Below, one piece after another: positions 1 to 64,000 of a stretch of 64,000 bases of DNA. Position 1 is the first letter of the stretch. Every line of letters starts with the position of its first letter. The notes beneath the pieces were generated by a model, which saw nothing but the letters and a program-made list of their open reading frames with translations, ran no database searches and had not been told where the DNA came from. The position numbers were made by a program, and so were the translations under genes. The stretch is from Haloarcula regularis (GTDB lineage Archaea > Halobacteriota > Halobacteria > Halobacteriales > Haloarculaceae), in NCBI RefSeq assembly GCF_029338315.1, contig NZ_CP119794.1:2046001-2110000 (forward strand). Direction: 5' to 3'.

Positions 1-717
1 GTCCTCGACCGCCGTGGGCATCTCCTCGTGGACGGGGTCCTTGTCGATGACGGCGCCCTCCAGGAGTTCGGAGTTGCCGGCCGAGCGGCCGGTCTGGGTC
101 TCGATGTCGAGGTACTCGAGGTCGGCGACGACGCTGCCGTCCTCGGCCTCGACGGTGACGGCCTGGACCGCGTCGACGATGAGCTGGGCAAGGAGGCCCT
201 TGTTGAGCTCGGCGCCCTTGCCGGTCATGGAGGTCTCGGCGACCTTCTTCAGCAGTTCCTCGTCGTCGCGGTCGACGTCGGTGGCGATCTCGGCGAGCGC
301 GGACTTGGCCTCGGCGGCGGCCATGTCGAACCCGCTGATGATGGCCGACGGGTGGATGTCCTGCTCTAAGAGGTCCTCGGCGTTCTTCAGGAGCTCGCCG
401 GCGATGGCGACGGCGGAGGTGGTGCCGTCACCGGCCTCGTCCTCCTGTGTCTCGGCGACCTCGACGATCATCGAGGCCGTCGGGTTGTCGATGTCCATCT
501 CCCGGAGGATGGTGACGCCGTCGTTCGTGACGGTTACGTCGCCAAGCGAGGAGACGAGCATCTTGTCCATGCCCTTCGGTCCGAGCGTCGACCGGACCGA
601 CTCGGCGACCGCACGGGCGGCCGAGATGTTGTGTTCCTGTGCAGACTTGTCTTTCATCCGCTGGGCGTCTTCGCCCAGGATGATCATCGGCTGGCCCTGC
701 ATCTGGCGCTGACTCAT
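1..717 (-). CDS. Thermosome subunit (group II chaperonin), C-terminal part outside window
   Basis: This is the N-terminal 239 residues of a group II chaperonin subunit, the archaeal ATP-driven folding machine that assembles into double-ring cages. The start codon at 717 opens MSQRQMQGQPMIILGEDAQR. It is followed by the nucleotide-binding motifs [17 protein letters not shown] and GDGTT. The reading frame is open to the window edge. It is a paralog of the complete subunit at 10982-12679, and the two promoters are nearly identical (see 742-754). A haloarchaeal thermosome is usually a hetero-oligomer of two or three such subunits. Family assignment is secure; which numbered subunit this is cannot be told. 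Confidence 0.95.
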   Translation of the reverse strand, partial: MSQRQMQGQPMIILGEDAQRMKDKSAQEHNISAARAVAESVRSTLGPKGMDKMLVSSLGDVTVTNDGVTILREMDIDNPTASMIVEVAETQEDEAGDGTTSAVAIAGELLKNAEDLLEQDIHPSAIISGFDMAAAEAKSALAEIATDVDRDDEELLKKVAETSMTGKGAELNKGLLAQLIVDAVQAVTVEAEDGSVVADLEYLDIETQTGRSAGNSELLEGAVIDKDPVHEEMPTAVED

Positions 718-741
718 AATCAGTCGAGAGATTGCATGTGG

Positions 742-754
742 TTCTATATAAATG
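742..754 (-). promoter_or_regulatory. TATA box of the 5' thermosome gene
   Basis: On the minus strand the bases upstream of the start at 717 read TTTATATAGAA about 27-35 bases before ATG. The following CACAT, CAATC and CTGA blocks match the other thermosome promoter at 10948-10981 almost base for base. The spacing implies a leaderless or near-leaderless transcript. Confidence 0.7.
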
Positions 755-892
755 TGGGGGTTACGGTCGGGCGACCGGACGGCCGACCGGCGTCAGCGAG
801 CGCCGAGAACCACCGTACTGCGACGGATAGCCGGCGTTCGTGTGGTACGCCGTAGCACGTTATCCCGACAGACCGTGGGAGTCTTTATATAT

Positions 893-1282
893 TCACTCGA
901 CCGGTTCGCGCCAGTTGACGATGACAGTGCCCACGACGAACGCGTCGTCGCCGTCGGTGTTCCGACGGAACTGGAGGGTGTTCTCGCCCTCTCTGAGGTG
1001 ATCGACTGCGAGCGTATCCATCCAGTACTGCCACCGGTCGCCCGTCGCGATGTCGAACCCGGAGAGCGCGGCCCCGTTGACCAGGATGTCGTGGCCGTAG
1101 TCGCCGACGTCGAACACCTGCATCTCGACGTAGGCGTCGCGCGGGTCGGCCGTCGGCACCTCGAAGATCCGTTCGTCGGACGCGTCGCCGGTGAACTCGG
1201 CCCACGGCACGTCCAGCGAGTCCGCCGACGGACCGAGATGTTGCTGGAACGCACAGCGCGCATAGTTGGCACGGTAGGGCAT
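893..1282 (-). CDS. Conserved haloarchaeal protein (DUF7383-like)
   Basis: A 129-residue soluble acidic protein of unknown function. It opens MPYRANYARC and contains QVFDVGDYGHDILVNG and TVIVNWREP. Together with the beta-rich pattern, these resemble a small jelly-roll or carbohydrate-binding-like fold. I recall a haloarchaeal family (DUF7383) with this pattern, but could not check it. An in-frame ATG exists at 1309. The start at 1282 is preferred because TTTATGTA lies 27-30 bases upstream of it, where a haloarchaeal TATA box belongs; the longer start would sit inside that box. No signal peptide or membrane segment is seen. Confidence 0.7.
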   Translation of the reverse strand: MPYRANYARCAFQQHLGPSADSLDVPWAEFTGDASDERIFEVPTADPRDAYVEMQVFDVGDYGHDILVNGAALSGFDIATGDRWQYWMDTLAVDHLREGENTLQFRRNTDGDDAFVVGTVIVNWREPVE

Positions 1283-1354
1283 ACTCGACGTGTCGGACGG
1301 GGAATACATAAACGAGACCCCCGACGGGGTGCGGCGGCGACGGGCAGCGACGAG

Positions 1355-1666
1355 TCAGGACTCGCCGCGACGGAACCGGGCGATTAGTAACGTCCCGACC
1401 CGGGCGAGGACGTACAGCGCGGCCGTCGCAACGGTGAGCGCGACGACGGCCGGCCAGAGCAACTCGACTCGGGTGACCAGCTCGTATACCAGGCGCAGCT
1501 GCTCGATCCGGGTCGCCCGTAGCACGGTGGCCAGGACCGAGAGGCCGACAGTCAGGAGCACGGCGACGGCCAGCCAGAACGCGAGGATGCCCGCGAGTAC
1601 GGCCGCCTCGGAGAGCGCCCAGCGGAGGCGATCCCCGACGGTGCCGGTGAGCTGTGAGGGTGCCAT
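1355..1666 (-). CDS. Small membrane protein, unknown function
   Basis: A 103-residue protein with two or three hydrophobic stretches (about residues 24-55 and 68-92) and a basic C-terminus (RFRRGES). A cytoplasmic tail next to a helical hairpin is likely. The start MAPSQLTG at 1666 is preferred over the in-frame codon at 1690, because a T-rich TATA-like stretch lies 26 bases upstream. I do not recognise the family. It is tail-to-head with the gene at 893-1282 and diverges from the DUF460 gene. Confidence 0.6.
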   Translation of the reverse strand: MAPSQLTGTVGDRLRWALSEAAVLAGILAFWLAVAVLLTVGLSVLATVLRATRIEQLRLVYELVTRVELLWPAVVALTVATAALYVLARVGTLLIARFRRGES

Positions 1667-1781
1667 ATCCGGTGATCGAACCGCCGGCAAAAAAGGGCCG
1701 GTGCACGCTCAAAGGCTGGTTGCAGCGACGCCGGGGCCGTGCGGAAACGGATTTATTAGCGCGTACGACCTACGCCTGTGC

Positions 1782-3760
1782 GTGAACCGCACGGCAGCGC
1801 TCGACGCCGTCGTCTTCGGGGTCGACATCCAGAGCGGTGACGTCCGCGGGGACGCCCCCTCCTACGCGCTGGTGACGTTCGACGGCGAGCACGTCGAGCG
1901 GGACGTCGTCTCGCGACGGAAACTGCGACGGAAGATAGAGAGCGACGAACCGGCCATCGTCGCGACGGACAACATGTACGAACTGGCCGCCGACAAGGAC
2001 CAGTTAATCCACTTTCTCGGGTCGCTCCCCGACGGGACGAAACTGGTGCAGGTGACTGGCGACGAGCGGCCCGAACCGCTCTCGCGGGTGGCCAAACGCC
2101 ACGGCGTCCCCTACGGCAAGGACCCGATGGAGGAGGCAGAGGCCGCCGCCCGGCTCGCGGCCGCCAGCGTCGGCCAGGAGGTGTCCGCGTTCACCGACAC
2201 GACCGAGGTGAAGGTCTCACGGGGCCGCTCGACCGGCAAGGGCGGGTGGTCCGAGGACCGCTACACGCGACGCATCCACGGCTCCGTGAAGAAGCGCGCC
2301 CGCGAGGTCGAGTCCGAGCTCGACGGGGCGGGCCTGGCGTACGAACGCGACGTGACCGAGAAGTACGGCGGCTTCGCGAACGCTGTCTTCCACGTCGAGG
2401 CCCGCCCGCAGGACATCCCCGTCTCGACCGAGCGCTCGGGCGACGTCCGCATCGAGATCGAGCGCATGCGACGGGACGGCATCGAGTTCCGGCCGCTCGC
2501 GAAGCGCCGCGACCACGTCGTCGTCGGCGTCGACCCCGGAACGACGACGGCCGTCGCCGTCGTCAGCCTTGACGGCAGCGTGCTCGACGTCGCCTCCTCG
2601 CGGACCAACGACACGGCCGAGGTCACCGAGTGGATCATCGAACACGGTCGGCCCGTCGTCGTCGCCGCCGACGTGACGCCGATGCCCGAGACCGTCGAGA
2701 AGCTCCGCCGGTCGTTCAGCGCCGCCGGGTGGGAGCCCGAGCGGGACCTGCCGGTCGACGAGAAGAAACACCGGACCCGGGAGCACGCCTACGACAACGA
2801 CCACGAGCGGGACGCGATGGCCGCGGCACTCTATGCCTTCGACGCCCACGAGAGCCAGTTCGACCGCGTGGCCGAGAAGGTCCCGCCCCAGCACGAAGTG
2901 GGCCGCGTCGTCGCCCGCGTCGTCGCCGGCGAGGAGTCCGTCGAGAGCGTCCTGCGGGACCTCGAGGGCGACGAGGAGGCCGAACCCGAACAGTCCGAAC
3001 ACGAGCCCCGCGACTGACCGCCGAGGAGAAGAAGATAAAGCGCCTGGAGGCCCGCACCCGGCGCCTCGAGTCGAAGGTCGAGGACCTCAAAGCGACCGTC
3101 AAGCGCAAGGACGAGCAACTCGACGAGAAGGACCGTCAGCTGGAGAAGGCCCGCAGCGAGGGCCGCCGGGAGGTGCGCAAGGACCGCGAGGTCACCCGCC
3201 TCAAGCGGCGCAACGAGGCCCTCGAACGCCAGGTCGAGGACGAGCAGGAGAAACGCGAGGCCTTAGAGGACAAACTGGAGCGCCTGAAGTCGCTGTGGAA
3301 GCTCGACCACTCGAACTTCGCCGACGTCTCGGAAAAACAGGAGGGGCTGGTCCCGGTGAAGGTCGTCGCGCAGTTCACCCGCGACGCCATCGAGGACGCC
3401 GACGAGCGCTTCGGCCTCGCCCGGGACGACATCGTCTTGCTCCGGGACGCCTCGGGAGCGGGGCGATCGACCGCCCGGCGCCTCGCCGACGTCGACCCCC
3501 GCGTCGTCCTGCGCAACGGGAACCTCTCGGACGCCGCCGACGAGGTGCTCTTCGAGAACGAGGTGCCCGTCGCCCCCGCCGAGATGGTCACCGTCCAGGT
3601 GGTCGACGAGCTGGCCATCGCCCGCGAGCGGGAGGTCGAGGCGGCCGTCGCCGACTGGGAGCGCCGCGCCGAGGAGCGCAAGAAGGAACGCAAGACCGAG
3701 ATGGTCGACCAGATAATCAGTGAACATCGCGCCGACCGCCCGGCCAGCGGCGAGAACTGA
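1782..3760 (+). CDS. DUF460 / COG2433 RNase H-like nuclease family protein (frameshifted)
   Basis: Restored length is about 659 residues. The N-terminal two-thirds contains an RNase H-like fold with VVVGVDPGTTTAVAVV near residue 250. The C-terminal third begins with a long charged coiled coil (KRLEARTRRLESKVEDL onward) and ends in a small alpha/beta region. This is the archaeal COG2433 family, predicted to be a nuclease; no function has been proven. The GTG at 1782 is chosen because TTTATTAG lies 28 bases upstream. The frame breaks near 3005-3014: one base is missing, producing a false stop at 3015, and the coiled coil continues in the next frame to 3760. Both halves are well conserved, so a sequencing error is the likeliest cause. 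Confidence 0.85.
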
Positions 3761-3837
3761 CCCCGACGCGCGACGGGCCGGTCGGATGCCGGTATCCGCC
3801 GGTGCTTACTTGTCGTCACGTGGTGACACGGCACACG

Positions 3838-4269
3838 ATGTACGATCAGGTACTGTTCCCGACCGACGGGAGCGACGGTGCCGACGCGGCAGCAGACGTG
3901 GCGTTCGCCCTCGCGGGCCGGTTCGACGCGCCGGTCCACGCGCTGTACGTCGTCGACGAGCGGTTCGTGGCCGACGAGTTCGACGCCCCCGTCGAGGCGG
4001 CCGAGCGCGAGGCGGCGGCCGCCCTGGAGGCGGCGAGCGATCGCGGTACGGAACACGGGGTCTCCGTCGAGAAGCACCTTCGCCGGGGTGTCCCCCACGA
4101 GGAGATACTCGACGCCGTCGACGACTACGCCGCCGACCTTGTGGTGATGGGGACCCACGGCCGGACCGGCCTCGACCGGTTCCGGCACGTCGGCAGCGTC
4201 ACCGAACGCGTCGTCCGGTCGGCGACGGTCGAAGTCCACACCGTCCCTGCCGACCGGGACGACGGGTGA
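3838..4269 (+). CDS. Universal stress protein (UspA family)
   Basis: A 143-residue single-domain UspA protein. It shows the N-terminal MYDQVLFPTDGSDGA strand and acidic residue that contact ATP. The C-terminal ATP-binding motif is MGTHGRTGLDRFRHVGSVTERVVR (Gly-x2-Gly-x9-Gly-Ser/Thr pattern). The family forms dimers that bind ATP and serve in stress survival; the partner here is unknown. It is a single gene between the DUF460 gene and a convergent small membrane protein, with a TATA-like CTTACTT about 30 bases before the ATG. Confidence 0.92.
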   Translation: MYDQVLFPTDGSDGADAAADVAFALAGRFDAPVHALYVVDERFVADEFDAPVEAAEREAAAALEAASDRGTEHGVSVEKHLRRGVPHEEILDAVDDYAADLVVMGTHGRTGLDRFRHVGSVTERVVRSATVEVHTVPADRDDG

Positions 4270-4361
4270 GGTATGCCGCGAGCGAGACGGAGTTCGTGTC
4301 GTGCCACTCGGTTCCAGCGACCGACGGCTTCGAGGAGCCGGGGTCCATGCCTACCCTGTGT

Positions 4362-4616
4362 TCACATGCCGCCCATGCCGCCGCCGCCCATGCCGCCGCC
4401 GCCCATACCGCCACCGCCCATGCCGCCACCGCCCAGACCGCCGAGGCCGAACGCGCCCAGCAGGCTGGTGACGAGGCCGTAGACGATGAGGCCGACGCCG
4501 CCGACGACCAGCGCGAGGCCCGCAGCGAGGATCAGGTTCTGCCAGGCGACGAGGCTGATGCCGCCCAGCAGGACGACGACTCCGGTGAGACCGACCGCGC
4601 CGAGTTTGTCGAGCAT
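4362..4616 (-). CDS. Small membrane protein with (GGGGM)n tail
   Basis: An 84-residue protein with two transmembrane helices (about residues 8-25 and 28-52). The C-terminal tail is built from four or five tandem GGGGM units encoded by a CCGCCACCGCCCAT-type repeat. The fold resembles haloarchaeal DUF7470-type proteins, recalled but not verified. The start MLDKLG at 4616 is the first Met of the hydrophobic unit. The repeat could vary in length by slippage. Confidence 0.65.
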   Translation of the reverse strand: MLDKLGAVGLTGVVVLLGGISLVAWQNLILAAGLALVVGGVGLIVYGLVTSLLGAFGLGGLGGGGMGGGGMGGGGMGGGGMGGM

Positions 4617-4663
4617 GTCTCCCAACGGTCGGCGTGGCACCAAAAGCCCCGCGGTCCCGCCGC

Positions 4664-5077
4664 TCAGTGGGCGAACTCGGTGTCGACGTTCTGTGCCGCC
4701 GTGATCATCTCGGCGACGGCGTCCTGGCGGCGCAGCAGGGTCATCGTGTTGCCCTCCACGTCGAAGGTGCCGTCCATCACGGCCTCGGAGACGTCGAGCT
4801 CCCCCCGGAGCAGCGCCGCCCAGGCGCCGTAGGGGCCACGGAGCGCGAAATCGTAGTCGGCACCGTCCGCGGCCACTCGCGCACCCGTGCACGTCCCGTC
4901 GTCGAGGGCGACGGTGAACGCTATCGGCTCCCCGTCGTAGCGGTCGTCGTCGGATATCTCGAAGCAGAAGGTGGCGTCGAACCCCTCGGCGGCCGCGGCG
5001 AACGCCTCGCGGTCGTTGATTCGCTCGCGCCAGGCGGCGACCCAGTCTCCGGCGTCGGTCGGCAACGTGTACGTCAT
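4664..5077 (-). CDS. SCP2 sterol-binding domain-like protein
   Basis: A 137-residue soluble protein. The pattern FCFEISDDDRYDGEPIAFTV...DYDFALRGPYGAWAALLRGELDVSEAVMDGTFDVEGNTMTLL is that of the SCP2 (sterol carrier protein 2-like) fold. This is a hydrophobic-ligand cavity domain also found in ketosteroid and alkyl-sulfatase proteins. The W..LL.GELD..EA.M.G...V.G block is the most diagnostic part. The ligand is unknown. It is separated from the next gene by about 165 bases that hold the divergent aIF1A promoter. Confidence 0.7.
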   Translation of the reverse strand: MTYTLPTDAGDWVAAWRERINDREAFAAAAEGFDATFCFEISDDDRYDGEPIAFTVALDDGTCTGARVAADGADYDFALRGPYGAWAALLRGELDVSEAVMDGTFDVEGNTMTLLRRQDAVAEMITAAQNVDTEFAH

Positions 5078-5242
5078 TGTTGAGGGAGTGGGCCGGTCGG
5101 ACCTTGGGTTTTGTCACTTCGATGTAGGCGGAGGCCGGCGCTATCGGGCCGCGACGGGCGAGCAACGCTTGCCCTCGCTGCTGGCCTCTCGGCCCGGGCG
5201 AACCTCGCAGAAACTAAACCTCCCGGGGTCGAACTGCCTGGT

Positions 5243-5530
5243 ATGAGCGACAACGACGGCCGAAAGGACCTGCGGATGCCCGACGACAGCGAGGTGTTCG
5301 CTGTCGTGACAGACATGCTCGGCGCGAACCGCGTGAAGGTACGCTGTATGGACGGCGTCGAACGGACGGCCCGGATTCCCGGCAAGATGCAGAAACGCAT
5401 CTGGATACGGGAAGACGACGTGGTGCTCGTCGAGCCGTGGGACTGGCAAGACGAGAAGGCAGACATCACGTGGCGCTACGAGAAGCAGGAGGCAGACCAG
5501 CTGCGCGAGGAGGGACACATCCAGGAGTAA
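5243..5530 (+). CDS. eif1A: Translation initiation factor aIF1A
   Basis: A 95-residue OB-fold protein homologous to eukaryotic eIF1A and bacterial IF1. It binds the ribosomal A site and promotes initiation. Diagnostic segments are the strand [43 protein letters not shown] and the acidic C-terminus. It starts at the ATG at 5243 and is followed after 43 bases by the RIO1 kinase gene, a pairing common in archaea and probably one operon. Confidence 0.97.
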
Positions 5531-5573
5531 CTCCACTGATGGCCCGCGCCCACGCGCCGACGGAGGTCGAGCC

Positions 5574-6512
5574 GTGACCGACAGCGAGGCGGACTTCGGC
5601 CTGCTCGACACCGAGGAGGCCGACGCCCCCGGCGACGAGTGGGAGGAACTCGACGTCTCCGACACGGAGGCCGACCGCATCGCCCGCAAGCGGGACCGCG
5701 AGTTCAGCGAGTTCCGCAAGCGAATCAAGGACGCGGACCAGTTCAAGGTCGAGGCCAGCGTCTTCGACGACGCTACCTACGGCGCGCTCTACAAGTTAGT
5801 CCAGGACGGCCACATCGACGCCTTCGGCGGCCCCATCTCGACGGGCAAGGAGGCCAACGTCTACACCGCCCTCTCGGGCGACCACGAGGTGGCGGTGAAG
5901 GTCTACCGCATCAACGCCTCCGACTTCAAGGACATGCGGGGCTACCTCGACGGCGACCCCCGATTCGAGGGCATCGGCTCGGACAAGAAGAAGGTCGTCA
6001 CCGCGTGGGTCCGCAAGGAGTCCTCGAACCTCAAGCGAGCCCGCCGCGCGGGCGTCCGGACGCCCGAACCCATCGCCGTCGAGCGCAACGTCCTCGTGAT
6101 GGAGTATCTGGGCACCGAGGAGGGGCGGGCCAAGCGCCTGAGCGAGGTCCACATCGAGAACCCCGAGACCGCCTACGAGGTCGTCAAGGAGTACATGCGA
6201 CGGCTCTACGACGCCGGCCTGGTCCACGGCGACCTCTCGGAGTACAACGTCGTCTTCCACGAGGGGCAACTCTATATTATCGACCTCGGACAGGCCGTCA
6301 CCGTCTATCACCCGAACGCCGAGGAGTTCTTAGAGCGGGACTGTCGGAACGTTGCCAACTTCTTCGCCCGGCAGGGCGTCGACACCACGCCCGACGACCT
6401 CCTCGCGTACGTGCGCGAGTACGCCACCCCGCGGGACGACGAGGACACCGCGCCAGGCAGCGACGACGACGCGGTGCCACAGGGGACGCCCGCCGACCGC
6501 GACGAGGAGTAG
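5574..6512 (+). CDS. rio1: RIO1-type serine/threonine protein kinase
   Basis: A 312-residue atypical protein kinase of the RIO1 family, which acts in maturation of the small ribosomal subunit. Features seen: the flexible nucleotide loop STGKEANVY, the VAVKVYRI lysine, the catalytic loop HGDLSEYN and the metal-binding IIDLGQAV. The C-terminal 30 residues are an acidic low-complexity tail. GTG at 5574 is the start. The gene sits just downstream of aIF1A. In other archaea the Dim2-like KH gene follows immediately; here it lies 2.2 kb away, beyond a repeat element and an HTTM gene. Confidence 0.95.
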   Translation: MTDSEADFGLLDTEEADAPGDEWEELDVSDTEADRIARKRDREFSEFRKRIKDADQFKVEASVFDDATYGALYKLVQDGHIDAFGGPISTGKEANVYTALSGDHEVAVKVYRINASDFKDMRGYLDGDPRFEGIGSDKKKVVTAWVRKESSNLKRARRAGVRTPEPIAVERNVLVMEYLGTEEGRAKRLSEVHIENPETAYEVVKEYMRRLYDAGLVHGDLSEYNVVFHEGQLYIIDLGQAVTVYHPNAEEFLERDCRNVANFFARQGVDTTPDDLLAYVREYATPRDDEDTAPGSDDDAVPQGTPADRDEE

Positions 6513-6515
6513 ACG

Positions 6516-7040
6516 GTGTTTGGTTAAGAGAGGATAGCCGCAAAAAGCCAGAAAGCCCCCGCGCTCTCAGCGTTGGTTCGCGGGCAGCGAGGCGGCTCTG
6601 CCGCCTCGACTTCGCGGCGCGTAGCGCCGCGCAAGGCCCGCTCACCAAGACGTGGGACCGCAGGTCCCACGCGGCCCGCGGCTCGCTACGCTCCTCGTTC
6701 GTTTTACTCACTGCGGTGCTTACGTCGCCGGGGTTCGCTGAGAGCGCGGCCTCTGCTCACGGGCACTGCGTGCCCGTTCGCACGGCCCGAGGGACCTCTG
6801 GTCCCTCGCTGCCTTTCATCCCACCCATGCCGGCTGACCATCCAGCGTCGGGTGGGACTGAAAGGGGCGGCTGACTGAACGACGGCGGACGACGTCGCCG
6901 AAAGACGCGACGCGTCTTTCGAACCACCCCCGAGTTCAGCCAGGGCGAGACCGAAGGTCTCGCGGGCAATCGGGCGCGAAGCGCCCGATGACAGCCGGGG
7001 CTTTCTGGCTCTCTGAACCGGTTGCTGCTAAAGTAAACAC
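6516..7040 (+). repeat. Mosaic hairpin element, copy A (525 bp)
   Basis: Outer ends are GTGTTTGGTTAAGAG on the left and AGTAAACAC on the right, giving degenerate inverted ends of about 42 bp. These abut inner inverted repeats AGCCAGAAAGCC / GGCTTTCTGGCT. Inside are at least eight perfect hairpins, mostly with 3-nt loops: GAGGCGGC-tct-GCCGCCTC (6589-6607), GCGGCGC-gta-GCGCCGC (6614-6630), GTGGGACC-gca-GGTCCCAC (6652-6670), ACGGGCA stem (6760-6776), GAGGGACC-tct-GGTCCCTC (6789-6807), GAAAGACGCG-a-CGCGTCTTTC (6900-6920), GCGAGACC-gaa-GGTCTCGC (6945-6963) and ATCGGGCGC-gaa-GCGCCCGAT (6969-6989). No convincing coding frame is present. Related copies lie at 25517-26021 and 44409-44571. It separates rio1 from the genes normally next to it. 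Confidence 0.85.
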
Positions 7041-7091
7041 TACTGAGGAGGAGGGCCAAAGCCCTAAGGCCGGGTCCTGTCGACACCATGT

Positions 7092-8609
7092 ATGGCCACG
7101 TGGCGACGCCACCTCCCGTCGGGGGTCCGGGCCGGCATCCGCGAGCGGGTCGCCATCGACGCGCGGGCACTGGGCGTCTTTCGCATCCTCTTCGGGACGC
7201 TGCTCGTCGTCGACGTCCTCCTGCGAGCGCGCGACCTGGGGGCACACTACAGCGACAGCGGGGTGTTCCCGCGTCCGGCCGCGATTCGCCTCTACGACCC
7301 GCTCTCCGTACACCTGGCCGTGGGCGACGGGCCGGCACTCGCCGTCCTCTTTGCCCTCCAGGCGCTCGTGGCCGTCGTCTTCCTCGTCGGCTACCGGACC
7401 CGGTTGGCGACGCTCGCGACGTGGATGCTCTGGCTCTCCCTGCACGCCCGGTTGCCACTGGTGCTCAACGGCGGCGACACCCTCCTGCGAATGTCGCTGT
7501 TCTGGTCGCTGTTCGTCCCCCTTGGGGCGCGCTTCTCCGTCGACGCCCTCCACCGCGAGGCCCCGCCCGAGACGGTCAGTTCGCTGGGGACCGCCGCGCT
7601 GCTCGGCCAGGTCCTGTTCATGTACGGCACCAACGTCGCGCTCAAGCACATGGGCGTCGTCTGGCGAGCGGGCGACGGCCTGACCTACGCTCTCCAGCTG
7701 GGCCACTTCACGACGCCGTTCGGGGAGCTGTTGAGTACGGTCCCGCTGATGACGACGGCGCTGGGCTACGCGGTGTACGTCCTGTGGACCCTCTCGCCCG
7801 GCCTGGTCCTGCTGACCCGGTGGAAGCGGGCCGCGCTCGCGGCGGCGTTTATCTCGATGCACGTCGGGATGGCCCTCTCGATGCACCTCGGCCTGTTCCC
7901 GCTCGTCGTCGTCACGACGGTGCTCCTCTTTCTCCCGCCGGCGGTCTGGGACCGCCTGCTCCCGGCCGACCGGGTCGAGCGTGCGCGGGTGCGATTACGG
8001 TCGGCCGGCGCTACGGCGTGGGCCCGCGGGCTGTATCCGACCGTCTCGCCGCCCGAGCGATTCGACAGCGTGCGCCGAACGCTCCGCGTACTGGCCGCCG
8101 TCGTCATCGTCGTCTCGGTGCTGTTCGTCGGCCTCTACAACGTACAGGTGCTGACGAACCGGGCCGACGTGGGCCCGCAGGACACGGTGCCGGAACCGCT
8201 CGAGACGTACGGCGAGACGGCGTCGCTGACCCAGCACTGGACGATGTTCGCGCCCGACCCCCTGCGCGAGACGGGGTGGTACCGCCTGCCCGGCCACCTC
8301 GAGAACGGGACCACCGTGGACGTCGCCCGCGGCGGGCCGGTCACCGAGGAACGGCCACCTGCCCTGGCAGACGACCTGGCGGCCCAGTACCCCAACCAGC
8401 GCTGGCGCAAGTACGTGAGCAACCTGCTCGAACCCGGCTACGGCGACGAGCGGCGCCTGTTTCTCGAGTACCACTGCAACCGGTGGAACCGGCACCACGC
8501 CGTCGACCTCGAGCGCGTCGAGCTCGAGTACGTCACCTTGCGGACGACGAAGACGGGGACGGTCAGGCAGGGTACCACCCAGCTGGCCGGCCACCGGTGT
8601 GAGGCCTGA
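7092..8609 (+). CDS. HTTM domain membrane protein
   Basis: A 505-residue integral membrane protein with about ten hydrophobic helices in residues 25-380 and a hydrophilic C-terminal domain of about 120 residues. The segment FRILFGTLLVVDVLLRARDLGAHYSDSGVFPR and the later TPFGELLS block fit the HTTM domain, a membrane domain related to vitamin K-dependent gamma-carboxylase. The C-terminal part (LTQHWTMFAPDPLRETGWYRLPG) is typical of prokaryotic HTTM proteins. Substrate and reaction are unknown. The gene begins 52 bases after the hairpin element, so its promoter may lie in or next to the element's right end. Confidence 0.8.
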   Translation: MATWRRHLPSGVRAGIRERVAIDARALGVFRILFGTLLVVDVLLRARDLGAHYSDSGVFPRPAAIRLYDPLSVHLAVGDGPALAVLFALQALVAVVFLVGYRTRLATLATWMLWLSLHARLPLVLNGGDTLLRMSLFWSLFVPLGARFSVDALHREAPPETVSSLGTAALLGQVLFMYGTNVALKHMGVVWRAGDGLTYALQLGHFTTPFGELLSTVPLMTTALGYAVYVLWTLSPGLVLLTRWKRAALAAAFISMHVGMALSMHLGLFPLVVVTTVLLFLPPAVWDRLLPADRVERARVRLRSAGATAWARGLYPTVSPPERFDSVRRTLRVLAAVVIVVSVLFVGLYNVQVLTNRADVGPQDTVPEPLETYGETASLTQHWTMFAPDPLRETGWYRLPGHLENGTTVDVARGGPVTEERPPALADDLAAQYPNQRWRKYVSNLLEPGYGDERRLFLEYHCNRWNRHHAVDLERVELEYVTLRTTKTGTVRQGTTQLAGHRCEA

Positions 8610-8712
8610 GCGTGGTCGAGAGCCAGCGCCTGCCGAACTCGCTCGACGAGCTTCGTCCGACCCCGACGCCGAAGTTTTAAACAGGCTGAGCGCCCTACGA
8701 GGACGTATACGT

Positions 8713-9260
8713 ATGCAACACGTGAAGATTCCGCAGGACCGCATCGGCGTGCTCATCGGCGAGGGCGGTGAGACGATGCGCGAGATAGAGGAGCGAGCGG
8801 AGGTGCGTCTCGACATCGACTCCGAGGACGGGTCGGTGAAAGTCGAGTCCGTCGGCGACCCCGTGACGGGGCTGAAGGGCCCGGACATCGTGAAGGCCAT
8901 CGGCCGCGGCTTCGCGCCGGAGGACGCCCTGGCACTGCTCGAAGACGACATGATGATGTTCGAGGTCATCGACATCGAGGCGGCCTCCCGGAACAAGAAC
9001 GACCTCCGGCGCCACAAGGGCCGACTCATCGGCGAGGGCGGCCGCACCCGGGAGCTGATGCAGGACTGTCCGGCGCGGCCGTCGTCATCTACGGGTCGAC
9101 GCTCTCGATCATCGGCGGGCCCGAACAGGTCGACGCCGTCCGGGAGGCCGTCGAGATGCTGCTCGACGGCGCGCCCCACGGGTCGGTCTACTCGTTCCTA
9201 GAGCGCAAGCACAACGAGATGAAACACAAGGAACTGGAGTACCACCAGTTCACCGGGTGA
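8713..9260 (+). CDS. KH-domain RNA-binding protein, Dim2/Pno1-like (frameshifted)
   Basis: Restored length is about 182 residues with two KH domains. The first carries IPQDRIGVLIGEGGETMREIEE; the second carries the degenerate GxxG loop HKGRLIGEGGRTRELM. The archaeal relative of Dim2/Pno1 works with RIO1 and aIF2-alpha in small-subunit rRNA processing. The frame breaks near 9066: one base is missing in CAGGACTGTCC (QDLSG expected). The second frame then reads GAAVVIYGSTLSIIGGPEQVD to the stop at 9258. TATA-like TATACGTATG immediately precedes the ATG. Conservation on both sides of the break suggests a sequencing error. Confidence 0.85.
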
Positions 9261-9365
9261 GCGGGCGTCACCGCTTTCGCCGGCGCCCTGCCACGCGAGC
9301 AGCGGCCTGTTCCTAACTGAGTAGGTACACCGCACTGGGCCGAGCAGCCGGTACGTGGAGATACG

Positions 9366-9476
9366 ATGAGCGAAGTGACCTACGAGGAACGCGACGAGAC
9401 GGGAATTCTGCGGACCGACGCCGACGGTGAGTGGCTCTCGACCACCGCCGTCGCCGTCCTCGATGACTGGATCTGA
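9366..9476 (+). CDS. Small acidic protein, unknown (36 aa)
   Basis: A 36-residue frame beginning MSEVTYEERDETGILRTDAD and ending in LDDWI. It has the acidic composition of haloarchaeal proteins and lies in a gap between the KH gene and the AAA ATPase. It has no membrane segment or recognised motif. Composition and codon third-position GC bias support coding; size keeps confidence moderate. Confidence 0.5.
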   Translation: MSEVTYEERDETGILRTDADGEWLSTTAVAVLDDWI

Positions 9477-9526
9477 CCGGCGTAACATATAACGCCGCAG
9501 GCGGTCAACTACGCTGGAGTACAACC

Positions 9527-10588
9527 GTGTCTAACGATTCCGACGGGCCAGCGGGGACCGACGGCGAGGCCGGCCAGACCGTCGACGAGGTGATGGACCG
9601 ACTCGAGGAGGTTCGTGCCGCCGAGCAAGCGCGCTCCGAAGACCCCACCGAGGGCGTCCTGCTCGACCAGTTGCAGGAGGTCGAAGAGCGGCTGCTTGCC
9701 TTCGGCGAGGCGCTCGGGGGCGACATCGCGGACGTCACCGACCTCCCGTTCACCGAGGAGGCGGGGCTCGACCACATGCCGGAGCCGCTCTACGTCCGCC
9801 ACGACACGGAGATGCTGAACCAGGTCACCTCCTGGCTCCTCCAGGACCAGCACATCGGGCTGGTGAGCCCCTACGGGACCGGGAAGTCGGCGTTCCGCGA
9901 GATCGTCCTGCGTGACCTCTCGAAACACGACGACTTCATCGTCACGCACCTGGACAACCCCCGCGAGACCACTGCCCGCCAGCTCTACCGGACGGTGCTG
10001 ACGGCGGCGTACGCGGCGGGCTACTCCGTCGACCCGTCGAACTACTCGCAGGTCCGCAACGGCATCCCGTGGGCCACCGCCGACACCAAGGCGGCCGTCC
10101 ACGAGGTGATGCGCCGTATCCGGACGGACGACAAGACGCTGTTGCTCGTCGTCGACGAGATTGAGGTGCTCGAGGTCGACCTGCTCTCGCCGCTGCAGGT
10201 CGCCGGGGACGCCGGTGTCCGCCTGTTCCTGACCGGGACCCCCGAGGGCAAGCGCCGGGTCGCCGAGATCCGCGGGACGCTGGACTCCCGGCTGCGGTAC
10301 TACGAGCACATCGACCCGTTCAGTCCCGACGACATCGCGGAGTACATCGCCCGGTCGTTCGCGTACTTCCGGGACGAACCCTACCAGGGCGAGGCCCCGG
10401 ACCTGTTCACCCGGGGGGCCATCGAGGACATCCACGAGCACACCGAGGGCAACCCCCGCGAGGTCCGCATCGACTGTCGGGAACTGTTTACACGCGCGGC
10501 ATTCGTCTGGTACCGGACGGGCCAGCCGGTCGAGCGCATCCAGATAACCCCCGAGTTGCGCGAACGCCGGTTCGGGATGGGGTACTGA
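9527..10588 (+). CDS. AAA ATPase, Orc1/Cdc6-like or ExeA-like
   Basis: A 353-residue soluble ATPase. After an acidic N-terminal region (1-75) come Walker A SPYGTGKS (about residue 115), Walker B LLLVVDEIE (about 205), a sensor-1-like LFLTGTPEG and a C-terminal helical lid (IDPFSPDDIAEYIARSF...HTEGNPREVRI). The arrangement is that of Orc1/Cdc6-type or ExeA-type P-loop ATPases, but there is no clear winged-helix DNA-binding domain. It is therefore not a confident replication initiator. GTG at 9527 is the start, with ACATATAAC about 38 bases upstream. Confidence 0.8.
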   Translation: MSNDSDGPAGTDGEAGQTVDEVMDRLEEVRAAEQARSEDPTEGVLLDQLQEVEERLLAFGEALGGDIADVTDLPFTEEAGLDHMPEPLYVRHDTEMLNQVTSWLLQDQHIGLVSPYGTGKSAFREIVLRDLSKHDDFIVTHLDNPRETTARQLYRTVLTAAYAAGYSVDPSNYSQVRNGIPWATADTKAAVHEVMRRIRTDDKTLLLVVDEIEVLEVDLLSPLQVAGDAGVRLFLTGTPEGKRRVAEIRGTLDSRLRYYEHIDPFSPDDIAEYIARSFAYFRDEPYQGEAPDLFTRGAIEDIHEHTEGNPREVRIDCRELFTRAAFVWYRTGQPVERIQITPELRERRFGMGY

Positions 10589-10615
10589 AAACCGGCGGGC
10601 CCGCCGTCGTCCCGC

Positions 10616-10777
10616 TCAGACGCGGGTGACGAACTCGACCGCCGCCGACCCACACTGTCCACAGGTCGGGTCCGTGGACCCGGCCTCGACCAAGAACACC
10701 GCGTCGCAGTCGTCACAGCGGTACTTCTCGGCCGACTCGGTCCCGAACAGGTCGGTGATGCTCTCGAGCACGCCCAT
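10616..10777 (-). CDS. Small zinc-ribbon protein (53 aa)
   Basis: A 53-residue protein with two CxxC knuckles ([10 protein letters not shown] and PTCGQCGS) separated by about 17 residues, forming a classic four-cysteine zinc ribbon. An amphipathic N-terminus [12 protein letters not shown] precedes it. Similar proteins are numerous in haloarchaea and are thought to act as small regulators; this one is uncharacterised. It is convergent with the AAA ATPase, 27 bases from its stop. The 59495-59719 protein has the same layout (short helix, then ribbon). Confidence 0.8.
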
Positions 10778-10947
10778 CGGTGTCCTCCCGGCGGGGGTTC
10801 GGCCGGACGGAACACAAAGCCGCCCGATAGTGCACGCTTACCCGCTTGCAGGCTGCGTGCACGTGCATTTAAACCCACCACGACACCTACTGTCACACCT
10901 CGGCGAGTGGGGGACTGCCCGACGATGCACCGACTGGCACCAAAACA

Positions 10948-10956
10948 GTTATATAG
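10948..10956 (+). promoter_or_regulatory. TATA box of the complete thermosome gene
   Basis: GTTATATAG lies 26-34 bases before the ATG at 10982. The sequence from the TATA box to the start codon shares TTATATAGAA, CACAT, CAATC and CTGA blocks at the same spacing as the promoter of the thermosome gene starting at 717. This indicates co-regulation, plausibly heat-inducible as known for haloarchaeal cct genes. Confidence 0.7.
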
Positions 10957-10981
10957 AATCACATTCAATCATCGTCTGACT

Positions 10982-12679
10982 ATGGCTCAACAGATGGGTA
11001 ATCAGCCCATGATCGTACTCTCGGAGGACTCCCAGCGCACCTCCGGCAAGGACGCACAGTCCATGAACATCACGGCCGGGACGGCCGTGGCGGAGGCCGT
11101 TCGGACCACACTCGGTCCGAAGGGCATGGACAAGATGCTCGTCGACAACTCCGGGTCGGTCGTCGTCACGAACGACGGCGTCACCATCTTAGACGAGATG
11201 GACATCGAGCACCCGGCGGCCAACATGATCGTCGAGGTCGCCCAGACCCAGGAGGACGAGGTCGGGGACGGCACGACGACGGCCGTCGTCATCGCCGGTG
11301 AACTGCTCTCGAAGGCCGAGGAACTACTGGACCAGGACATCCACGCCACCATCCTGGCCCAGGGGTACCGCCAGGCCGCCGAGAAGGCAAAGGAGATCCT
11401 CGAGGAGAACGCCATCGACGTCGACCCCGAGGACACCGAGACCCTCACGAAGGTCGCCGGCACTGCGATGACCGGCAAGGGCGCCGAGTCCTCCAAGGAC
11501 GTTCTCTCCGAGCTCGTCGTCCGCGCGGTCCAGTCCGTCGCCGACGAGGACGGCACCGTCGACACCGACAACATCCAGATCGAGACCGTCGTCGGTGGCG
11601 CCACCGACGAGTCCGAGCTGGTCGAGGGCGTCATCGTGGACAAGGAGCGCGTCCACGACAACATGCCCTTCGCCGTCGAGGACGCCAACATCGCCCTGCT
11701 GGACACGCCCATCGAGGTCCCCGAGACCGAGCTGGACACCGAGGTCAACGTCACCGACCCCGACCAGCTCCAGCAGTTCCTCGACCAGGAGGAGCAACAG
11801 CTCAAAGAGTACGTCGACTACCTCGTCGACGCCGGCGCCGACGTCGTCTTCTGCCAGAAGGGCATCGACGACATGGCCCAGCACTACCTCGCCCAGGAGG
11901 GCATCCTGGCCGTGCGCCGCGCCAAGAAGTCCGAGCTCGAGGCCCTCTCGCGCTCGACCGGCGCCCGCATCATCTCGAACATCAAGGACGTCGAGGCCGA
12001 CGACCTCGGCTTCGCCGGTTCCGTCGCCCAGAAGGACATCGCGGGCGACGAGCGCATCTTCGTCGAGGACGTCGAGGACGCCAAGGCCGTCACGATGATC
12101 CTCCGCGGTGGCACCGAACACGTCGTCGACGAGGTCGAGCGCGCCATCGAGGACTCGCTCGGCGTCGTCGCCGCCACGCTGGAGGACGGCAAGGTTCTGC
12201 CCGGCGGCGGTGCCCCCGAGACCCAGCTCGCGCTGGGCCTGCGTGACTACGCCGACTCCGTCGGTGGGCGCGAGCAGCTCGCCGTCGAGGCGTTCGCCGA
12301 CGCCATCGACGTCATCCCGCGCACGCTCGCCGAGAACGCGGGTCACGACCCCATCGACTCGCTGGTCGACCTGCGCAGCAAGCACGACGGCGGTGCCGTC
12401 ACCTCCGGTCTCGACGCCTACACCGGCGAAGTCGTCGACATGGAGGAAGACGGCGTCGTCGAACCGCTGCGCGTCAAGACGCAGGCCATCGAGTCCGCCA
12501 CCGAGGCGGCCGTCATGATCCTCCGCATCGACGACGTCATCGCTGCCGGCGACCTCAAGGGTGGCCAGGGCGACGATGACGACGACGAAGGCGGCGCACC
12601 CGGCGGCCCCGGCGGTATGGGCGGCGGCATGGGTGGCGGCATGGGCGGTATGGGCGGCGGCATGGGCGGCATGATGTAA
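10982..12679 (+). CDS. Thermosome subunit (group II chaperonin)
   Basis: A full-length 565-residue chaperonin subunit with equatorial, intermediate and apical domains. Visible motifs are [36 protein letters not shown] (ATP site) and the C-terminal LPGGGAPE, with a (GGM)n tail after an acidic DDDDDE stretch. It assembles into the two-ring ATP-dependent folding chamber. The start is the Met of [10 protein letters not shown] at 10982, preferred over an upstream in-frame ATG because the TATA box lies in between. A hairpin-rich stretch follows the stop. Confidence 0.97.
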
Positions 12680-12727
12680 GCGAGGTTCTGACCAACGCGA
12701 AGAACCTCGATACCGAGCGGGGAATGC

Positions 12728-12872
12728 GAGGCGCGGAGCGCCTCGAAAGCGAACGAGCCGAACGGCCCGTGAGCAGTGACCTGCGAGGAGAGCCCACTGT
12801 TTGCACCTCACTCGCGCCGCGAAGCGGCGCGGTGGTCGCTCGCCGCGGTTGAATCGGCGGCTTCGCCGCCGA
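12728..12872 (+). repeat. Cluster of short-loop hairpins downstream of the thermosome gene
   Basis: Three perfect hairpins of the same design as the mosaic element: GAGGCGC-gga-GCGCCTC (12728-12744), GCGCCGC-gaa-GCGGCGC (12814-12830) and TCGGCGGC-ttc-GCCGCCGA (12855-12872). They fill the 271-base gap between the thermosome stop and the convergent gene, which holds no plausible protein. They may act as transcript-end structures or be a decayed element copy. Confidence 0.6.
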
Positions 12873-12950
12873 ATGCTTTCCCGTCCTGCCTTCCGCCGTC
12901 TCGCACCGCTCGCGGCCCGACTTCTCTCTTCGTTTCCAAACCACGAGTCC

Positions 12951-13484
12951 CTACTGTTCGACGGTGAACTCCTCGAAGACGGCCTCGAAGCCGTCGCCCT
13001 GTGGCGCCGCGGCCATCGGCCCGACCTGCAGGGTGTCGGCGTCGCTCAGGTAGCCCTGGCGAATCATCGCGTAGTCGTCGCCGTCCAGCGAGTAGGACAC
13101 CTCGAGGGTCGCGCCGATCCGCTCGACGCGGACCCACACCGACCCGGGGTCTTCCTCGAGCGGCAGGACCGACCAGTCCGAGTAGTCACGCGTGAGGACG
13201 GCGCTGGCCTGCTGGACGCCGTCGAGGACCTCGACGCCGCACTTCAGCCAGTGGGTCTCGCTCTCGCGGACCATCAGCCCCACCTGGTCGTACTGGTCGT
13301 CGTAGTCACCGGCCACCCGGACCGTCGCGGTGAAGTCGCCGTCGACCACCCGGTAGTAGAAGGGGGCGTCGTCGGCGATGAAGTCGTGGCGCGTGACGCG
13401 CCAGCAGTCGGTGTCACCGGGAACGGTCAGTCGGACCTCGTCGTCGGTCGCCGCCCACGTCTCGGGTTCGTTGTCCCACTGCAT
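12951..13484 (-). CDS. DUF1349-like concanavalin-fold protein
   Basis: A 177-residue soluble protein beginning MQWDNEPETW. The blocks DTDCWRVTRHDFIADDAPFYYRVVDGDFTATVRVAGDY, YDQVGLMVRESETHWLKCGVEV and VWVRVERIGATLEVSYSLDG are those of DUF1349 (regulation of enolase 1-like), a jelly-roll domain often tied to carbohydrate binding. No signal peptide is present, so it acts in the cytoplasm. An in-frame start at 13511 would add nine residues; neither start has a clear TATA box. Confidence 0.85.
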   Translation of the reverse strand: MQWDNEPETWAATDDEVRLTVPGDTDCWRVTRHDFIADDAPFYYRVVDGDFTATVRVAGDYDDQYDQVGLMVRESETHWLKCGVEVLDGVQQASAVLTRDYSDWSVLPLEEDPGSVWVRVERIGATLEVSYSLDGDDYAMIRQGYLSDADTLQVGPMAAAPQGDGFEAVFEEFTVEQ

Positions 13485-13549
13485 GTGGAGTAGGTCACCC
13501 GGCCGGGGCAAGAACGCTGGGGTCGGTCCCGCGGTACGATGTAATCAGA

Positions 13550-13700
13550 GGATTCCGAGCGTGAACAGCCAGAAAGCCCCGCGTTCACGACTCGAGGACC
13601 CGGTGTCGTTCGAGAGAGCGAAGCGCTCTCGTGATGAGGAAACACCGGGGATCTTTCGAACCACGCTCCCCGCCCGCCGGGCTGCGGTCCGTACATCCCC
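13550..13700 (+). repeat. Degenerate end of a mosaic hairpin element
   Basis: ACAGCCAGAAAGCCCC (about 13565-13580) matches the inner inverted repeat of the complete elements, with a similarly placed but diverged outer arm before it. A hairpin GAGAGCG-aag-CGCTCTC (13614-13630) and the ATCTTTCGAACCACG motif shared with the other copies follow. No matching right end is found, so this looks like a truncated copy. The gap contains no gene. Confidence 0.6.
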
Positions 13701-13755
13701 CCACGACAGGTGAACGACCGGGAACGCTTTTCTCCCACCCGGCTGAACGTCCCCT

Positions 13756-14760
13756 GTGCGAGATTCCAGACGGCCCGTCCTGCTGGCGACGTTGCTCGCG
13801 GGCGCATTGCTGCTGGCGATGGCGATGCTCTCGAGCGTGCTGGCGACCATCTTCTTTGCCATCACCGTCGCCTACGTCCTCTATCCGCTATCGGGGTGGC
13901 TCGTCGATCTGGGCCTCTCGAAGCGACTCGCGGCCGCGGTGGCGACGGCCGTCGCCTTCGGCGCCGGGACGGCCATCGCCGTCCCGCTCGGTGCAGTGGT
14001 CTACCTCCGCCGGCGCGACCTCTTTGCGTTCTTCCGGCAGCTGCCCGACACCGTGACCCTGGAGGTCGGTGGGATGGTCTACGTCCTGGAAGTGGAGGCC
14101 GCGCTGGGCAGTGCCAGGGGAGCACTGACGGACGCCGCCGTCGAGCTCGCCGCCGAAGCCCCGGTGCTCGCGCTGAAGGTGGTCCTCTTTACGATCCTCG
14201 TCTATGCCATCCTCTGGCGGCCGACGGCGCCGCGCGAGGAGATATTCCGGATGGTCCCGCCCGCGTACCACGACGTCTTGCACCGACTCCACGAGCGGTT
14301 GCGCTCGACGCTGTACGCCATCTACGTCCTGCAGGCGGCCACAGCCTTCGGCACGTTCATGGTCGCCTGGGTGTTCTTTGCGGTGCTGGGCCTGCCGGGT
14401 GCGTTCGCGCTGGCGGTGCTCGCCGGCATCCTCCAGTTCGTGCCCATCGTCGGCCCGAGCATCGTCGTCGTGGCCATCGGCGTCGCCCAGGCCATCGCCG
14501 GCGACGTGATCGGCGCCGTCCTGCTTGTCGTCTTCGGCCTGGTCGTCATCGGGTTCATGCCCGATGCGGTCATCCGCCCGCGCCTGGCGCGGTACACGAC
14601 GGGCATGCCCACGAGCCTCTACTTCGTCGGGTTCGTCGGTGGCCTGCTCTCGCTGGGCGCCGTCGGGTTCATCGCCGGCCCCGTCATCATCGGCTTGCTG
14701 GTGGAACTGCTCGACATCCTCACCGACGAGCAGGTCGCGAACCAGCACCGGGGCGCCTGA
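13756..14760 (+). CDS. AI-2E family transporter (UPF0118)
   Basis: A 334-residue polytopic membrane protein with about eight helices. The pair of N-terminal helices, the soluble segment near residues 75-150 and the C-terminal block LQFVPIVGPSIVVVAIG ... GFMPDAVIRPRL...G.P..L.FVGFVGGLLSLGAVGFIAGPVIIGL are diagnostic of the AI-2E/UPF0118 permeases. Members export signalling molecules or act as Na+/H+ antiporters; the substrate here is unknown. The start is GTG at 13756. Confidence 0.9.
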   Translation: MRDSRRPVLLATLLAGALLLAMAMLSSVLATIFFAITVAYVLYPLSGWLVDLGLSKRLAAAVATAVAFGAGTAIAVPLGAVVYLRRRDLFAFFRQLPDTVTLEVGGMVYVLEVEAALGSARGALTDAAVELAAEAPVLALKVVLFTILVYAILWRPTAPREEIFRMVPPAYHDVLHRLHERLRSTLYAIYVLQAATAFGTFMVAWVFFAVLGLPGAFALAVLAGILQFVPIVGPSIVVVAIGVAQAIAGDVIGAVLLVVFGLVVIGFMPDAVIRPRLARYTTGMPTSLYFVGFVGGLLSLGAVGFIAGPVIIGLLVELLDILTDEQVANQHRGA

Positions 14761-14781
14761 CGGCCTCTCGCCGTCGGCCGG

Positions 14782-15564
14782 TCACTCCGAGACGAGCGGA
14801 CGGTCCTGGGCCTCCCACTCGGTGAGGCTGCCCTCGTAGAAGGCGACGTCCTCGAAGCCGAGGTGCCGGAGGACGACGTAGGTGTGGCTGATGCGCCGGG
14901 CGGTGTTGCAGTAGAGGACGACGCGCTTCTCGGGGACGACGCCGACAGATTCGAGCACCGCGAGCGCCGCCTCGCGGGGCAGGACGCCGCGGGTCTCGTC
15001 AGCGACCAGGTCCCGCCAGTCGAGCAGGACGGCCCCGGGGATGTGACCCGCGTCGTACTCAGAGGCGTCGCGGGTGTCGACCAGCACGGCGTCGGGGTCG
15101 TCGACGGCCGCGGCGACGTCGTCGGCACCGACGAGCGGGGTGGTCTCGGGTTGCTCGACGGCGTACTCGGTCGGGTCGACGTCCGGGGTCTCGCCCGTGG
15201 TCTCGTGGGCCTGCTGCCAGCTGGAGAAGTCGCCGTCGAGCAGGTGCAGGCGGTCGGGGTCGTGGCCCAGTAGCTCGGCGGTGACGAGGAACCGGGCGGC
15301 GAAGACGCCGTGGTGGTCGTCGTAAGCCAGCACCTCGCTCTCGCGGCCGATACCGGCCGCAGAGAGGATGGCCGCCCAGTCATCCGTCGTGGGCAACAGT
15401 CCCTCTGTGCCCCCGTCGTCGGCCGCGCGAAAGTCGTCGAACGGGACGTTCACCGCACCGGGCAGGTGGCCGAGGCCGTCGTACTCCCAGGCGTCGCGGA
15501 CGTCGACGACCCGGAGGTCACCGAGGCGGTCCGCGACCCACTCGGCGGAGACGATGTCGGTCAT
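14782..15564 (-). CDS. Thiosulfate/3-mercaptopyruvate sulfurtransferase (two rhodanese domains)
   Basis: A 260-residue cytoplasmic protein with tandem rhodanese domains. The N-terminal domain (1-120) is inactive and has DDHHG in place of the catalytic Cys loop. The C-terminal domain has the persulfide-forming Cys219 in LYCNTARR. Rhodaneses transfer sulfane sulfur to cyanide or other thiophiles. The gene diverges from a second two-domain rhodanese at 15812, sharing a 247-base intergenic region, and is convergent with the AI-2E permease gene. The loop differs from that of its neighbour (CRIGERS), suggesting different acceptors. Confidence 0.9.
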   Translation of the reverse strand: MTDIVSAEWVADRLGDLRVVDVRDAWEYDGLGHLPGAVNVPFDDFRAADDGGTEGLLPTTDDWAAILSAAGIGRESEVLAYDDHHGVFAARFLVTAELLGHDPDRLHLLDGDFSSWQQAHETTGETPDVDPTEYAVEQPETTPLVGADDVAAAVDDPDAVLVDTRDASEYDAGHIPGAVLLDWRDLVADETRGVLPREAALAVLESVGVVPEKRVVLYCNTARRISHTYVVLRHLGFEDVAFYEGSLTEWEAQDRPLVSE

Positions 15565-15811
15565 TGTCCGCGTGTACCCGCTCGTCCCGCTTGAAAACTC
15601 CCATCCCGGTCGGTCGAAGACCGTGGCAACATTCGCCCGTAGTTCTGCATCGCGAGGACGTCGGCCACCTCCCGCCTCCGACCACCGCGACATGCCGTCC
15701 CATGGAACTGTCGCCCGATTGAGGCAACATCTGCCGTCAGGGGGTACGAGTGGCCGAACCTGCCGAAAGTCGTAGTAATATATGACCGGGAGCCTAGTAC
15801 TCGAGTGCATT

Positions 15812-16666
15812 ATGACCGATTACGCTAACGACGTGCTCGTCTCGGCCGACTGGGTCAGCGAGCGACTGGACGAGTTCCAGAGCGACGATCCCGCCCACCG
15901 ACTGGTCGAGGTGGACGTCGACACGGAGCTGTACGACGAGAGCCACGCCCCCGGCGCCATCGGCTGGAACTGGGAGACAGATCTGCAGGACCAGACCACC
16001 CGCGACATCCTCACGAAGGCGGACTTCGAGGCACTACTGGGCGAGGCCGGCATCACCGAGGACTCCACCGTCGTCCTGTACGGCGACAACTCCAACTGGT
16101 TCGCCGCCTACACCTACTGGCAGTTCAAGTACTACGGCCACGACGACGTCAAGCTGCTCGACGGCGGCCGCGAGTACTGGGTCGAAAACGACTACGAGCT
16201 GACCGACGAGGTACCGGCGTTCCCCGCCCAGGAGTACACCGCCGCCGGGCCACGCGAGTCCATCCGCGCGTACCGCGAGGACGTCGAGAACGCCATCGAG
16301 CGCGGCGTCCCGCTGGTCGACGTCCGCTCGCCCGAGGAGTTCTCCGGCGAGATCCTCGCACCGCCCGGACTCCAGGAGACCGCCCAGCGCGGCGGCCACA
16401 TCCCCGGCGCCCGCAACATCTCGTGGGCGGCCGTGACCAACGACGACGGCACGTTCAAGAGCTACGACGAACTGCAGGAACTCTACGCCGAGGAGGGCAT
16501 CGACGGCGAGTCGACGACCGTCGCCTACTGCCGCATCGGCGAGCGCTCCTCGGTCGCCTGGTTCGCGCTCCACGAGCTGCTGGGCTACGAGGACGCCATC
16601 AACTACGACGGCTCCTGGACCGAGTGGGGCAACCTGGTCGGCGCGCCCATCGAGAAGGGTAACTGA
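15812..16666 (+). CDS. Thiosulfate sulfurtransferase (two rhodanese domains)
   Basis: A 284-residue protein with tandem rhodanese domains. The catalytic Cys240 sits in AYCRIGERSS, the canonical thiosulfate sulfurtransferase loop; the N-terminal domain has YGDNSNW instead. The insert GEILAPPGLQETAQRGGHIPGARN is typical of the CysA/TssA type. The TATA sequence AGTAATATATG lies about 30 bases before the ATG at 15812. Divergent pairing with the rhodanese at 14782-15564 suggests shared control of sulfur-transfer functions. Confidence 0.92.
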   Translation: MTDYANDVLVSADWVSERLDEFQSDDPAHRLVEVDVDTELYDESHAPGAIGWNWETDLQDQTTRDILTKADFEALLGEAGITEDSTVVLYGDNSNWFAAYTYWQFKYYGHDDVKLLDGGREYWVENDYELTDEVPAFPAQEYTAAGPRESIRAYREDVENAIERGVPLVDVRSPEEFSGEILAPPGLQETAQRGGHIPGARNISWAAVTNDDGTFKSYDELQELYAEEGIDGESTTVAYCRIGERSSVAWFALHELLGYEDAINYDGSWTEWGNLVGAPIEKGN

Positions 16667-16909
16667 GCCGCCGAGCGTCGCGAGGGCTGACCGGCCGGAA
16701 GATCGCGAATTGCGAACGGGCGGTCACCCGTGAACGGTTCAGCGCGAGGCCGTAGGTACCGTCTCGCAGCGAAGGGCAGCCGAGCGGGGGGATTCGTTTG
16801 TTTCGCAGCCCGTGCGAGCACCCGAGTGGCCACGCCGTCGGCGTCTGGGCCCCAACGCCGTGACTCGCACCCGGGACACATTCAAGACGGGGGCCGCCGA
16901 GACACAGAC

Positions 16910-17194
16910 GTGGACCGGAGTGCACTCGAGCGCGAGCTCGAAGCGACGTTCGACGCCGGCGGGGACGCGGTCACCGTCGTCGCCCGGCAGGCCCGTGATC
17001 TCGCGGACTCGGGCCGGTTCGACGCGGACTTCGACGCCGAGTTGACCGTCGAGGACGTCGTCGAGAACCTCGAGGACGCCCCCGAAGGGTACAGCCTGGC
17101 CGAGCGATGGAACTGGTGGCTCGGCGCGCTAGAGGTCTCTCACGGGGGGTACACGGAGTTCGGCGTCCGTCAGGACCGCGAGCGACACTCCTGA
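16910..17194 (+). CDS. Conserved haloarchaeal protein, unknown (94 aa)
   Basis: A 94-residue acidic soluble protein starting at GTG 16910. An ATTCAAG TATA-like element lies about 28 bases upstream. The N-terminal half is helical (DRSALERELEATFDAGGDAVTVVARQARDLADSG) and the C-terminal half has a Trp cluster (AERWNWWLGALEVSHGG). No known catalytic motif. Codon use matches the core genome. Confidence 0.65.
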   Translation: MDRSALERELEATFDAGGDAVTVVARQARDLADSGRFDADFDAELTVEDVVENLEDAPEGYSLAERWNWWLGALEVSHGGYTEFGVRQDRERHS

Positions 17195-17263
17195 CGGGCG
17201 CGGGCAACTGAAAACCGGCTGTCGGTCCCGGTCGACCGGGACCGACAGTGTCGACGCCAGCCG

Positions 17264-17386
17264 TTAGAATACCGAGAGTCGGTGGGACTCCCGAGCGTGT
17301 TCGAGAAGCGCCTCCGTCGTCTCGAACTGCTCACCACAGGAACACGTGTGATACGTAGTCGTCGGAGTCTGCTGGCGTGTCGCCAT
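17264..17386 (-). CDS. Tiny C2H2-type zinc-finger protein (40 aa)
   Basis: A 40-residue protein (MATRQQ at the start) with CSCGEQFETTEALLEHARESH: two Cys separated by one residue, the conserved Phe and Leu of a C2H2 finger, and two His separated by four. It is thus a single archaeal zinc finger. ATTATTATAC lies about 27 bases upstream of the start, giving a leaderless transcript. Single-finger microproteins of this kind are common in haloarchaea and some regulate transcription; the target here is unknown. Confidence 0.75.
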   Translation of the reverse strand: MATRQQTPTTTYHTCSCGEQFETTEALLEHARESHRLSVF

Positions 17387-17603
17387 ACAGAGTAATGTTT
17401 CTGCTGGAGTATAATAATTGTTTGTGGACGTTTGGTAGCAATACACAACCGGCGTGGTACCGAAACCCAACGTCGGGACGCCGGTCGAGCGAGACGGACG
17501 GCTGCGGCGCTGAAGCGGTGCGCGACGCGCGCTCGGGCCGCTCGTGGCGGTGCAAGAATGGCTTTATATCAGGGGCGGTCAAATCCCGACCCGGTGACAA
17601 CAG

Positions 17604-18596
17604 ATGCCATTCAAGGGCGGTTCTGAGCTCTCGGACGTGTACGACGTCGCGCTCGAGGAGGGCTTCGGCCTGGTCGCGAGCAACATCGCGGAACCGAATA
17701 TCATGATGGGCCTGCTGGAAGGGGCCTCCCGGGTCGAGTCCGACCTCCTGTTGCAGCTGAGCAACGGGGCCTGTACCTTCGCCGGCAACGGCGACCCCAT
17801 CGCGGGCCTGCAGGCGATGGGCAACTACATCGACATCATCGCCGAGCACTACGACATCGGAGTCTTCCTGAACATGGACCACCAGACGGATCTGGACCTG
17901 ATCGAGACACAGATCGACCTGGACATCCCCTCCTCGATCATGATCGACGCCTCCCACGAGCCCTTCGAGGAGAACGTCGCGACGAGCAAGGAGGTCGTCG
18001 AGATGACCGAGGACGCCGACAGCGACATCTTAGTCGAGGCGGAACTGGGCCAGATCAAGGGCGTCGAGGACGAGATCGAGTCCGAGGACGCCTTCTACAC
18101 CGACCCCGAGCAGGCCGTCGAGTTCGTCGACCGGACGGGCTGTGACCTGCTGGCCATCTCCGTGGGCACCCAGCACGGCGTCGCGAAGGGCAAGGACCTC
18201 GAACTGCGCCCGGACCTGGCACGAGACATCCGCGAGGCACTGTCCGACCATGGCCTGGACACGCCGCTGGTGCTACACGGCTCCTCGGGCGTCCAGGAAG
18301 ACCAGCTCCAGCAGATGCTCCAGCACGGCATCTGCAAGGTGAACAAGGACACCCGCTACCAGTACGAGTACACCCGCACCGCCTTCGACCTCTACAACGA
18401 GGAACCGACCGACATCGTCCCACCCGAAGGCGTCGACGGCGACCGCGATACCTTCTTCAACGACGTCGACTGGTCGCCCAACAAGGACCGCTTCGACCCG
18501 CGGGTCGCCGGCCGGGAGATCCGCGAGCGCATCGCCGACGTCCACGCCGATCTGGCCGAGATGGCCGGCAGCGCCGGACACAGCCAGTACGTCTGA
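17604..18596 (+). CDS. fba: Class II fructose-bisphosphate aldolase
   Basis: A 330-residue zinc-dependent aldolase that interconverts fructose 1,6-bisphosphate with glyceraldehyde 3-phosphate and dihydroxyacetone phosphate in gluconeogenesis. The likely metal-binding histidines are in [19 protein letters not shown] and LVLHGSSGV, and the phosphate-binding [14 protein letters not shown] follows. The upstream GGCTTTATATC box lies about 36-40 bases before the ATG. The class II enzyme, in place of the archaeal class IA type, fits some haloarchaeal lineages. Confidence 0.93.
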
Positions 18597-18716
18597 GCGG
18601 GGACCATCACGGCAGGGCACCTCGACCCCGCCTGCCGGCGGACTGACACGCCGCCAAAGAGTCATATGCCCAGCGGCCAATCCCTATTCAGCAATCGAGT
18701 CCAGCGAGCGCCGGAC

Positions 18717-20660
18717 ATGAGAGAGGGCAACACATCCGAGCCGTACCGGGAACGGGTCTACGAGGCCTTCGCAGACGAGGGGCTGTCGTTCGACGAGGCC
18801 GTCGAGACAGCCCTCCGGGCGGGCATGGAGAACCTGGACCTGTCGGTCGGGCTCGTCACGAACGTCGGTGAAAACGAACAGATAATCGAGTACGCGCTCG
18901 ACGACGACGGGGAGCTCCGGCCCGGCGATACCTGTCCGACGAGCGAGGCATACTGCCAGCGTACCGTCGAACTGGAGAGCGTATTGAGCATCCAGAACGC
19001 GCGGGCGTCGGCCGAAGTGACCGACGCCGCCGTCGAGCGCTTCGGGTTGGAGACCTACATCGGGAGCAAGGTCACCGTCGGAGGCGAGACGTACGGGTCC
19101 GTCTGTTTCGCCGACCGCGAGCGCAGAGCGGAGCCCTTCACCGAGGCCGAAGAACTGTTCGTCGAACTGGTCGCCCGGCTCGTGGGCTTCGGGCTAGAGC
19201 GGGTCGAGCACCGGCGCCGGCGCGAGGAGCGGACGGACCGACTCGCCGCCGAGAAGCGACGGCTCGAACGCATCGCCGAGACGAGCTTCGACATCATCTT
19301 CCGCGTCTCGGCGGACGGCCAGTTCACCTACGTCTCCCCGGCCGTCGAGCGGGTGCTCGGGTACACGCCGGCGGCGCTGACCGGCGAGCCGTTCGCCGAC
19401 TACCTGACGGCGGACTCGCGATCCGACGCGATGGCCGCGTTCGAGTCCGTCATCGAGGGCGGGACCGTCACCGGACTGGAACTGACATTCGAGGGCCGGA
19501 GCGGCGAGCAGGCGATACTCGAGGTGAACGCGGTGCCCGTCGACGAAGCCGACGTCGCGGTCCAGGGCGTCGGCCGGGACGTGACCGAGCGCAAAGAACA
19601 GGAGGCGGCGTTGCGGGCGCGGACGCGCGCAATGGACGCGGCGGCCGTCCCCATAACCATCGCCGAGGCCCGGGAGGGACCACCGGTGGTCGTGTACGCG
19701 AACGACGCGTTCGAGCGCGTGACCGGCTTCAAAGCCGACGAGATACGCGGCGAGAACTACCGGCGCCTCCTCGGCCCGGAGACCGACGCCAGCGACGTGG
19801 ACGCGGTCGAGACGGCCATCGAGGCGGAGCGACCGGTGACGACCGAACTGCTGAACTACCGCCGGGACGGGACGCCGTTCTGGAACCGCCTGACCATCAC
19901 ACCCATCGAGGACGCCGACGGCGAGACGAGCCACTTCATCGGATTCCACCAGGACGTGACCGAGCGGGTGCGTACCGAGCGCCTGGTCGACCTGCTGAAC
20001 CGCGTCTTGCGCCACAACCTCCGCAACGAGCTGACGGTCATCCAGGGGTGTGCGGACCTCGTCGACACGCGCCAGGAGGCGGGCGCGGACATCGAGGGAC
20101 CCCTCAGGCGGACCATCCAGCGGCTGTCGTCCCTGAGCAGCCAGGCCCACGAGCTCGAGACGTACGCGAAACAGCCACGGACGCCGGTCGAGCTGGATCT
20201 GGGGACGATGCTCCGGTCGGTGGCCGACGACCACCGGGCGCAGTATCCGGAGGCGACGATATCGGTCGCCGTCGAGACCGAGAGAGCGGTCAGTGCCGGC
20301 CGGGAGCTCGAGCGGGCCATCGCCGAACTGGTCACCAACGCGCTCGAACACGGGCCGGCGAGGACGACCGTCGACCTGGTCGCCCGTGACGACGGGCAGA
20401 CCGTCGAGGTGACCGTCGCAGACGACGGGGACGGCATCTCGCCGCTCGAGGCCGCCGTCGTCGAGGCCGGCCGCGAGACCCCGCTCGAACACGGCCGGGG
20501 GCTCGGCCTCTGGCTGGTCAACTGGATCGTCACCCGCTACGGCGGGTCCTTCCAGATCCGGCCCGACGACGGGACGGTGGCGACGCTACGCCTGCCCGCT
20601 ATCGGTCCCGGCCAGTCGGTCGACGACGCCGTGTGCCGGCCGACGACGCTGTTCCGGTGA
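18717..20660 (+). CDS. GAF-PAS-PAS sensor histidine kinase
   Basis: A cytoplasmic histidine kinase of about 647 residues with no transmembrane helix. The order is a GAF domain (about 10-165; YCQRTVELESVL, GSVCFADRERR), a PAS domain (about 185-300), a second PAS with PAC (about 310-430), an H-box VLRHNLRNELTVIQG (about 450) and an HATPase domain with N-box ELVTNALEHGPA and GRGLGLWLVNWI. The second PAS resembles LOV domains, but the flavin-binding Cys of GxNCRFLQ is replaced (GENYRRLL). A longer in-frame start exists at 18666; 18717 is preferred for its CTATTCA box about 30 bases upstream. No receiver domain and no adjacent response regulator. Confidence 0.88.
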   Translation: MREGNTSEPYRERVYEAFADEGLSFDEAVETALRAGMENLDLSVGLVTNVGENEQIIEYALDDDGELRPGDTCPTSEAYCQRTVELESVLSIQNARASAEVTDAAVERFGLETYIGSKVTVGGETYGSVCFADRERRAEPFTEAEELFVELVARLVGFGLERVEHRRRREERTDRLAAEKRRLERIAETSFDIIFRVSADGQFTYVSPAVERVLGYTPAALTGEPFADYLTADSRSDAMAAFESVIEGGTVTGLELTFEGRSGEQAILEVNAVPVDEADVAVQGVGRDVTERKEQEAALRARTRAMDAAAVPITIAEAREGPPVVVYANDAFERVTGFKADEIRGENYRRLLGPETDASDVDAVETAIEAERPVTTELLNYRRDGTPFWNRLTITPIEDADGETSHFIGFHQDVTERVRTERLVDLLNRVLRHNLRNELTVIQGCADLVDTRQEAGADIEGPLRRTIQRLSSLSSQAHELETYAKQPRTPVELDLGTMLRSVADDHRAQYPEATISVAVETERAVSAGRELERAIAELVTNALEHGPARTTVDLVARDDGQTVEVTVADDGDGISPLEAAVVEAGRETPLEHGRGLGLWLVNWIVTRYGGSFQIRPDDGTVATLRLPAIGPGQSVDDAVCRPTTLFR

Positions 20661-20703
20661 CGAACCGACGGAGGGAAACCCGCGCGGGCGGTACGGTGGG
20701 GTG

Positions 20704-21935
20704 ATGGACGTCCAGTTTCTCGGCGGGGCCGGCGAGATCGGGCGCAGCGCCGTCCTCGTCGACGACCGGTTGCTGCTGGACTACGGGATGGCCAGCGAGT
20801 CGCCACCCCAGTACCCCGTCGGCGACGTCGACCCCGAGGCGGTCGTGGTCAGCCACGGCCACCTCGACCACGTCGGCGCCGTCCCCGCGCTGATGGGCGC
20901 GGGCGACCTGCCGCCGGTCCACTGGACGCCGCCGACGCGCGACCTGGCGGTGACCCTCGCCGAGGACACGCTGAAACTGCACGGCTCGACGCCGCGCTGT
21001 CCGTTCACCGAGACCGACGTGCGCCGGCTCACACAGGCCTCGCGGACCCACGGCTACGGCGAGACCTTCGAGGCGGCAGGCTACGAGGTGACGCTGTACA
21101 ACGCCGGCCACATCCCCGGGAGCGCCCACGTGCTCGTCGACGATGGCGAGACCCGCCTGCTCTATACGGGCGACTTCCACACCGGCCGCCAGCGCCTCGT
21201 CGAGGCGACGACGGCCCGGCCCGAGGCCGACGCGGTCATCTGCGAGTCGACGTACTCCGACGTGACCCACGAGGCCCGCGAGTCGGTCGAACAGCAGTTC
21301 GTCGAGAGCATCCGCCAGACGGTCTGGCAGGGCGGGACCGTCGTCGTCCCCGCCTTCGCCATCGGACGCACCCAGGAGGTGATGCTCGTCTGTGCGGCTC
21401 ACGACGTCGACTGCTATCTGGATGGTCTAGCCAGCGCGTGACCAAACAGTTCAAGCGCCACCCCGAGTTTTTGCGGGATGCCGAAGCGTTGCGTGGGGCC
21501 ACATCCGGCACTCGGTTTGTCAATGGCAAAGCGGGGCAACGTCACCGGATTGCTGCGCAAAACTCCGTGATAATCACCACGTCGGGAATGTTAAATGGTG
21601 GACCGGTTGTCTCGTACGTTCCCAAGATCCGGACGAACCCGACGAACAAGATCGCGATGACCGGCTATCAGGTCGAAGGCACGCCCGGCCGGGAACTCCT
21701 CGAACGGGGTCGAGCAGAATTCGACGGCCGAGTGATGCCTGTCAGCGCGAAGGTCGAATCATACGATTTCTCGGCCCATGCGGATAGAGATGGCTTGCTT
21801 GACTTTCTGGGTAACTACCGAGAGAGCGAGATTGTACTCAACCACGGGGACCGCTGTGGGGCCTTTGCTGAAGAATTACGAGCTGATGGCTACGATGCAC
21901 AGGCTCCCGAGCTTGGCGATGTGATAACCTTCTGA
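20704..21935 (+). CDS. Beta-CASP metallo-beta-lactamase RNase, chimeric and frameshifted
   Basis: Restored length is about 410 residues. The N-terminal 240 residues (high GC) carry the MBL zinc motifs SHGHLDHVG, AGHIPGSAH, YTGDFH and CESTYSD, plus VVPAFAIGRTQEVML. The C-terminal part (lower GC, from about 21418) carries TTSGMLNGGP, GYQVEGTPGREL, FSAHADRDGLLDF and LNHGDRC, the RNA-specificity beta-CASP motifs. One base is missing near 21430 (CTAGCCAGC; DGLGQRVTK expected), giving a false stop at 21438-21440. The composition change coincides with that position. A second, divergent copy of the same 3' end lies 6 kb downstream (27931-28273). The family has 5'-3' exo- or endoribonuclease activity. 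Confidence 0.85.
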
Positions 21936-22464
21936 TCGGGAAGAGACCTGAGCCGGTCCCTGAAAGACGAAACAACCGCTGAGCGAGTGAAATCTCAGTC
22001 GGTGATAGTTTGACGTGGGTGTGCTAAATACGGGGCGCGAGTCGGTCACTACTGCGTACTGAGCGACTGGCGGAATTCCCACCCAGAGACAGGAATCAGC
22101 ACCGTCCAAATTCGGGGAGTTCTTGCTGTGCGGAGCCACGCGTCAATAAGAGAGGACAGTTCATGCAGATACGATCGTTTACTCCTATCCCCGGCAGGGG
22201 GACGCGGAGTTATCTTGACCGAGACATCACAGCGGTTCGAGAGTGTGTCTCGTACATTCTGGGCCTCGGAGTCCCCGATATTGCCCGATTAGGTGGGCGG
22301 TCATACCGCCTCGGTGAACGTCATGCTACGACACGATGCTACGTAAATATCCGCACGAGCGTCGTGCGTGGTTCTTCGAAGAGTTGCCGGATTCTCTCCT
22401 CGAAGAAAGATAGGTCGGCCCCGAAGTTCGAACTGGCCTGAAAAATCGGTGTGTTGGTCTCTGT
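21936..22464. other. Non-coding island DNA, no supported gene
   Basis: This 529-base stretch has low coding bias on all frames. A 92-codon frame on the plus strand (22163-22441) is rich in Ser/Arg/Cys and unlike haloarchaeal proteins. A short stretch near 22350-22410 in another frame reads RRAWFFEELPDSLLEER before a stop; it may be the remnant of a lost gene. Confidence 0.5.
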
Positions 22465-23559
22465 CTACGCCGTTCTCTTGGAGAGTTCCATCCCCGTGCC
22501 ATCCAGCGCATAGAGGGTCCCGTCGTCACTCCCTATGTAGAGGGTTCTGTCAAACACTACTGGTGATGAGACGACTGACCCGTTCGTCTCGAAACGCCAC
22601 TGTTCAGTCCCTGTCGCGGCATCGATGGCGTATACGTGAGTCTCGTTATCGAATGGGGAGCCACTCCCCACAAAAACGGTTTCGTCCACCACTGCCGGTG
22701 ACGAGCACACGGAACCCCCAGTCTCGAAACGCCAGCGTTCAGTCCCTTTCTGCTTGTCCAAGGCATATACGTAGGTATCACAACTCCCGATATAGACCGT
22801 ATCATTTACCACTGCCGGCGACGAGTACACTTGATCACCAGTTTCGAAGCACCACCGTTCAGTGCCTGTTGAGCTGTCCACCGCGTATATGTGACCCTCA
22901 CCTTCGATTGGATTTTCACTCCCAACATAAAGGATACCATCCACCACGGTCGGTGACGAGTTTACTGCCATATTCGTCTCAAAGCGCCAAATTTCGGTCC
23001 CGCGCGCGGCATCTACGGCATAGATGTATCCATCAGGATCTCCAATGTAGACGGTCCCATCGACCACTGCTGGTGAAGAATTAACAGCTCCCCCATCGGT
23101 TTCGAAGCGCCAGCGCTCAGCTTCGCTAGCGGTGTCCAGCGCGTAGATGCAACCGTGCCCCGTACCGGCGACAAAGATCGTGTCGTCGACCACTGCTGGT
23201 GATGCACTGATCCCTCTATAGATATCGAACCGGTTGCGCTGTACCCCGCTGGCAGTGTCCAAACCGTAGACGCGACCATCACGACTCCCGACGTAGACGG
23301 TACGATCCACCACCGCTGGCGACGACCGAATCGCCCCATCAGTCTTGAACTGCCACTGCAGGTCACCGGTTGTGTCGAACGCTGTGATGCTCCCATCGAC
23401 TCCCGTAACGTAGACTTGCCCGTTCCAGACAGCAATCTCTTGTATGCGTGCGTCTAAATCATACGACCACTGAACAGTTGGGTCGCTGGCTGGAAATGTC
23501 TCAGCTGGCGTGTCGAAGCGATGGGTCGGGTTGTACATCCGAACGGTCCGGTCGGGCAT
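22465..23559 (-). CDS. PQQ-type beta-propeller repeat protein
   Basis: A 364-residue protein made of about eight blades of roughly 40 residues, each containing a variant of SSPAVVDxTVYVGSxDGxxYALDxxTGxExWRFET. This is the PQQ-like (BamB-like) beta-propeller. There is no signal peptide, lipobox or Tat motif, so it is predicted cytoplasmic, unlike many PQQ-repeat proteins. There is no sign of catalytic partner domains, so it probably acts as a scaffold. Base composition is clearly lower in GC than flanking core genes, consistent with recent acquisition on the island. Confidence 0.85.
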   Translation of the reverse strand: MPDRTVRMYNPTHRFDTPAETFPASDPTVQWSYDLDARIQEIAVWNGQVYVTGVDGSITAFDTTGDLQWQFKTDGAIRSSPAVVDRTVYVGSRDGRVYGLDTASGVQRNRFDIYRGISASPAVVDDTIFVAGTGHGCIYALDTASEAERWRFETDGGAVNSSPAVVDGTVYIGDPDGYIYAVDAARGTEIWRFETNMAVNSSPTVVDGILYVGSENPIEGEGHIYAVDSSTGTERWCFETGDQVYSSPAVVNDTVYIGSCDTYVYALDKQKGTERWRFETGGSVCSSPAVVDETVFVGSGSPFDNETHVYAIDAATGTEQWRFETNGSVVSSPVVFDRTLYIGSDDGTLYALDGTGMELSKRTA

Positions 23560-23865
23560 TGTCCCGAGAGAACCCCTACTCTCACTTTATTTCAGCCTGT
23601 GTTCAAGCTCGGCTCCACACGGCAACTGCGAGAGATGCGCTGTGTATCTTGTACAGCCCCTCTGGCTACTTATCATCTGTCAGGATCAGTGTGACCGATA
23701 CAGTCAGCAAACCACCTCGTTTCTTTCGTCTACGCTCTGGTGTACCCAGGACTCTCCGCTTGATCAACAATCACACAGGTACACGAGTCCGAAACAGAAG
23801 GGTCGTGTGAGAATATCGAACGGGAAGGCGATGTGCCGATCTGTAGGTATCGATCGGTCTGAGAG
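23560..23865. other. Island intergenic region, nothing recognised
   Basis: About 306 AT-richer bases between two minus-strand genes. Frames here encode no credible haloarchaeal protein. It contains the promoter region of the beta-propeller gene, but no clear TATA box could be assigned. Confidence 0.4.
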
Positions 23866-24246
23866 CTACTCCACTCCCTCAGAGAGGTGGAGTTCGTTGT
23901 CGCTGATTTCGATAAATATCGTCTGGTCGGGGTCGTCAGAGACTCCAACGACGGCAGTTTTGGCCACCGTGTCGTCGATACTGGCTATGACGGTGTATTC
24001 ACCGGGTTGAAGCAAGTTCACTGTGCATCCAGCCTGGTCTGGGATCAAGTGGTATTCGGTATCGTGGTACACTTCGCCGTCTTGTTCAATGCGTAATTGG
24101 ATATCGTATTCGGCGGTTTGGTCGTGATTGCGGATGTGGAGGTCTTCGCTTTCAAGCCGCCAGCGCGTCGTCGAATCAACCAGCTTCTCGGCATGGTCGA
24201 AGGGGGAGGGCATGCCCATATGCGTGTCGTCGGCAGGCACTACCAT
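23866..24246 (-). CDS. Unknown island protein, possible beta-sandwich (126 aa)
   Basis: A 126-residue acidic protein without signal peptide. The alternating pattern AEYDIQLRIEQDGEVYHDTEYHLIPDQAGCTVNLLQPGEYTVIASIDDTVAKTAVVGV resembles an Ig-like or CARDB-type beta-sandwich. I do not recognise the family. It lies upstream of the beta-propeller gene on the same strand, 306 bases away, and may be functionally tied to it. Internal Met codons at residues 10 and 12 are alternative starts. Confidence 0.55.
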   Translation of the reverse strand: MVVPADDTHMGMPSPFDHAEKLVDSTTRWRLESEDLHIRNHDQTAEYDIQLRIEQDGEVYHDTEYHLIPDQAGCTVNLLQPGEYTVIASIDDTVAKTAVVGVSDDPDQTIFIEISDNELHLSEGVE

Positions 24247-24944
24247 CGACCTGGCGAAGGCTCAAAATCTGGTTTGAGTTGCACAGCTGCGGGCGCTGGG
24301 CTTCAGTCGCACTGGAGCGGGACAGCGGCTGTCGGTTCGTGACTGGCTCACAATCTATTGTGCCGACGAACTGGCCGGTAGAGAGTGCGCGTTCAGCAAA
24401 TCCATACTGATGCCGTCGCCGCGGCCGACACACTGGCCACGCTTCCCGGGGCGACCGGGCCCGAGGTCAAGACACCCTCGAGGACTGACTCGCCGAGTGG
24501 AACGACCCCCTCTCGAACCTCGACCCCGTGTTCGAGCGGCTACAGGCCATGCAAAATCGGGGTGTGTGCGCCGACCGGGTCGACCAACTGGAGACGACCG
24601 TCGACGACACCGAGTGGCCAACGGTCACGGTTCCCGAGAGCGAGGAACTGTTTCCCGCCGACCCGCTGTACGACTCCAAGCGGGACGACGCTCAGAGCGT
24701 CCGGTGTGTCGAGCGGCACAAGTCGGAGTGAGGGGGTGAGACGAGGGGCCTTGTTGAAACCCTCAAGCGGAGATAGGTTTCAGAAGCCGTGCTGCATACA
24801 GCGCGCGAAGCCTCACCGGGAACGACGGGTGGGAAGTGGCTTGTGCAGGTGTCCCGGTCAACGACGAAAATGCCAGTTGAGTGGGTTTAACGGTGGTCTC
24901 TTTATTCAGAAATCATTTAATCGCCGGCTCAGCAGACTATCGTA
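24247..24944. other. Decayed island segment with gene and repeat remnants
   Basis: No intact gene. It holds the fragment at 24528-24731 and, just after it, an inverted repeat TGAAACC (24755-24761) / GGTTTCA (24776-24782) in a stretch GTTGAAACCCTCAAG...GTGCTGCATACAGCGCGCGAAGC. I suspect this is a leftover end of an insertion sequence, but cannot assign a family. The last 60 bases are AT-rich and probably hold the promoter of the membrane protein at 24945. Confidence 0.4.
24528..24731 (+). pseudogene. C-terminal remnant of an unknown acidic protein
   Basis: A 67-codon frame (FERLQAMQNRGVCADRVDQL...VTVPESEELFPADPLYDSK) with strong haloarchaeal amino-acid composition. The same frame continues upstream as LAEWNDPLSNLDPVFERL to an in-frame stop at 24486-24488, preceded by RGQDTLED. 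This suggests a longer gene truncated or broken by a stop. Function unknown. Confidence 0.4.
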
Positions 24945-25399
24945 ATGCGGCGCGTGCCGACTTCGCGCCAGTTAGCTGCTGGTACTGTTGCAGCATCGCT
25001 CTGTTCATTACCGGTGATTCTCGTCGCAAGTAGAATGCACACCCAACCCGATCCCGACGGGACAAGTCTAGCTGGTCTCGCTTACGCGATGCTGCTTGCT
25101 TTGGGACTTCTCAGTCTCGGAAGTGGTGGACTGCTAGCTGTACATACGCGGTGCAGTCCGGAACATGGCCACGGCACCTCCTATACACCGGCGCTGGAGC
25201 AGGCGCCGTGGCTTCAGTGGTGGTGATTTTGTGGAGCGGTGTCATCCAGATCCCGGAAACGTCGACCCTAGGGCCGTTGATTGCCCCTGTCGGTGCCGTC
25301 TTCTTCGGCGTTACCACGTTGGCAGCCGTGACGATATTACTCTGTGCAGTGTTGGGGGTGCTGATACAGGTCGTACAAACGATCACGACGCACAGCTAG
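24945..25399 (+). CDS. Four-helix membrane protein, unknown (frameshifted)
   Basis: Restored length is about 151 residues with four hydrophobic helices: LAAGTVAASLCSLPVILVAS, LAYAMLLALGLLSLGSGGLLAV, GAGAGAVASVVVILWSG and VFFGVTTLAAVTILLCAVLGVL. The first two lie in the frame from 24945. The last two lie in the next frame to 25399, with one base missing near 25145-25155. The paired helices and shared composition argue that this is one gene. No family recognised. Confidence 0.55.
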
Positions 25400-25516
25400 T
25401 CAACAGCTGCGTCCACTATTTCAGCCTGAGATAGTGTATTCTGGGAACAGTCGTACGACATCGGAACGGCAGGACAGTCGCAACGGAAACGATTGAGCGG
25501 TACATCAAGCGGGGCG
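25400..25516. other. Short non-coding gap before hairpin element B
   Basis: No gene or site recognised between the membrane protein and the left end of the hairpin element. Confidence 0.4.
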
Positions 25517-26021
25517 GTGTTTAGTTAAGAGCGGATAACCGCAAACAGCCAGAAAGCCTCGGCTGTCATCGGGCGCGAAGCGCCCGATTGCCCGCGAGAC
25601 CTTCGGTCTCGCCCTGGCTGAACTCGGGGGACTCGCTGTCGTTCGAGAGAGCGAGGCTCTCTCGTGATGACGAAAGACCGCCGGTCTTTCGAACCACGGT
25701 CCTCACTCACTCCGATCGTTGCGGTCCTTGTGATCTGAAAATCGCCGTCAGCGATTTTCATCATCACGAAAGACGCTTCGCGTCTTTCGGCGACGTCGTC
25801 CACCGTCGTTCAGTCAGCCGCCCGTAGCCGGGTGGATAGCCGGCCTGGGTGGGACGGAAAGGCAGCGAGGGACCGGCGGTCCCACGTCTTGGTGAGCGGG
25901 CCTTGCGCGGCGCTACGCGCCGCGAAGTCGAGGCGGCAGAGCCGCCTCGCTGCCCGCGAACCAACGCTGAGCGCGCGGGGGCTTTCTGGGTCTCTGAACC
26001 GGGTGCTGCTAAAATAAACAC
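25517..26021 (+). repeat. Mosaic hairpin element, copy B (505 bp, core inverted relative to copy A)
   Basis: Outer ends GTGTTTAGTTAAGAG (left) and AATAAACAC (right) face the same way as in copy A. Between the inner repeats (ACAGCCAGAAAGCC at left, GGGGCTTTCTGGG at right) the core runs in the opposite direction: ATCGGGCGC-gaa-GCGCCCGAT and GCGAGACC-ttc-GGTCTCGC come first, and GCGGCGC-tac-GCGCCGC and GAGGCGGC-aga-GCCGCCTC come last. It has extra modules missing from copy A (AAAATCGC stem near 25738-25759, AAAGACCG stem near 25672-25692). It lacks the part of copy A between two GGGACC stems. It lies inside the island. Confidence 0.85.
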
Positions 26022-26045
26022 TACCACGGTAAGCGGGCCGGCCGT

Positions 26046-27302
26046 TTAGAGTTCGATCGGGTCCTGGCCAGGCGCAAGGCGTTCGTTGAGTTCGTCGAGG
26101 TCGAGTTCCAGGCCCAGGCCTGCGCCTTCGGGGACCTCGATGCGACCGTCCTCGATGAGCGGGTCGCCGATGTAGAGGTCGTCCCACCAGTCAACGTCGC
26201 GAGCGTGCCACTCGAGGACGAACGCGTTCGGCACGGTCGCGCAGGCGTGCACGCTCGCGACTGTACCGACTGGGCTGGCGACGTTGTGTGGCGCCACCGG
26301 AACGTCGAAGGCGTCGGCGAGGGCGGCCATACGACGGAACTCCGAGAGCCCACCACACTTCTGGATGTCGGGTGCGGCGACGTCGAGGGCATCCGCAGTG
26401 AGGAAAGGCAGCAAGCCTTCGACGCGCGTGATGTTCTCACCCGCGAGTATGGGCGTCGACGTGGCCTCGGTGACGCGCCGGTGGGAGTCTGCGTTCTCCG
26501 GCGGAACGGGGTCCTCGAGCCATGCGATGTCGAACTCTTCGAGCTCGCGCGCAACGCGAAGAGCAGTCTCCACGTTGAAGTTCCAGTGGAGGTCGAACGC
26601 GAGTAGCGGGTCGGTCCCGATGCGTTCGCGGACTGCCTCAACGACGTCGACTTTGTGCTGGACGGCGGCGTTCGAGAGGTGGCGGGTCGCGGTATCCGCG
26701 TCGCCAGCGGCGACATCAAGATCGAACTTGAGTGCATCGAAGCCCTCGTCGATGACTGCCTCGGCTGCGTCGGCATACGCTTCGGGTTCGTACGCTTCGA
26801 AAGACTTCTGGGACCCCTCATCGAGGTGGGCGCCAGCGTGACTGTCACAGTAGATGCGGATCTCGTCGCGGTATTTCCCGCCGAGGAGTTGATAGACGGG
26901 GAGGTCGACGAGCTTTCCGACGGCGTCCCAGAGCGCAGTTTCGATGCCAGAGACGGCCGCCTGCGAGAATCCAGTACCGCCGGCAAGTCCCGAAAGAAGC
27001 TGTGTCATGTGTTCGGTAAGGCGCTCAACGTCGTAGGGGTTCTCACCGACCAGGCCGGGTTCGAGATACTCGATGTGCTCGCGGATAGGGCCATTATACG
27101 CTTCCCCGACGCCAGTGACGCCAGCGTCCGTCTCCACGGTAATGATGTTCCACGGAAAATTCCCACCGACGACATGACAGTTGATGTCGGTTATTTCGAT
27201 GTCGCGACTTGGATCGCGCGACATCCCGCGGTCGCTGAGATCACGCCACTCGATTCCGCCCTTCATCTCTGCAACGAGGTGATGGTATTTCGAGTTCGGC
27301 AT
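26046..27302 (-). CDS. Enolase-superfamily (mandelate racemase/muconate lactonizing) dehydratase
   Basis: A 418-residue enzyme of the MR/MLE group, whose members remove a proton alpha to a carboxylate and often dehydrate sugar acids. Probable metal ligands are Asp in LAFDLHWN, Glu in AWLEDPVPP and Glu in ILAGENI; the catalytic-type His lies in VAPHNVASP. The His after the third metal ligand fits the galactonate/gluconate dehydratase-like subgroup, so a sugar-acid dehydratase is likely; the exact substrate cannot be read. CTATTTAAACAC, about 27 bases before the ATG at 27302, is the TATA box. It stands alone on the island with no sugar-pathway partner. Confidence 0.88.
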   Translation of the reverse strand: MPNSKYHHLVAEMKGGIEWRDLSDRGMSRDPSRDIEITDINCHVVGGNFPWNIITVETDAGVTGVGEAYNGPIREHIEYLEPGLVGENPYDVERLTEHMTQLLSGLAGGTGFSQAAVSGIETALWDAVGKLVDLPVYQLLGGKYRDEIRIYCDSHAGAHLDEGSQKSFEAYEPEAYADAAEAVIDEGFDALKFDLDVAAGDADTATRHLSNAAVQHKVDVVEAVRERIGTDPLLAFDLHWNFNVETALRVARELEEFDIAWLEDPVPPENADSHRRVTEATSTPILAGENITRVEGLLPFLTADALDVAAPDIQKCGGLSEFRRMAALADAFDVPVAPHNVASPVGTVASVHACATVPNAFVLEWHARDVDWWDDLYIGDPLIEDGRIEVPEGAGLGLELDLDELNERLAPGQDPIEL

Positions 27303-27340
27303 TGTGCGGTAGGTCCATCTCTCGTAGTGTTTAAATAGAT

Positions 27341-27930
27341 TCAGTCACGGAACGGGAATACCTCTCCGCCGAATTGAGGGGATGAATACAACACTCTCAC
27401 CACTGTCTCGGTTCGTCACACACGTCCCGAGAGCCCGCAAGAAGAGGGTGTGTGGGGATTGCCTGATGTGTGTGAACGGGCTGTTTCGACGTCGAAGGAT
27501 GGACGAGTGATGCACGAGGGTGCACAGAGAGCGTGTCTAGCGGGTGGATATGGCCGATTCACAGAGTCCCGTCTGGGAGTGAGACGGGAAATCTGCGAAG
27601 GAATAGGTGGCCAGCGAGAGAACCGCAAGACGGCAACCGTGTGTGGAACTGTGAGGCCACGAAGTAACAAAGGGATAGCGTGTCGAAGTCCCAGTATGTG
27701 AATCGTGAATCAGCAGTGAGGGGTCCCCACGTGCCTGTTTCTTGGCGAATCCCGGGTTCGGTGGGGTCCGCAGGGACGGCGACGCCTTCTACACACACTT
27801 TTCGAATATTCGCCCTACAACCCTTCTTGCGGCCGAATTCGACAGGTGTGAAAACTAACCGAAATAGAGTGCACTGTCGAGAGGTCCGGAAACCGAGTCT
27901 CTGCTGTTGGTGTATACTGTGAGAGATGCC
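27341..27930. other. Right end of island, non-coding
   Basis: About 590 bases without a credible gene. GC is lower than in flanking core genes and no long open frame has haloarchaeal composition. It ends where native nuclease sequence resumes at about 27931. No direct repeats or integrase site were recognised by eye. Confidence 0.5.
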
Positions 27931-28273
27931 TCGGGCGGCCCGGCGATGATATACGTGCCCGCCATTCGCGGACACCCGACGAACACGGTTGCGCTGACGG
28001 GCTATCAGGTCGAGGGCACACCGGGCCGGGAACTGCTGGAGACCGGCAGCGCCGAGTTCGACGGGCGGATACTATCGGTGAGCGCCCAGGTCGAGTTTCA
28101 CGAGTTCTCCGCTCACGCCGACCCCGAGGGGCTCCGTGACTTCCTCGAGCCCGCCCGGGACAGCAGGGTCCTGGTCACCCACGGCGACCGCTGTGACGCG
28201 TTCGCGGCGGCCCTGCGCGAGGACGGCTACGACGCCGACGCGCCCGGAACTTGGCGAGACCGTCACCCTCTGA
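27931..28273 (+). pseudogene. Displaced native 3' end of the beta-CASP nuclease gene
   Basis: This high-GC remnant begins at SGGPAMIYVPAIRGHPTN and runs through GYQVEGTPGREL, FSAHADPEGLRDF and VTHGDRCDAFAAAL to the expected PELGETVTL stop at 28271-28273. One extra G near 28250 shifts the frame just before the end. It corresponds to about residues 300-410 of the nuclease and has no start or MBL domain of its own. Its composition matches the 5' half at 20704-21418, so those two pieces were probably one gene. Confidence 0.85.
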
Positions 28274-28407
28274 AGGCGTCGACAGGGAGCACCTCGGCGT
28301 CGGCCGTCCCCGGGAGACGGGGCACGTGGGGTGGGGGTCACACGGCTCGGCGGGGAGAGTCAGGCGACGAACACAGAGCGGGCGGGGAGACGACGGGGAC
28401 GGGGCAG

Positions 28408-28572
28408 CTACTCTCGGCGGTCGATGTCGAGCTGCTCGTCGAGTTCCTCGATCCAGTCGGCGTCCTCGAGTTCGGCCATCTGCTCGCGGAAGTGCTCCGT
28501 GCAGACCCCGACCTTCACTCCGTCCTTCTCGACGGCGACGTCGGCTTCGCAATCGCAGTAGTGACACTGCAT
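28408..28572 (-). CDS. Small zinc-binding protein (DUF6757-like, 54 aa)
   Basis: A 54-residue protein beginning MQCHYCDCEADVAVEKDG, with CxxC (residues 3-6), an extra Cys8, and C24-x2-H in VCTEHF. This is a CxxC...CxxH zinc knuckle followed by an acidic helix. It matches my memory of haloarchaeal DUF6757. Function unknown. It is tandem with the PHP phosphoesterase gene on the same strand, which ends 55 bases upstream. Confidence 0.75.
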   Translation of the reverse strand: MQCHYCDCEADVAVEKDGVKVGVCTEHFREQMAELEDADWIEELDEQLDIDRRE

Positions 28573-28626
28573 ACTTCCAGGTAGCGTCCGGCCGACATTG
28601 AACCCTCTGATTCCGGCTGCCGAGCG

Positions 28627-29404
28627 TCAGACACCGAGGGCCGCGCGGACTCGCTTCCAGGCCCGCTCGTCGAGCCCAGTCTCGCCGACGGACTCGCCGT
28701 GGGCGTCGCTCCCGCCGGTCGGGAGCAGGTCGTAGTCCTCGATGGCCGAATCGAGTGTGGCGTCGTCGATGGGGCGACCGTAGGGGTACCAGTACTCGAC
28801 GGCGTCCAGCGTGCGACAGCGGGCTAGCGCGGCCTCGGGGTCGGAGTACCGGAAGGGGTGGGCAAGCGCGACGAGGCCGCAGGCGTCGGCGAGCAGGTCC
28901 CGGCCCCGTTCGAACGAGGGGACCTTGCGCTGGACGTAACAGGGGCAGTCGTCGCCGATGAGGTCGTCGAACGCGCCCTGGAACGTGTAGTCCGTGGCGT
29001 CGGCGATGGCGCGGGCGATGTGCGGGCGGCCGAGGCCGTCCCGGGGTTCGACGTCGAGGGTGACACCGAGGCGGTCCTCGACGCAGTCGATGATGCGCCG
29101 GCCCCGCTCGCGCCGGTCACGCTGGATGCGGGCACACTCGGCCTCGAGTGCGTCGGTCGGGTCGACCCCGTAGCCGAGCAGGTCCAGGCGCTGGTCGCCG
29201 GTGTCGACCCGCAGCTCGACGCCGTGGACGACGGTCAGCCCGTCGTGGGTCGTCACCGGGCTGTCGAGGTCCGGATGAATGCGGTCGTGGTCGGTGACGG
29301 CGACCACGTCGACACCCCCCCGCCGCGGCGGCGGCCGGGAGCGTCTCCAGGGTCAGCGTCCCGTCCGAGCGCGTCGTGTGCACGTGCAAGTCGGCGACGA
29401 CCAT
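28627..29404 (-). CDS. PHP-domain phosphoesterase (frameshifted)
   Basis: Restored length is about 258 residues. Metal-site motifs of the polymerase-and-histidinol-phosphatase domain are visible: DLHVHTTRSDGT (about 4-15), AVTDHDRI (about 38), ALAHPFRY and the final GGSDAHGE. Relatives hydrolyse nucleoside 3',5'-bisphosphate or oligoribonucleotides (TrpH/RNase AM type); substrate not fixed here. One extra base in a run of seven C (29315-29321, plus strand) breaks the frame between AAAAA and GVDVVAV. The homopolymer suggests a sequencing error. Confidence 0.85.
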
Positions 29405-29530
29405 ACCGCCGACAGGACCGCCGGACGGCAAGAGTCTTCGGGTCGCGGACCAGACGTCGCCGACCGCGGTCGGTCAGGGAGGCCCTAAAAAATACAAACT
29501 CGAGTACATTTGTCGGCGGCTGCGCGATTT

Positions 29531-29559
29531 CGTACCATGGTCCTTAAACACATGGTACG
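29531..29559. promoter_or_regulatory. Inverted repeat CGTACCATG-N11-CATGGTACG
   Basis: Perfect 9-bp arms 11 bases apart lie directly upstream of the AT-rich ATAATAATAAATA promoter core (29564-29576) of the DUF5789-like gene. Its position just before the TATA box would suit an activator or repressor binding site. There is no nearby T-run to suggest a terminator. Confidence 0.5.
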
Positions 29560-29613
29560 ACTCATAATAATAAATAGTGAAGGTTTATTATCGACAATTA
29601 ACTTTCTCCGGCC

Positions 29614-29901
29614 ATGAGGCTACTGACAGAGGTTCAGACCGCGTTCGAGGCACACACCTACCCGATGACGACCGAGGAGCTCATCGAGGCCAACGGCGAC
29701 ATGGTCCTGGAGTTGCCAAACGGGACCGAGACGCTGGCCGACGCGCTCGGCCGGTCGGGCCCCGAGACGTTCGAGACGGCCGAAGACGCGATGCTGACGG
29801 CCTGTTCCGGGATGTCCGACAAGGCCATCGGCCGCGTCGGCTACTCCGACCGCGACCCCGTCGCGATGGGCGAGGACGGCCCCGAACAGGTCTCGTTCTA
29901 G
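29614..29901 (+). CDS. DUF5789 family protein
   Basis: A 95-residue acidic haloarchaeal protein (MRLLTEVQTAFEAHTYPMTTEELIEANGD... TFETAEDAMLTACSGMSDKAIGRVGYSDRDP). The helix-rich pattern with YPMTTEEL and a conserved C-terminal YSDRDP segment corresponds to DUF5789. Function unknown. The promoter region has an unusual perfect inverted repeat (29531-29559). Confidence 0.8.
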   Translation: MRLLTEVQTAFEAHTYPMTTEELIEANGDMVLELPNGTETLADALGRSGPETFETAEDAMLTACSGMSDKAIGRVGYSDRDPVAMGEDGPEQVSF

Positions 29902-29972
29902 ACGACCGGCGCCGGAGGCACCCGGCAGTACAACCCGCTTCTTTCGACGCGAATCCGTGAGCAACGTGGCCG

Positions 29973-30383
29973 CTAGCGGTCCAGGAAGTCCGGTCGCGAG
30001 GTCGCCTCGGTGCTGTCGACGTCCTGCCTGTCGAGCAGTTCGGTCGGTTCGAGCGCCGTCGGGAGGCCGTCGCGGCCGCCGGTCGGGACGTCGTCGGGGT
30101 CGACATAGGTCGTCTCGCCCTCGACGAGTTCGTTCCAGACGGTCTCCTTGTCGGCGTCGCCGTCGCTGGCGGCCGCCTTGGCCTCGTTGCGCCCCTCGTC
30201 GTAGGCGAGTTCGACCATGCTGCGCTGGTAGGCCGAGTCCATCTCGCGGTAGATGGCCTCCAGTTCCTCGCGGTTGTACTCGCCGAAGCGTTCGGCGACG
30301 CCGATGGCGTAGGCCCGGTCCGTCGCCTCGTCCTTCTCGAGCGTGGCCCACCCGGTGTCGTACTTGCGCTCGTAGAGGCTCAT
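29973..30383 (-). CDS. Conserved partner of the KaiC-like ATPase, unknown function
   Basis: A 136-residue protein starting MSLYERKYDTGWATLEKDEATDRAYAIGVAERFG. The first 75 residues are helical and contain REELEAIYREMDSAYQRSMVELAYDEGRNEA; the tail is acidic and disordered. It starts four bases after the stop of the KaiC-like ATPase gene, so the two are very likely co-translated. I do not recognise a named domain. The context suggests an adaptor or substrate of the ATPase. Confidence 0.7.
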   Translation of the reverse strand: MSLYERKYDTGWATLEKDEATDRAYAIGVAERFGEYNREELEAIYREMDSAYQRSMVELAYDEGRNEAKAAASDGDADKETVWNELVEGETTYVDPDDVPTGGRDGLPTALEPTELLDRQDVDSTEATSRPDFLDR

Positions 30384-30387
30384 GGGG

Positions 30388-31071
30388 TCACGTCTGGACC
30401 TTCTCGTCGATGACGTTCAGGCCGTGGTCGGTGAACTCGATCTTGCGGATGTCACAGTCGATGGCGGTCCCGCGCATCTTGATGACCTGGACCCCGCGAG
30501 TCATGCTCCCGGCCTCCAGGAAGTTGTGGAAGAAGATGACCCCGTGGGCCAGGTAGTGTTCGTCGCTGTACGAGGAGGGGTCGGTCATCTCGGAGATGAG
30601 CAGCGTCGTCGCCTCGGTCTGTTTCAGCGCCGAGAGGAAGCCGGTGATCTCGCTGTCGACGTCCTGCATGAAATGTTGCAGCAACATCGTCGAGTCGATG
30701 ACGACCCGCTGGATGTCGTTGTGCTCGATGAACGCGACCAGGCGGTTCGTCAGGCCACCGTCCGTGCCGAACTGCGTGATGGTCCGCTTGCCGCTCTCGG
30801 TGACGAGGTTGAGAAACTGGATGGCGTCGGACTGCATCGCCCGGTCGAATCCGAAGTCGTAGCCCGCCATGTCCTGCATCAGCTCCGCCTTGGTCTCGTG
30901 CATCGTGACGTAGAGACAGGACTCGCCCTCCTTGGCGCCCTGCGTGATGAACTGCGAGCAGAACGTGGTCTTCCCGCTGCCGGGCGGCCCGCTGACGACG
31001 TAGAGCCGATCGGAGAGGAGACCACCCTCGACGAGAGAATCGAATCCGGGAACACCGGTCGAGAGACGCAT
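30388..31071 (-). CDS. KaiC/GvpD/RAD55-family RecA-like ATPase
   Basis: A 227-residue single-domain RecA-fold ATPase. It has Walker A GPPGSGKTT near residue 28, Walker B-like RVVIDSTML, and the start MRLSTGVPGFDSLVEGGLLSDRLYVVSG typical of the KaiC/RadA-like archaeal group. Such proteins often act in signalling or motility in archaea. The in-frame longer start at 31098 is less likely. The stop is four bases from the start of the following small gene, giving a two-gene operon. Confidence 0.85.
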   Translation of the reverse strand: MRLSTGVPGFDSLVEGGLLSDRLYVVSGPPGSGKTTFCSQFITQGAKEGESCLYVTMHETKAELMQDMAGYDFGFDRAMQSDAIQFLNLVTESGKRTITQFGTDGGLTNRLVAFIEHNDIQRVVIDSTMLLQHFMQDVDSEITGFLSALKQTEATTLLISEMTDPSSYSDEHYLAHGVIFFHNFLEAGSMTRGVQVIKMRGTAIDCDIRKIEFTDHGLNVIDEKVQT

Positions 31072-31131
31072 ACCACCAGCATGTGCGCGTCTGGACATAT
31101 GCTTTCGTACTCGGTTTTCACCCCTGATAAC

Positions 31132-31842
31132 TCATTTTGACTGATCGATTACAGGAGCGGCCTCGACGGCCCCCAGCAGGCGCTCGGTCCCCGCCGCGTC
31201 GAACCGTAGCGGGCGCCGCCACCAGGGCCCGGCCCCCGAATCGGCCGAGCAGTCGGTGACCAGCCAGTTGGCCTCGGTCCCGGCGGCGGGCGTCGACAGC
31301 GGGACGGCCGCGTCGTAGAGCCGCGAGTCGTCGGGGTCCCCGAGGACGAGCACGCGGGCGTCGAAGGGGGCGCGCTTGACGTGGGCGTTGGAGGCAAAGA
31401 CCGTCCGCTCGTCGGGCGGGAGGTCGGCGTAGGCCTCGCCGGTCACCGGCGGCCGGGCCAGGCGGAAGTGGCCGATGCAGAAGGCGCCCCAGTCGGGGGG
31501 CGCCCAGTCCGGCGGATCGGCGGGCGTCGACAGCGTCGCGTAGAAGACGAGGTAGTCGCCGGTCGAGAGCGACGCGATGGGGCCGGCCTTCACCCCGTGT
31601 TCGTCGCCGTACGTGTAGCGCTCCCCGCCGGCCTCGGGGAACTCCGGGTCGAAGTGGACGGGCCGGTCGGCGACGTCGCCGATGTCCGTCGCCAGATCGA
31701 GGTCGCCGTAGGTCGGGACCGGGTCGCTCGTGGGCTTGGACTCGGGGATGGGGACGTACTCGAACGAGCCGTCGGGGTAGAGGGGGCCCCGAAAGCCCGG
31801 TTCGTTGGTGTTGGCGCCGACGTTGATAGCCAGACTGCGCAT
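31132..31842 (-). CDS. Nmad3-like (nucleotide modification associated) protein
   Basis: A 236-residue protein. The opening MRSLAINVGANTNEPGFRGPLYPDGSFEYVPIPE, with GFRGP, DGSFE and PIPE, corresponds to the Nmad3 family described computationally near DNA base-modification systems. The recurrent HFDPEF and YGDEHGVKAG and the late LRFDAAGTERLLGAV fit that family too. No DNA-modification genes were seen nearby, so a role in base modification is inferred from the family alone. Confidence 0.7.
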   Translation of the reverse strand: MRSLAINVGANTNEPGFRGPLYPDGSFEYVPIPESKPTSDPVPTYGDLDLATDIGDVADRPVHFDPEFPEAGGERYTYGDEHGVKAGPIASLSTGDYLVFYATLSTPADPPDWAPPDWGAFCIGHFRLARPPVTGEAYADLPPDERTVFASNAHVKRAPFDARVLVLGDPDDSRLYDAAVPLSTPAAGTEANWLVTDCSADSGAGPWWRRPLRFDAAGTERLLGAVEAAPVIDQSK

Positions 31843-31866
31843 GTGTGTGGAAGTGACGGTTGGGAG

Positions 31867-32103
31867 TTACTCGAGCGGTTCGACGCAGGTCCGGCAGAAC
31901 CGGACGGTCCGGTGGGCCTCGTTTGACGACCCGCAGTGACGGCACTCGACGACCGGCGGGCCCGACGCGGGCGGGTTGCCCGTCACGCCGGCGTCCCGGC
32001 CACCGCCCGGCGTCGGCTCGCGACGACTGAAGCGGCGATAGAGCAGGACCTGCAGGAGTCCGAACCCGACGAGGGAGACGAGGAGCCAGCCGAGAGGCTG
32101 CAT
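31867..32103 (-). CDS. Membrane-anchored zinc-ribbon protein (78 aa)
   Basis: A 78-residue protein with one N-terminal transmembrane helix (WLLVSLVGFGLLQVLLY), a basic then Gly/Pro-rich linker, and a C-terminal zinc ribbon VECRHCGSSNEAHRTVRFCRTCVEPLE (two CxxC knuckles). The ribbon would lie in the cytoplasm if the helix is a signal anchor. Resembles haloarchaeal DUF7577-type proteins (recalled). It lies 24 bases upstream of the Nmad3-like start and may share its transcript. Confidence 0.75.
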   Translation of the reverse strand: MQPLGWLLVSLVGFGLLQVLLYRRFSRREPTPGGGRDAGVTGNPPASGPPVVECRHCGSSNEAHRTVRFCRTCVEPLE

Positions 32104-32152
32104 GGGACGGTGTTGCGACCGGGCGTACTTCCGTGTTGCTCCCTGCCCGGGA

Positions 32153-33055
32153 CTACCGGTCGGGCGGCGAGAGGTCGCGCTGGAACTCGTCGAACCGGTT
32201 GAGGCCGTCGGGCAGGTCGTACGGAATCTCCCGTTCGGCCCGGCGGTCCACGTTGGCGCCCTCGAGGGGGTCGGCGACGGACTCCCAGCCGTCCTTGACG
32301 GCGATGGACTTCGCGGGCGTGCCCGCGGCGATGTGGTGAGCGGGGATGTCCGAGCCCGCGATCGACTTGGCCGCGAGGACGGCGTTCTCGCCGACGCGGA
32401 CGCCGGCTCGGACCATCGAGTCGTAGGTCAGGCGGACGTCGTCCTCGACGATGGTATGGTAGTTGTCCACCTGGGTCTGGTCGACGACGTCGTGGTCGTG
32501 GCTGTAGACGTGAGCGTCGTCGGAGATGGAGACCCGATCCCCGATGGTCAGTTTCCCGCGGTCGTCTAAGTGGACGTCGTCGTGGACGACGACGTTGTCG
32601 CCGATCTCGATGTTGTGGCCGTAGGTGAAGCTGATGTTCTTGAAGAAACGGCAGTTGTCCCCGCAGTCGGCAAAGAGGTGCTCGGCGAGCATCTGCCGGA
32701 AGCGCAGGGCGAACTCGACGTTGTCGGCCATCGGCGTGGCGTCGAACTGTCGCCAGAGCCACTGGAGGTGTTTGGAGTGTTTGAACCGCTCCTCGTCTTT
32801 CTCGGCGTAGTACTCGCTCTCGAGGGTCGTGTTGCAGGGGTCGTAGCCCTGCAGGCGGACCCGTTCGGCCGGCGAGACGTCGCCGCCGGCCTGCCAGCGC
32901 TCGTAGGCCTCCCGGTCGCCGTGGAGATCCACGAGCACGTCGGTCACCACGTCGCAGGTCTCTTCGGGTCCCGACAGGCGTTCGTCCACCTCGTCGATGA
33001 ACGTCTGCAGTCCCTCCTCGGCCATCGGTGGGAGCGACACGTGGCGTTTGGTCAT
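32153..33055 (-). CDS. Acyl/acetyltransferase, left-handed beta-helix (NodL/maltose acetyltransferase-like)
   Basis: A 300-residue protein. Residues 1-75 are an N-terminal helical region with acidic residues. Residues 75-140 resemble the maltose acetyltransferase cap, and residues 140-235 are hexapeptide repeats (GHNIEIGDNVVVHDDVHLDDRGKLTIGDRVSISDDAHVYSHDHD). The trimer active-site His is in YSHDHDV. The C-terminus is IAAGTPAKSI. Family members move an acetyl group from acetyl-CoA to sugars or similar acceptors; substrate unknown. Start MTKRHVSLPP at 33055; a longer frame upstream lacks composition support. Confidence 0.85.
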   Translation of the reverse strand: MTKRHVSLPPMAEEGLQTFIDEVDERLSGPEETCDVVTDVLVDLHGDREAYERWQAGGDVSPAERVRLQGYDPCNTTLESEYYAEKDEERFKHSKHLQWLWRQFDATPMADNVEFALRFRQMLAEHLFADCGDNCRFFKNISFTYGHNIEIGDNVVVHDDVHLDDRGKLTIGDRVSISDDAHVYSHDHDVVDQTQVDNYHTIVEDDVRLTYDSMVRAGVRVGENAVLAAKSIAGSDIPAHHIAAGTPAKSIAVKDGWESVADPLEGANVDRRAEREIPYDLPDGLNRFDEFQRDLSPPDR

Positions 33056-33191
33056 GTCCCGTACCTGGAATCCAGGGCAGATAGTGGTTTCCGTTACCGT
33101 GCCGATACCCGGTAACACCGACGCCACGACAGGCGGTGACACGGGGTCGCCGTGGCGTGTCTGTTAAGACGCCGCCGCGAGAGGGGCCGCT

Positions 33192-34223
33192 ATGGTCAGG
33201 TCGGACTTCATCATGGAGATCCGTGGATACATGGTCAACCCGGCCGAGCGGCGGCTGCGCTCGCCCTGGCGTGTGACCATCTGGCTGTTCGTCGCCGGGT
33301 TCCTGACCATCGTCTTCGCTGGCCTCGTCGGCGCAGTGCTCCCGGCGGGGGACGGGACCGGGCTCGGTGCCGTCCTGCGCAACGCCGCCCGGACGACCTG
33401 GGTCTGGGTGGCCGCGCTGGGCAGCGGGTTGGGCGTGGGCTACCTGCTCGACCGGCGCCACCTCGGAGACTTCGGCCTGCAGCTGGACCGCCAGTGGTGG
33501 CGCGACGCCGCCTTCGGGCTGGCGCTCGGGTTCGCCCTCCCGACGGTGGTCCTCCTCGTGGAACTCGCGGCCGGCCTGGTGACGGTGACCGGCGTGCTCG
33601 TGACCCGGTCGGGCGGTCCCATCGGATTCGGCACGACCGGCGCGCTGACCCGCCTGGCCCTGCTGGCCGTGTTCTTCCTCGTCCAGGCCACCACCGAGGA
33701 GGTGCTCGTCAGGGGGTACCTGCTGACCAACGCCGCCGAGGGCCTCTCGGGGCCGTTGGGGAAGTGGCGCTCGACCGTCGCCGCGACGGTGCTGACGGGC
33801 GCCCTCTTTGGCGTCCTGCACGCGACCAATCCCAGCGCGTCGCTGCTCAGCGTCACCAACATCACCCTGTACGGCGTCCTGCTGGGGGGCTGTTACGTCC
33901 TCACCGGTCGCCTGGGCATCGCCACGGGGTTCCACGTCGCCTGGAACTACACCCTCGGGCTGTACGATTTCCCCGTCAGCGGCCTACGGACCGGGGCCGC
34001 CCTCCTCGGCACCGAGACGATGGGCCTCCCGCTGGTGACTGGCGGCTCGTTCGGCCCGGAGGGCGGCCTCATCGCCCTCCCGCTGCTCGTCGTCGGGTCG
34101 GGCGCGCTCGCCTGGTGGGTCCGCCGGGAGTACGGGTCCGTCGAAGTTCTGGAGTCCGTGGCCACGCCGAGGCTACGCCACGCCGTGCGCTCTATCGACC
34201 GGCCGAAGAACCAAGATGGCTAA
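33192..34223 (+). CDS. CPBP-family intramembrane metalloprotease
   Basis: A 343-residue polytopic membrane protein of the CAAX-protease/bacteriocin-processing (CPBP, Abi) family. The three signature motifs are present: TTEEVLVRGY (EExxxR), LFGVLHATN (FxxxH) and TGFHVAWNYTLG (HxxxN). About eight helices span residues 28-310. Archaeal substrates are unknown. It diverges from the acetyltransferase gene. Confidence 0.92.
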   Translation: MVRSDFIMEIRGYMVNPAERRLRSPWRVTIWLFVAGFLTIVFAGLVGAVLPAGDGTGLGAVLRNAARTTWVWVAALGSGLGVGYLLDRRHLGDFGLQLDRQWWRDAAFGLALGFALPTVVLLVELAAGLVTVTGVLVTRSGGPIGFGTTGALTRLALLAVFFLVQATTEEVLVRGYLLTNAAEGLSGPLGKWRSTVAATVLTGALFGVLHATNPSASLLSVTNITLYGVLLGGCYVLTGRLGIATGFHVAWNYTLGLYDFPVSGLRTGAALLGTETMGLPLVTGGSFGPEGGLIALPLLVVGSGALAWWVRREYGSVEVLESVATPRLRHAVRSIDRPKNQDG

Positions 34224-34248
34224 GTGCGCAGCGCCGTAACTGGGGAAC

Positions 34249-35301
34249 ATGAACTACCGCACACTCGGGGACTCCGGCGTCGAGGTCTCGGAAGTCGGCT
34301 TCGGGGCCTGGGTCGTCGGCACCGACTGGTGGGGCGACCGCACGCGCGAGGACGCCGTCGAGATGGTCGAACACGCGCTCGAACAGGGCGTGACCTTCTT
34401 CGACACCGGCGACGTCTACGGCCACGGCGACAGCGAGGCGATCATCGGCGAGGCCCTTTCCGACCGCCGCGACGAGGTCACCGTCTCGACGAAGGTCGGC
34501 TACGACTTCTACAACAACCCGCAGGCCGGCCACGGCGAACTCCCCAAGCGGGTCACGCCCGACTGGATCGAGACGGCACTGGACCGCTCACTCGACCGCC
34601 TCGACATGGACCACGTCGACCTGCTGATGCTGCACAACGCCAACGTCGACGAGGTCGACGAAGACGTCCTTGACACGCTCGACGAACTCCAGGAGGCGGG
34701 GAAGGTCGACGCCGTCGGCTGGGCGCTCGGGCCCTCTATCGGCTGGCTCGCCGAAGGCGACGCCGCCGTCGCCGAGGAGTTCGACGTCGTCCAGACCGTC
34801 TTCAACCTCTTCGAGCAGACGCCCGGCCAGCACTTCCTCGAAACCATCCGCGAACAGGACGCCGACACGTCCCTTATCGGGCGCGTGCCCCACTCCTCGG
34901 GCCTGCTGAACGAACAGGTCACCCCCGACACCGAACTCGGCAAGGGCGACCACCGCGCGCACCGCCCGAGCGAGTGGTACGAGACCGGGTGGGAGAAAGT
35001 CGAAAGCATCCGCTTCTTAGAACGGGACGGCGAGCGCACGCTGGGCCAGGCCGCCATCCAGTGGCTGCTGTATCACGAGGAGATGGCCTCCGTGACGCCG
35101 ACGTTCCGGACGACCGACGACATCGACGAGTGGGCGGCCGCCGCGGACACGCCGCCGCTCAGCGACGACGAGTACGAGCGCGTCCAGGACCTCTATGCCG
35201 ACAACTTCGGCGTCGACCGCGACGACGGCATGGACGCCCTCCGCTCGTCGGTGGGCGGCGCGGACCTCGAGGGGACCGGCATGAAGTCCGCCGGCGACTA
35301 G
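34249..35301 (+). CDS. Aldo/keto reductase
   Basis: A 350-residue TIM-barrel oxidoreductase, NADPH-dependent by family. The catalytic tetrad is visible: Asp in FFDTGDVYG, Tyr of that same motif, Lys in VSTKVGYD and His in LLMLHNAN. A subgroup-specific insertion lies at residues 80-110. It follows the CPBP gene at 25 bases and may be co-transcribed. Substrate unknown. Confidence 0.92.
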   Translation: MNYRTLGDSGVEVSEVGFGAWVVGTDWWGDRTREDAVEMVEHALEQGVTFFDTGDVYGHGDSEAIIGEALSDRRDEVTVSTKVGYDFYNNPQAGHGELPKRVTPDWIETALDRSLDRLDMDHVDLLMLHNANVDEVDEDVLDTLDELQEAGKVDAVGWALGPSIGWLAEGDAAVAEEFDVVQTVFNLFEQTPGQHFLETIREQDADTSLIGRVPHSSGLLNEQVTPDTELGKGDHRAHRPSEWYETGWEKVESIRFLERDGERTLGQAAIQWLLYHEEMASVTPTFRTTDDIDEWAAAADTPPLSDDEYERVQDLYADNFGVDRDDGMDALRSSVGGADLEGTGMKSAGD

Positions 35302-35643
35302 ACGGGCGAGGAGACGGCGAGGGCAACCCGGCAGTGGCGCCGGGACGGCGACGCCGAACCGGCAGGTCGGGCCGGACGTGAGTGAATCTGGAGACGAGAG
35401 GAGGGGGCCGCGGTGGAGCGACGTTCGGCGCACCGTGCCGGGATTCTCGATCTGAACCCCTCCGTTTCGTGAGGAGATAGCGTCCCGTCGTGCGATTCGG
35501 TACCACCCAGACCACTTTCACTCCGGTGCGTCAGACGACCGACAGACGCCGGACGGCGGGCGGGTGGACCCGAAACGGAGGGGGCGGGCGGGAGTCGCCC
35601 GGCGAATGGGCGTGGGACAGGTGTGGCGCCTGATGCGCGTGCG
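35302..35643. other. Intergenic region, nothing recognised
   Basis: About 340 high-GC bases between convergent genes. No open frame with convincing composition, no hairpin array, no tRNA-like structure. Confidence 0.4.
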
Positions 35644-36694
35644 CTACTCGGCTGGAGTCACGCCGGTGACGACGAACATCGCGCCGCCGTCCGGTGCCGC
35701 CGTCGCCTCGACGGTCCACCCATGTGCGCTGGCGATGCGCTCGACGATGGGCAGGCCCAGGCCGGTGCCGCCGTCGTCCCTGTTGGTCGAGTAGCCGGGT
35801 TCGAACACCCGCTCGAGCTTTCTCCTCGGGGATACCCTGTCCATCGTCGGCGACCACGAATCCGTCCTCGAGCGGTTCGACGGTCACCGTCAGGTCGCCG
35901 TCGCCCGCCGCGCCGTGTTCGACGGCATTGCGAAAGAGGTTCTCGAACAGCTGGGCCAGGAGGCTGGCGTCCGCCCGGACTGGGGCGGTGCCGGCCACCG
36001 AGAGCGACGCGCCGGCGGTCGAGACCTGGTCCCAGGCGTCCCGGGCGGTCGATGCGAGGTCCACCTCGTCGATGTCCGTGACCTCGGTTCCCCGCGCGAG
36101 CAAGAGCGCGTCGTCGATGATGGCGTTCATCCGCTGGAGGGACTCGAGAATCCGGATCTCGTGGTCCTCCTCGGGTGCCTCGCCGTCCGCGGCCATCTCG
36201 GCGTGGGCCAAGCCGACCGACAGCGGGTTCCGGAGGTCGTGACTGAGGATCCCGGCGACCTGTTCCAGCTGGTCGTTTCGCTCGCTGACGCTCTGTTCGG
36301 CCAGGTGGCGTTCGGTGACGTCGGTGTGGACGACGAGCACGAGCGACTCGCCGGCCAGTTCGAACGGGGTCACGCGAACGGAGAACCAGCGTTGCTCCTC
36401 GGGCGTGTGACACGGGTACTCCAGGGAGAACTCGTCGGTCTCGCCGGCGATGACCGACTCGATGCCGTCGGCGACCGTCTCGGACCGGTCGCCCAGCGAC
36501 TCGCGACAGACGGTCAGGTAGTTCTGGCCGACCATGTCGACCTCCTCCTCGATGCCGTTCTCGAAGCCGAACGTGTCCCACGTATGGTTCGTCAGCTGGA
36601 TGACTCCGTCGGTGTCGAGCACGGCGACCTGGTCCGGGAGTTCGTCGAAGGCCGCCTCCACGAGGCGGATCCTGTCGGTCGGTCGGTCGCTCAC
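35644..36694 (-). CDS. PAS-domain sensor histidine kinase (frameshifted)
   Basis: Restored length is about 349 residues, cytoplasmic. The order is PAS (about 10-130, [18 protein letters not shown]), H-box [16 protein letters not shown] (about 150), N-box [13 protein letters not shown] (about 250), [10 protein letters not shown], then [12 protein letters not shown] and [13 protein letters not shown]. An extra base at the TTT run at 35819-35821 breaks the frame between GQGIPEEK and LERVFEPG. Everything up to VVTGVTPAE at 35644 is conserved, so it is probably a sequencing error. Confidence 0.85.
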
Positions 36695-36749
36695 TTGGGC
36701 ACTGTTAGGAGTCAGGGACCAAAAGTGACCCGTGTCGGTGAGCGGGACC

Positions 36750-37796
36750 CTACTCGTCCATCAGGCCGCCTTCCTCGACGCGCATGACCGCCTCGCCGTC
36801 GGGGAGGTTCGGCGCGTCGACGAGCTTGACGATGCGCTTGTTGCCCTTGGACTTGCGGAGGTACATCCGGAACGTTGAGGTGTGGCCCAGGATGTTGCCG
36901 CCGATGGGCTGGGTCGGGTCCCCGAAGAAGGAGTCGGGGTTCGAGGCCACCTGGTTCGTGACCACGACGGCGGTGTTGTTCAGGTCGCCCACGCGCATCA
37001 GGTCGTGGAGGTGCTTGTTGAGCTTCTGCTGGCGGTCGGCGAGTTCGCCCCGGCCGACGTACTCGGCGCGGAAGTGAGCGGTCAGCGAGTCCACCGCGAG
37101 CAGGCGCACCGGGAACTCGTCGTCCTGGGTCCCGCTGGCGATCTCCTGGGCCTTCTCGGCCAACAGGATCTGGTGGTTGGAGTTGAACGCCTTCGCGACG
37201 TGGATCTTGTCGAGCATCGACTGGACGAGGTCGTCGAACAGCGCCTCGTCGGTGGCGTCGGCCTCGCCGTCCTCGGCGACGCCGTGGAGGACCATCGTGT
37301 CCTCCATGACCTCGTCGTCGAGGCCGCGGACCATCTGCTCGATGCGTTCGGGCCGGAACGTGTCCTCGGAGTCGATGAAGATGGCGCTCCCCTCGAGGCC
37401 GCCGTGTTCGGCCGGAATCTGGACGTTGACCGCCAGCTGGTGGGTCACCTGGGACTTGCCGGCCCCGAACTCGCCGTACACCTCCGTGATGGACTGTGTC
37501 TCGACGCCGCCGCCGAGCAGGTCGTCCACCTCGTCGATGCCCCAGGAGAGCTTGCCGATCTGTTCGCGCCGTTCGAGCACGGTCGATCCCGTCTCGAAGC
37601 CGCCGATGTCGGCGGCCTCGCGGGCGGCGTTGATGATGTCGGCGGCCGACGACTCGCCGATGTCGGCCGTGTTCGACAGTTCACCGGGCGAGGCGACTGC
37701 GATCCCCTGGTAGGAGTCGAATCCGTTGTCTTTGAGCTTCTCTGCCGTCGCCGGACCGACGCCCGGCAGGTCTTCGAGGTCCTCGCTTGCGGACAT
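36750..37796 (-). CDS. radA: DNA repair and recombination protein RadA
   Basis: A 348-residue archaeal RecA/Rad51 homolog that forms filaments on single-stranded DNA and catalyses strand exchange. The N-terminal helix-hairpin-helix domain ([20 protein letters not shown]) is followed by Walker A GEFGAGKS, Walker [12 protein letters not shown] and L2-loop residues near [22 protein letters not shown]. No intein interrupts the gene, although some haloarchaeal radA genes carry one. It lies between a histidine kinase gene and divergent hisA. Confidence 0.97.
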
Positions 37797-37967
37797 GGAC
37801 GTGGCTTGTGCGTCCGGGGTGATAAAGGCTCGTTAACAGGAGGGTGAAAGTGAAAGTGGCCGAGGGCGGACTGGTCAGTGTGAGGAATACCCTGACTTTC
37901 AAGGGCGATGGGCGCGCCGGGACGCGAGACCGACACGCTTTCGACGCGGCCGGCCCGACGGTGGCGC

Positions 37968-38705
37968 ATGTTCCCCGAGTTCGAGGTGGTCCCCGCCGTC
38001 GACATGCAGGACGGGCAGGTCGTCCAGCTGGTCGGCGGCGAGCGTGGTACCGGGAAGACGTACGGCGACCCCGTCGAGGCGGCGCGCCGGTGGGTCGAGG
38101 CGGGCGCGCGGACGCTCCACCTGGTCGACCTCGACGGCGCGTTCGCGGGCGAGCGACGGAACGCCGCGGCGATAGACGCCGTCATCGAGGCCGTCGGGGC
38201 CGACGTCGACGTGCAGCTGGGCGGTGGCATCCGCACCGTCGAAGACGCCGTCTCGCTGCTCGACCGTGGCGTCGACCGCGTCATCCTGGGGACCGCCGCC
38301 GTCGAGAACCCCGACATCGTCGCCGACATCAGCGCCGACCACCCCGGAAGCGTCCTGGTGAGTCTCGACGCGAAGGACGGCGAAGTCGTCGTCTCGGGGT
38401 GGACCGAGGGGACCGGTCTGGACCCCGCCGAGGCCGCCGCGCGGTACGCTGATCTCGGCGCGGGGGGCATCCTCTTTACCGACGTCGACGTAGAGGGCCA
38501 GCTCGAGGGCGTCCGGACCGACCCGGTCAGGCGGGTCGTCGAGGCCGTCGAGATTCCGGTGGTTGCCAGCGGGGGCGTGGCCACCGTCGACGACGTCCTG
38601 GCGCTCGCTGACACCGGGGCCGCCGCCGTGGTCGTCGGCAGCGCGCTCTACGAGGGGGCGTTCACGCTCGAAGCCGCGAACGAAGCCGTCGAAAACGCCC
38701 GATAG
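37968..38705 (+). CDS. hisA: HisA isomerase (histidine biosynthesis)
   Basis: Phosphoribosylformimino-5-aminoimidazole carboxamide ribotide isomerase, 245 residues, a TIM barrel. It begins MFPEFEVVPAVDMQDGQVVQL, with the catalytic Asp of the first strand (VDMQ) and second-half Asp in FTDVDVEG. Phosphate loops are LGGGIRTVED and VASGGVATVDD. The start at 37968 removes an arginine-rich extension that is not conserved. hisB is 6 kb away, so the his genes are scattered as usual in haloarchaea. Confidence 0.95.
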   Translation: MFPEFEVVPAVDMQDGQVVQLVGGERGTGKTYGDPVEAARRWVEAGARTLHLVDLDGAFAGERRNAAAIDAVIEAVGADVDVQLGGGIRTVEDAVSLLDRGVDRVILGTAAVENPDIVADISADHPGSVLVSLDAKDGEVVVSGWTEGTGLDPAEAAARYADLGAGGILFTDVDVEGQLEGVRTDPVRRVVEAVEIPVVASGGVATVDDVLALADTGAAAVVVGSALYEGAFTLEAANEAVENAR

Positions 38706-38783
38706 CGGCCCGAAGAGATGTCAATATGACGGGTGTCGTGAAGGTATACATAGAGTTATCTCACCGACTATCGAACCACGTGT

Positions 38784-39458
38784 ATGCAACAGGGAGGGCC
38801 AACGACGGTGCTGTTCGTCGACGACGAACCACTGGAGCTGGAGCTGTACACCGATTTCTTCGAGGCCGAAGCCGACATCACACCGGTCGCGGCCGGGTCC
38901 GCGGCGGCGGGCCTCGAGGCGCTGGCGTCGACGCCCGTCGACTGCCTCGTCAGCGACGGCATCCTGACCGAGGACGGCCGCTCGTTCGTGACAGTCGCCG
39001 CGGAGACCTATCCCGACCTGCGGACCATCCTCTACTCGGGGAGCGAGCGAGCGGCGCTCCCGGTCGAGCGCGTCGCGCGGTACCTCCGGAAGGGGGCCGA
39101 CGTGTCGCTCGAGACCCTCGCGGCCACGATTCGCGAGGTGACGACGACGAGCGACACCCTCGCGACCGACGGCGCGGGCGAGGAGTGGCGCGTGCTGGGG
39201 ACCTACTCCTGGACGCCCGAGACGGACGTCGGGAGCGTGGTCGTCCAGGCACTGGCCGAGCAGGCGGGCCGCGAGGTGCTCGAGTTTCCGCCGCTGTACG
39301 ACGTCGTCGACTCGGACGCCCTCTCACGGCTCGTCACAGGGACCTTCGACCGTGACGCCGACGAGGCGGTCCAGGTCCAGTTCTCGTACGACGACTACCA
39401 CCTCCGGATCACCTCCGACGGCGTCGTGGCCTGCCGGTCGGCGCTCGCGAGTCGGTAA
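38784..39458 (+). CDS. Response regulator with HalOD1 output domain
   Basis: A 224-residue protein. Residues 8-120 form a receiver-like domain (VLFVDDEPLELELY; phospho-acceptor region CLVSDGI; LYSGS). Residues 135-224 form a HalOD1 domain (VVVQALAEQAGREVLEFPPLYDVVDSDALSRLV...YHLRITSDGVVAC), a haloarchaeal output domain. The acceptor Asp is in VSDG instead of the usual D-x-M-P. It sits just upstream of a large hybrid kinase, probably as one signalling pair. Confidence 0.85.
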   Translation: MQQGGPTTVLFVDDEPLELELYTDFFEAEADITPVAAGSAAAGLEALASTPVDCLVSDGILTEDGRSFVTVAAETYPDLRTILYSGSERAALPVERVARYLRKGADVSLETLAATIREVTTTSDTLATDGAGEEWRVLGTYSWTPETDVGSVVVQALAEQAGREVLEFPPLYDVVDSDALSRLVTGTFDRDADEAVQVQFSYDDYHLRITSDGVVACRSALASR

Positions 39459-39492
39459 TCGCACCGGCACCACGAGCCACCCCGGAGCCACG

Positions 39493-41763
39493 ATGATGCC
39501 ACACCCGACGGTGCTGCACGTCGACGACGACCCGGCACTCCTCGAGACGACCGAACCCCTTCTGCAGGCCACCCTGGACTGTACGGTCCTGTCGACGACC
39601 AGCGCCGGCGAGGGCCACGAACTACTCGCGAGCGAGCGCGTCGACTGCGTGGTCAGCGATTACGACATGCCCGGCGCGAACGGCATCGAGTTCCTCGAGG
39701 CCGTCCGGGCCGAGTTTCCGGACCTGCCTTTCATCCTCTTTACCGGCCGCGGGTCCGAGGCCGTCGCCAGCGAGGCCATCGCCGCCGGCGTCACCGACTA
39801 CGTCCAGAAGCAGGTCGGCACGGACCAGTACACCGTGCTGGCCAACCGAATCGAGAACGCCATTGCCCGCCACCGGACCGCCAGGGACCTAGAGCGACAG
39901 CGGCATCAGCACGAGGCCGTCGCCGAACTCGGTCGGCGTGCACTCGAGTGCACCGACCCCGGAGAACTGTTCGAGACGGCGGCGACACTCGTCGTGGACC
40001 GACTCGGGTGTGCGACGGCGCGGGTCGTCGAGCGCAAGTCGGCGGACGGCCGACTCGTCGCCGTCGCGACCGCGAGCAGCGGCGAGACGGAGGCCGACCC
40101 CGTGAGCGAACCGGCCGCCACCGCCCTCGCAGCGGACGCGCTGGATCAGGCCGGGCCGGTCGTCCTCGGCGACCGGGCGGGCGAGGCCGGGAACGCACCG
40201 CAACGACAGGTCGCCGACGGCGTCGAGCGGGGCATCGGCGTCGCCGTCGGCCCCGCCGACGGTCACTGGGGGGCGCTGACGGCGTGTGGGACCGCCGAGC
40301 GCCCCTTCAGCGCCCACGACGTCACGTTCGTCCAGAACGTCGCGAACGTCCTCGGGACGGCCATCGAACGCCAGGTGGCCGAACGTCGTATGCGGGACCG
40401 CGACGAGCAATTCCGCGAGGTCGCCGAGCTAGCCCGGACGGCATCTTTCGGACGGACACCGCCGGCCGGTTCACCTACGTCTCGCCGGTCAGCGCGGAGC
40501 TGCTGCGCACGTCCCGCGACGAACTCCTGGGGGTATCGTTCGAGACGCTGGTCACCCCCGAGAGCCTCACCGACGCCGTCGAGGGATTCGCCAGCGTCGT
40601 CGCCGGCGAGACGGTCCGCGAGCTGGAGCTGCGACTCCTCGACGGCAACGGCGAGGCGTTCGACGTGGCGGTGAGCGCGACGCCGATTACGGAGGACGGC
40701 GAGACGGTGGTCGTCCAGGGGTTCGCCCGCGACGTGACCGAGCGCAAGCGACGCGAGCGCGCCCTCAGGCGGAGCCGCGAACTGTTCGACGGGCTCGTCG
40801 AGCACTTCCCGAACGGCGGCGTGTTCCTCTTCGACGAGGACCTCCGGTTCACCGTCGTCGGCGGGGACGAGCTCGAGCGAGGGGGCCTCTCGGCCGAGGA
40901 GATGACCGGGAAGCGACCCTCGGAGGTCTTCCCCCCCCGCGAACGCCGCGGTGCTCGAAGACGCCTACCGGGCGGCGCTTTCGGGCGAGAAACGGTCCTT
41001 CGAGGACAGCTACCAGGGCCGACACTACCACGTCCAGACCCTCCCGATCCGCGACGCGGACGGGACGGTCGCCGCCGGCATGGCCGTCGCCCAGAACATC
41101 ACCGACCGGACGCACGCACGCGAGGCCCTCGAGGAGCGGAACCGACGGCTCGACGAGTTCGCAGCCGTGGTCTCACACGACCTTCGGGGCCCGCTGAACG
41201 TCGCGATGGGGCGTCTCGAGCTCGCACGCCAGGACTGCCGGAGCGACCACCTCGATCCCCTCGAGCGCGCCCACGAGCGCATGGAAGAGCTCGTCGAGAG
41301 CCTGTTGACCCTGGCCAGACAGGGCCAGCCCATCGGCGAGACGTCGGCGGCCGCCCTCGAGACGGTCGCCCAGGAGTGCTGGGCGACCGTCGCCACGGGC
41401 CCGGCGCGCCTCCGCGTCGACGGCGACTGTCGGTTCCAGGCCGACGACTCGCGGCTCCGGCAGCTGCTCGAGAACCTCTTTCGCAACGCCGTCGAACACG
41501 GGCCCGGCGAGGAGGACGGGACCGTGACGGTCCGCGTCGGGGCGCTCCCCGACGGCTTCTACGTCGAGGACGACGGGGTCGGCCTCACGGACCTCCAGGC
41601 GACCGACATCTTCGAGCGCGCGGTCACGACGAAGGCAAACGGGACCGGGTTCGGACTCACGACGGTCGGCGAGATCGTCGCGGCCCACGGGTGGTCGGTC
41701 GAGGCGCGCGACGGGGACGACGGGGGGTTCCGGGTCGAGATTACCGGCGTCGAGACGGCCTGA
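39493..41763 (+). CDS. Hybrid kinase: receiver-GAF-PAS-PAS-histidine kinase (two frameshifts)
   Basis: Restored length is about 756 residues, no membrane segment. Domains in order: receiver (VLHVDDDPALL; Asp in VSDYDMPGANG), GAF (about 130-300), PAS (DGIFRTDTAGRFTYVSP, about 315-430), a second PAS (about 435-540), H-box VVSHDLRGPLNVAMG, N-box [15 protein letters not shown] and GTGFGLTTVGEI. Two breaks: one G missing near 40436 (CCCGGACGG, ARDGIF expected) and one extra C in the eight-C run at 40931-40938. Conservation on all sides suggests a base-call problem. It stops two bases before the convergent TrmB-like gene. Confidence 0.85.
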
Positions 41764-42827
41764 CTACGCCCCGTCGTACAGCGTCACCGACTCGGCGGCG
41801 TAGCCCTCGTAGAACGGCACGATGCCGCCGTCGCCGCTGCCGGCCGCGAGCCGGCCGTCGGGCGTCGCGAAGGTCATCCCGTTCTCGATGGGGAAGTCGT
41901 TGGTCGCCTCGCCGACGAGGTTCTGGCTGACGTCGACGACCGGGACGCGCTCGTAGGTGGTGTCCGTGCCGGTCTCGACGTCACGGAGGGTGACGTCGGC
42001 CAGCAGGTCCCGCCCCGCGGCCCGGTGGAGCGCCGCGTTGGTCACGGCGGTCCGGAAGTGGTCGTACGACGCCGGCAGCGGGTCGGGGTCGGCGACGTAC
42101 CGCGTGGTCGCCATCGGCCAGAAGTTGCTCACCGCGTTGCCGTAGAACGCCTCGCCGATGTCGCGCTGGGCGAACCCGAGCGCGTACTCGGCGCCGTGTC
42201 GGCCCGAGAGGACGCCGTGTGACCCCATCAGCCCCCGGGTCCCGTCGGTGATGACGTGGACCGGCCCGGGCATGTCCCACGTCCGGACCACGTCGGCGTA
42301 GCGGCCCCAGTCGACGGCGACGTCGTCCAGCGGCGAGACGGCAAGCAGGTAGACGAACACGCCGCGCTCGCGGGCGGCCGCCAGCGCGTCGCGCAACTGC
42401 TCGAACTCCGGGAACGGGAGGATGAGAAACGCCTCGTGAGTGGCGTCGGCGAGCGCGCTCCGAGCGCGCTTGCGGACCGTCGCGCGCGAGTGGAGCACCT
42501 CGACGGCCGTCTCCGGGTCGGTCGTCTCGTCGTACAGCGTCTCGATGCGGTCGCCCACTCCTCGAGGCGGGCCGAGAGCGACCCGACGGCTTCCTCGGGC
42601 GGACGGGCACGCAGGCGGGTCGGACTGGCCGTCTCGTCGATGGTCACGAGGCCGCGCTCGGCCAGCGACCCGGCTATCTCGTAGACGTACCCCTGCGAGA
42701 CGTCCGCGGCCCGCGAGACCTCCTTCGTCGTCGCCGCGCCCGCCCGCAACACGGCGAGGTAGGCGGCGATCTCCTTCTCGGAGAGGCCGAACGTCGTCAG
42801 GTGGTCCCGGAGCGCCTCGGCAGTCAT
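41764..42827 (-). CDS. TrmB-family transcriptional regulator (frameshifted)
   Basis: Restored length is about 354 residues. The N-terminal winged helix (MTAEALRDHLTTFGLSEKEIAAYLAVLRAGAATTKEVSRAADVSQGYVYEI) and a coiled segment lead to the TrmB middle domain of phospholipase-D-like fold (THEAFLILPFPEFEQL, VHVITDGTRGLMG) and a C-terminal sugar-binding-like domain ending ESVTLYDGA. TrmB proteins sense sugars or other small molecules. One base is missing near 42557 (RLEE/VGDRIETLYDE). It is divergent from an MFS transporter, with a 10-bp palindrome in between, so autoregulation and control of the transporter are likely. Confidence 0.85.
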
Positions 42828-42835
42828 GGAAGACG

Positions 42836-42845
42836 GTTGTACAAC
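42836..42845. promoter_or_regulatory. Palindrome GTTGTACAAC between trmB-like and MFS genes
   Basis: A perfect 10-bp palindrome overlapping the AT-rich TACAACTATATACAAAATATTTTT core that must contain the promoters of both divergent genes. Binding by the TrmB-like protein is an inference from position. Confidence 0.5.
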
Positions 42846-42887
42846 TATATACAAAATATTTTTCCACTAGTACCTGCAGGCTCGAGT

Positions 42888-44095
42888 ATGGCCGAGACGA
42901 CCGCCGACGGCGAGCCCGCTCGGACGGGGACGAGCGCCGAGCGAGGCAACCGCCGCTGGTGGACCGCAGCCGTCTTCGCGTACATCGTCCTCGAGGGGGC
43001 GGGCCTCCAGATGCGCGGGGCCGTGGTCCCGGAACTGCGCCGGACCTTCCCCGTCACGGACTGGCAACTCGGACTGGTCGCGCCGGCGGGCACTCTCGGC
43101 TTCCTGGTCGTGGTGGTCCTGGTCGGGGCCGTCGCCGGCCAGTTCCGGACCCGGAGACTGCTCTTCCTGGGCGTGGTCGGCACCGGCGTGGGCGTCCTCC
43201 TGATGGGACTTGCCCCGTCGTTCGGGCTCTTCCTGGCCGCGCTCCTGGGCCGTGGCATGTTGACCGGCGTCGCCCGCGGCACCGACCGGCCGCTGTTGAG
43301 CCACCTCTACCCCGAAGCCCGCGGTCGCATCTTCGGCTACTACGACATGATGTGGGCCGTCGGCGCGACGGCGGGCCCGGTGCTCGTCGCCGTGGCCGTC
43401 TCGCTGGGGAACTGGCGCCTGGCGTACTTCGCGCTGGCGCTGGCCTTCGTCCCCGTCGCGGCGCTCGTCTGGTGGCTTCCGGCGCCGGAGGAGAACGGCG
43501 GGGACGCCCCGCTGGACGTCGCGGAGCTGCGCCGCATCGGCCGCCGCCCGGAGGTGGTGGCGATGGCGCTGGCCGTCTTCCTCTCGACGGCCGTCGAGGG
43601 CGGCCTGTTCACCTGGCTGACGACCTTCGCCGAGGGGCGGCTCACCGGGCCGCTCTCGACGGCGTCGCTGAGCGTCATGCTCGCCGCGTACGTCCCCGGC
43701 CGCCTGGTCTCGGGCCAGCTCTCCGAGCGCTTCGGGTACGTCCGCCTGAGCGTCGGCCTCGCCGCCGTCCTGATTCCGGCGCTGGGCTACACCTTCTCGC
43801 CGAGGGGCTGTGGCTCCTGGTCGGCTTCTTCGCCGTGGGGCTGACGGTGTCGGGCCTCTATCCGACGCTGCTGGCCTACGGCACCGAGGCCGTCCCCGAA
43901 CACAGCGCCCCGGTCAACGCGATGGCGGCCGTCACCTCCGCGATGGGCATCGCCGCCGCCCCGGCGGTGATGGGCTTTGTTATCGGCGACGCCGGCGTCG
44001 CCTTTGCCATGCAGCTACTCGTCGTCCCGGCCGGACTGCTGCTCGTCCTCGTCGTCGCCACCGACCTGCTCGCCGGTCGGGCGAGCGGGAGCTGA
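42888..44095 (+). CDS. MFS transporter (frameshifted)
   Basis: Restored length is about 402 residues with twelve predicted helices. Features seen: the TM2-3 loop region QFRTRRLLFLGVVGTGVGVLLMG, the RG.LTGVARGTDRPLLSHLYPEARGRIFGYYDMMWAVG block on TM4-5, and a middle loop EENGGDAPLDVAELRRIGRRPEVVAMAL. One base is missing near 43799 (TFS/AEGLWLLVGFFAV). The substrate is unknown; the TrmB-like neighbour suggests a sugar or similar organic solute. Start ATG at 42888. Confidence 0.88.
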
Positions 44096-44098
44096 CGC

Positions 44099-44259
44099 GG
44101 CCGACTATCTCTCCGACGAGCGCCCGGACGAGCCCACGAGTCACGGCAGAACAGGGTGTAGGTGCCGCCGGCGACCAGGAGTCCTGTCTCCGTGTCCGTA
44201 GCGGAGAGAAAGCCCGCGAGCAAGAGGACGCCGCCGATGGCTTCGGCCCGGGACGTCAT
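44099..44259 (-). CDS. Possible small membrane protein, frame uncertain
   Basis: A frame beginning MTSRAEAIGGVLLLAGFLSATDTETGLLVAGGTYTLF resembles small one- or two-helix haloarchaeal membrane proteins. However, the frame then runs on through Arg-rich sequence into the antisense of the MFS gene without stopping, so the true end is probably lost to a frameshift after about residue 37. Weak call. Confidence 0.3.
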
Positions 44260-44408
44260 GTGAGAGACGACCGCAAACTCGGTCAAGGACCCCGGGCGGA
44301 CGGGTGTCTGACGGCTGGCAGACGCCGGGACCGGTTCGGGTGCGGGGCGTGAACCGCTCGGAACACGTCCCCGCCAGCACGTCGCTCGGTGACCACCGAC
44401 CGCGGGCG

Positions 44409-44571
44409 GGACTGAAAGGCAGCGAGGGACCGGTGGTCCCTCGGGCCGTGCGAACGGGCACTGCCTGCCCGTGAGCAGAGGCCGCGCCATGCGCGAACCC
44501 CGACGACGTGAGCACCGCAGGAGTGAGCGACGTGAACGACGAGGAGCGCAGCGAGTCGCGGGAGCGCATGG
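44409..44571 (-). repeat. Mosaic hairpin element fragment, copy C
   Basis: On the minus strand this 163-base stretch aligns to the middle of copy A (about 6680-6840) with roughly 85% identity by eye. It has the ACGGGCA-ctgcc-TGCCCGT and GAGGGACC-ggt-GGTCCCTC hairpins. Stems are conserved while loops differ from copy A (gcagt and aga read on this strand). No inner or outer end repeats are present, so this is an internal fragment. It lies between the MFS gene and hisB. Confidence 0.75.
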
Positions 44572-44657
44572 TGTGGGGACTTTCGGGTTTACAACCCGAT
44601 TCCAGGCGATAGCTAGCGGGCGCAATCCCCAAATACGCGGGCCGTGACGTGTCGGGT

Positions 44658-45245
44658 ATGACCGACCGCACGGCGGCCGTGACGCGCGAGACGGCCGAGA
44701 CCGACATCGACGTGACGCTCGACGTCGACGGGGACGGCGACAGCACCGTCGACACCGGCGTGGGCTTCTTCGACCATATGTTGACGTCGTTTGCGACCCA
44801 CGGCCTGTTCGACCTCACCGTCGACTGCGACGGCGACCTGGAGATAGACGCCCACCACACCGTCGAGGACGTGGCCATCACCATCGGCCAGGCCTTCGAC
44901 GAGGCGCTGGGCGAGAAGCGGGGCATCCGGCGCTTCGCCGACCGCAAGGTGCCGCTGGACGAGGCCGTCGCCAGCGTCGTCGTCGACGTCTCGGGCCGGC
45001 CGTACTTCTCGTTCGACGGCGAATTCTCCCAGGCAGAGGTCGGCGGGATGGCCAGCCACATGGCGAAGCACTTCTGTCGCTCGCTTTCGACGAACGCCGG
45101 GCTCACCCTGCACTGTGGCGTCGAGGGCGAGAACGCCCACCACGAGGTCGAGGCGCTGTTCAAGGGCCTAGCGCGGGCGTTAGACGACGCTACGCGCATC
45201 GACGAGCGCCGGTCGGACGTCGCGAGCACGAAAGGCGAGCTGTAG
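44658..45245 (+). CDS. hisB: Imidazoleglycerol-phosphate dehydratase
   Basis: A 195-residue enzyme for the sixth step of histidine synthesis. The two-fold repeated HHxxE metal motifs are [11 protein letters not shown] and [28 protein letters not shown] and [11 protein letters not shown] are also family-specific. The start is the ATG at 44658. It is a stand-alone gene, convergent with a small membrane protein whose stop abuts its own. Confidence 0.96.
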
Positions 45246-45452
45246 TCAGTCGTCGCCGTCCCAGAAGCGGTCGACGAGGACGACGCCGACGGCCAGCAGG
45301 AGGACGCTCGCGACGAGGGGGACGGTCCCGTCACCGAGGCCGAGGAGCGCCGCGACCGGGGAGTCCCGGCCGTGGCGGGTGCCGAACACGAGGATGCCGG
45401 CGAGGCCGACCGTCCCGACCACTCCACCGACGTTCGCCAGAGCGGGGGGCAT
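45246..45452 (-). CDS. Small two-helix membrane protein
   Basis: A 68-residue protein with helices at about 7-24 and 38-60 (VGGVVGTVGLAGILVFG, LVASVLLLAVGVVLVD), ending RFWDGDD. An in-frame GTG at 45467 would add five residues. It ends base-to-base against the hisB stop. I do not recognise the family. Confidence 0.65.
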   Translation of the reverse strand: MPPALANVGGVVGTVGLAGILVFGTRHGRDSPVAALLGLGDGTVPLVASVLLLAVGVVLVDRFWDGDD

Positions 45453-45644
45453 AGCCGCGACTGTCACCAGGGACGGGCTAATAGGTTCGGCCGGCCACGG
45501 GGCCGGCCGGTCCGCGGATCCGACCTGTCAGCCGGGTAGAGTGGACGTGTTGTCTCTTGTCTGATACGAGGGTCCCCTACCGTGACTCAAGCCCGAGTTT
45601 GAGCCACGCCCACCTATTACTGCCCGCCGGGCGTCGGCCGTGGT

Positions 45645-46436
45645 ATGGAACGGCGTTATCTCGTCGCAGTCTTCGTCGGACTTCTCGCGATAGTCGTGGC
45701 CGCCGCCGTCCTTGCGGTCCCCGGGTCCTCGCCGGCGGGTCCCCTCGACGGCGACCAGTCCTATCCCGAGGGAGCCGGACCGGACCACGTCAATTTCTCG
45801 GCTCTGGAGGCTGACGGGACGAACGTCTCGAACGCGCCGCGGGCCCACTGGGACACCTACGCAATCGTCTACAGCGCCCCCGAAGAGCGCCGACTCGTGG
45901 AGGGCGAGTACTACATCGACGCCACCACGGGGGCCATCGTCGGCCAGCGCTGGCACGACGGCAGGGTGTACATCAACGGGTCGACCTACGCGTTCGTCCA
46001 GCCGGCCGACAGCATCCCGGCCCACCAGCGCGAGCAGTTCGACTCGGACCCGCAGTTCGTCTACGACGAGGCGACCGAGGCCTACTACCGGTACGACCCG
46101 CACTACGGAGAGATTGCTCCGACGAACATCGGCCGCCACCCCGACATCCTCCGCGGGTACACGTGGACGGCCACCAACACGACGACCCACCACGGCGTCC
46201 CCGTCATCACCTACCGCGTCACCGGCGTCCGGTCGACCGCCGCCGACGTCCCGCCGCCGAGCAACGGCACGCTCCGCCTCGGACTGGACGACGGGGTCGT
46301 CTACGCGTTCGACCTCACGCTCGACGCCGACGGGGACACCTACCGGTACACCTACGACGTGCGTCCCGCGCCCTTCCCGGACCACGACTGGGTCGACACC
46401 GCGCGGGCGGTCGCCGCCAACGGGTCCGCGGAGTGA
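45645..46436 (+). CDS. Exported or membrane-anchored haloarchaeal protein, unknown
   Basis: A 263-residue protein with an N-terminal helix after MERRY (LVAVFVGLLAIVVAAAVLAVPG) that could be a signal peptide or an anchor. The rest is a soluble, acidic, beta-rich domain rich in N-x-S/T glycosylation sites (NFS, NVS, NGS, NTT, NGT). It contains YYIDATTGAIVGQRWHDG and AYYRYDPHYGE. The layout suggests a lipoprotein-carrier-like fold outside the cell, but this is not certain. No homolog recognised. Confidence 0.65.
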   Translation: MERRYLVAVFVGLLAIVVAAAVLAVPGSSPAGPLDGDQSYPEGAGPDHVNFSALEADGTNVSNAPRAHWDTYAIVYSAPEERRLVEGEYYIDATTGAIVGQRWHDGRVYINGSTYAFVQPADSIPAHQREQFDSDPQFVYDEATEAYYRYDPHYGEIAPTNIGRHPDILRGYTWTATNTTTHHGVPVITYRVTGVRSTAADVPPPSNGTLRLGLDDGVVYAFDLTLDADGDTYRYTYDVRPAPFPDHDWVDTARAVAANGSAE

Positions 46437-46515
46437 GGCGCGAGGGGCGAGCACACCGGTCCCGCACTCCCGTCAGTCACTGCCCGAGCGACCGCTCGAT
46501 GGACCTGCGACGCCG

Positions 46516-46907
46516 CTATCTTCGTTCCAACGTCCCTTCGGCGTGGATGTCGAAGGCGACGCTGTCGTCGCCATCGCCGGTCGGGACGAAGTGGACGTGG
46601 TCTTTGTCTGTCGGTGTACTGTTGTTCTCCCACACGTCGTACCGGACGACGTACGGTCTGGCCTCGGCGACGGCTTCCCGTCGTGCCGTCGCCTGTGGCC
46701 CGACGGCGAGCTGTTCGCTGTACTCCCTCGCCGCCGATCGGGACTGCGTCCCGTCGGTCCGAAACAGGGCGAAATCGACGGTGTACTGGCTGTCAGTGTG
46801 GTTGAACACGGCGAGGTCGAGGACCGCTGACTGAGAGAAGAGCGTCGAACAACCGGCCCAGCTGGCCAGTACACCGGTCGTCCCGAGGAGGAGTGGCGGC
46901 GGTCCAT
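46516..46907 (-). CDS. Lipoprotein, unknown function (N-terminal frameshift)
   Basis: The main frame ends at 46516 and reads back through LDLAVFNHTDSQYTVDFALFRTDG to a lipobox-like LLLGTTGVLASWAGC, but it has no start codon before an upstream stop. An ATG at 46907 (MDRR) lies one frame off only a few codons upstream. A single missing base would join them into a normal bacterial-type lipoprotein signal of about 20 residues. The mature part (about 100 residues) is beta-rich. Composition supports coding. Confidence 0.5.
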
Positions 46908-47105
46908 GTTCGTGATGGCCGCTCGAAAAGCAAGTATCTTGTCAGTACCGAGCGTTGCTCGTCTTCCACAACAGCGAGTGCGAACGTCGCCACGAACGGC
47001 TGGACGGGGCCGGGAGACCAGCACCCGGGCGGACGGGCCAACAGGACCGGCCAGCGAGCCGGAACAAGCGGTGCAATATTACGCCCGGCACCCGTGGCTC
47101 CGGGC

Positions 47106-47609
47106 ATGTTCGACGAGATCATGCAGAAGTTCGAGGACTCGCCGGGCCAGCAGGACGTCATCCGCCTCCTGCTGGAGCGGGGGTTCTCGGTCAACGACGA
47201 GGGGCGGGTGGTCTCGGGGGGCATCGAGATCCCCAACACCGGCATCGCCCGCGAGGCCGGGGTCGACCGGCGCGTCGTCAACGCCACGACCGACGCCATC
47301 CTCGCCGACGACGAGCTGCGGCGCATCTTCGGCAACATCTCCGCCGTCCCCAGCCTGCTGGACCTCGCCCCCGTCCTCGACCTGACCGCTATCACCGTCC
47401 ACGTTCGGGAGGCAGAGGAGGCCGGCATCGTCGCCACCGTCACCAGCGCCATCGCGGACCACGGCATCAGCATCCGGCAGGTCCTCACCGAGGACCCGGA
47501 GTTCACCGACGAGGCGGTGCTGTACGTCATCACCGACGAGCAGTTGCCCGGCGACCTCATCAACGAGATCCGCGCGCTGCCGTTCGTGCGGACCATCGAA
47601 CTGGCCTGA
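47106..47609 (+). CDS. ACT-domain regulator of amino-acid metabolism (COG2150-like)
   Basis: A 167-residue protein. An N-terminal winged-helix-like region (IRLLLERGFSVNDEGRVVSGGIEIPNTGIAREAGVDRRVVNATTDAIL) is followed by an ACT domain (LTAITVHVREAEEAGIVATVTSAIADHGISIRQVLTEDPEF...LYVITDEQLPGDLINEIRALPFVRTIEL). ACT domains bind amino acids; archaeal members of this group are predicted regulators. Two bases separate its stop from the ferredoxin start, so they are one operon. Confidence 0.88.
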   Translation: MFDEIMQKFEDSPGQQDVIRLLLERGFSVNDEGRVVSGGIEIPNTGIAREAGVDRRVVNATTDAILADDELRRIFGNISAVPSLLDLAPVLDLTAITVHVREAEEAGIVATVTSAIADHGISIRQVLTEDPEFTDEAVLYVITDEQLPGDLINEIRALPFVRTIELA

Positions 47610-47611
47610 CG

Positions 47612-47925
47612 ATGGCGACCATCACCGTCCGGACGCCCGACGGCGAGACCTACGAACTGACCGCCGACGCCGGGGCGGTCCTGCGCGACGTGCTCCTGGA
47701 GGCGGGCCTGTCGCCACACGGCCGGTACGCCCGCCGGGTCAACTGCGGCGGGCGTGGCATCTGTGCGACCTGTGGGATGCGGCTGGCCGACCCACCGGCC
47801 CCGAGCACTGGCACGACGACCTAGCCGGCCGGTTTGGCTACCCGCGCCTCGCCTGTCAGCTCCGGGTCCGTGACGGGATGGCCGTTCGACTGCTGGACAA
47901 GCGTGCGTGGGGCGGGCGGGAGTAG
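47612..47925 (+). CDS. 2Fe-2S ferredoxin (frameshifted)
   Basis: Restored length is about 104 residues with the plant-type cluster motif NCGGRGICATCGMRL (three Cys ligands in CxxxxCxxC) and the fourth Cys in RLACQLRV. The frame breaks near 47800: in CCGGCCCCGAG one C is missing, so the first frame ends at 47824 and the correct one runs EHWHDDLAGRFGYPRLACQL to the stop at 47923. An electron carrier; the partner is unknown. Confidence 0.82.
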
Positions 47926-47984
47926 AGCCGTCGACGCTCGAAGGAGGTCGGGGATTTTTAGCGAGCCAGTGGGTACGTCCGCCA

Positions 47985-48539
47985 ATGGCCAACTACGAGG
48001 CGATCGACCCGGCTGTCGAGGTACACGGGCAGACGATACAGACCGTGATCGAGGACGCACTGGCCCGGTTCTCGGCTGAGTACCAGGAGCTGGCGCGCGA
48101 GGCGCTGGCCGAAAACGGAGTCGAGGACCCGTCGCCCGAGGGGTGGTACCCCCAGCAGGCGTGGCTGAACACCTTCGAGACCCTCGCCGCGGAGACGGAG
48201 CCACACATCCTGGATCGCCTGGGTGAACAGATCCCCGACGTCGTCGAGTGGCCGTCGGGAGTGTCGAGCGTCGAGGCGGGGCTGGCGGCGATCGACGAGG
48301 CGTATCAACTGAACCACAGGGGGAGCGACGAGATCGGCTACTACCGCTTCGAATCGGTCGACGAACGAACTGCCAGGATGACGTGCAAGAACCCGTATCC
48401 CTGTCCGTTCGACCGGGGACTGATACGGGCGGTCGCGCGGCGGAACGCGCCCGTCGAGTCGTTCGTCTTCGTCGAGGAGCGCGGCGACGAGTGCCGGCGG
48501 ACGGGCGGAGAGCAGTGTACGTACACGGTCTCGTGGTAG
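47985..48539 (+). CDS. Conserved haloarchaeal protein, possibly V4R/HNOB-like
   Basis: A 184-residue soluble protein with leaderless promoter (GATTTTTAG at -30). The C-terminal block ESVDERTARMTCKNPYPCPFDRGLIRAVARR...GDECRRTGGEQCTYTVSW has clustered cysteines (CKNPYPC, DEC, EQC) resembling V4R/4-vinyl reductase-like or heme-NO-binding-like small-molecule domains. The assignment is tentative. It sits near two HTH regulators but is convergent with the first. Confidence 0.6.
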   Translation: MANYEAIDPAVEVHGQTIQTVIEDALARFSAEYQELAREALAENGVEDPSPEGWYPQQAWLNTFETLAAETEPHILDRLGEQIPDVVEWPSGVSSVEAGLAAIDEAYQLNHRGSDEIGYYRFESVDERTARMTCKNPYPCPFDRGLIRAVARRNAPVESFVFVEERGDECRRTGGEQCTYTVSW

Positions 48540-48555
48540 GTCCGGCGACGGGCCG

Positions 48556-49077
48556 CTAGTCCAGATCCGACTGCTCGATCGCGGCAATCAGTTCCTCCGG
48601 GGAGTGGTTCATCGCCATCGTCAGCAGCGTCTGGAACTGTTCGTAGGTCTCCGCGAGGTCCGCGATCTGCTCGCGGCGCCGGTCGCTGCGGTCCCCGTCG
48701 AGGTCCTCGAGGTCGTCGAGCGCTCGCTCGAAGGTCCGCTGTGTCAGCTCCATCTCCCGGTCGACGTACTGTCTGAAGACGTCCTGGACGACGAACCAGA
48801 GGTCCGACTCCGGCGCGAAGCGGACGCGCCGACCACCGCCCTGGGACGACCGCCGGTGGATCATCCCGATACGTGTGAGCTTGCGGGTGACGGTGCTGAT
48901 GGTGGACTTCGCGTAGCCGGTCTCCTCGACGAGTTCGGGGATCGAAAGGGGGCCGTCGGCGAAGTAGAGCACGCCGTAGACGCGTCCGGCGCTCCGGCTG
49001 AGGCCGTAGACTTCGGCCGACCGTTCGATCGATTCGATCACGTCCTCCGTGACGACCGCCGTTTCGTCGCTCGTCAT
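48556..49077 (-). CDS. GbsR/MarR-type winged-helix regulator
   Basis: A 173-residue protein. The winged helix (YGLSRSAGRVYGVLYFADGPLSIPELVEETGYAKSTISTVTRKLTRIGMIHRRSSQGGGRRVRF) is followed by a helical dimerisation region (DREMELTQRTFERALDDLEDL...RREQIADLAETYEQFQTLL). This is the architecture of GbsR-like regulators of osmolyte or drug genes. An in-frame start at 49179 is possible. The start at 49077 is chosen because a TATA-like ATTTAATAC lies about 70 bases upstream, leaving a short leader. A perfect inverted repeat (49166-49193) sits in the divergent promoter region. Confidence 0.8.
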   Translation of the reverse strand: MTSDETAVVTEDVIESIERSAEVYGLSRSAGRVYGVLYFADGPLSIPELVEETGYAKSTISTVTRKLTRIGMIHRRSSQGGGRRVRFAPESDLWFVVQDVFRQYVDREMELTQRTFERALDDLEDLDGDRSDRRREQIADLAETYEQFQTLLTMAMNHSPEELIAAIEQSDLD

Positions 49078-49165
49078 CGGTGGCGGGTCGACGGCATCGA
49101 GGGAGACGGTTGGCGCTCGGTCATCGGGTTCATACAATAGACCGTAAGTATTAAATTGTTTGGAT

Positions 49166-49193
49166 TGTTTGTTCAGCATGAGCCGAACAAACA
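49166..49193. promoter_or_regulatory. Inverted repeat TGTTTGTTC-N10-GAACAAACA
   Basis: Perfect 9-bp arms around a 10-base spacer, between two divergent HTH-regulator genes. The size (28 bp) fits a dimeric winged-helix protein. Both neighbours are candidates to bind it. It overlaps the first codons of the longer possible start of the GbsR-like gene, another reason to prefer the shorter one. Confidence 0.55.
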
Positions 49194-49244
49194 GAACAAT
49201 CGGCTCGTACCCGGCGGCACGTGACCGCCACCGGGCGTGATATC

Positions 49245-49661
49245 ATGTCAACACCATTCCCGCTTCGGCCCGCTGTCGAACACACACCGGAGTCAGTGTC
49301 GACGTTCGCCTTCGGAGACGACGAGACGGCAGCAGTCCTCGAGACGCTCACCTCGGAGAAGGCCCGGGCCATCCTCGCAGCGGTGGCCGAACGGCCCGGG
49401 ACCGCATCCGACGTCGCGACCCGCGTCGATACCTCCCTGCAGAACGCCCACTATCATCTCACGAACCTCTCGGACGCGGGTCTCGTCACCGACGCCGGAA
49501 CCTGGTACTCCTCGAAAGGGACGGCGATGACCGTCTACGCGGTCACGAGCGAACGCCTCGAGCTCCGTCTCGATCCGAACGAAGCGTCGGCGGCGATGGA
49601 GCCGACGCTGGCACCGGCCCCGGAGTCGCCGCCAACCGATACCACGACGATGCGCGAGTGA
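49245..49661 (+). CDS. ArsR-like winged-helix regulator
   Basis: A 138-residue protein with a winged helix at about 30-90 (LETLTSEKARAILAAVAERPGTASDVATRVDTSLQNAHYHLTNLSDAGLVTDAGTWYSSKGTAMTVYAVT) and a Pro/Thr-rich tail. The HYHL recognition-helix pattern is that of ArsR-like archaeal regulators. It lacks an effector domain or the usual metal-binding CxC. It diverges from the GbsR-like gene over a shared operator candidate. Confidence 0.82.
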   Translation: MSTPFPLRPAVEHTPESVSTFAFGDDETAAVLETLTSEKARAILAAVAERPGTASDVATRVDTSLQNAHYHLTNLSDAGLVTDAGTWYSSKGTAMTVYAVTSERLELRLDPNEASAAMEPTLAPAPESPPTDTTTMRE

Positions 49662-49824
49662 CGCGACGCGCACCGCTCACGGCCGGTCCCCGGTTCTCGA
49701 TTGCGTCGTCGCAGTCTGCCGAACATACCGAGCAACCGGTGGGTCCGTCTGTCGGCTCACCCGGCCGGACCGGAGCAACGTCCGAACGACAAGGGCTATC
49801 GGCCCTCCGGCGCTACCGGCGGGC

Positions 49825-50427
49825 GTGACAGACACGTACCGGACCGTCGCCGGCCGCGGCGAGGCGCGCTTCGAGGTACGGGGCTCCGAGTTCATCGGCC
49901 ACGTCGCGCCCGCGACCACCGTCGACGAGGCCGAAGCGTTCGTCGCGTCTGTCCGGGAGGAGTACGCCGACGCGACGCACAACGTCCCCGCCTACCGTGT
50001 CCGGGCCGACCCCTTCCGCGAGTATTCGAGCGACGACGCCGAACCCTCGGGGAGCGCCGGCAAACCCGCGCTGAACGTCCTCCAGCAGCGCGAGGTAGAG
50101 AACGTCGTCGCCGTCGTCACCCGGTACTACGGCGGGACCAACCTCGGGGTGGGCGGACTGGCCCGCGCGTACGCGAGAGCCGTCAAGGACGCCGTCGACG
50201 CCGCCGACGTCGTCGAGGAGGTACCCCACGAGACGTTCGCCGTCACCGTCGAGTACGACGACTCGGGGAGCGTCCGGGGACTGCTCGAATCGGCCGGCGT
50301 GGAGTTCGAGGCCGCCTACGAGGCCGACGTGACCTTCGACGTGCGCGTCCCGACGGCCGAGGGTGCGGCCCTGCGCGACCGCATCCGGAGCGCGACCAGC
50401 GGGCGGGCCGACATCGACGTCGACTGA
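49825..50427 (+). CDS. IMPACT (YigZ/UPF0029) family protein
   Basis: A 200-residue protein of the YigZ/IMPACT family, starting at GTG 49825. The family core is visible: EVRGSEFIGHVAPATTVDEAEAFVASVREEYADATHNVPAYRV, GSAGKPALNVLQQREVENVVAVVTRYYGGTNLGVGGLARAYARAVKDAV. The eukaryotic IMPACT protein modulates GCN2; the archaeal and bacterial role is not established. No conserved operon context. Confidence 0.92.
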   Translation: MTDTYRTVAGRGEARFEVRGSEFIGHVAPATTVDEAEAFVASVREEYADATHNVPAYRVRADPFREYSSDDAEPSGSAGKPALNVLQQREVENVVAVVTRYYGGTNLGVGGLARAYARAVKDAVDAADVVEEVPHETFAVTVEYDDSGSVRGLLESAGVEFEAAYEADVTFDVRVPTAEGAALRDRIRSATSGRADIDVD

Positions 50428-50642
50428 CGCCCCTCGACAACTGTTGACAAGTGTGACGACGGACCGGTCCCTGACCCGTCATGCGAGCGTCCGACACGAG
50501 TTCGAGTGGAGATGTGAACCGGACGCAGGCTGTCGAATTTCCAACCGAAAGAGAGGGGTTCGACACCTGACGAACAGGCGGGGTGAGTCGACGAGTGCCC
50601 ACCTGTTGGCCCATCCCACGCAAAAGGGTGTCGGCTCGCGGG

Positions 50643-51320
50643 TCAGCCGGTCCGGAAGGCTCGGTCGCCCGCGTCGCCCAGGCCGGGGACGATGAAGCCG
50701 TCCTCGTCGAGTTCGTCGTCGATGGCCACGGTCAGCAGGTCGACGTCCGGGAACGCCTCGGCGAGGCGGACGATGCCCGGCGGCGCGGCCACCGCCGAGA
50801 GGACGATGAGGTGTTCGGGCGTGGGCGCGTTCTCGGTGATCTCCGCTAAGACCGTACACATCGTCGATCCCGTCGCCAGCATCGGGTCGGCGACGATGAC
50901 CGTATCTTCCGTGGTGATGTCGGGCATCTTCACGTAGTCGACAGCGATGGGGAACTGGCCGTCGTCGTCCATCCCGGCCGACTCGTCGCGGCTGGCGGAG
51001 ATGACGCCCTGGCGGGCGCGCGGGAACGCCTTCAACAGGCCCTCAACGAACGGCGTGGCCGCACGCAGGACGTTGACGATTACCACGTCGTCCAGTCCCT
51101 GGACCCGTTCGCCCATGGTCGTGGTCAGGGGCGTCTCTATCTCGACGTACTCGGTCTCCATCCGGCCGTCGATGATCTCGTAGCCACAGATGCGGCCCAG
51201 GCGGACCAGTCCCTTGCGGAACTCGACCTGTTCGGTCCCCACGTCGCGGATGCGGGACAGTTCGTCTTTCGCGAGCGCGTGGGTGACGAGCGAGGCCTCA
51301 CCGCGCTGTTCGAGTGACAT
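50643..51320 (-). CDS. upp: Uracil phosphoribosyltransferase
   Basis: A 225-residue enzyme making UMP from uracil and PRPP in pyrimidine salvage. The PRPP loop is [15 protein letters not shown]. Other family blocks are the [11 protein letters not shown] and the C-terminal [13 protein letters not shown]. The reading frame is open upstream into the TRAP gene, but the start MSLEQRGEA at 51320 is the natural one. It lies 38 bases downstream of the TRAP permease stop, possibly as the last gene of that operon. Confidence 0.95.
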
Positions 51321-51358
51321 AGCCCGGCTGTCGACCGGCACGGTGTTAAGTCGTTCTC

Positions 51359-54071
51359 TCAGGCCGACTCGGGCGAGGACGGCTGGTCGGCAAGCGCGCG
51401 ACCCGCCTGTCGGTTCTTCGTGACCAGCGCCACGAACAGGACCAGGCCCAGGCCCCGAAGGACCAGGTCCATCGCCAGGGTCATCTCGCCGCCGCCCAGC
51501 CCCAGCAGGCCCGTGATGTCGTAGACCGTCGAGACGACTAGGCCGGGCGCCATCAGCAGGACCGAGCTGAGCGCGAAGGCGGTCCGTTCGAACCGGCTGA
51601 CCGGCGCGGAGACGTACCCGATGACCGTCGCGGCCAGCGCCACGACGCCGATGAACACCCAGCACCGGGATGAGGACGTCGAAGACGGCGAAGGCGGGGT
51701 CGGCGAAGTCGGCCAGCGTGACGACGCGGAACTGGTCGCCGACCGGGAGGTCGCCCGGTTGCCGGCGCAGGAGGACGATGCCCGGCGAGAGGATAAAGGC
51801 GAAGGGCACGATGGCCTTGTTCAGCGACAGCGAGAACGCCTCGATGCCGGTCTGGAAGGCGTCGGACTTTGCCACCCCCGCGGCCGCGTACGCCGCGACG
51901 GCCACCGGTGGGGTGATGTCTGCGATCACCCCGAAATAGAGGATAAAGAGGTGGGCCGCCAGCAGCGGCACCCCGAAGGAGGTCAGCGCGGGCGCCAGCA
52001 ACGAGACGAGGATGATGTAGGTGACCGTCGTCGGCATCCCCATCCCGAGGATGATGGAGGCGACGGCGGTGACCAGCAACAGGAGCAACAGCGACCCGCC
52101 GGCGATGGTCCGGATGAGCGCCACGAGGTTCGGGCCCAGCCCAGAGACGCTGATGACGCCGGGGATGATGCCGGCAGCGGCGACGGCGATGACGACCGGG
52201 ACGGCGGTGCGGGCGCCGCCCTCCATCGACTTCCCGACGAAGACGCCGAACTTGTAGACGCCGTTCGTGGCCCACTCCGAGCGGCCGATGGCGGACGCGG
52301 TGGTCTCGGCAGCGTCGTCGACGGCCCGGTCGAACTCCAGCAGCGGCGCGTCGACGTAGGGGTGGCTCAGGAGCGTGAGGACGCCGGAGACGATGGCGAT
52401 GCCACCGAGACCGCCGACCGTCGCCGAGAAGGCGGCGCCGACCGGCTGGGGCCCGGTGCCGGTGCCCGCGATGGCCCCGATGACGTTCGCACCCGCGAGC
52501 AGCTGCCCGAGGAAGTTCCCGACGAACAGCAGGGCGAAGATGCCGGCGAGTCGCCCGCGCGTCTCGTCGCTGTAGGCCGCGACCAGCGCGATGAGCGCAC
52601 CGATGGCGATGAGGGTGAACCACGCAGAGCGGGCAACCGAGAGGCGTTCGACGAGCAGGTAGTAGAGCAACAGCCCGATGGGAACCAGGTAGAACCACCC
52701 CGAGCGCATGTGTGTCCTGACGTCGACGAGCTCCGCGGGGTCCAAACCGCCGATGTTCTGCTTGACGGCCTCGAAGTGGACCATCACCCAGACGCCGAAG
52801 AAGAAGACGACGGCGGGGATGGCCGCGGCGATGATGACCTCGCGGAACGGCGTCGCCGTGTACTGGACGATGAGGAAGGCGGCCGCGCCCATCACCGGCG
52901 GGAGAATCTGCCCGCCCGACGACGCCGAGGCTTCGACCCCGCCGGCGAACTCCGGCCGGTAGCCCGAGCGCTTCATCAGCGGGATGGTGAACGCGCCAGT
53001 GGTCACCGTGTTCGCGATGGAGGAGCCCGAGATCGTGCCCATGAAGCCGCTGGCGAGGATGCTCGCCTTCGCCGGGCCGCCCCGGCGCGTGCCAGTCGCC
53101 GCGTAGGCCAGGTCGATGAACCACTGGCCCGCCCCGGACATCTCGAGGAAGGCGCCAAAGAGGATGAAGATGTAGATGAACTGCACGGAGACGGTGACCG
53201 GGATGCCGAACACACCGTTTTCCGTATTGTACCAGAGGTTCTGGATGATGCTGGGCCACTCCAGGGGCGGAATCGAGAGGACGCCGATGTAGGCGGCGTT
53301 CTGTGGAATCATGAACCCCCAGCGGGCGTAGACGATGAAGGCCGCGACGATGAACATCAGGTAGAGGCTGATAGCCCGGCGGGTCGCCTCCAGCACCAGC
53401 AGGACGCCGATGACCCCGAGCAGGAACGCATAGGAGACGTCGGTTATCGGACCGAACACGCCCGCAATGGAGTCCATCCAGGAGAACAGCAGCGTCTCCT
53501 GGATTGGGCGTCCCGCCTCAAGGCCCAGCGCGCGCATGCGCTGGATCTCGGAGAAGTCGGTGATGAAGTAGGCGGCCGCGAACACCGAGACGAGCATCAA
53601 CACCGCGTCGAACGGCGTGATGCGGTCGAAGTCGGGGTCGACGAACAGCCACCGCAGGCCGGCGCCGACGCGGCGGACGGCCCGCGTGACCGGATGGTCG
53701 GCACCGAACCGGTCCTCCAGCGACGCGGCGAGCGCCGCGGCGCGCGCCGCGAAGGGGCCGTCGCCGGTGCTCGGCGGATAGAGCATGAAGGCGAGCACCA
53801 GGCCGAAGGCGACGTGGACGGCGTTGATCTGGAGCAACTGGAGCGAGGCGAACTCGATCTCGCCGAGGACGGGGAGGTCGATCGAGAGGACGAACCCCTT
53901 CGCGGCCAGCCACATCTGGAAGATAGAAAAGGAGATCCCGACGATGGCGACGACGACGGCTGCCCACCCCTGGAGCGAACGTTTCCGCTCTATCTCCTGG
54001 AGCATCTCGTCTACTTCCTCGTCCGATACTCGGTCGTCAGTCGGGTCGTCCGGTGGGTGCTGGTCAGCCAT
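51359..54071 (-). CDS. TRAP transporter fused 4TM/12TM permease (frameshifted)
   Basis: Restored length is about 903 residues with many helices. The N-terminal part carries the small DctQ-type four-helix unit, then the large DctM-type unit ([62 protein letters not shown]; later [36 protein letters not shown]). This is the fused permease type paired with TAXI binding proteins, secondary transporters for organic anions such as glutamate-like solutes. An extra base in a CCC run at 51658-51660 shifts the frame before [15 protein letters not shown]. The start overlaps the preceding DUF1850 gene by eight bases. Confidence 0.92.
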
Positions 54072-54558
54072 GGATACTCAGTCCGAAGGTGGAGGTCTCC
54101 AGCGGGGAGCGGCGGGTCACGTAGATGTCGACGGCGTTGCCGTCCGAGAGGGCGACCAGGTCGTAGGTCTCGTCGTCGACGTGGAGCCGGTGGCCGGCGA
54201 TTTCGCCCGGCGAGACGGTGATGCGTTCGAACTGCCCCGGCGGGTCGAAGACGAAGGTCCCGTTCTCCCGCGTGACGTTCTCGCGGGCGGGCAGGCCCCA
54301 GCCGTAGGATTCGAACTCCATGCGCGTCATCTCGAGTTCGTCGCCCCGCACGGTGTAGCCGTCGTAGACGCGGGTTTTCTCGACGGAGTGGGTGTACTCG
54401 AGGGCGACGGTCGTGCCGTTCGAGACGGGGGTCGTCAGGTACGTCTCACCGGTCTCGGTGTCTGCGACGACGAGAACCCTGTCAGGCGTCGCTGCGGCGG
54501 CACCGCCCACGACGAGCAGGCCAGCGAGGACGACGAGGACAGCGGTTTGCCGACGCAT
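54064..54558 (-). CDS. DUF1850 TRAP-operon protein
   Basis: A 164-residue protein with an N-terminal hydrophobic signal or anchor ([18 protein letters not shown]). The DUF1850 pattern follows ([40 protein letters not shown]), a small conserved partner of TAXI-TRAP transporters with unknown exact function. It lies between the binding protein and the permease genes and overlaps the permease start by eight bases, which implies translational coupling. Confidence 0.88.
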
Positions 54559-54609
54559 AACGACCAGTGGGTTCGGGTCCTTTGAAAACGATGCGGTCGG
54601 TGCCGGTGC

Positions 54610-55662
54610 CTACATGTCGAAGTAGGCGGCCGCGCCGGGGTGCAGCTCGATGGACATGCCGTCCTGAGCCGACTCCCTGCTGATGAAGTCCGTCTTGATG
54701 GTCAGGTCGTCGACGTTGTCGAAGATGGCCGCGGTGACCGTCTCGACGGTGGATTCGGGCTGTTCGGCGTTGGTCGCGATCATCGCCTGGACGGCGACGG
54801 TCTCGACGGCCTCGCCGACGCCGGAGTAGGTACCCGCCGGGATGGTGTCGTCGGCGAACCAGGACGCGGCCTCCTTGACCGCCTCGCGGTTGTCGCCCGC
54901 GATGGGGACGATGTTGACGTTGTTGGTCGTCGCGAGGTCCTCGATGGCGCCGACGGGCCACCCGCCGACGACGAAGGCGGCGTCGATGTCGCCGTTGCGG
55001 AGCTGGTCGGCCGCCTGCGAGAACGAGGCGTTCTGCTCGTTGAAGTCGGTGATGCCGACCGCCTCGAGGATCTGGTTGGCGTTTACCTGCGTCCCGGAGC
55101 CGAGGTCGCCGGTGTTGATCGTCGCGCCCGAGAGGTCCGACAGCGTCTCGATGCCGGTATCCTGGAGCGTCACGACCGTGATCGTCTCGGGGTAGAGCGT
55201 CGCGACGCCCATGAGGTTCTCGACGGCGTTGCCCTGGAACGCCTCGATACCGGTCCCGTTCTTCGCGAAGTAGGCGACGTCGTTCTGGATGAGCGCGAAG
55301 TCGGCGTCGCCGCTCGCGAGACTCCCGACGTTCTCGACGGACGCCCCCGTCGACTGGACGTTCAGCGTGAAGTCGGTGTTGTCCTCGACGACCGTCTTGA
55401 ACTCGTTCGAGAGCGGGAAGTACGTCCCGCCGGTCCCGCCGGCGTGCCACGAGAGACGCGTCTCGGTGTCGCCGCCGTCACTGCCGCCGTCGCCACCGTC
55501 GCCACCGTCGCCACCGTCGCTGCCACCGTCGCCACCGTCGCTGCCACCGTCGCCACCGTCGCTGCCACCGTCGCCGCCGTCGCCGCCACAGCCGGCGAGG
55601 GCAACGACGCCAGCCACACCTGCAGTCTGAAGGAACCGTCTTCGAGTCGACTTTTCTGTCAT
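54610..55662 (-). CDS. TAXI-family TRAP transporter solute-binding protein (lipoprotein)
   Basis: A 350-residue extracellular binding protein. The N-terminus has a twin-arginine motif (STRRRFLQ) and a lipobox LAGC with Cys25, so it is Tat-exported and probably lipid-anchored. A Gly/Asp/Ser linker (26-65) precedes the TAXI domain (WHAGGTGGTYFPLSNEFKTVVE, ASVENVGSLASGDADFALIQNDVAYFA, TINTGDLGSGTQVNANQIL). First gene of the TRAP operon; TTAATATG about 30 bases upstream of the ATG is the TATA box. The ligand is probably an organic acid or amino acid. Confidence 0.93.
   Translation of the reverse strand: MTEKSTRRRFLQTAGVAGVVALAGCGGDGGDGGSDGGDGGSDGGDGGSDGGDGGDGGDGGSDGGDTETRLSWHAGGTGGTYFPLSNEFKTVVEDNTDFTLNVQSTGASVENVGSLASGDADFALIQNDVAYFAKNGTGIEAFQGNAVENLMGVATLYPETITVVTLQDTGIETLSDLSGATINTGDLGSGTQVNANQILEAVGITDFNEQNASFSQAADQLRNGDIDAAFVVGGWPVGAIEDLATTNNVNIVPIAGDNREAVKEAASWFADDTIPAGTYSGVGEAVETVAVQAMIATNAEQPESTVETVTAAIFDNVDDLTIKTDFISRESAQDGMSIELHPGAAAYFDM
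55484..55588. repeat. Tandem repeat encoding Gly-Asp-Ser linker
   Basis: Tandem copies of GCCACCGTC interspersed with GCTGCCACCGTC units, about 9-15 bases each, encode (GGDGGDGGSDGG)n in the TAXI binding protein. Likely to vary in copy number by slippage between strains. It also produces false open frames on the opposite strand. Not a CRISPR: there are no spacers. Confidence 0.85.
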
Positions 55663-55804
55663 ACGGCGTAGGTCTTGAGGCCGGAGACATATTAATCCTG
55701 CTGTATGTTCTACATCCGTATGAGTTATATCACGCCGCCATCTGCCGATTATCTCACAAATAGTTTACAATCCGAAATAATCAGGCAGAACCGGGCGCGG
55801 GTGG

Positions 55805-56210
55805 CAGCGGGCCCCTACACGGGCAGCTTCGACGTCGAGTTCCGCGAGCGGCGTCCGTGCGGCCTCGCCCGCGACTGCCTCCCGGAGCAGGCGGGGTGCG
55901 TCGCTGTCCGAGTTGACGTCCCATCCGGTGCCGTGGAGCCGGGACAGACGACGGCGTCGTCGGCCACCGTCTCGGCGACAGGAATCGAGTCGTTGCGCCG
56001 CTCGTCGGTCGCGTGGACCGTCCGGACGCGCTCGGCCGGGTCAACATCGGCGTTCGCGGGGTCGACCGAGCGCTCGTCCAGCACCGACGACGATCCGGTC
56101 GGCGTCGCGACGGTGACGTCGACGCCCGCTTCCGTGCGCGGTGTCGGCGGCTCGATGCACTCCTCGCCTCAGTACCCGTGCTCGCTGACGACGACCAGTG
56201 TGGCAGTCAT
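55805..56210 (-). pseudogene. DJ-1/PfpI family protein, decayed
   Basis: From an ATG at 56210 the frame reads MTATLVVVSEHGY, then an in-frame stop at the position normally Trp, then GEECIEP...GVDVTVATPTG and SVLDERSVDP to DDAVVCPGS. In another frame it continues HGTGWDVNSDSDAPRLLREAVAGE. These are the ThiJ/PfpI N-terminal half with the nucleophile region (normally VVxHAxG) missing. Stop, frameshift and truncation together make this a true pseudogene, unlike the single-base breaks elsewhere. Confidence 0.7.
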
Positions 56211-56355
56211 CGCGTCCGCGTTGTGTCTCGAGAGGCAAATGCGACCCGGCCGTCCGGGGCGGAACAGTTATTCGACCCCAAGCCAAAGGGGGGCGATAAG
56301 ATGGACGGTCACGACGGAGCGACGCGGCGACTGCCCACGGGTTCACGATTCTACG

Positions 56356-57066
56356 ATGGCTGACATCGAAGAGAGCGTCTCGGGGTTCAAGACGCAAGGC
56401 GGCTGGGTCGACGTCGTCGAGCACGGCGAGCGCATCACGCAGGCGCTGAAGAATCTGCTCGCCGACGAGGACGTCGACGCCGACATCGACAGCGACGCCC
56501 TCGCCGAGTTCGACGAGTGGCGGCCCAAGAGCCACGAACGGCTCGACGAGGACGTCAACGAGAAGACCGCAGAGCAAGCAAGCGTCAACGAGGGCAAGGG
56601 CGAGCAGGCGGGCAAGGACCCCGACGAGGACCTCCAGACCGCCGGCGAGAAGCTGAGCGAGTCCTACGAGAACTTAGACGAACCGAGCGAGGCGATGGAC
56701 AAGTGGGGCGAGTCCGTCGACTACGTCACCCGCGCGGCCGACTCGGCCGGCCGGAAGGCGCTTCGCAAGGTCGAGGACGCCGTCTACAAGAACGTGATGA
56801 CCCAGATCGCACCCTACTATTTCGACAACGGACTGGTCAGTGCGAACCTCCGGCGCATCAACGGCGACGACCGGCCCGAGTACGTCTTCGAGGTCAACGT
56901 CAACGACGACGACCTGAAGATGCGCGTCTCGAACACGCTGGCGGACTTCGAGCAGTCGGTCGACCGCTGGCACGTCGACACGGAGAAGGCCACCGACGCG
57001 GTCGAAGCCGCGGAGGGCGTGGAAGCGACCGAACCCGGTGACGAGACCGACGCCAAGACGAACTGA
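56356..57066 (+). CDS. DUF5828 family protein
   Basis: A 236-residue acidic soluble haloarchaeal protein, MADIEESVSGFKTQGGWVDVVEHGERITQALKNLL at the start. It has a central charged helical region (residues 60-140) and a C-terminal alpha/beta segment (YYFDNGLVSANLRRINGDDRPEYVFEVNVNDDDLKMRV). Matches DUF5828 by memory; function unknown. Confidence 0.82.
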   Translation: MADIEESVSGFKTQGGWVDVVEHGERITQALKNLLADEDVDADIDSDALAEFDEWRPKSHERLDEDVNEKTAEQASVNEGKGEQAGKDPDEDLQTAGEKLSESYENLDEPSEAMDKWGESVDYVTRAADSAGRKALRKVEDAVYKNVMTQIAPYYFDNGLVSANLRRINGDDRPEYVFEVNVNDDDLKMRVSNTLADFEQSVDRWHVDTEKATDAVEAAEGVEATEPGDETDAKTN

Positions 57067-57194
57067 GGGGGTGGCCGGCAGAGGCGGGCCCGCCGCGGGG
57101 CGTGGTACTCGACCACAACCCCCTTCGCTTCGACTGGAGATAGCAGGCGCGGAGCGGTACCCTCATTGCGCCCGAGCGGAAAGCGCCCGGACAG

Positions 57195-58392
57195 ATGGTA
57201 GCGACGAGTGTGCTGGTGACGCTTGTGGTGGCGTCGATGGCGAGTCTCTTCATGGCCTGGGCCATCGGTGCCGGGTCCTCGGGGTCGACGCCGTTCGCGC
57301 CAGCGGTCGGCGCCAACGCGATCTCCGTGATGCGCGCGGGCTTTCGTCGGCATCCTGGGGCTGGCCGGCGCGGTGTTGCAGGGCGCGAACGTCACCGAGA
57401 CGGTCGGGAGCGGGCTCGTGCTCTTTCCCGACGGCGGCGGCCTCTCGGCGGCGGCCTCCATCGTGGCGCTGGTCACGGCGGCCGTGCTGGTCGCCGTCGG
57501 CATCTTCACCGGTTACCCCATCGCGACGGCCTTTACCGTCACGGGGGCCGTCGTCGGCGTCGGCCTGGCGATGGGCGGCCAGCCCGCCGTCGCGAAGTAC
57601 ACACAGATAGCGGCGCTGTGGGTGGCCGTCCCGTTCGTCGGCAGCGGGATGTCCTACGCGCTGGCGTGGTCGCTACGCCACGAACGGGTCCCCGAGCGGC
57701 TGCTCGTGCCCGGCCTGGCGGGCCTCGTCGGCGCGGTGCTCGCGAACGTCGAGTTCGTGTTGCTGGCCCCCGGTGACGAGCAGGCGTCGGTCGCGCGGGC
57801 GGCGGCGCGGGCGCTCGGGGCGGCCGGGACGCCGACGATGGTCGCGATAACGCTCGCCGTCGCGGCGGTCGCGGCGGGGTTGCTGTACCGGGACGTGGCC
57901 GTCGACCCCGCCGCCGGCCAGCGACACTTCCTGCTGGTGCTGGGCGGTCTGGTCGCGTTCTCGGCCGGGGGGGAGCCAGGTCGGGCTCGCGCTTGGCCCT
58001 CTGCTCCCGGTGCTGGGCGAGGGACCGATGGCCGGCGTGCCCATCACCGGCGTCCTGCTGTTCGGTGGGGTCGGCCTCCTGGTCGGGTCCTGGACCGGCG
58101 CGCCGCGGATGATAAAGACGCTCGCACAGGACTACTCCTCGCTCGGCCCACGGCGGTCCATCGCGGCGCTCATCCCGAGTTTCGTCGTCGCACAGACCGC
58201 CGTCTTCTTTGGCATCCCCGTCTCGTTCAACGAGATCATCGTCTCGGCAATCATCGGGTCCGGCGCGGCTGCGGGCGACGGCGAGGTCAGCGGGGCGAAG
58301 ATGGGCAAGACGGTGCTGGCCTGGATCGGGTCGCTGGTGCTCGCGTTCGCCCTGAGCTTGGCCTCTTCCGGGCCGTCGACGCCCTGCTCTAG
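57195..58392 (+). CDS. PiT-family inorganic phosphate transporter (three frameshifts)
   Basis: Restored length is about 398 residues with ten or more helices. The family signature occurs twice: FMAWAIGAGSSGSTPFAPAVGANAISVMRAGF at the N-terminus and SFNEIIVSAIIGSGAAAG at the C-terminus, the inverted-repeat architecture of PiT symporters. Breaks: extra T in TTT at 57342-57344, extra G in the seven-G run 57967-57973, and a missing base near 58363 (ALSFGLF). The frame returns to the original by the end. Two of the breaks lie in homopolymers, so this probably reflects base-calling error, not gene death. Confidence 0.88.
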
Positions 58393-58568
58393 CGCAGGAC
58401 GACCAGGTAGGTCAGCGTCGCGAGCGCGAGCGTCGCGACGGCGACGGACTCCAGCGTGAACGTCGCGAGGTCCACGAACGACAGTCCCCACAGGACGACG
58501 GTCGCGAACGCGGCCGACAGCAACAGGTCAAGCACCAGCAGCACCCGGATGTCTCCCTGGGAAGCCAT
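58389..58568 (-). CDS. Small two-helix membrane protein (59 aa)
   Basis: A 59-residue protein, MASQGDIRVLLVLDLLLSAA at the start, with two transmembrane helices (LLVLDLLLSAAFATVVLWGL and SVAVATLALATLTYLVVL). It is of a kind common in haloarchaea; family not recognised. Its stop shares two bases with the phosphate permease stop on the other strand. Confidence 0.75.
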   Translation of the reverse strand: MASQGDIRVLLVLDLLLSAAFATVVLWGLSFVDLATFTLESVAVATLALATLTYLVVLR

Positions 58569-58651
58569 ACGTACCCTGGCGGACGGGAGGAACTTAGTTC
58601 GAACGTGGTGTCAGAAGGATATTTTTATCTCGTCGACACGTACATGACGCC

Positions 58652-58969
58652 ATGAAAGTGCGGAACAGTCAGGGTCGAGCGGTCGACCCGATCCCCTTCC
58701 TCGTCGTCGCGACGACGGGCGTCCTCGTGAGCTACGTCTTCCTCCCGGCGTACTTGCTGTCGTTCGGTGCATCGCTGTCGGTGGCCCTGGCCGGCGCGAC
58801 AGTCGTCGCTGCCCTCGTGAGCATCGCCGCGTTCTACCGGTACTGCTGGTCGCTGCGGCCCGAGTTGCGCCGCGAGGTGCCGAGCCAGCAGCGGTTCAAG
58901 CGCCTCGTCTACGGGATGGGCATCCTCGCCGGCGTCCTGGCGTTGCTGGCGCTGCCGTTCTTCATCTGA
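58652..58969 (+). CDS. Small three-helix membrane protein
   Basis: A 105-residue protein with helices at about 15-35, 38-60 and 88-104, and a basic loop (RPELRREVPSQQRFKRLVYG). TATTTTTATC lies about 25-33 bases before the ATG, giving a leaderless transcript. Seen in many haloarchaea but I do not recall a function. Confidence 0.7.
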   Translation: MKVRNSQGRAVDPIPFLVVATTGVLVSYVFLPAYLLSFGASLSVALAGATVVAALVSIAAFYRYCWSLRPELRREVPSQQRFKRLVYGMGILAGVLALLALPFFI

Positions 58970-59005
58970 CTGGGTTTTTTCTCCCGGGCGGTCCACGTGA
59001 GTGCC

Positions 59006-59419
59006 ATGCGCACCGTCGAGGTCACGCGAACCGTCCCGGCCACCGTCGTCGCCGTCGATCGGGGGCTCTCGCCCGCGGCCATCATCGAGAGCGAGGGGAC
59101 CTTCAGCGTGGTCGAGGTCACGGACCACGACGACGGGACGACGACGGTGAGCGCGCGGGCGAGCGGTCTCCGGGCGACGTTCACCTTCGAACCGCTCGAG
59201 GACGGCTACCGGTACAGGCAGGACGGCGCCGCCGGCCCCTTCGAGGCGATGGAGACGACGCTCACCCGCGACCGTGCCGACGGCGGCGCGCGCCTGACCG
59301 CGCGGTCCTCGGTGAGTCTGGGCCTCCCGCTGCCGTCAGTGACCGACCGCCTCGCCGGGTGGAAGCGACGCGGCGAACTCGAACGCCTGCTCGAGACCCT
59401 CGCGGTGGAGCTGCGGTAG
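59006..59419 (+). CDS. SRPBCC/START-like ligand-binding protein
   Basis: A 137-residue protein with the SRPBCC helix-grip pattern: MRTVEVTRTVPATVVAVDRGLSPAAIIESEGTFSVVEVTDHDDGTTTVSARASGLRATFTFEPLEDGYRYRQDGAAGPFEAMETTLT and a C-terminal amphipathic helix. Proteins of this fold bind hydrophobic ligands in a long cavity. The ligand is unknown. The start at 59006 is set by GTTTTTTC about 27 bases upstream. Confidence 0.75.
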   Translation: MRTVEVTRTVPATVVAVDRGLSPAAIIESEGTFSVVEVTDHDDGTTTVSARASGLRATFTFEPLEDGYRYRQDGAAGPFEAMETTLTRDRADGGARLTARSSVSLGLPLPSVTDRLAGWKRRGELERLLETLAVELR

Positions 59420-59494
59420 GGCGCGGGGGCGGTTCTGTGTCGGTGGCGCAGACGTCCACGAACGTTTATGTGAAACGGGAACAGACCCACAGCC

Positions 59495-59719
59495 ATGGGA
59501 ATCCTCGGCACCGTGCGGGAGGTACTCGAAGCATCGACTGAGTCGGCCGACCGCGGCGACGTCACCGACGAGACGTCGAAGGGGGCCTACTGGTGTGACG
59601 ACTGCGGGGAACGAATCAGGGACCTCGACGTCGGGGACGAGGAGCCCCCGACGTGCCCGTCGTGTGGCGACGAGATGCGCTTCGAGCGGTCTCACACGTC
59701 GACAGGGTGTGCGTGCTGA
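59495..59719 (+). CDS. Zinc-ribbon protein (74 aa)
   Basis: A 74-residue protein: helix MGILGTVREVLEASTE, acidic linker, then a zinc ribbon YWCDDCGERI...PTCPSCGDEM. It ends TSTGCAC with two extra cysteines. The layout is like the 53-residue protein at 10616-10777. Four bases separate it from the next gene, so they probably form an operon with the ATPase at 60022. Confidence 0.8.
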   Translation: MGILGTVREVLEASTESADRGDVTDETSKGAYWCDDCGERIRDLDVGDEEPPTCPSCGDEMRFERSHTSTGCAC

Positions 59720-59723
59720 CGCC

Positions 59724-60020
59724 ATGAACGTCGCCGACCGCATCGACGCGTACCTCGACGTCGTCGAGGAGTGGCTCCACGGGCTCTACCACGGGATGAT
59801 AGAGCACCCGTCGGTCGAGAAGATCGAGAAGGAGGCCGAGGACACGGCGGACGTGTTCATGTTCGCGTGTTTCGCGGACGCCTTCGGCATCCCCAGCCCC
59901 GTCTCCTACTACACGGCCGAGCTCCTGCCGTACCTGGGCGAGGAGTTCGTCGCCTGGGAGCGACGGATGTGGGACCGGGAATCGCTGGTCGAACGCAAGG
60001 GACAGCAGTATCACTTCTGA
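59724..60020 (+). CDS. Conserved haloarchaeal protein, unknown (98 aa)
   Basis: A 98-residue helical protein (MNVADRIDAYLDVVEEWLHGLYHGMIEHPSVEKIEKEAEDTADVFMFACFADAFGIPSPVSYYTAELLPYLGEEFVAWERRM). The stop is one base before the ArsA-like ATPase start, and the upstream zinc ribbon ends four bases before it, making a tight three-gene set. Function unknown; the context suggests a helper of the ATPase. Confidence 0.7.
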   Translation: MNVADRIDAYLDVVEEWLHGLYHGMIEHPSVEKIEKEAEDTADVFMFACFADAFGIPSPVSYYTAELLPYLGEEFVAWERRMWDRESLVERKGQQYHF

Positions 60021-60021
60021 C

Positions 60022-60993
60022 ATGGACAAGTTCGTCTTCTTCGGTGGCAAGGGTGGCGTCGGCAAAACGACCGTCTCGAGTGCGTACGGGCTGAAGTGCG
60101 CCCGCGAGGGCATCGACACGCTCATCGTCTCGACGGACCCGGCACACAGCACCTCGGACGTCTTCGACCAGCAGTTCGACGACGACCCGGCGCCGGTCGA
60201 GGGGTACGACCACCTGTGGGCGATGGAGCTTGACCCCGACGAGGAGGTCGAGCGTCACATGCGCGAGATCCGCTCCGAGATGACCGAGCAGGTGAGTCCG
60301 GCCATCGTCAACGAGATCGACCGCCAGATCGAGCTGGCCCACCGGACCCCGGGCGCCTACGAGGCGGCGATGTTCGACCGGTTCATCGACGTCATGCGGT
60401 CGAGCGAGGACTACGACCGCGTCGTCTTCGACACCTCGCCGACCGGCGGGACGCTGCGGCTGCTCGCGCTCCCGGAGTTCCTGGAGTCGTGGATCGACCG
60501 CCTGGCCGAGAAGCGCCGCGAGAGCGTCGACCTCTTCGAGAAGGCCGCCATCGGCGACAAGGAGGCGCGCGCGAAACTCAGGGACGACCCCATCATCAAG
60601 CGCCTGGCCGAGCGCAAGGAGCTGTTCGAGTTCGCCGGGCGGACGCTCCGCGAGGAGGCGGCCTTCTACCTCGTGTTGAACCCCGACGAGCTCTCGATAG
60701 AGGAGTCACAGCGCGCGATAACCGAACTGACCGAGGCCGGCCTGGAGGTCGGCGGTCTGGTGGTCAACAAAGTCGCCCCGGAACCGGACCCGGAGGAGTC
60801 GGGGACCGGTGCGACGTACTTGCGTGAACGTCACCGTACCGAACAAGAACGACTCGCGCGCATCCGTGAGGAGTTCAGCCAACCGATCGTCGCGACCATC
60901 GAGCAGCGCGTCTCCGAGGTGAAAGGCGACCTGCTATCGACAGTCGCAGACGAGGTGGACATCAGCGTCGGCGTCGAAAAAACGCACACGTAG
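60022..60993 (+). CDS. ArsA/Get3-type ATPase
   Basis: A 323-residue deviant-Walker P-loop ATPase: FFGGKGGVGKTTVSSAYG (A motif with signature Lys), switch I STDPAHSTSDVF and switch II DTSPTGGTLRLL. It has the DP..H. motif of the Get3/ArsA group but only one ATPase domain, so it would work as a dimer. Whether it acts in tail-anchored protein targeting or in arsenite transport cannot be told; no ars genes are near. It lies downstream of two small genes in one operon. Confidence 0.9.
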   Translation: MDKFVFFGGKGGVGKTTVSSAYGLKCAREGIDTLIVSTDPAHSTSDVFDQQFDDDPAPVEGYDHLWAMELDPDEEVERHMREIRSEMTEQVSPAIVNEIDRQIELAHRTPGAYEAAMFDRFIDVMRSSEDYDRVVFDTSPTGGTLRLLALPEFLESWIDRLAEKRRESVDLFEKAAIGDKEARAKLRDDPIIKRLAERKELFEFAGRTLREEAAFYLVLNPDELSIEESQRAITELTEAGLEVGGLVVNKVAPEPDPEESGTGATYLRERHRTEQERLARIREEFSQPIVATIEQRVSEVKGDLLSTVADEVDISVGVEKTHT

Positions 60994-61013
60994 GAAATAG
61001 TACATTATCCTAC
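60990..61013. promoter_or_regulatory. Inverted repeat GTAGGA-N12-TCCTAC upstream of cstA
   Basis: Six-base arms around 12 AT-rich bases begin at the stop of the ATPase gene. An AT-rich TAGTATATATTG box (61020-61031) and GGGGAG (61094-61099) follow, before the ATG at 61106. The repeat could be the ATPase terminator or a CstA operator. Confidence 0.4.
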
Positions 61014-61105
61014 AATTATTAGTATATATTGTTGACAGGTACGGGATGAAACATCACTAATGATTAAGTACCTTTTGCACACACGCAACATTGGGGAGAA
61101 ATACC

Positions 61106-62952
61106 ATGGTACAAGTAATCTGGCTCGTGTTGGCCACACTGATAACATTCACGGCCGGATACCTCGGCTACTCGCGGTATCTGGCACGCTTCGTCGAGCT
61201 CGACGATAGCAACGAGACACCGGCACACAAATACGAGGACGGGCAGGAGTACGTGCCGGCCAAGAAGCCGGTCCTGCTGGGACACCACTACTCCAGCATC
61301 GCCGGCGGGGCACCCATCGTAGGCCCCATCACCGCGGGCGTCGTCTGGGGGTGGCTGCCCGCACTCCTGTGGATCGCCATCGGCAACCCGCTGATGGGGA
61401 GTGTCCACGACTTCGTCTCGCTGTCGGGGAGTCTCCGGCACGAGGGGAAGTCCATCGGCTACATCATCGGCGAGTACGTCGGCGAACGCGGCAAGAAGAT
61501 GCTCCTGTGGTTCGCGTTCCTGACCATCATCCTGGTGGTGGCGGTGTTCGCGCTGGTGGTCGCCATCGTCTTCAACGCGTACCCGCAGGCCGCGACGGCC
61601 AGCATGGTCTACATCGCGCTCGCGCTGCTGTTCGGGGTGTACCTCTACCAGCTCGACCTCCCGTTCATCCCGGGGACGGCCGCGTTCGTCCTCGCGGTGT
61701 TCGCCGGGGTCTTCGTCGGCATCGAGTTCCCGATCGCGCTGTTCCCGGCCGCCGAGGCGGGCACCTACCCCGCCGGCACCATCGTGCTGTTCGGGTCGGG
61801 ACTCACTCGATCATCCCGGCCGCGGGCACGCTCGGGGCGAACACCGCCGGCTGGATACCGGTCATCCTGCTGTACGCGGCCATCGCGTCGGTGCTCCCGG
61901 TGTGGACGCTGCTCCAGCCGCGTGACTTCCTCTCGTCGTTCCTGCTGTACGCGGGGGTCGGGGGCGCGCTGCTGGCGGTCATCGTCGGCACGGTCCTCGG
62001 GACCTCGGCCGAACCGCTGGTCATCAACTTAGACGCGTACTACGGCTTCATGGGGACCGCGGGCCTGCCGCTGTTCCCGCTGCTGTTCGTGACCATCGCC
62101 TGTGGGACCATCAGCGGCTTCCACTCGCTGGTCTCCTCGGGCACCACGGCCAAACAGCTCAACAAGGAGTCCGACGCCCGGACCATCGGCTACGGGGGCA
62201 TGCTCGGTGAAGGGCTGCTCGCGACGGTCGCGCTGGGGACCGTCGCCATCGCCGGCGTCACGGCCGGCGGGGGCATCGGGCGCGCGCTCCCGAACTTCGC
62301 CTCCGGTGGCTCGGTCATGCTCACCAGCTTCGGCATCCCGACGGCCGTCGGCGCGCCGTTCATGGCGCTGGTGCTTGTGAGCTTCCTGCTGACCTCGACG
62401 GACACGGCCGTCCGCCTCGGGCGCTACATGGCCGAGGAGATCGTCGGCACGCCCGACGCGAACGCGGCCTACATGCGCCAGGTCCAGACGGTCGGCATCA
62501 ACCGCTACTCCAACGCCGTCATCCAGTGTCTCATCGCGTACGCGCTCGTCGCGAGCGGGTCGTGGGCGAGCCTCTGGCCGCTCTTCGGTGGTGCAAACCA
62601 GCTGCTGGCCGCGCTGGCGCTGCTGACCGCGACGGTCTGGCTGGCCAACTGGGACGACGACAAGCAGCTCATCAGCACGGGCGTCCCGATGGCGCTGATG
62701 ACGACCATCACCGTCGTCGCCCTGCTGTACCTCGCGCTGTATCAGAACCTCTACCAGCAGTTCATCCAGGGCGGCTTCGCCGAGGGGGCGGGCCTCGCGG
62801 CGCGCATCTCCGTCGGCGTCCAGATCGTCCTGGCGCTGGTGCTTGTCGGCCTGGCGCTGTCGCTGGTCAAGATCGGCTACGACAACATCCAGAACGTCCG
62901 CGGGCGGGCCGGTGCCGTTGCCGCGGACGGCGGCGAACCGAGCGACGACTGA
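61106..62952 (+). CDS. cstA: CstA-type carbon starvation/peptide transporter (frameshifted)
   Basis: Restored length is about 615 residues with around 16 helices. CstA motifs are GYSRYLARFVELDDSNETPAHKYEDGQEYVPAKKPVLLGHHYSSIAGGAPIVGP, HDFVSLSGSLRHEGKSI, ISGFHSLVSSGTTAKQL and SGSWASLWPLFGGANQLLAALALL. The family imports peptides or pyruvate in bacteria under carbon starvation. One base is missing near 61797 (LFGSG/THSIIPAAG). The leader before the ATG is 5'-AT-rich with a purine-rich GGGGAG that may be a ribosome-binding site, unusual in this leaderless-rich window. Confidence 0.92.
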
Positions 62953-62976
62953 CTGCGAGCCCGAATCCCGATTTTT

Positions 62977-63600
62977 TCAGTGTGTCACCCCGGCCAGGAG
63001 CCGCCGGACCCGGTCGCGGTCTGCCGTCGCCCGCGGCCCCACGGCGACGGCGGTGACGAACTCCCCGTCGTGCCGGACAGACGCCACCACGACCCGCAGG
63101 GACACAGCGGTGCCGTCACGGGTCGCCGGCCCCGTGCTCGTTCGCGCGGTCGTCTCGTTGCCGAGCACGGTCACCGTCGTCGTCGACTGCCGCGTCAGCG
63201 ACTCGACGGCGTAGGTCGACTGGACGTAGCCCACGAGGTGGGCTGTCCCCTCGGCGACCAGCGGGTTGCGGACGACGGGCTGGTTCTCGATGGGCCTGAC
63301 CGCCGGGGCCGTCGCGACCACGAACAGTGCCGGGCCCGCGTCGGTCGCCCGCCGGTAGGTCGCGATGGGCGTCGTCGCGGTGACCGACCGCTGGGCGTTC
63401 ATCTCCACGTCGCCGCTGATGGTCGCCCGCACCGTCGTGTTCAGCGTCCGGTTCGTCCGCGAGACGGGTTCGTACCCGGTCTCGGACAGCGCCGCGTCCT
63501 CGACGGCCGCCGGCGACCCGCTGGCGACGACGCGGTCGGACGCGCTGCCACAGCCGGCGAGCACCAGCGCGCCCGCGAGGGCGAGGACGCGCCAGTCCAT
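62977..63600 (-). CDS. DUF6517 family lipoprotein
   Basis: A 207-residue protein with a lipoprotein signal and lipobox LAGC (Cys17), then a beta-rich domain: TGYEPVSRTNRTLNTTVRATISGDVEMNAQRSVTATTPIATY, AVESLTRQSTTTVTVLGNETTART and a C-terminal helix. It corresponds to haloarchaeal DUF6517 (recalled). Its ATG shares a base with the upstream gene's stop (TGATG), so the two are translationally coupled. Confidence 0.8.
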   Translation of the reverse strand: MDWRVLALAGALVLAGCGSASDRVVASGSPAAVEDAALSETGYEPVSRTNRTLNTTVRATISGDVEMNAQRSVTATTPIATYRRATDAGPALFVVATAPAVRPIENQPVVRNPLVAEGTAHLVGYVQSTYAVESLTRQSTTTVTVLGNETTARTSTGPATRDGTAVSLRVVVASVRHDGEFVTAVAVGPRATADRDRVRRLLAGVTH

Positions 63601-64000
63601 CAGCCCAGGAGCCGGCGCAACCGGCCCAGCAGGCCGGTCTGTTCCGCCTCGACGTCGCGCCAGAGCTCGAACGCCGCGGCGACGTCGGCCTCGCTGCTGG
63701 CCACGCTCGCTTCCCGGTCGGGCGCGACGACGACGAGGTTCACCTCGTAACTGCCGTAGTAGCCGTAGCGCAGTAGCGTCCGGTCCCGGAATCCGGAGAC
63801 GAACGAGCGCACCGCCGCGGGTATCGAGGGGACGACGAGGACGAACGTGAACTCGGTCTCGCGGTGCTCCTCGTCGGCCTCGATGTACTCGTCGGCCAGG
63901 TCGTGGCCCAGGTCGACCAGGGCCTCCAGGTCCGCCACCGAGACGCCCCGGGCGCGGCGGGCAAAGAGGTGCTCGTTGGTCTGGTAGTTCGCCCAGTTGA
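63600..64000 (-). CDS. Conserved haloarchaeal protein, 5' end outside window
   Basis: The last 133 codons of a soluble protein, reading NWANYQTNEHLFARRARGVSVADLEALVDLGHDLADEYIEADEEHRETEFTFVLVVPSIPAAVRSFVSGFRDRTLLRYGYYGSYEVNLVVVAPDRE to the stop at 63600. No domain recognised. The upstream start lies beyond 64000. Its stop overlaps the DUF6517 start by one base. Confidence 0.65.
   Translation of the reverse strand, partial: NWANYQTNEHLFARRARGVSVADLEALVDLGHDLADEYIEADEEHRETEFTFVLVVPSIPAAVRSFVSGFRDRTLLRYGYYGSYEVNLVVVAPDREASVASSEADVAAAFELWRDVEAEQTGLLGRLRRLLG

Follow-up and report, generated by a model that had tools for sequence, protein, structure and literature searches.

How can a single haloarchaeal nuclease gene come to have two 3′ ends, one fused to its 5′ half and the other lying beyond an island of accessory DNA? 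This arrangement was found in the window, i.e. the whole 64,000-nucleotide stretch of the Haloarcula regularis genome analyzed here (NZ_CP119794.1, positions 2,046,001 to 2,110,000); the 3.6-Mb host genome belongs to the genus shared with Haloarcula salina. In our view the locus is the relic of an integrative element that uses the sequence GATGCTC (codons G295-M296-L297 of the nuclease gene) and was later reshaped by recombination between the host gene and an element-borne copy, a reading to which we assign a probability of roughly 0.7. The site-specific origin of the insertion is strongly supported, and the restoration of the gene by homologous recombination with the element-borne copy is inferred with moderate confidence.

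The affected gene encodes a protein of 410 aa with, in order, MBL, beta-CASP and RMMBL domains (profile matches PF00753, PF10996 and PF07521). Its best solved relatives are 2xr1, 3af5, 9bct and 2dkf (archaeal CPSF/FttA proteins and TTHA0252). The same three domains are characteristic of the archaeal beta-CASP nucleases aCPSF1/FttA, TTHA0252 and type VII Cas14, but the protein lacks the N-terminal extension of aCPSF1 and scores far under the NCBIfam cut-offs for aCPSF1 and Cas14. In the sample of the order, none of the 347 genomes of good quality lacked the gene. At one locus (L115 of G236) it is apparently broken by frameshifts without any insertion, so the gene can be lost.

Features of the window locus. 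Positions are those of the window.
Feature	Position	Strand	Evidence
Native 5′ part of the MBL/beta-CASP nuclease gene (MBL domain)	20704..21400	+	92% DNA identity to sister G005; PF00753; tree with G005, support 0.996
Interval of the switch from native to foreign sequence	21388..21420	+	Likelihood change point, residues 229-239
Loss of 1 base (ggtCTAGccag), throwing the 3′ half out of frame	21427..21430	+	Alignment with 14 relatives
Overlap of 5′ ORF stop and 3′ ORF start (GTGA)	21438-21441	+	
Foreign low-GC 3′ half (end of beta-CASP, RMMBL)	21421..21935	+	PF10996, PF07521; tree; ORF 21438-21935
Counterpart of the integration core in the foreign half (AATGTTA, not GATGCTC)	21587..21593	+	
Island: mosaic of accessory DNA with plasmid-related repeats	21936..27385	.	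GC 0.53-0.66
PQQ beta-propeller gene, in island	22465-23559		
Small ORF, in island	23866-24246		
MR/MLE dehydratase gene, in island	26046-27302		
Right end of the element	27386..27924	+	~78% identical to DNA adjoining the G015 remnant
attR core GATGC(T)C, one T lost	27925..27930	+	Alignment of 8 right junctions
Native 3′ remnant of the nuclease gene, +1 frameshift near 28247	27925..28273	+	G005-like

Comparison with the sister genome G005, in which the nuclease gene is unbroken, matches on both flanks and contains no island (a precise empty site), allowed the origin of the pieces to be traced. DNA identity to G005 is 92% up to residue 231 and 66% after it, and GC3 falls across this switch from 0.95 to ~0.6. 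The change from host to foreign sequence was placed at residue 231 (2-logL interval 229-239, window ~21388-21420; delta logL 66.9), with native control genes giving delta logL values of at most 5.5 in the same change-point test. From position 27925 the sequence is G005-like again (86-96%). A tree of the 3′ parts puts the remnant beside G005. The foreign half is placed away from the natives of the genus and forms a group with G015 and QS_6_64_34 (support 0.985), to which G239 and Halorussus are more loosely attached. The two 3′ ends share 61% protein identity. Derivation of the remnant from a beta-CASP paralog was rejected, the other beta-CASP genes of the genome being only 34-44% identical. 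The gene is in one piece in 30/30 other genomes of the genus that have it, and an extra remnant occurs only in G015. The foreign half does not cluster in the tree with the element-borne copies of G169, G201, G292 or G034, and no close match to it was found in plasmids, phages or IMG/VR.

These data bear out the original prediction that the native 5′ half is joined to a lower-GC 3′ half of other origin, with the native 3′ end of the same gene past the island and only moderate similarity between the two ends. The further proposal, that a complete chimeric nuclease had been restored, was not confirmed. One base is missing at 21427-21430 relative to every aligned relative (n = 14; ggtctagccag versus ggnatgggncag), as a result of which 21441 is the last base of the 5′ ORF, and the 3′ ORF, complete to its stop (21438-21935), restarts at GTG 21438. 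The sequence as it stands therefore encodes no full-length nuclease; the frameshift may be a sequencing error.

Some further observations concern the surroundings of the gene. An unannotated stretch of ~216 bp (22179-22394) occurs with 75-85% identity in many haloarchaeal plasmids and looks like a small repeat element, and a short stretch at 24752-24807, found also within the G015 and G034 loci, is possibly an insertion-sequence end. Directly upstream of the nuclease gene lies a PAS/GAF histidine kinase gene (18666-20660) that is not at that place in G005, where window positions 18592 and 20625 map 65 bp apart.

The insertion in the window is one of a series. Genome scans covered 148 genomes of the family and 394 of the order (overlapping sets; ~450 haloarchaeal genomes in all), and revealed at least eight loci, including the window, at which the nuclease gene is split at one identical base. 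The split site lies in codons G295-M296-L297 (of 410 residues), with the core GATGCTC. The right junctions of the window, G015, G034, G056, G059, G169, G201 and G292 join the native gene at this one base; the last six were added by the wider scans, together with G239, whose remnant begins later, so that its core is lost. GATGCTC is found at both ends in G059, G169, G201, G292 and G034, and in the window at the right end only, one base short. At the left junctions of G059, G169, G201 and G292 it is followed by GGAAACGAAGAT(T/C)CGCTAGCAG, and an inverted arm precedes it at the right ends (clearest in G169, G201 and G292). The left arm of G034 is a variant, G056 has the core without conserved arms, and the right-end arm of the window resembles the others weakly. 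Judged by its sequence, the core with its inverted arms is a putative attP of the layout used by tyrosine recombinases, and the right junction of the window is the attR of the element. At all six left junctions (G034, G056, G059, G169, G201 and G292), each of which adjoins the integrase or its conserved arm, the nuclease gene is truncated.

G015 provides the closest parallel to the window. It has a detached second 3′ end ~85 kb downstream of an intact gene bearing the same foreign 3′ half. The 539 bp preceding the window remnant are ~78% identical to the DNA preceding the G015 remnant, and the two loci also share ~40 bp past the stop codon. In the tree the G015 remnant falls with its own clade of natives and not with that of the window, so the two insertions hit different native alleles. 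Beyond the remnant, the G015 locus contains a third nuclease 3′-end fragment (E coordinates 90981-91121), which suggests repeated events at the site. The G034 locus, in which a native fragment (residues 243-298) directly abuts the left junction of an 83-kb element and a separate in-frame copy of the gene lies 10 kb upstream, must also have undergone more than one event.

In five elements (G056, G169, G201, G292 and G034) a tyrosine integrase of a single family is encoded near the left junction, ~0.5-2.6 kb into the element; for the homologs of the G056 enzyme in the other four the distance is ~1.1-2.6 kb. Its members are 38-93% identical to that of G201, which passes the PF00589 cut-off (35.6 bits), and the family keeps the R, K, HxxR and Y positions; it is this enzyme that probably performs the insertion. 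For related integrases found elsewhere in the family, the 1.5 kb of flanking DNA examined did not contain the nuclease gene, so these enzymes probably use other sites. The integrase family had no match in the sequence examined of the window, G015, G239 or G059, and no close match anywhere in G000 or G015, whose sole integrase matches are to a recombinase found in nearly all genomes of the family. Since the integrase is absent from the window and G015 and present in five related elements, we speak of a relic and not of an intact element. The window example is old and partly erased.

Searches for other targets and carriers gave little. A tRNA gene as target was rejected, as the window contains none and none lies beside any of 21 related integrases. 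The integrase matched nothing in phages and only distant sequences in plasmids, the right end had no plasmid match, and the exact attP and right-end patterns had zero matches in IMG/VR. A free viral or plasmid form was rejected accordingly, none of the searches with the 3′ half, integrase, attP and right end having returned a close match. The core GATGCTC and one conserved arm were seen beside an unrelated site-specific integrase on a plasmid of Haloterrigena sp. KLK7 (NZ_CP149788.1; L168 14001-14033), at a site with no nuclease fragment.

The proposed course of events would run as follows. The tyrosine integrase, encoded just inside the left end, would insert the element at GATGCTC and truncate the host gene. 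The truncated host 5′ part would then recombine with a directly repeated, element-borne nuclease copy (or 3′ part), an exchange that would delete host residues ~231-294 together with the integrase and the left end of the element. The expected product is a gene fusion (host 5′ part, element 3′ part), after which come the right-hand portion of the element, attR and what is left of the host 3′ end. Because the integrase truncates the gene and does not rebuild it, restoration looks like a separate, later event. Host fragments track the host phylogeny in the tree and restored 3′ halves do not. The placeable left switch points are at residues 231, 257, 268 and 297 (that of G015 is too broad, 252-330) and fall within the final quarter of the homology available. 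They differ between genomes, as homologous recombination predicts, but crowd towards the core more than would be expected if crossovers were spread evenly along a full-length copy. No intact element of the window/G015 type, combining the 539-bp right end with a complete nuclease copy, turned up among the genomes scanned, so the restoration step was not seen in progress. A 3′ drop in GC3 with no second 3′-half match was recorded at L130 (G249), L131/L038 (Halorussus amylolyticus), L132 (G222) and L093 (G050), which are possibly further swapped nuclease genes.

The original prediction envisaged a circular molecule that carried a homolog, recombined into the gene without an integrase and thereby restored its target. 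Mobile DNA did enter the gene, but homologous integration of a simple circle by the Campbell route was rejected: it should leave overlapping copies, whereas a gap of ~60 codons separates the left switch (~231) from the first residue of the right copy (about 295), with host residues ~231-294 missing. The lack of an integrase is true of the window and not of the related elements, in which both a tyrosine integrase and an att core are present. As for restoration, the junctions on the integrase side truncate the gene, and in the window the fusion is out of frame and the switch lies away from the core. A classic restoring integration, in which attP bore a replacement 3′ half and gene conversion later shifted the left boundary upstream, would follow the usual rule for gene-targeting integrases (PMC10111431). 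It would also suit the switch of G249, at residue 297 (288-298) and thus right at the core, and the ~40 bp past the stop codon common to the window and G015. We nevertheless consider it unlikely, given the truncation at 6/6 left junctions, the out-of-frame fusion, and a window switch (229-239) some 60 codons upstream of the core (295-297); a simple crossover at the core would have kept host sequence to residue 295.

Two other readings were weighed. Exchange of the 3′ half by ordinary allelic recombination among haloarchaea, with an unrelated island arriving separately, would account for the similar 3′ halves of G249 and Halorussus amylolyticus, where no remnant was detected; it is hard to reconcile with the contiguity of foreign 3′ half, island and remnant in the window and with the stretch right after the stop codon that is common to the element of G015, and we regard it as very improbable. 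Even less credit is due to homologous capture on the left combined with illegitimate joining on the right, without any site-specific enzyme. The island does lack an integrase, and its left boundary lies within homologous sequence, with host sequence replaced and not duplicated, but the right boundary matches seven other insertions to the base, several of them with the integrase and the 7-bp core, and the right end seen in the window recurs in G015 at exactly that base.

The relic reading draws on nuclease copies carried by elements, and complete extra copies appear in four: G169, G201, G034 and G292. In G169 and G201 a full-length nuclease gene, oriented like the host gene, is found 2.4-3.9 kb away from the right junction, G034 has an inverted full copy inside the element, and in G292, a fragmented MAG, the full copy is on a contig separate from the element. 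G056 and G059 have no full copy. The G169 and G201 elements are near-identical, of 42 kb and nearly the same gene order, and occupy the same nuclease site in two haloarchaeal families (L120, L121 and L114 for G169; L118, L119 and L113 for G201). Their nuclease copies are 87-97% identical over the first 297 residues and have GC3 of ~0.5-0.8, against host-like values of at least 0.8 in the host gene fragments. Both elements bear Dpd-type defence genes (7-deazapurine DNA modification); the G201 element encodes DpdA-, DpdC-, DpdH- and DpdJ-like proteins and PLD proteins.

The spare copies would compensate for disruption of the host gene. We tentatively raise the possibility of a ‘disrupt and rescue’ element, which hits a near-universal nuclease gene and also supplies a spare copy, made immune by silent changes at the target site. 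GGG-ATG-CTC is kept in 62 of 83 native genes, with 12 expected from codon usage, and in none of nine element-borne or restored copies (Fisher p 1.6e-5, with several of the nine sharing ancestry). This test of core loss is confounded, as the AT-richer codon usage of the copies alone gives 0/9 with a probability of 0.32; their own codon usage would thus yield this result about one time in three, and protection of the copies from their own integrase is therefore hypothetical. Across 80 loci, GC3 drop and non-canonical core were not associated (p 0.77).

A conserved haloarchaeal gene now has an identified attachment site, used across families, with an integrase, core and arms. Chimeric or duplicated alleles of the nuclease gene in these genomes are thereby explained, and how elements of this kind become grounded can be put to a tractable test. 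No report of this nuclease gene as an integration target was found in the open papers searched.

In e14 and phage 21, which integrate in icd, attP holds the replacement sequence, and the target gene is rebuilt in frame as soon as the prophage integrates. The nuclease-site elements resemble these target-restoring prophages, and tRNA-gene islands, in that element 3′ sequence is fused to the host 5′ part; the prophages rebuild their target, whereas the integrase-bearing nuclease-site elements truncate it. Integration into archaeal protein genes is already known from thaumarchaeal iMGEs (PMC6563490) and from halovirus BJ1 and others (reviewed in PMC8371274). Common to archaeal integrative elements and those described here are a tyrosine recombinase, a short att core, a protein-gene target, an empty site in relatives and re-use of the site. 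Thaumarchaeal iMGEs hit 3′-distal gene regions (PMC6563490), whereas here the core occupies residues 295-297 of a 410-residue protein, which loses its last quarter on integration; some nuclease-site elements, unlike archaeal protein-gene elements, also bear a whole spare target gene. An attP usually holds a replacement of the target gene, regulated-gene-integrity elements being the exception (PMC10111431). Like these and the HE-PICIs (PMC10111431), the nuclease-site elements disrupt a gene without an attP replacement, and precise excision would restore it, but up to four of them supply a full copy elsewhere. Breaking a conserved nuclease gene yet carrying a full copy of it is possibly a third way of dealing with target damage, beyond attP replacement and regulated excision: truncating elements with a separate full copy of their target fit neither the attP-replacement nor the regulated-integrity class neatly.
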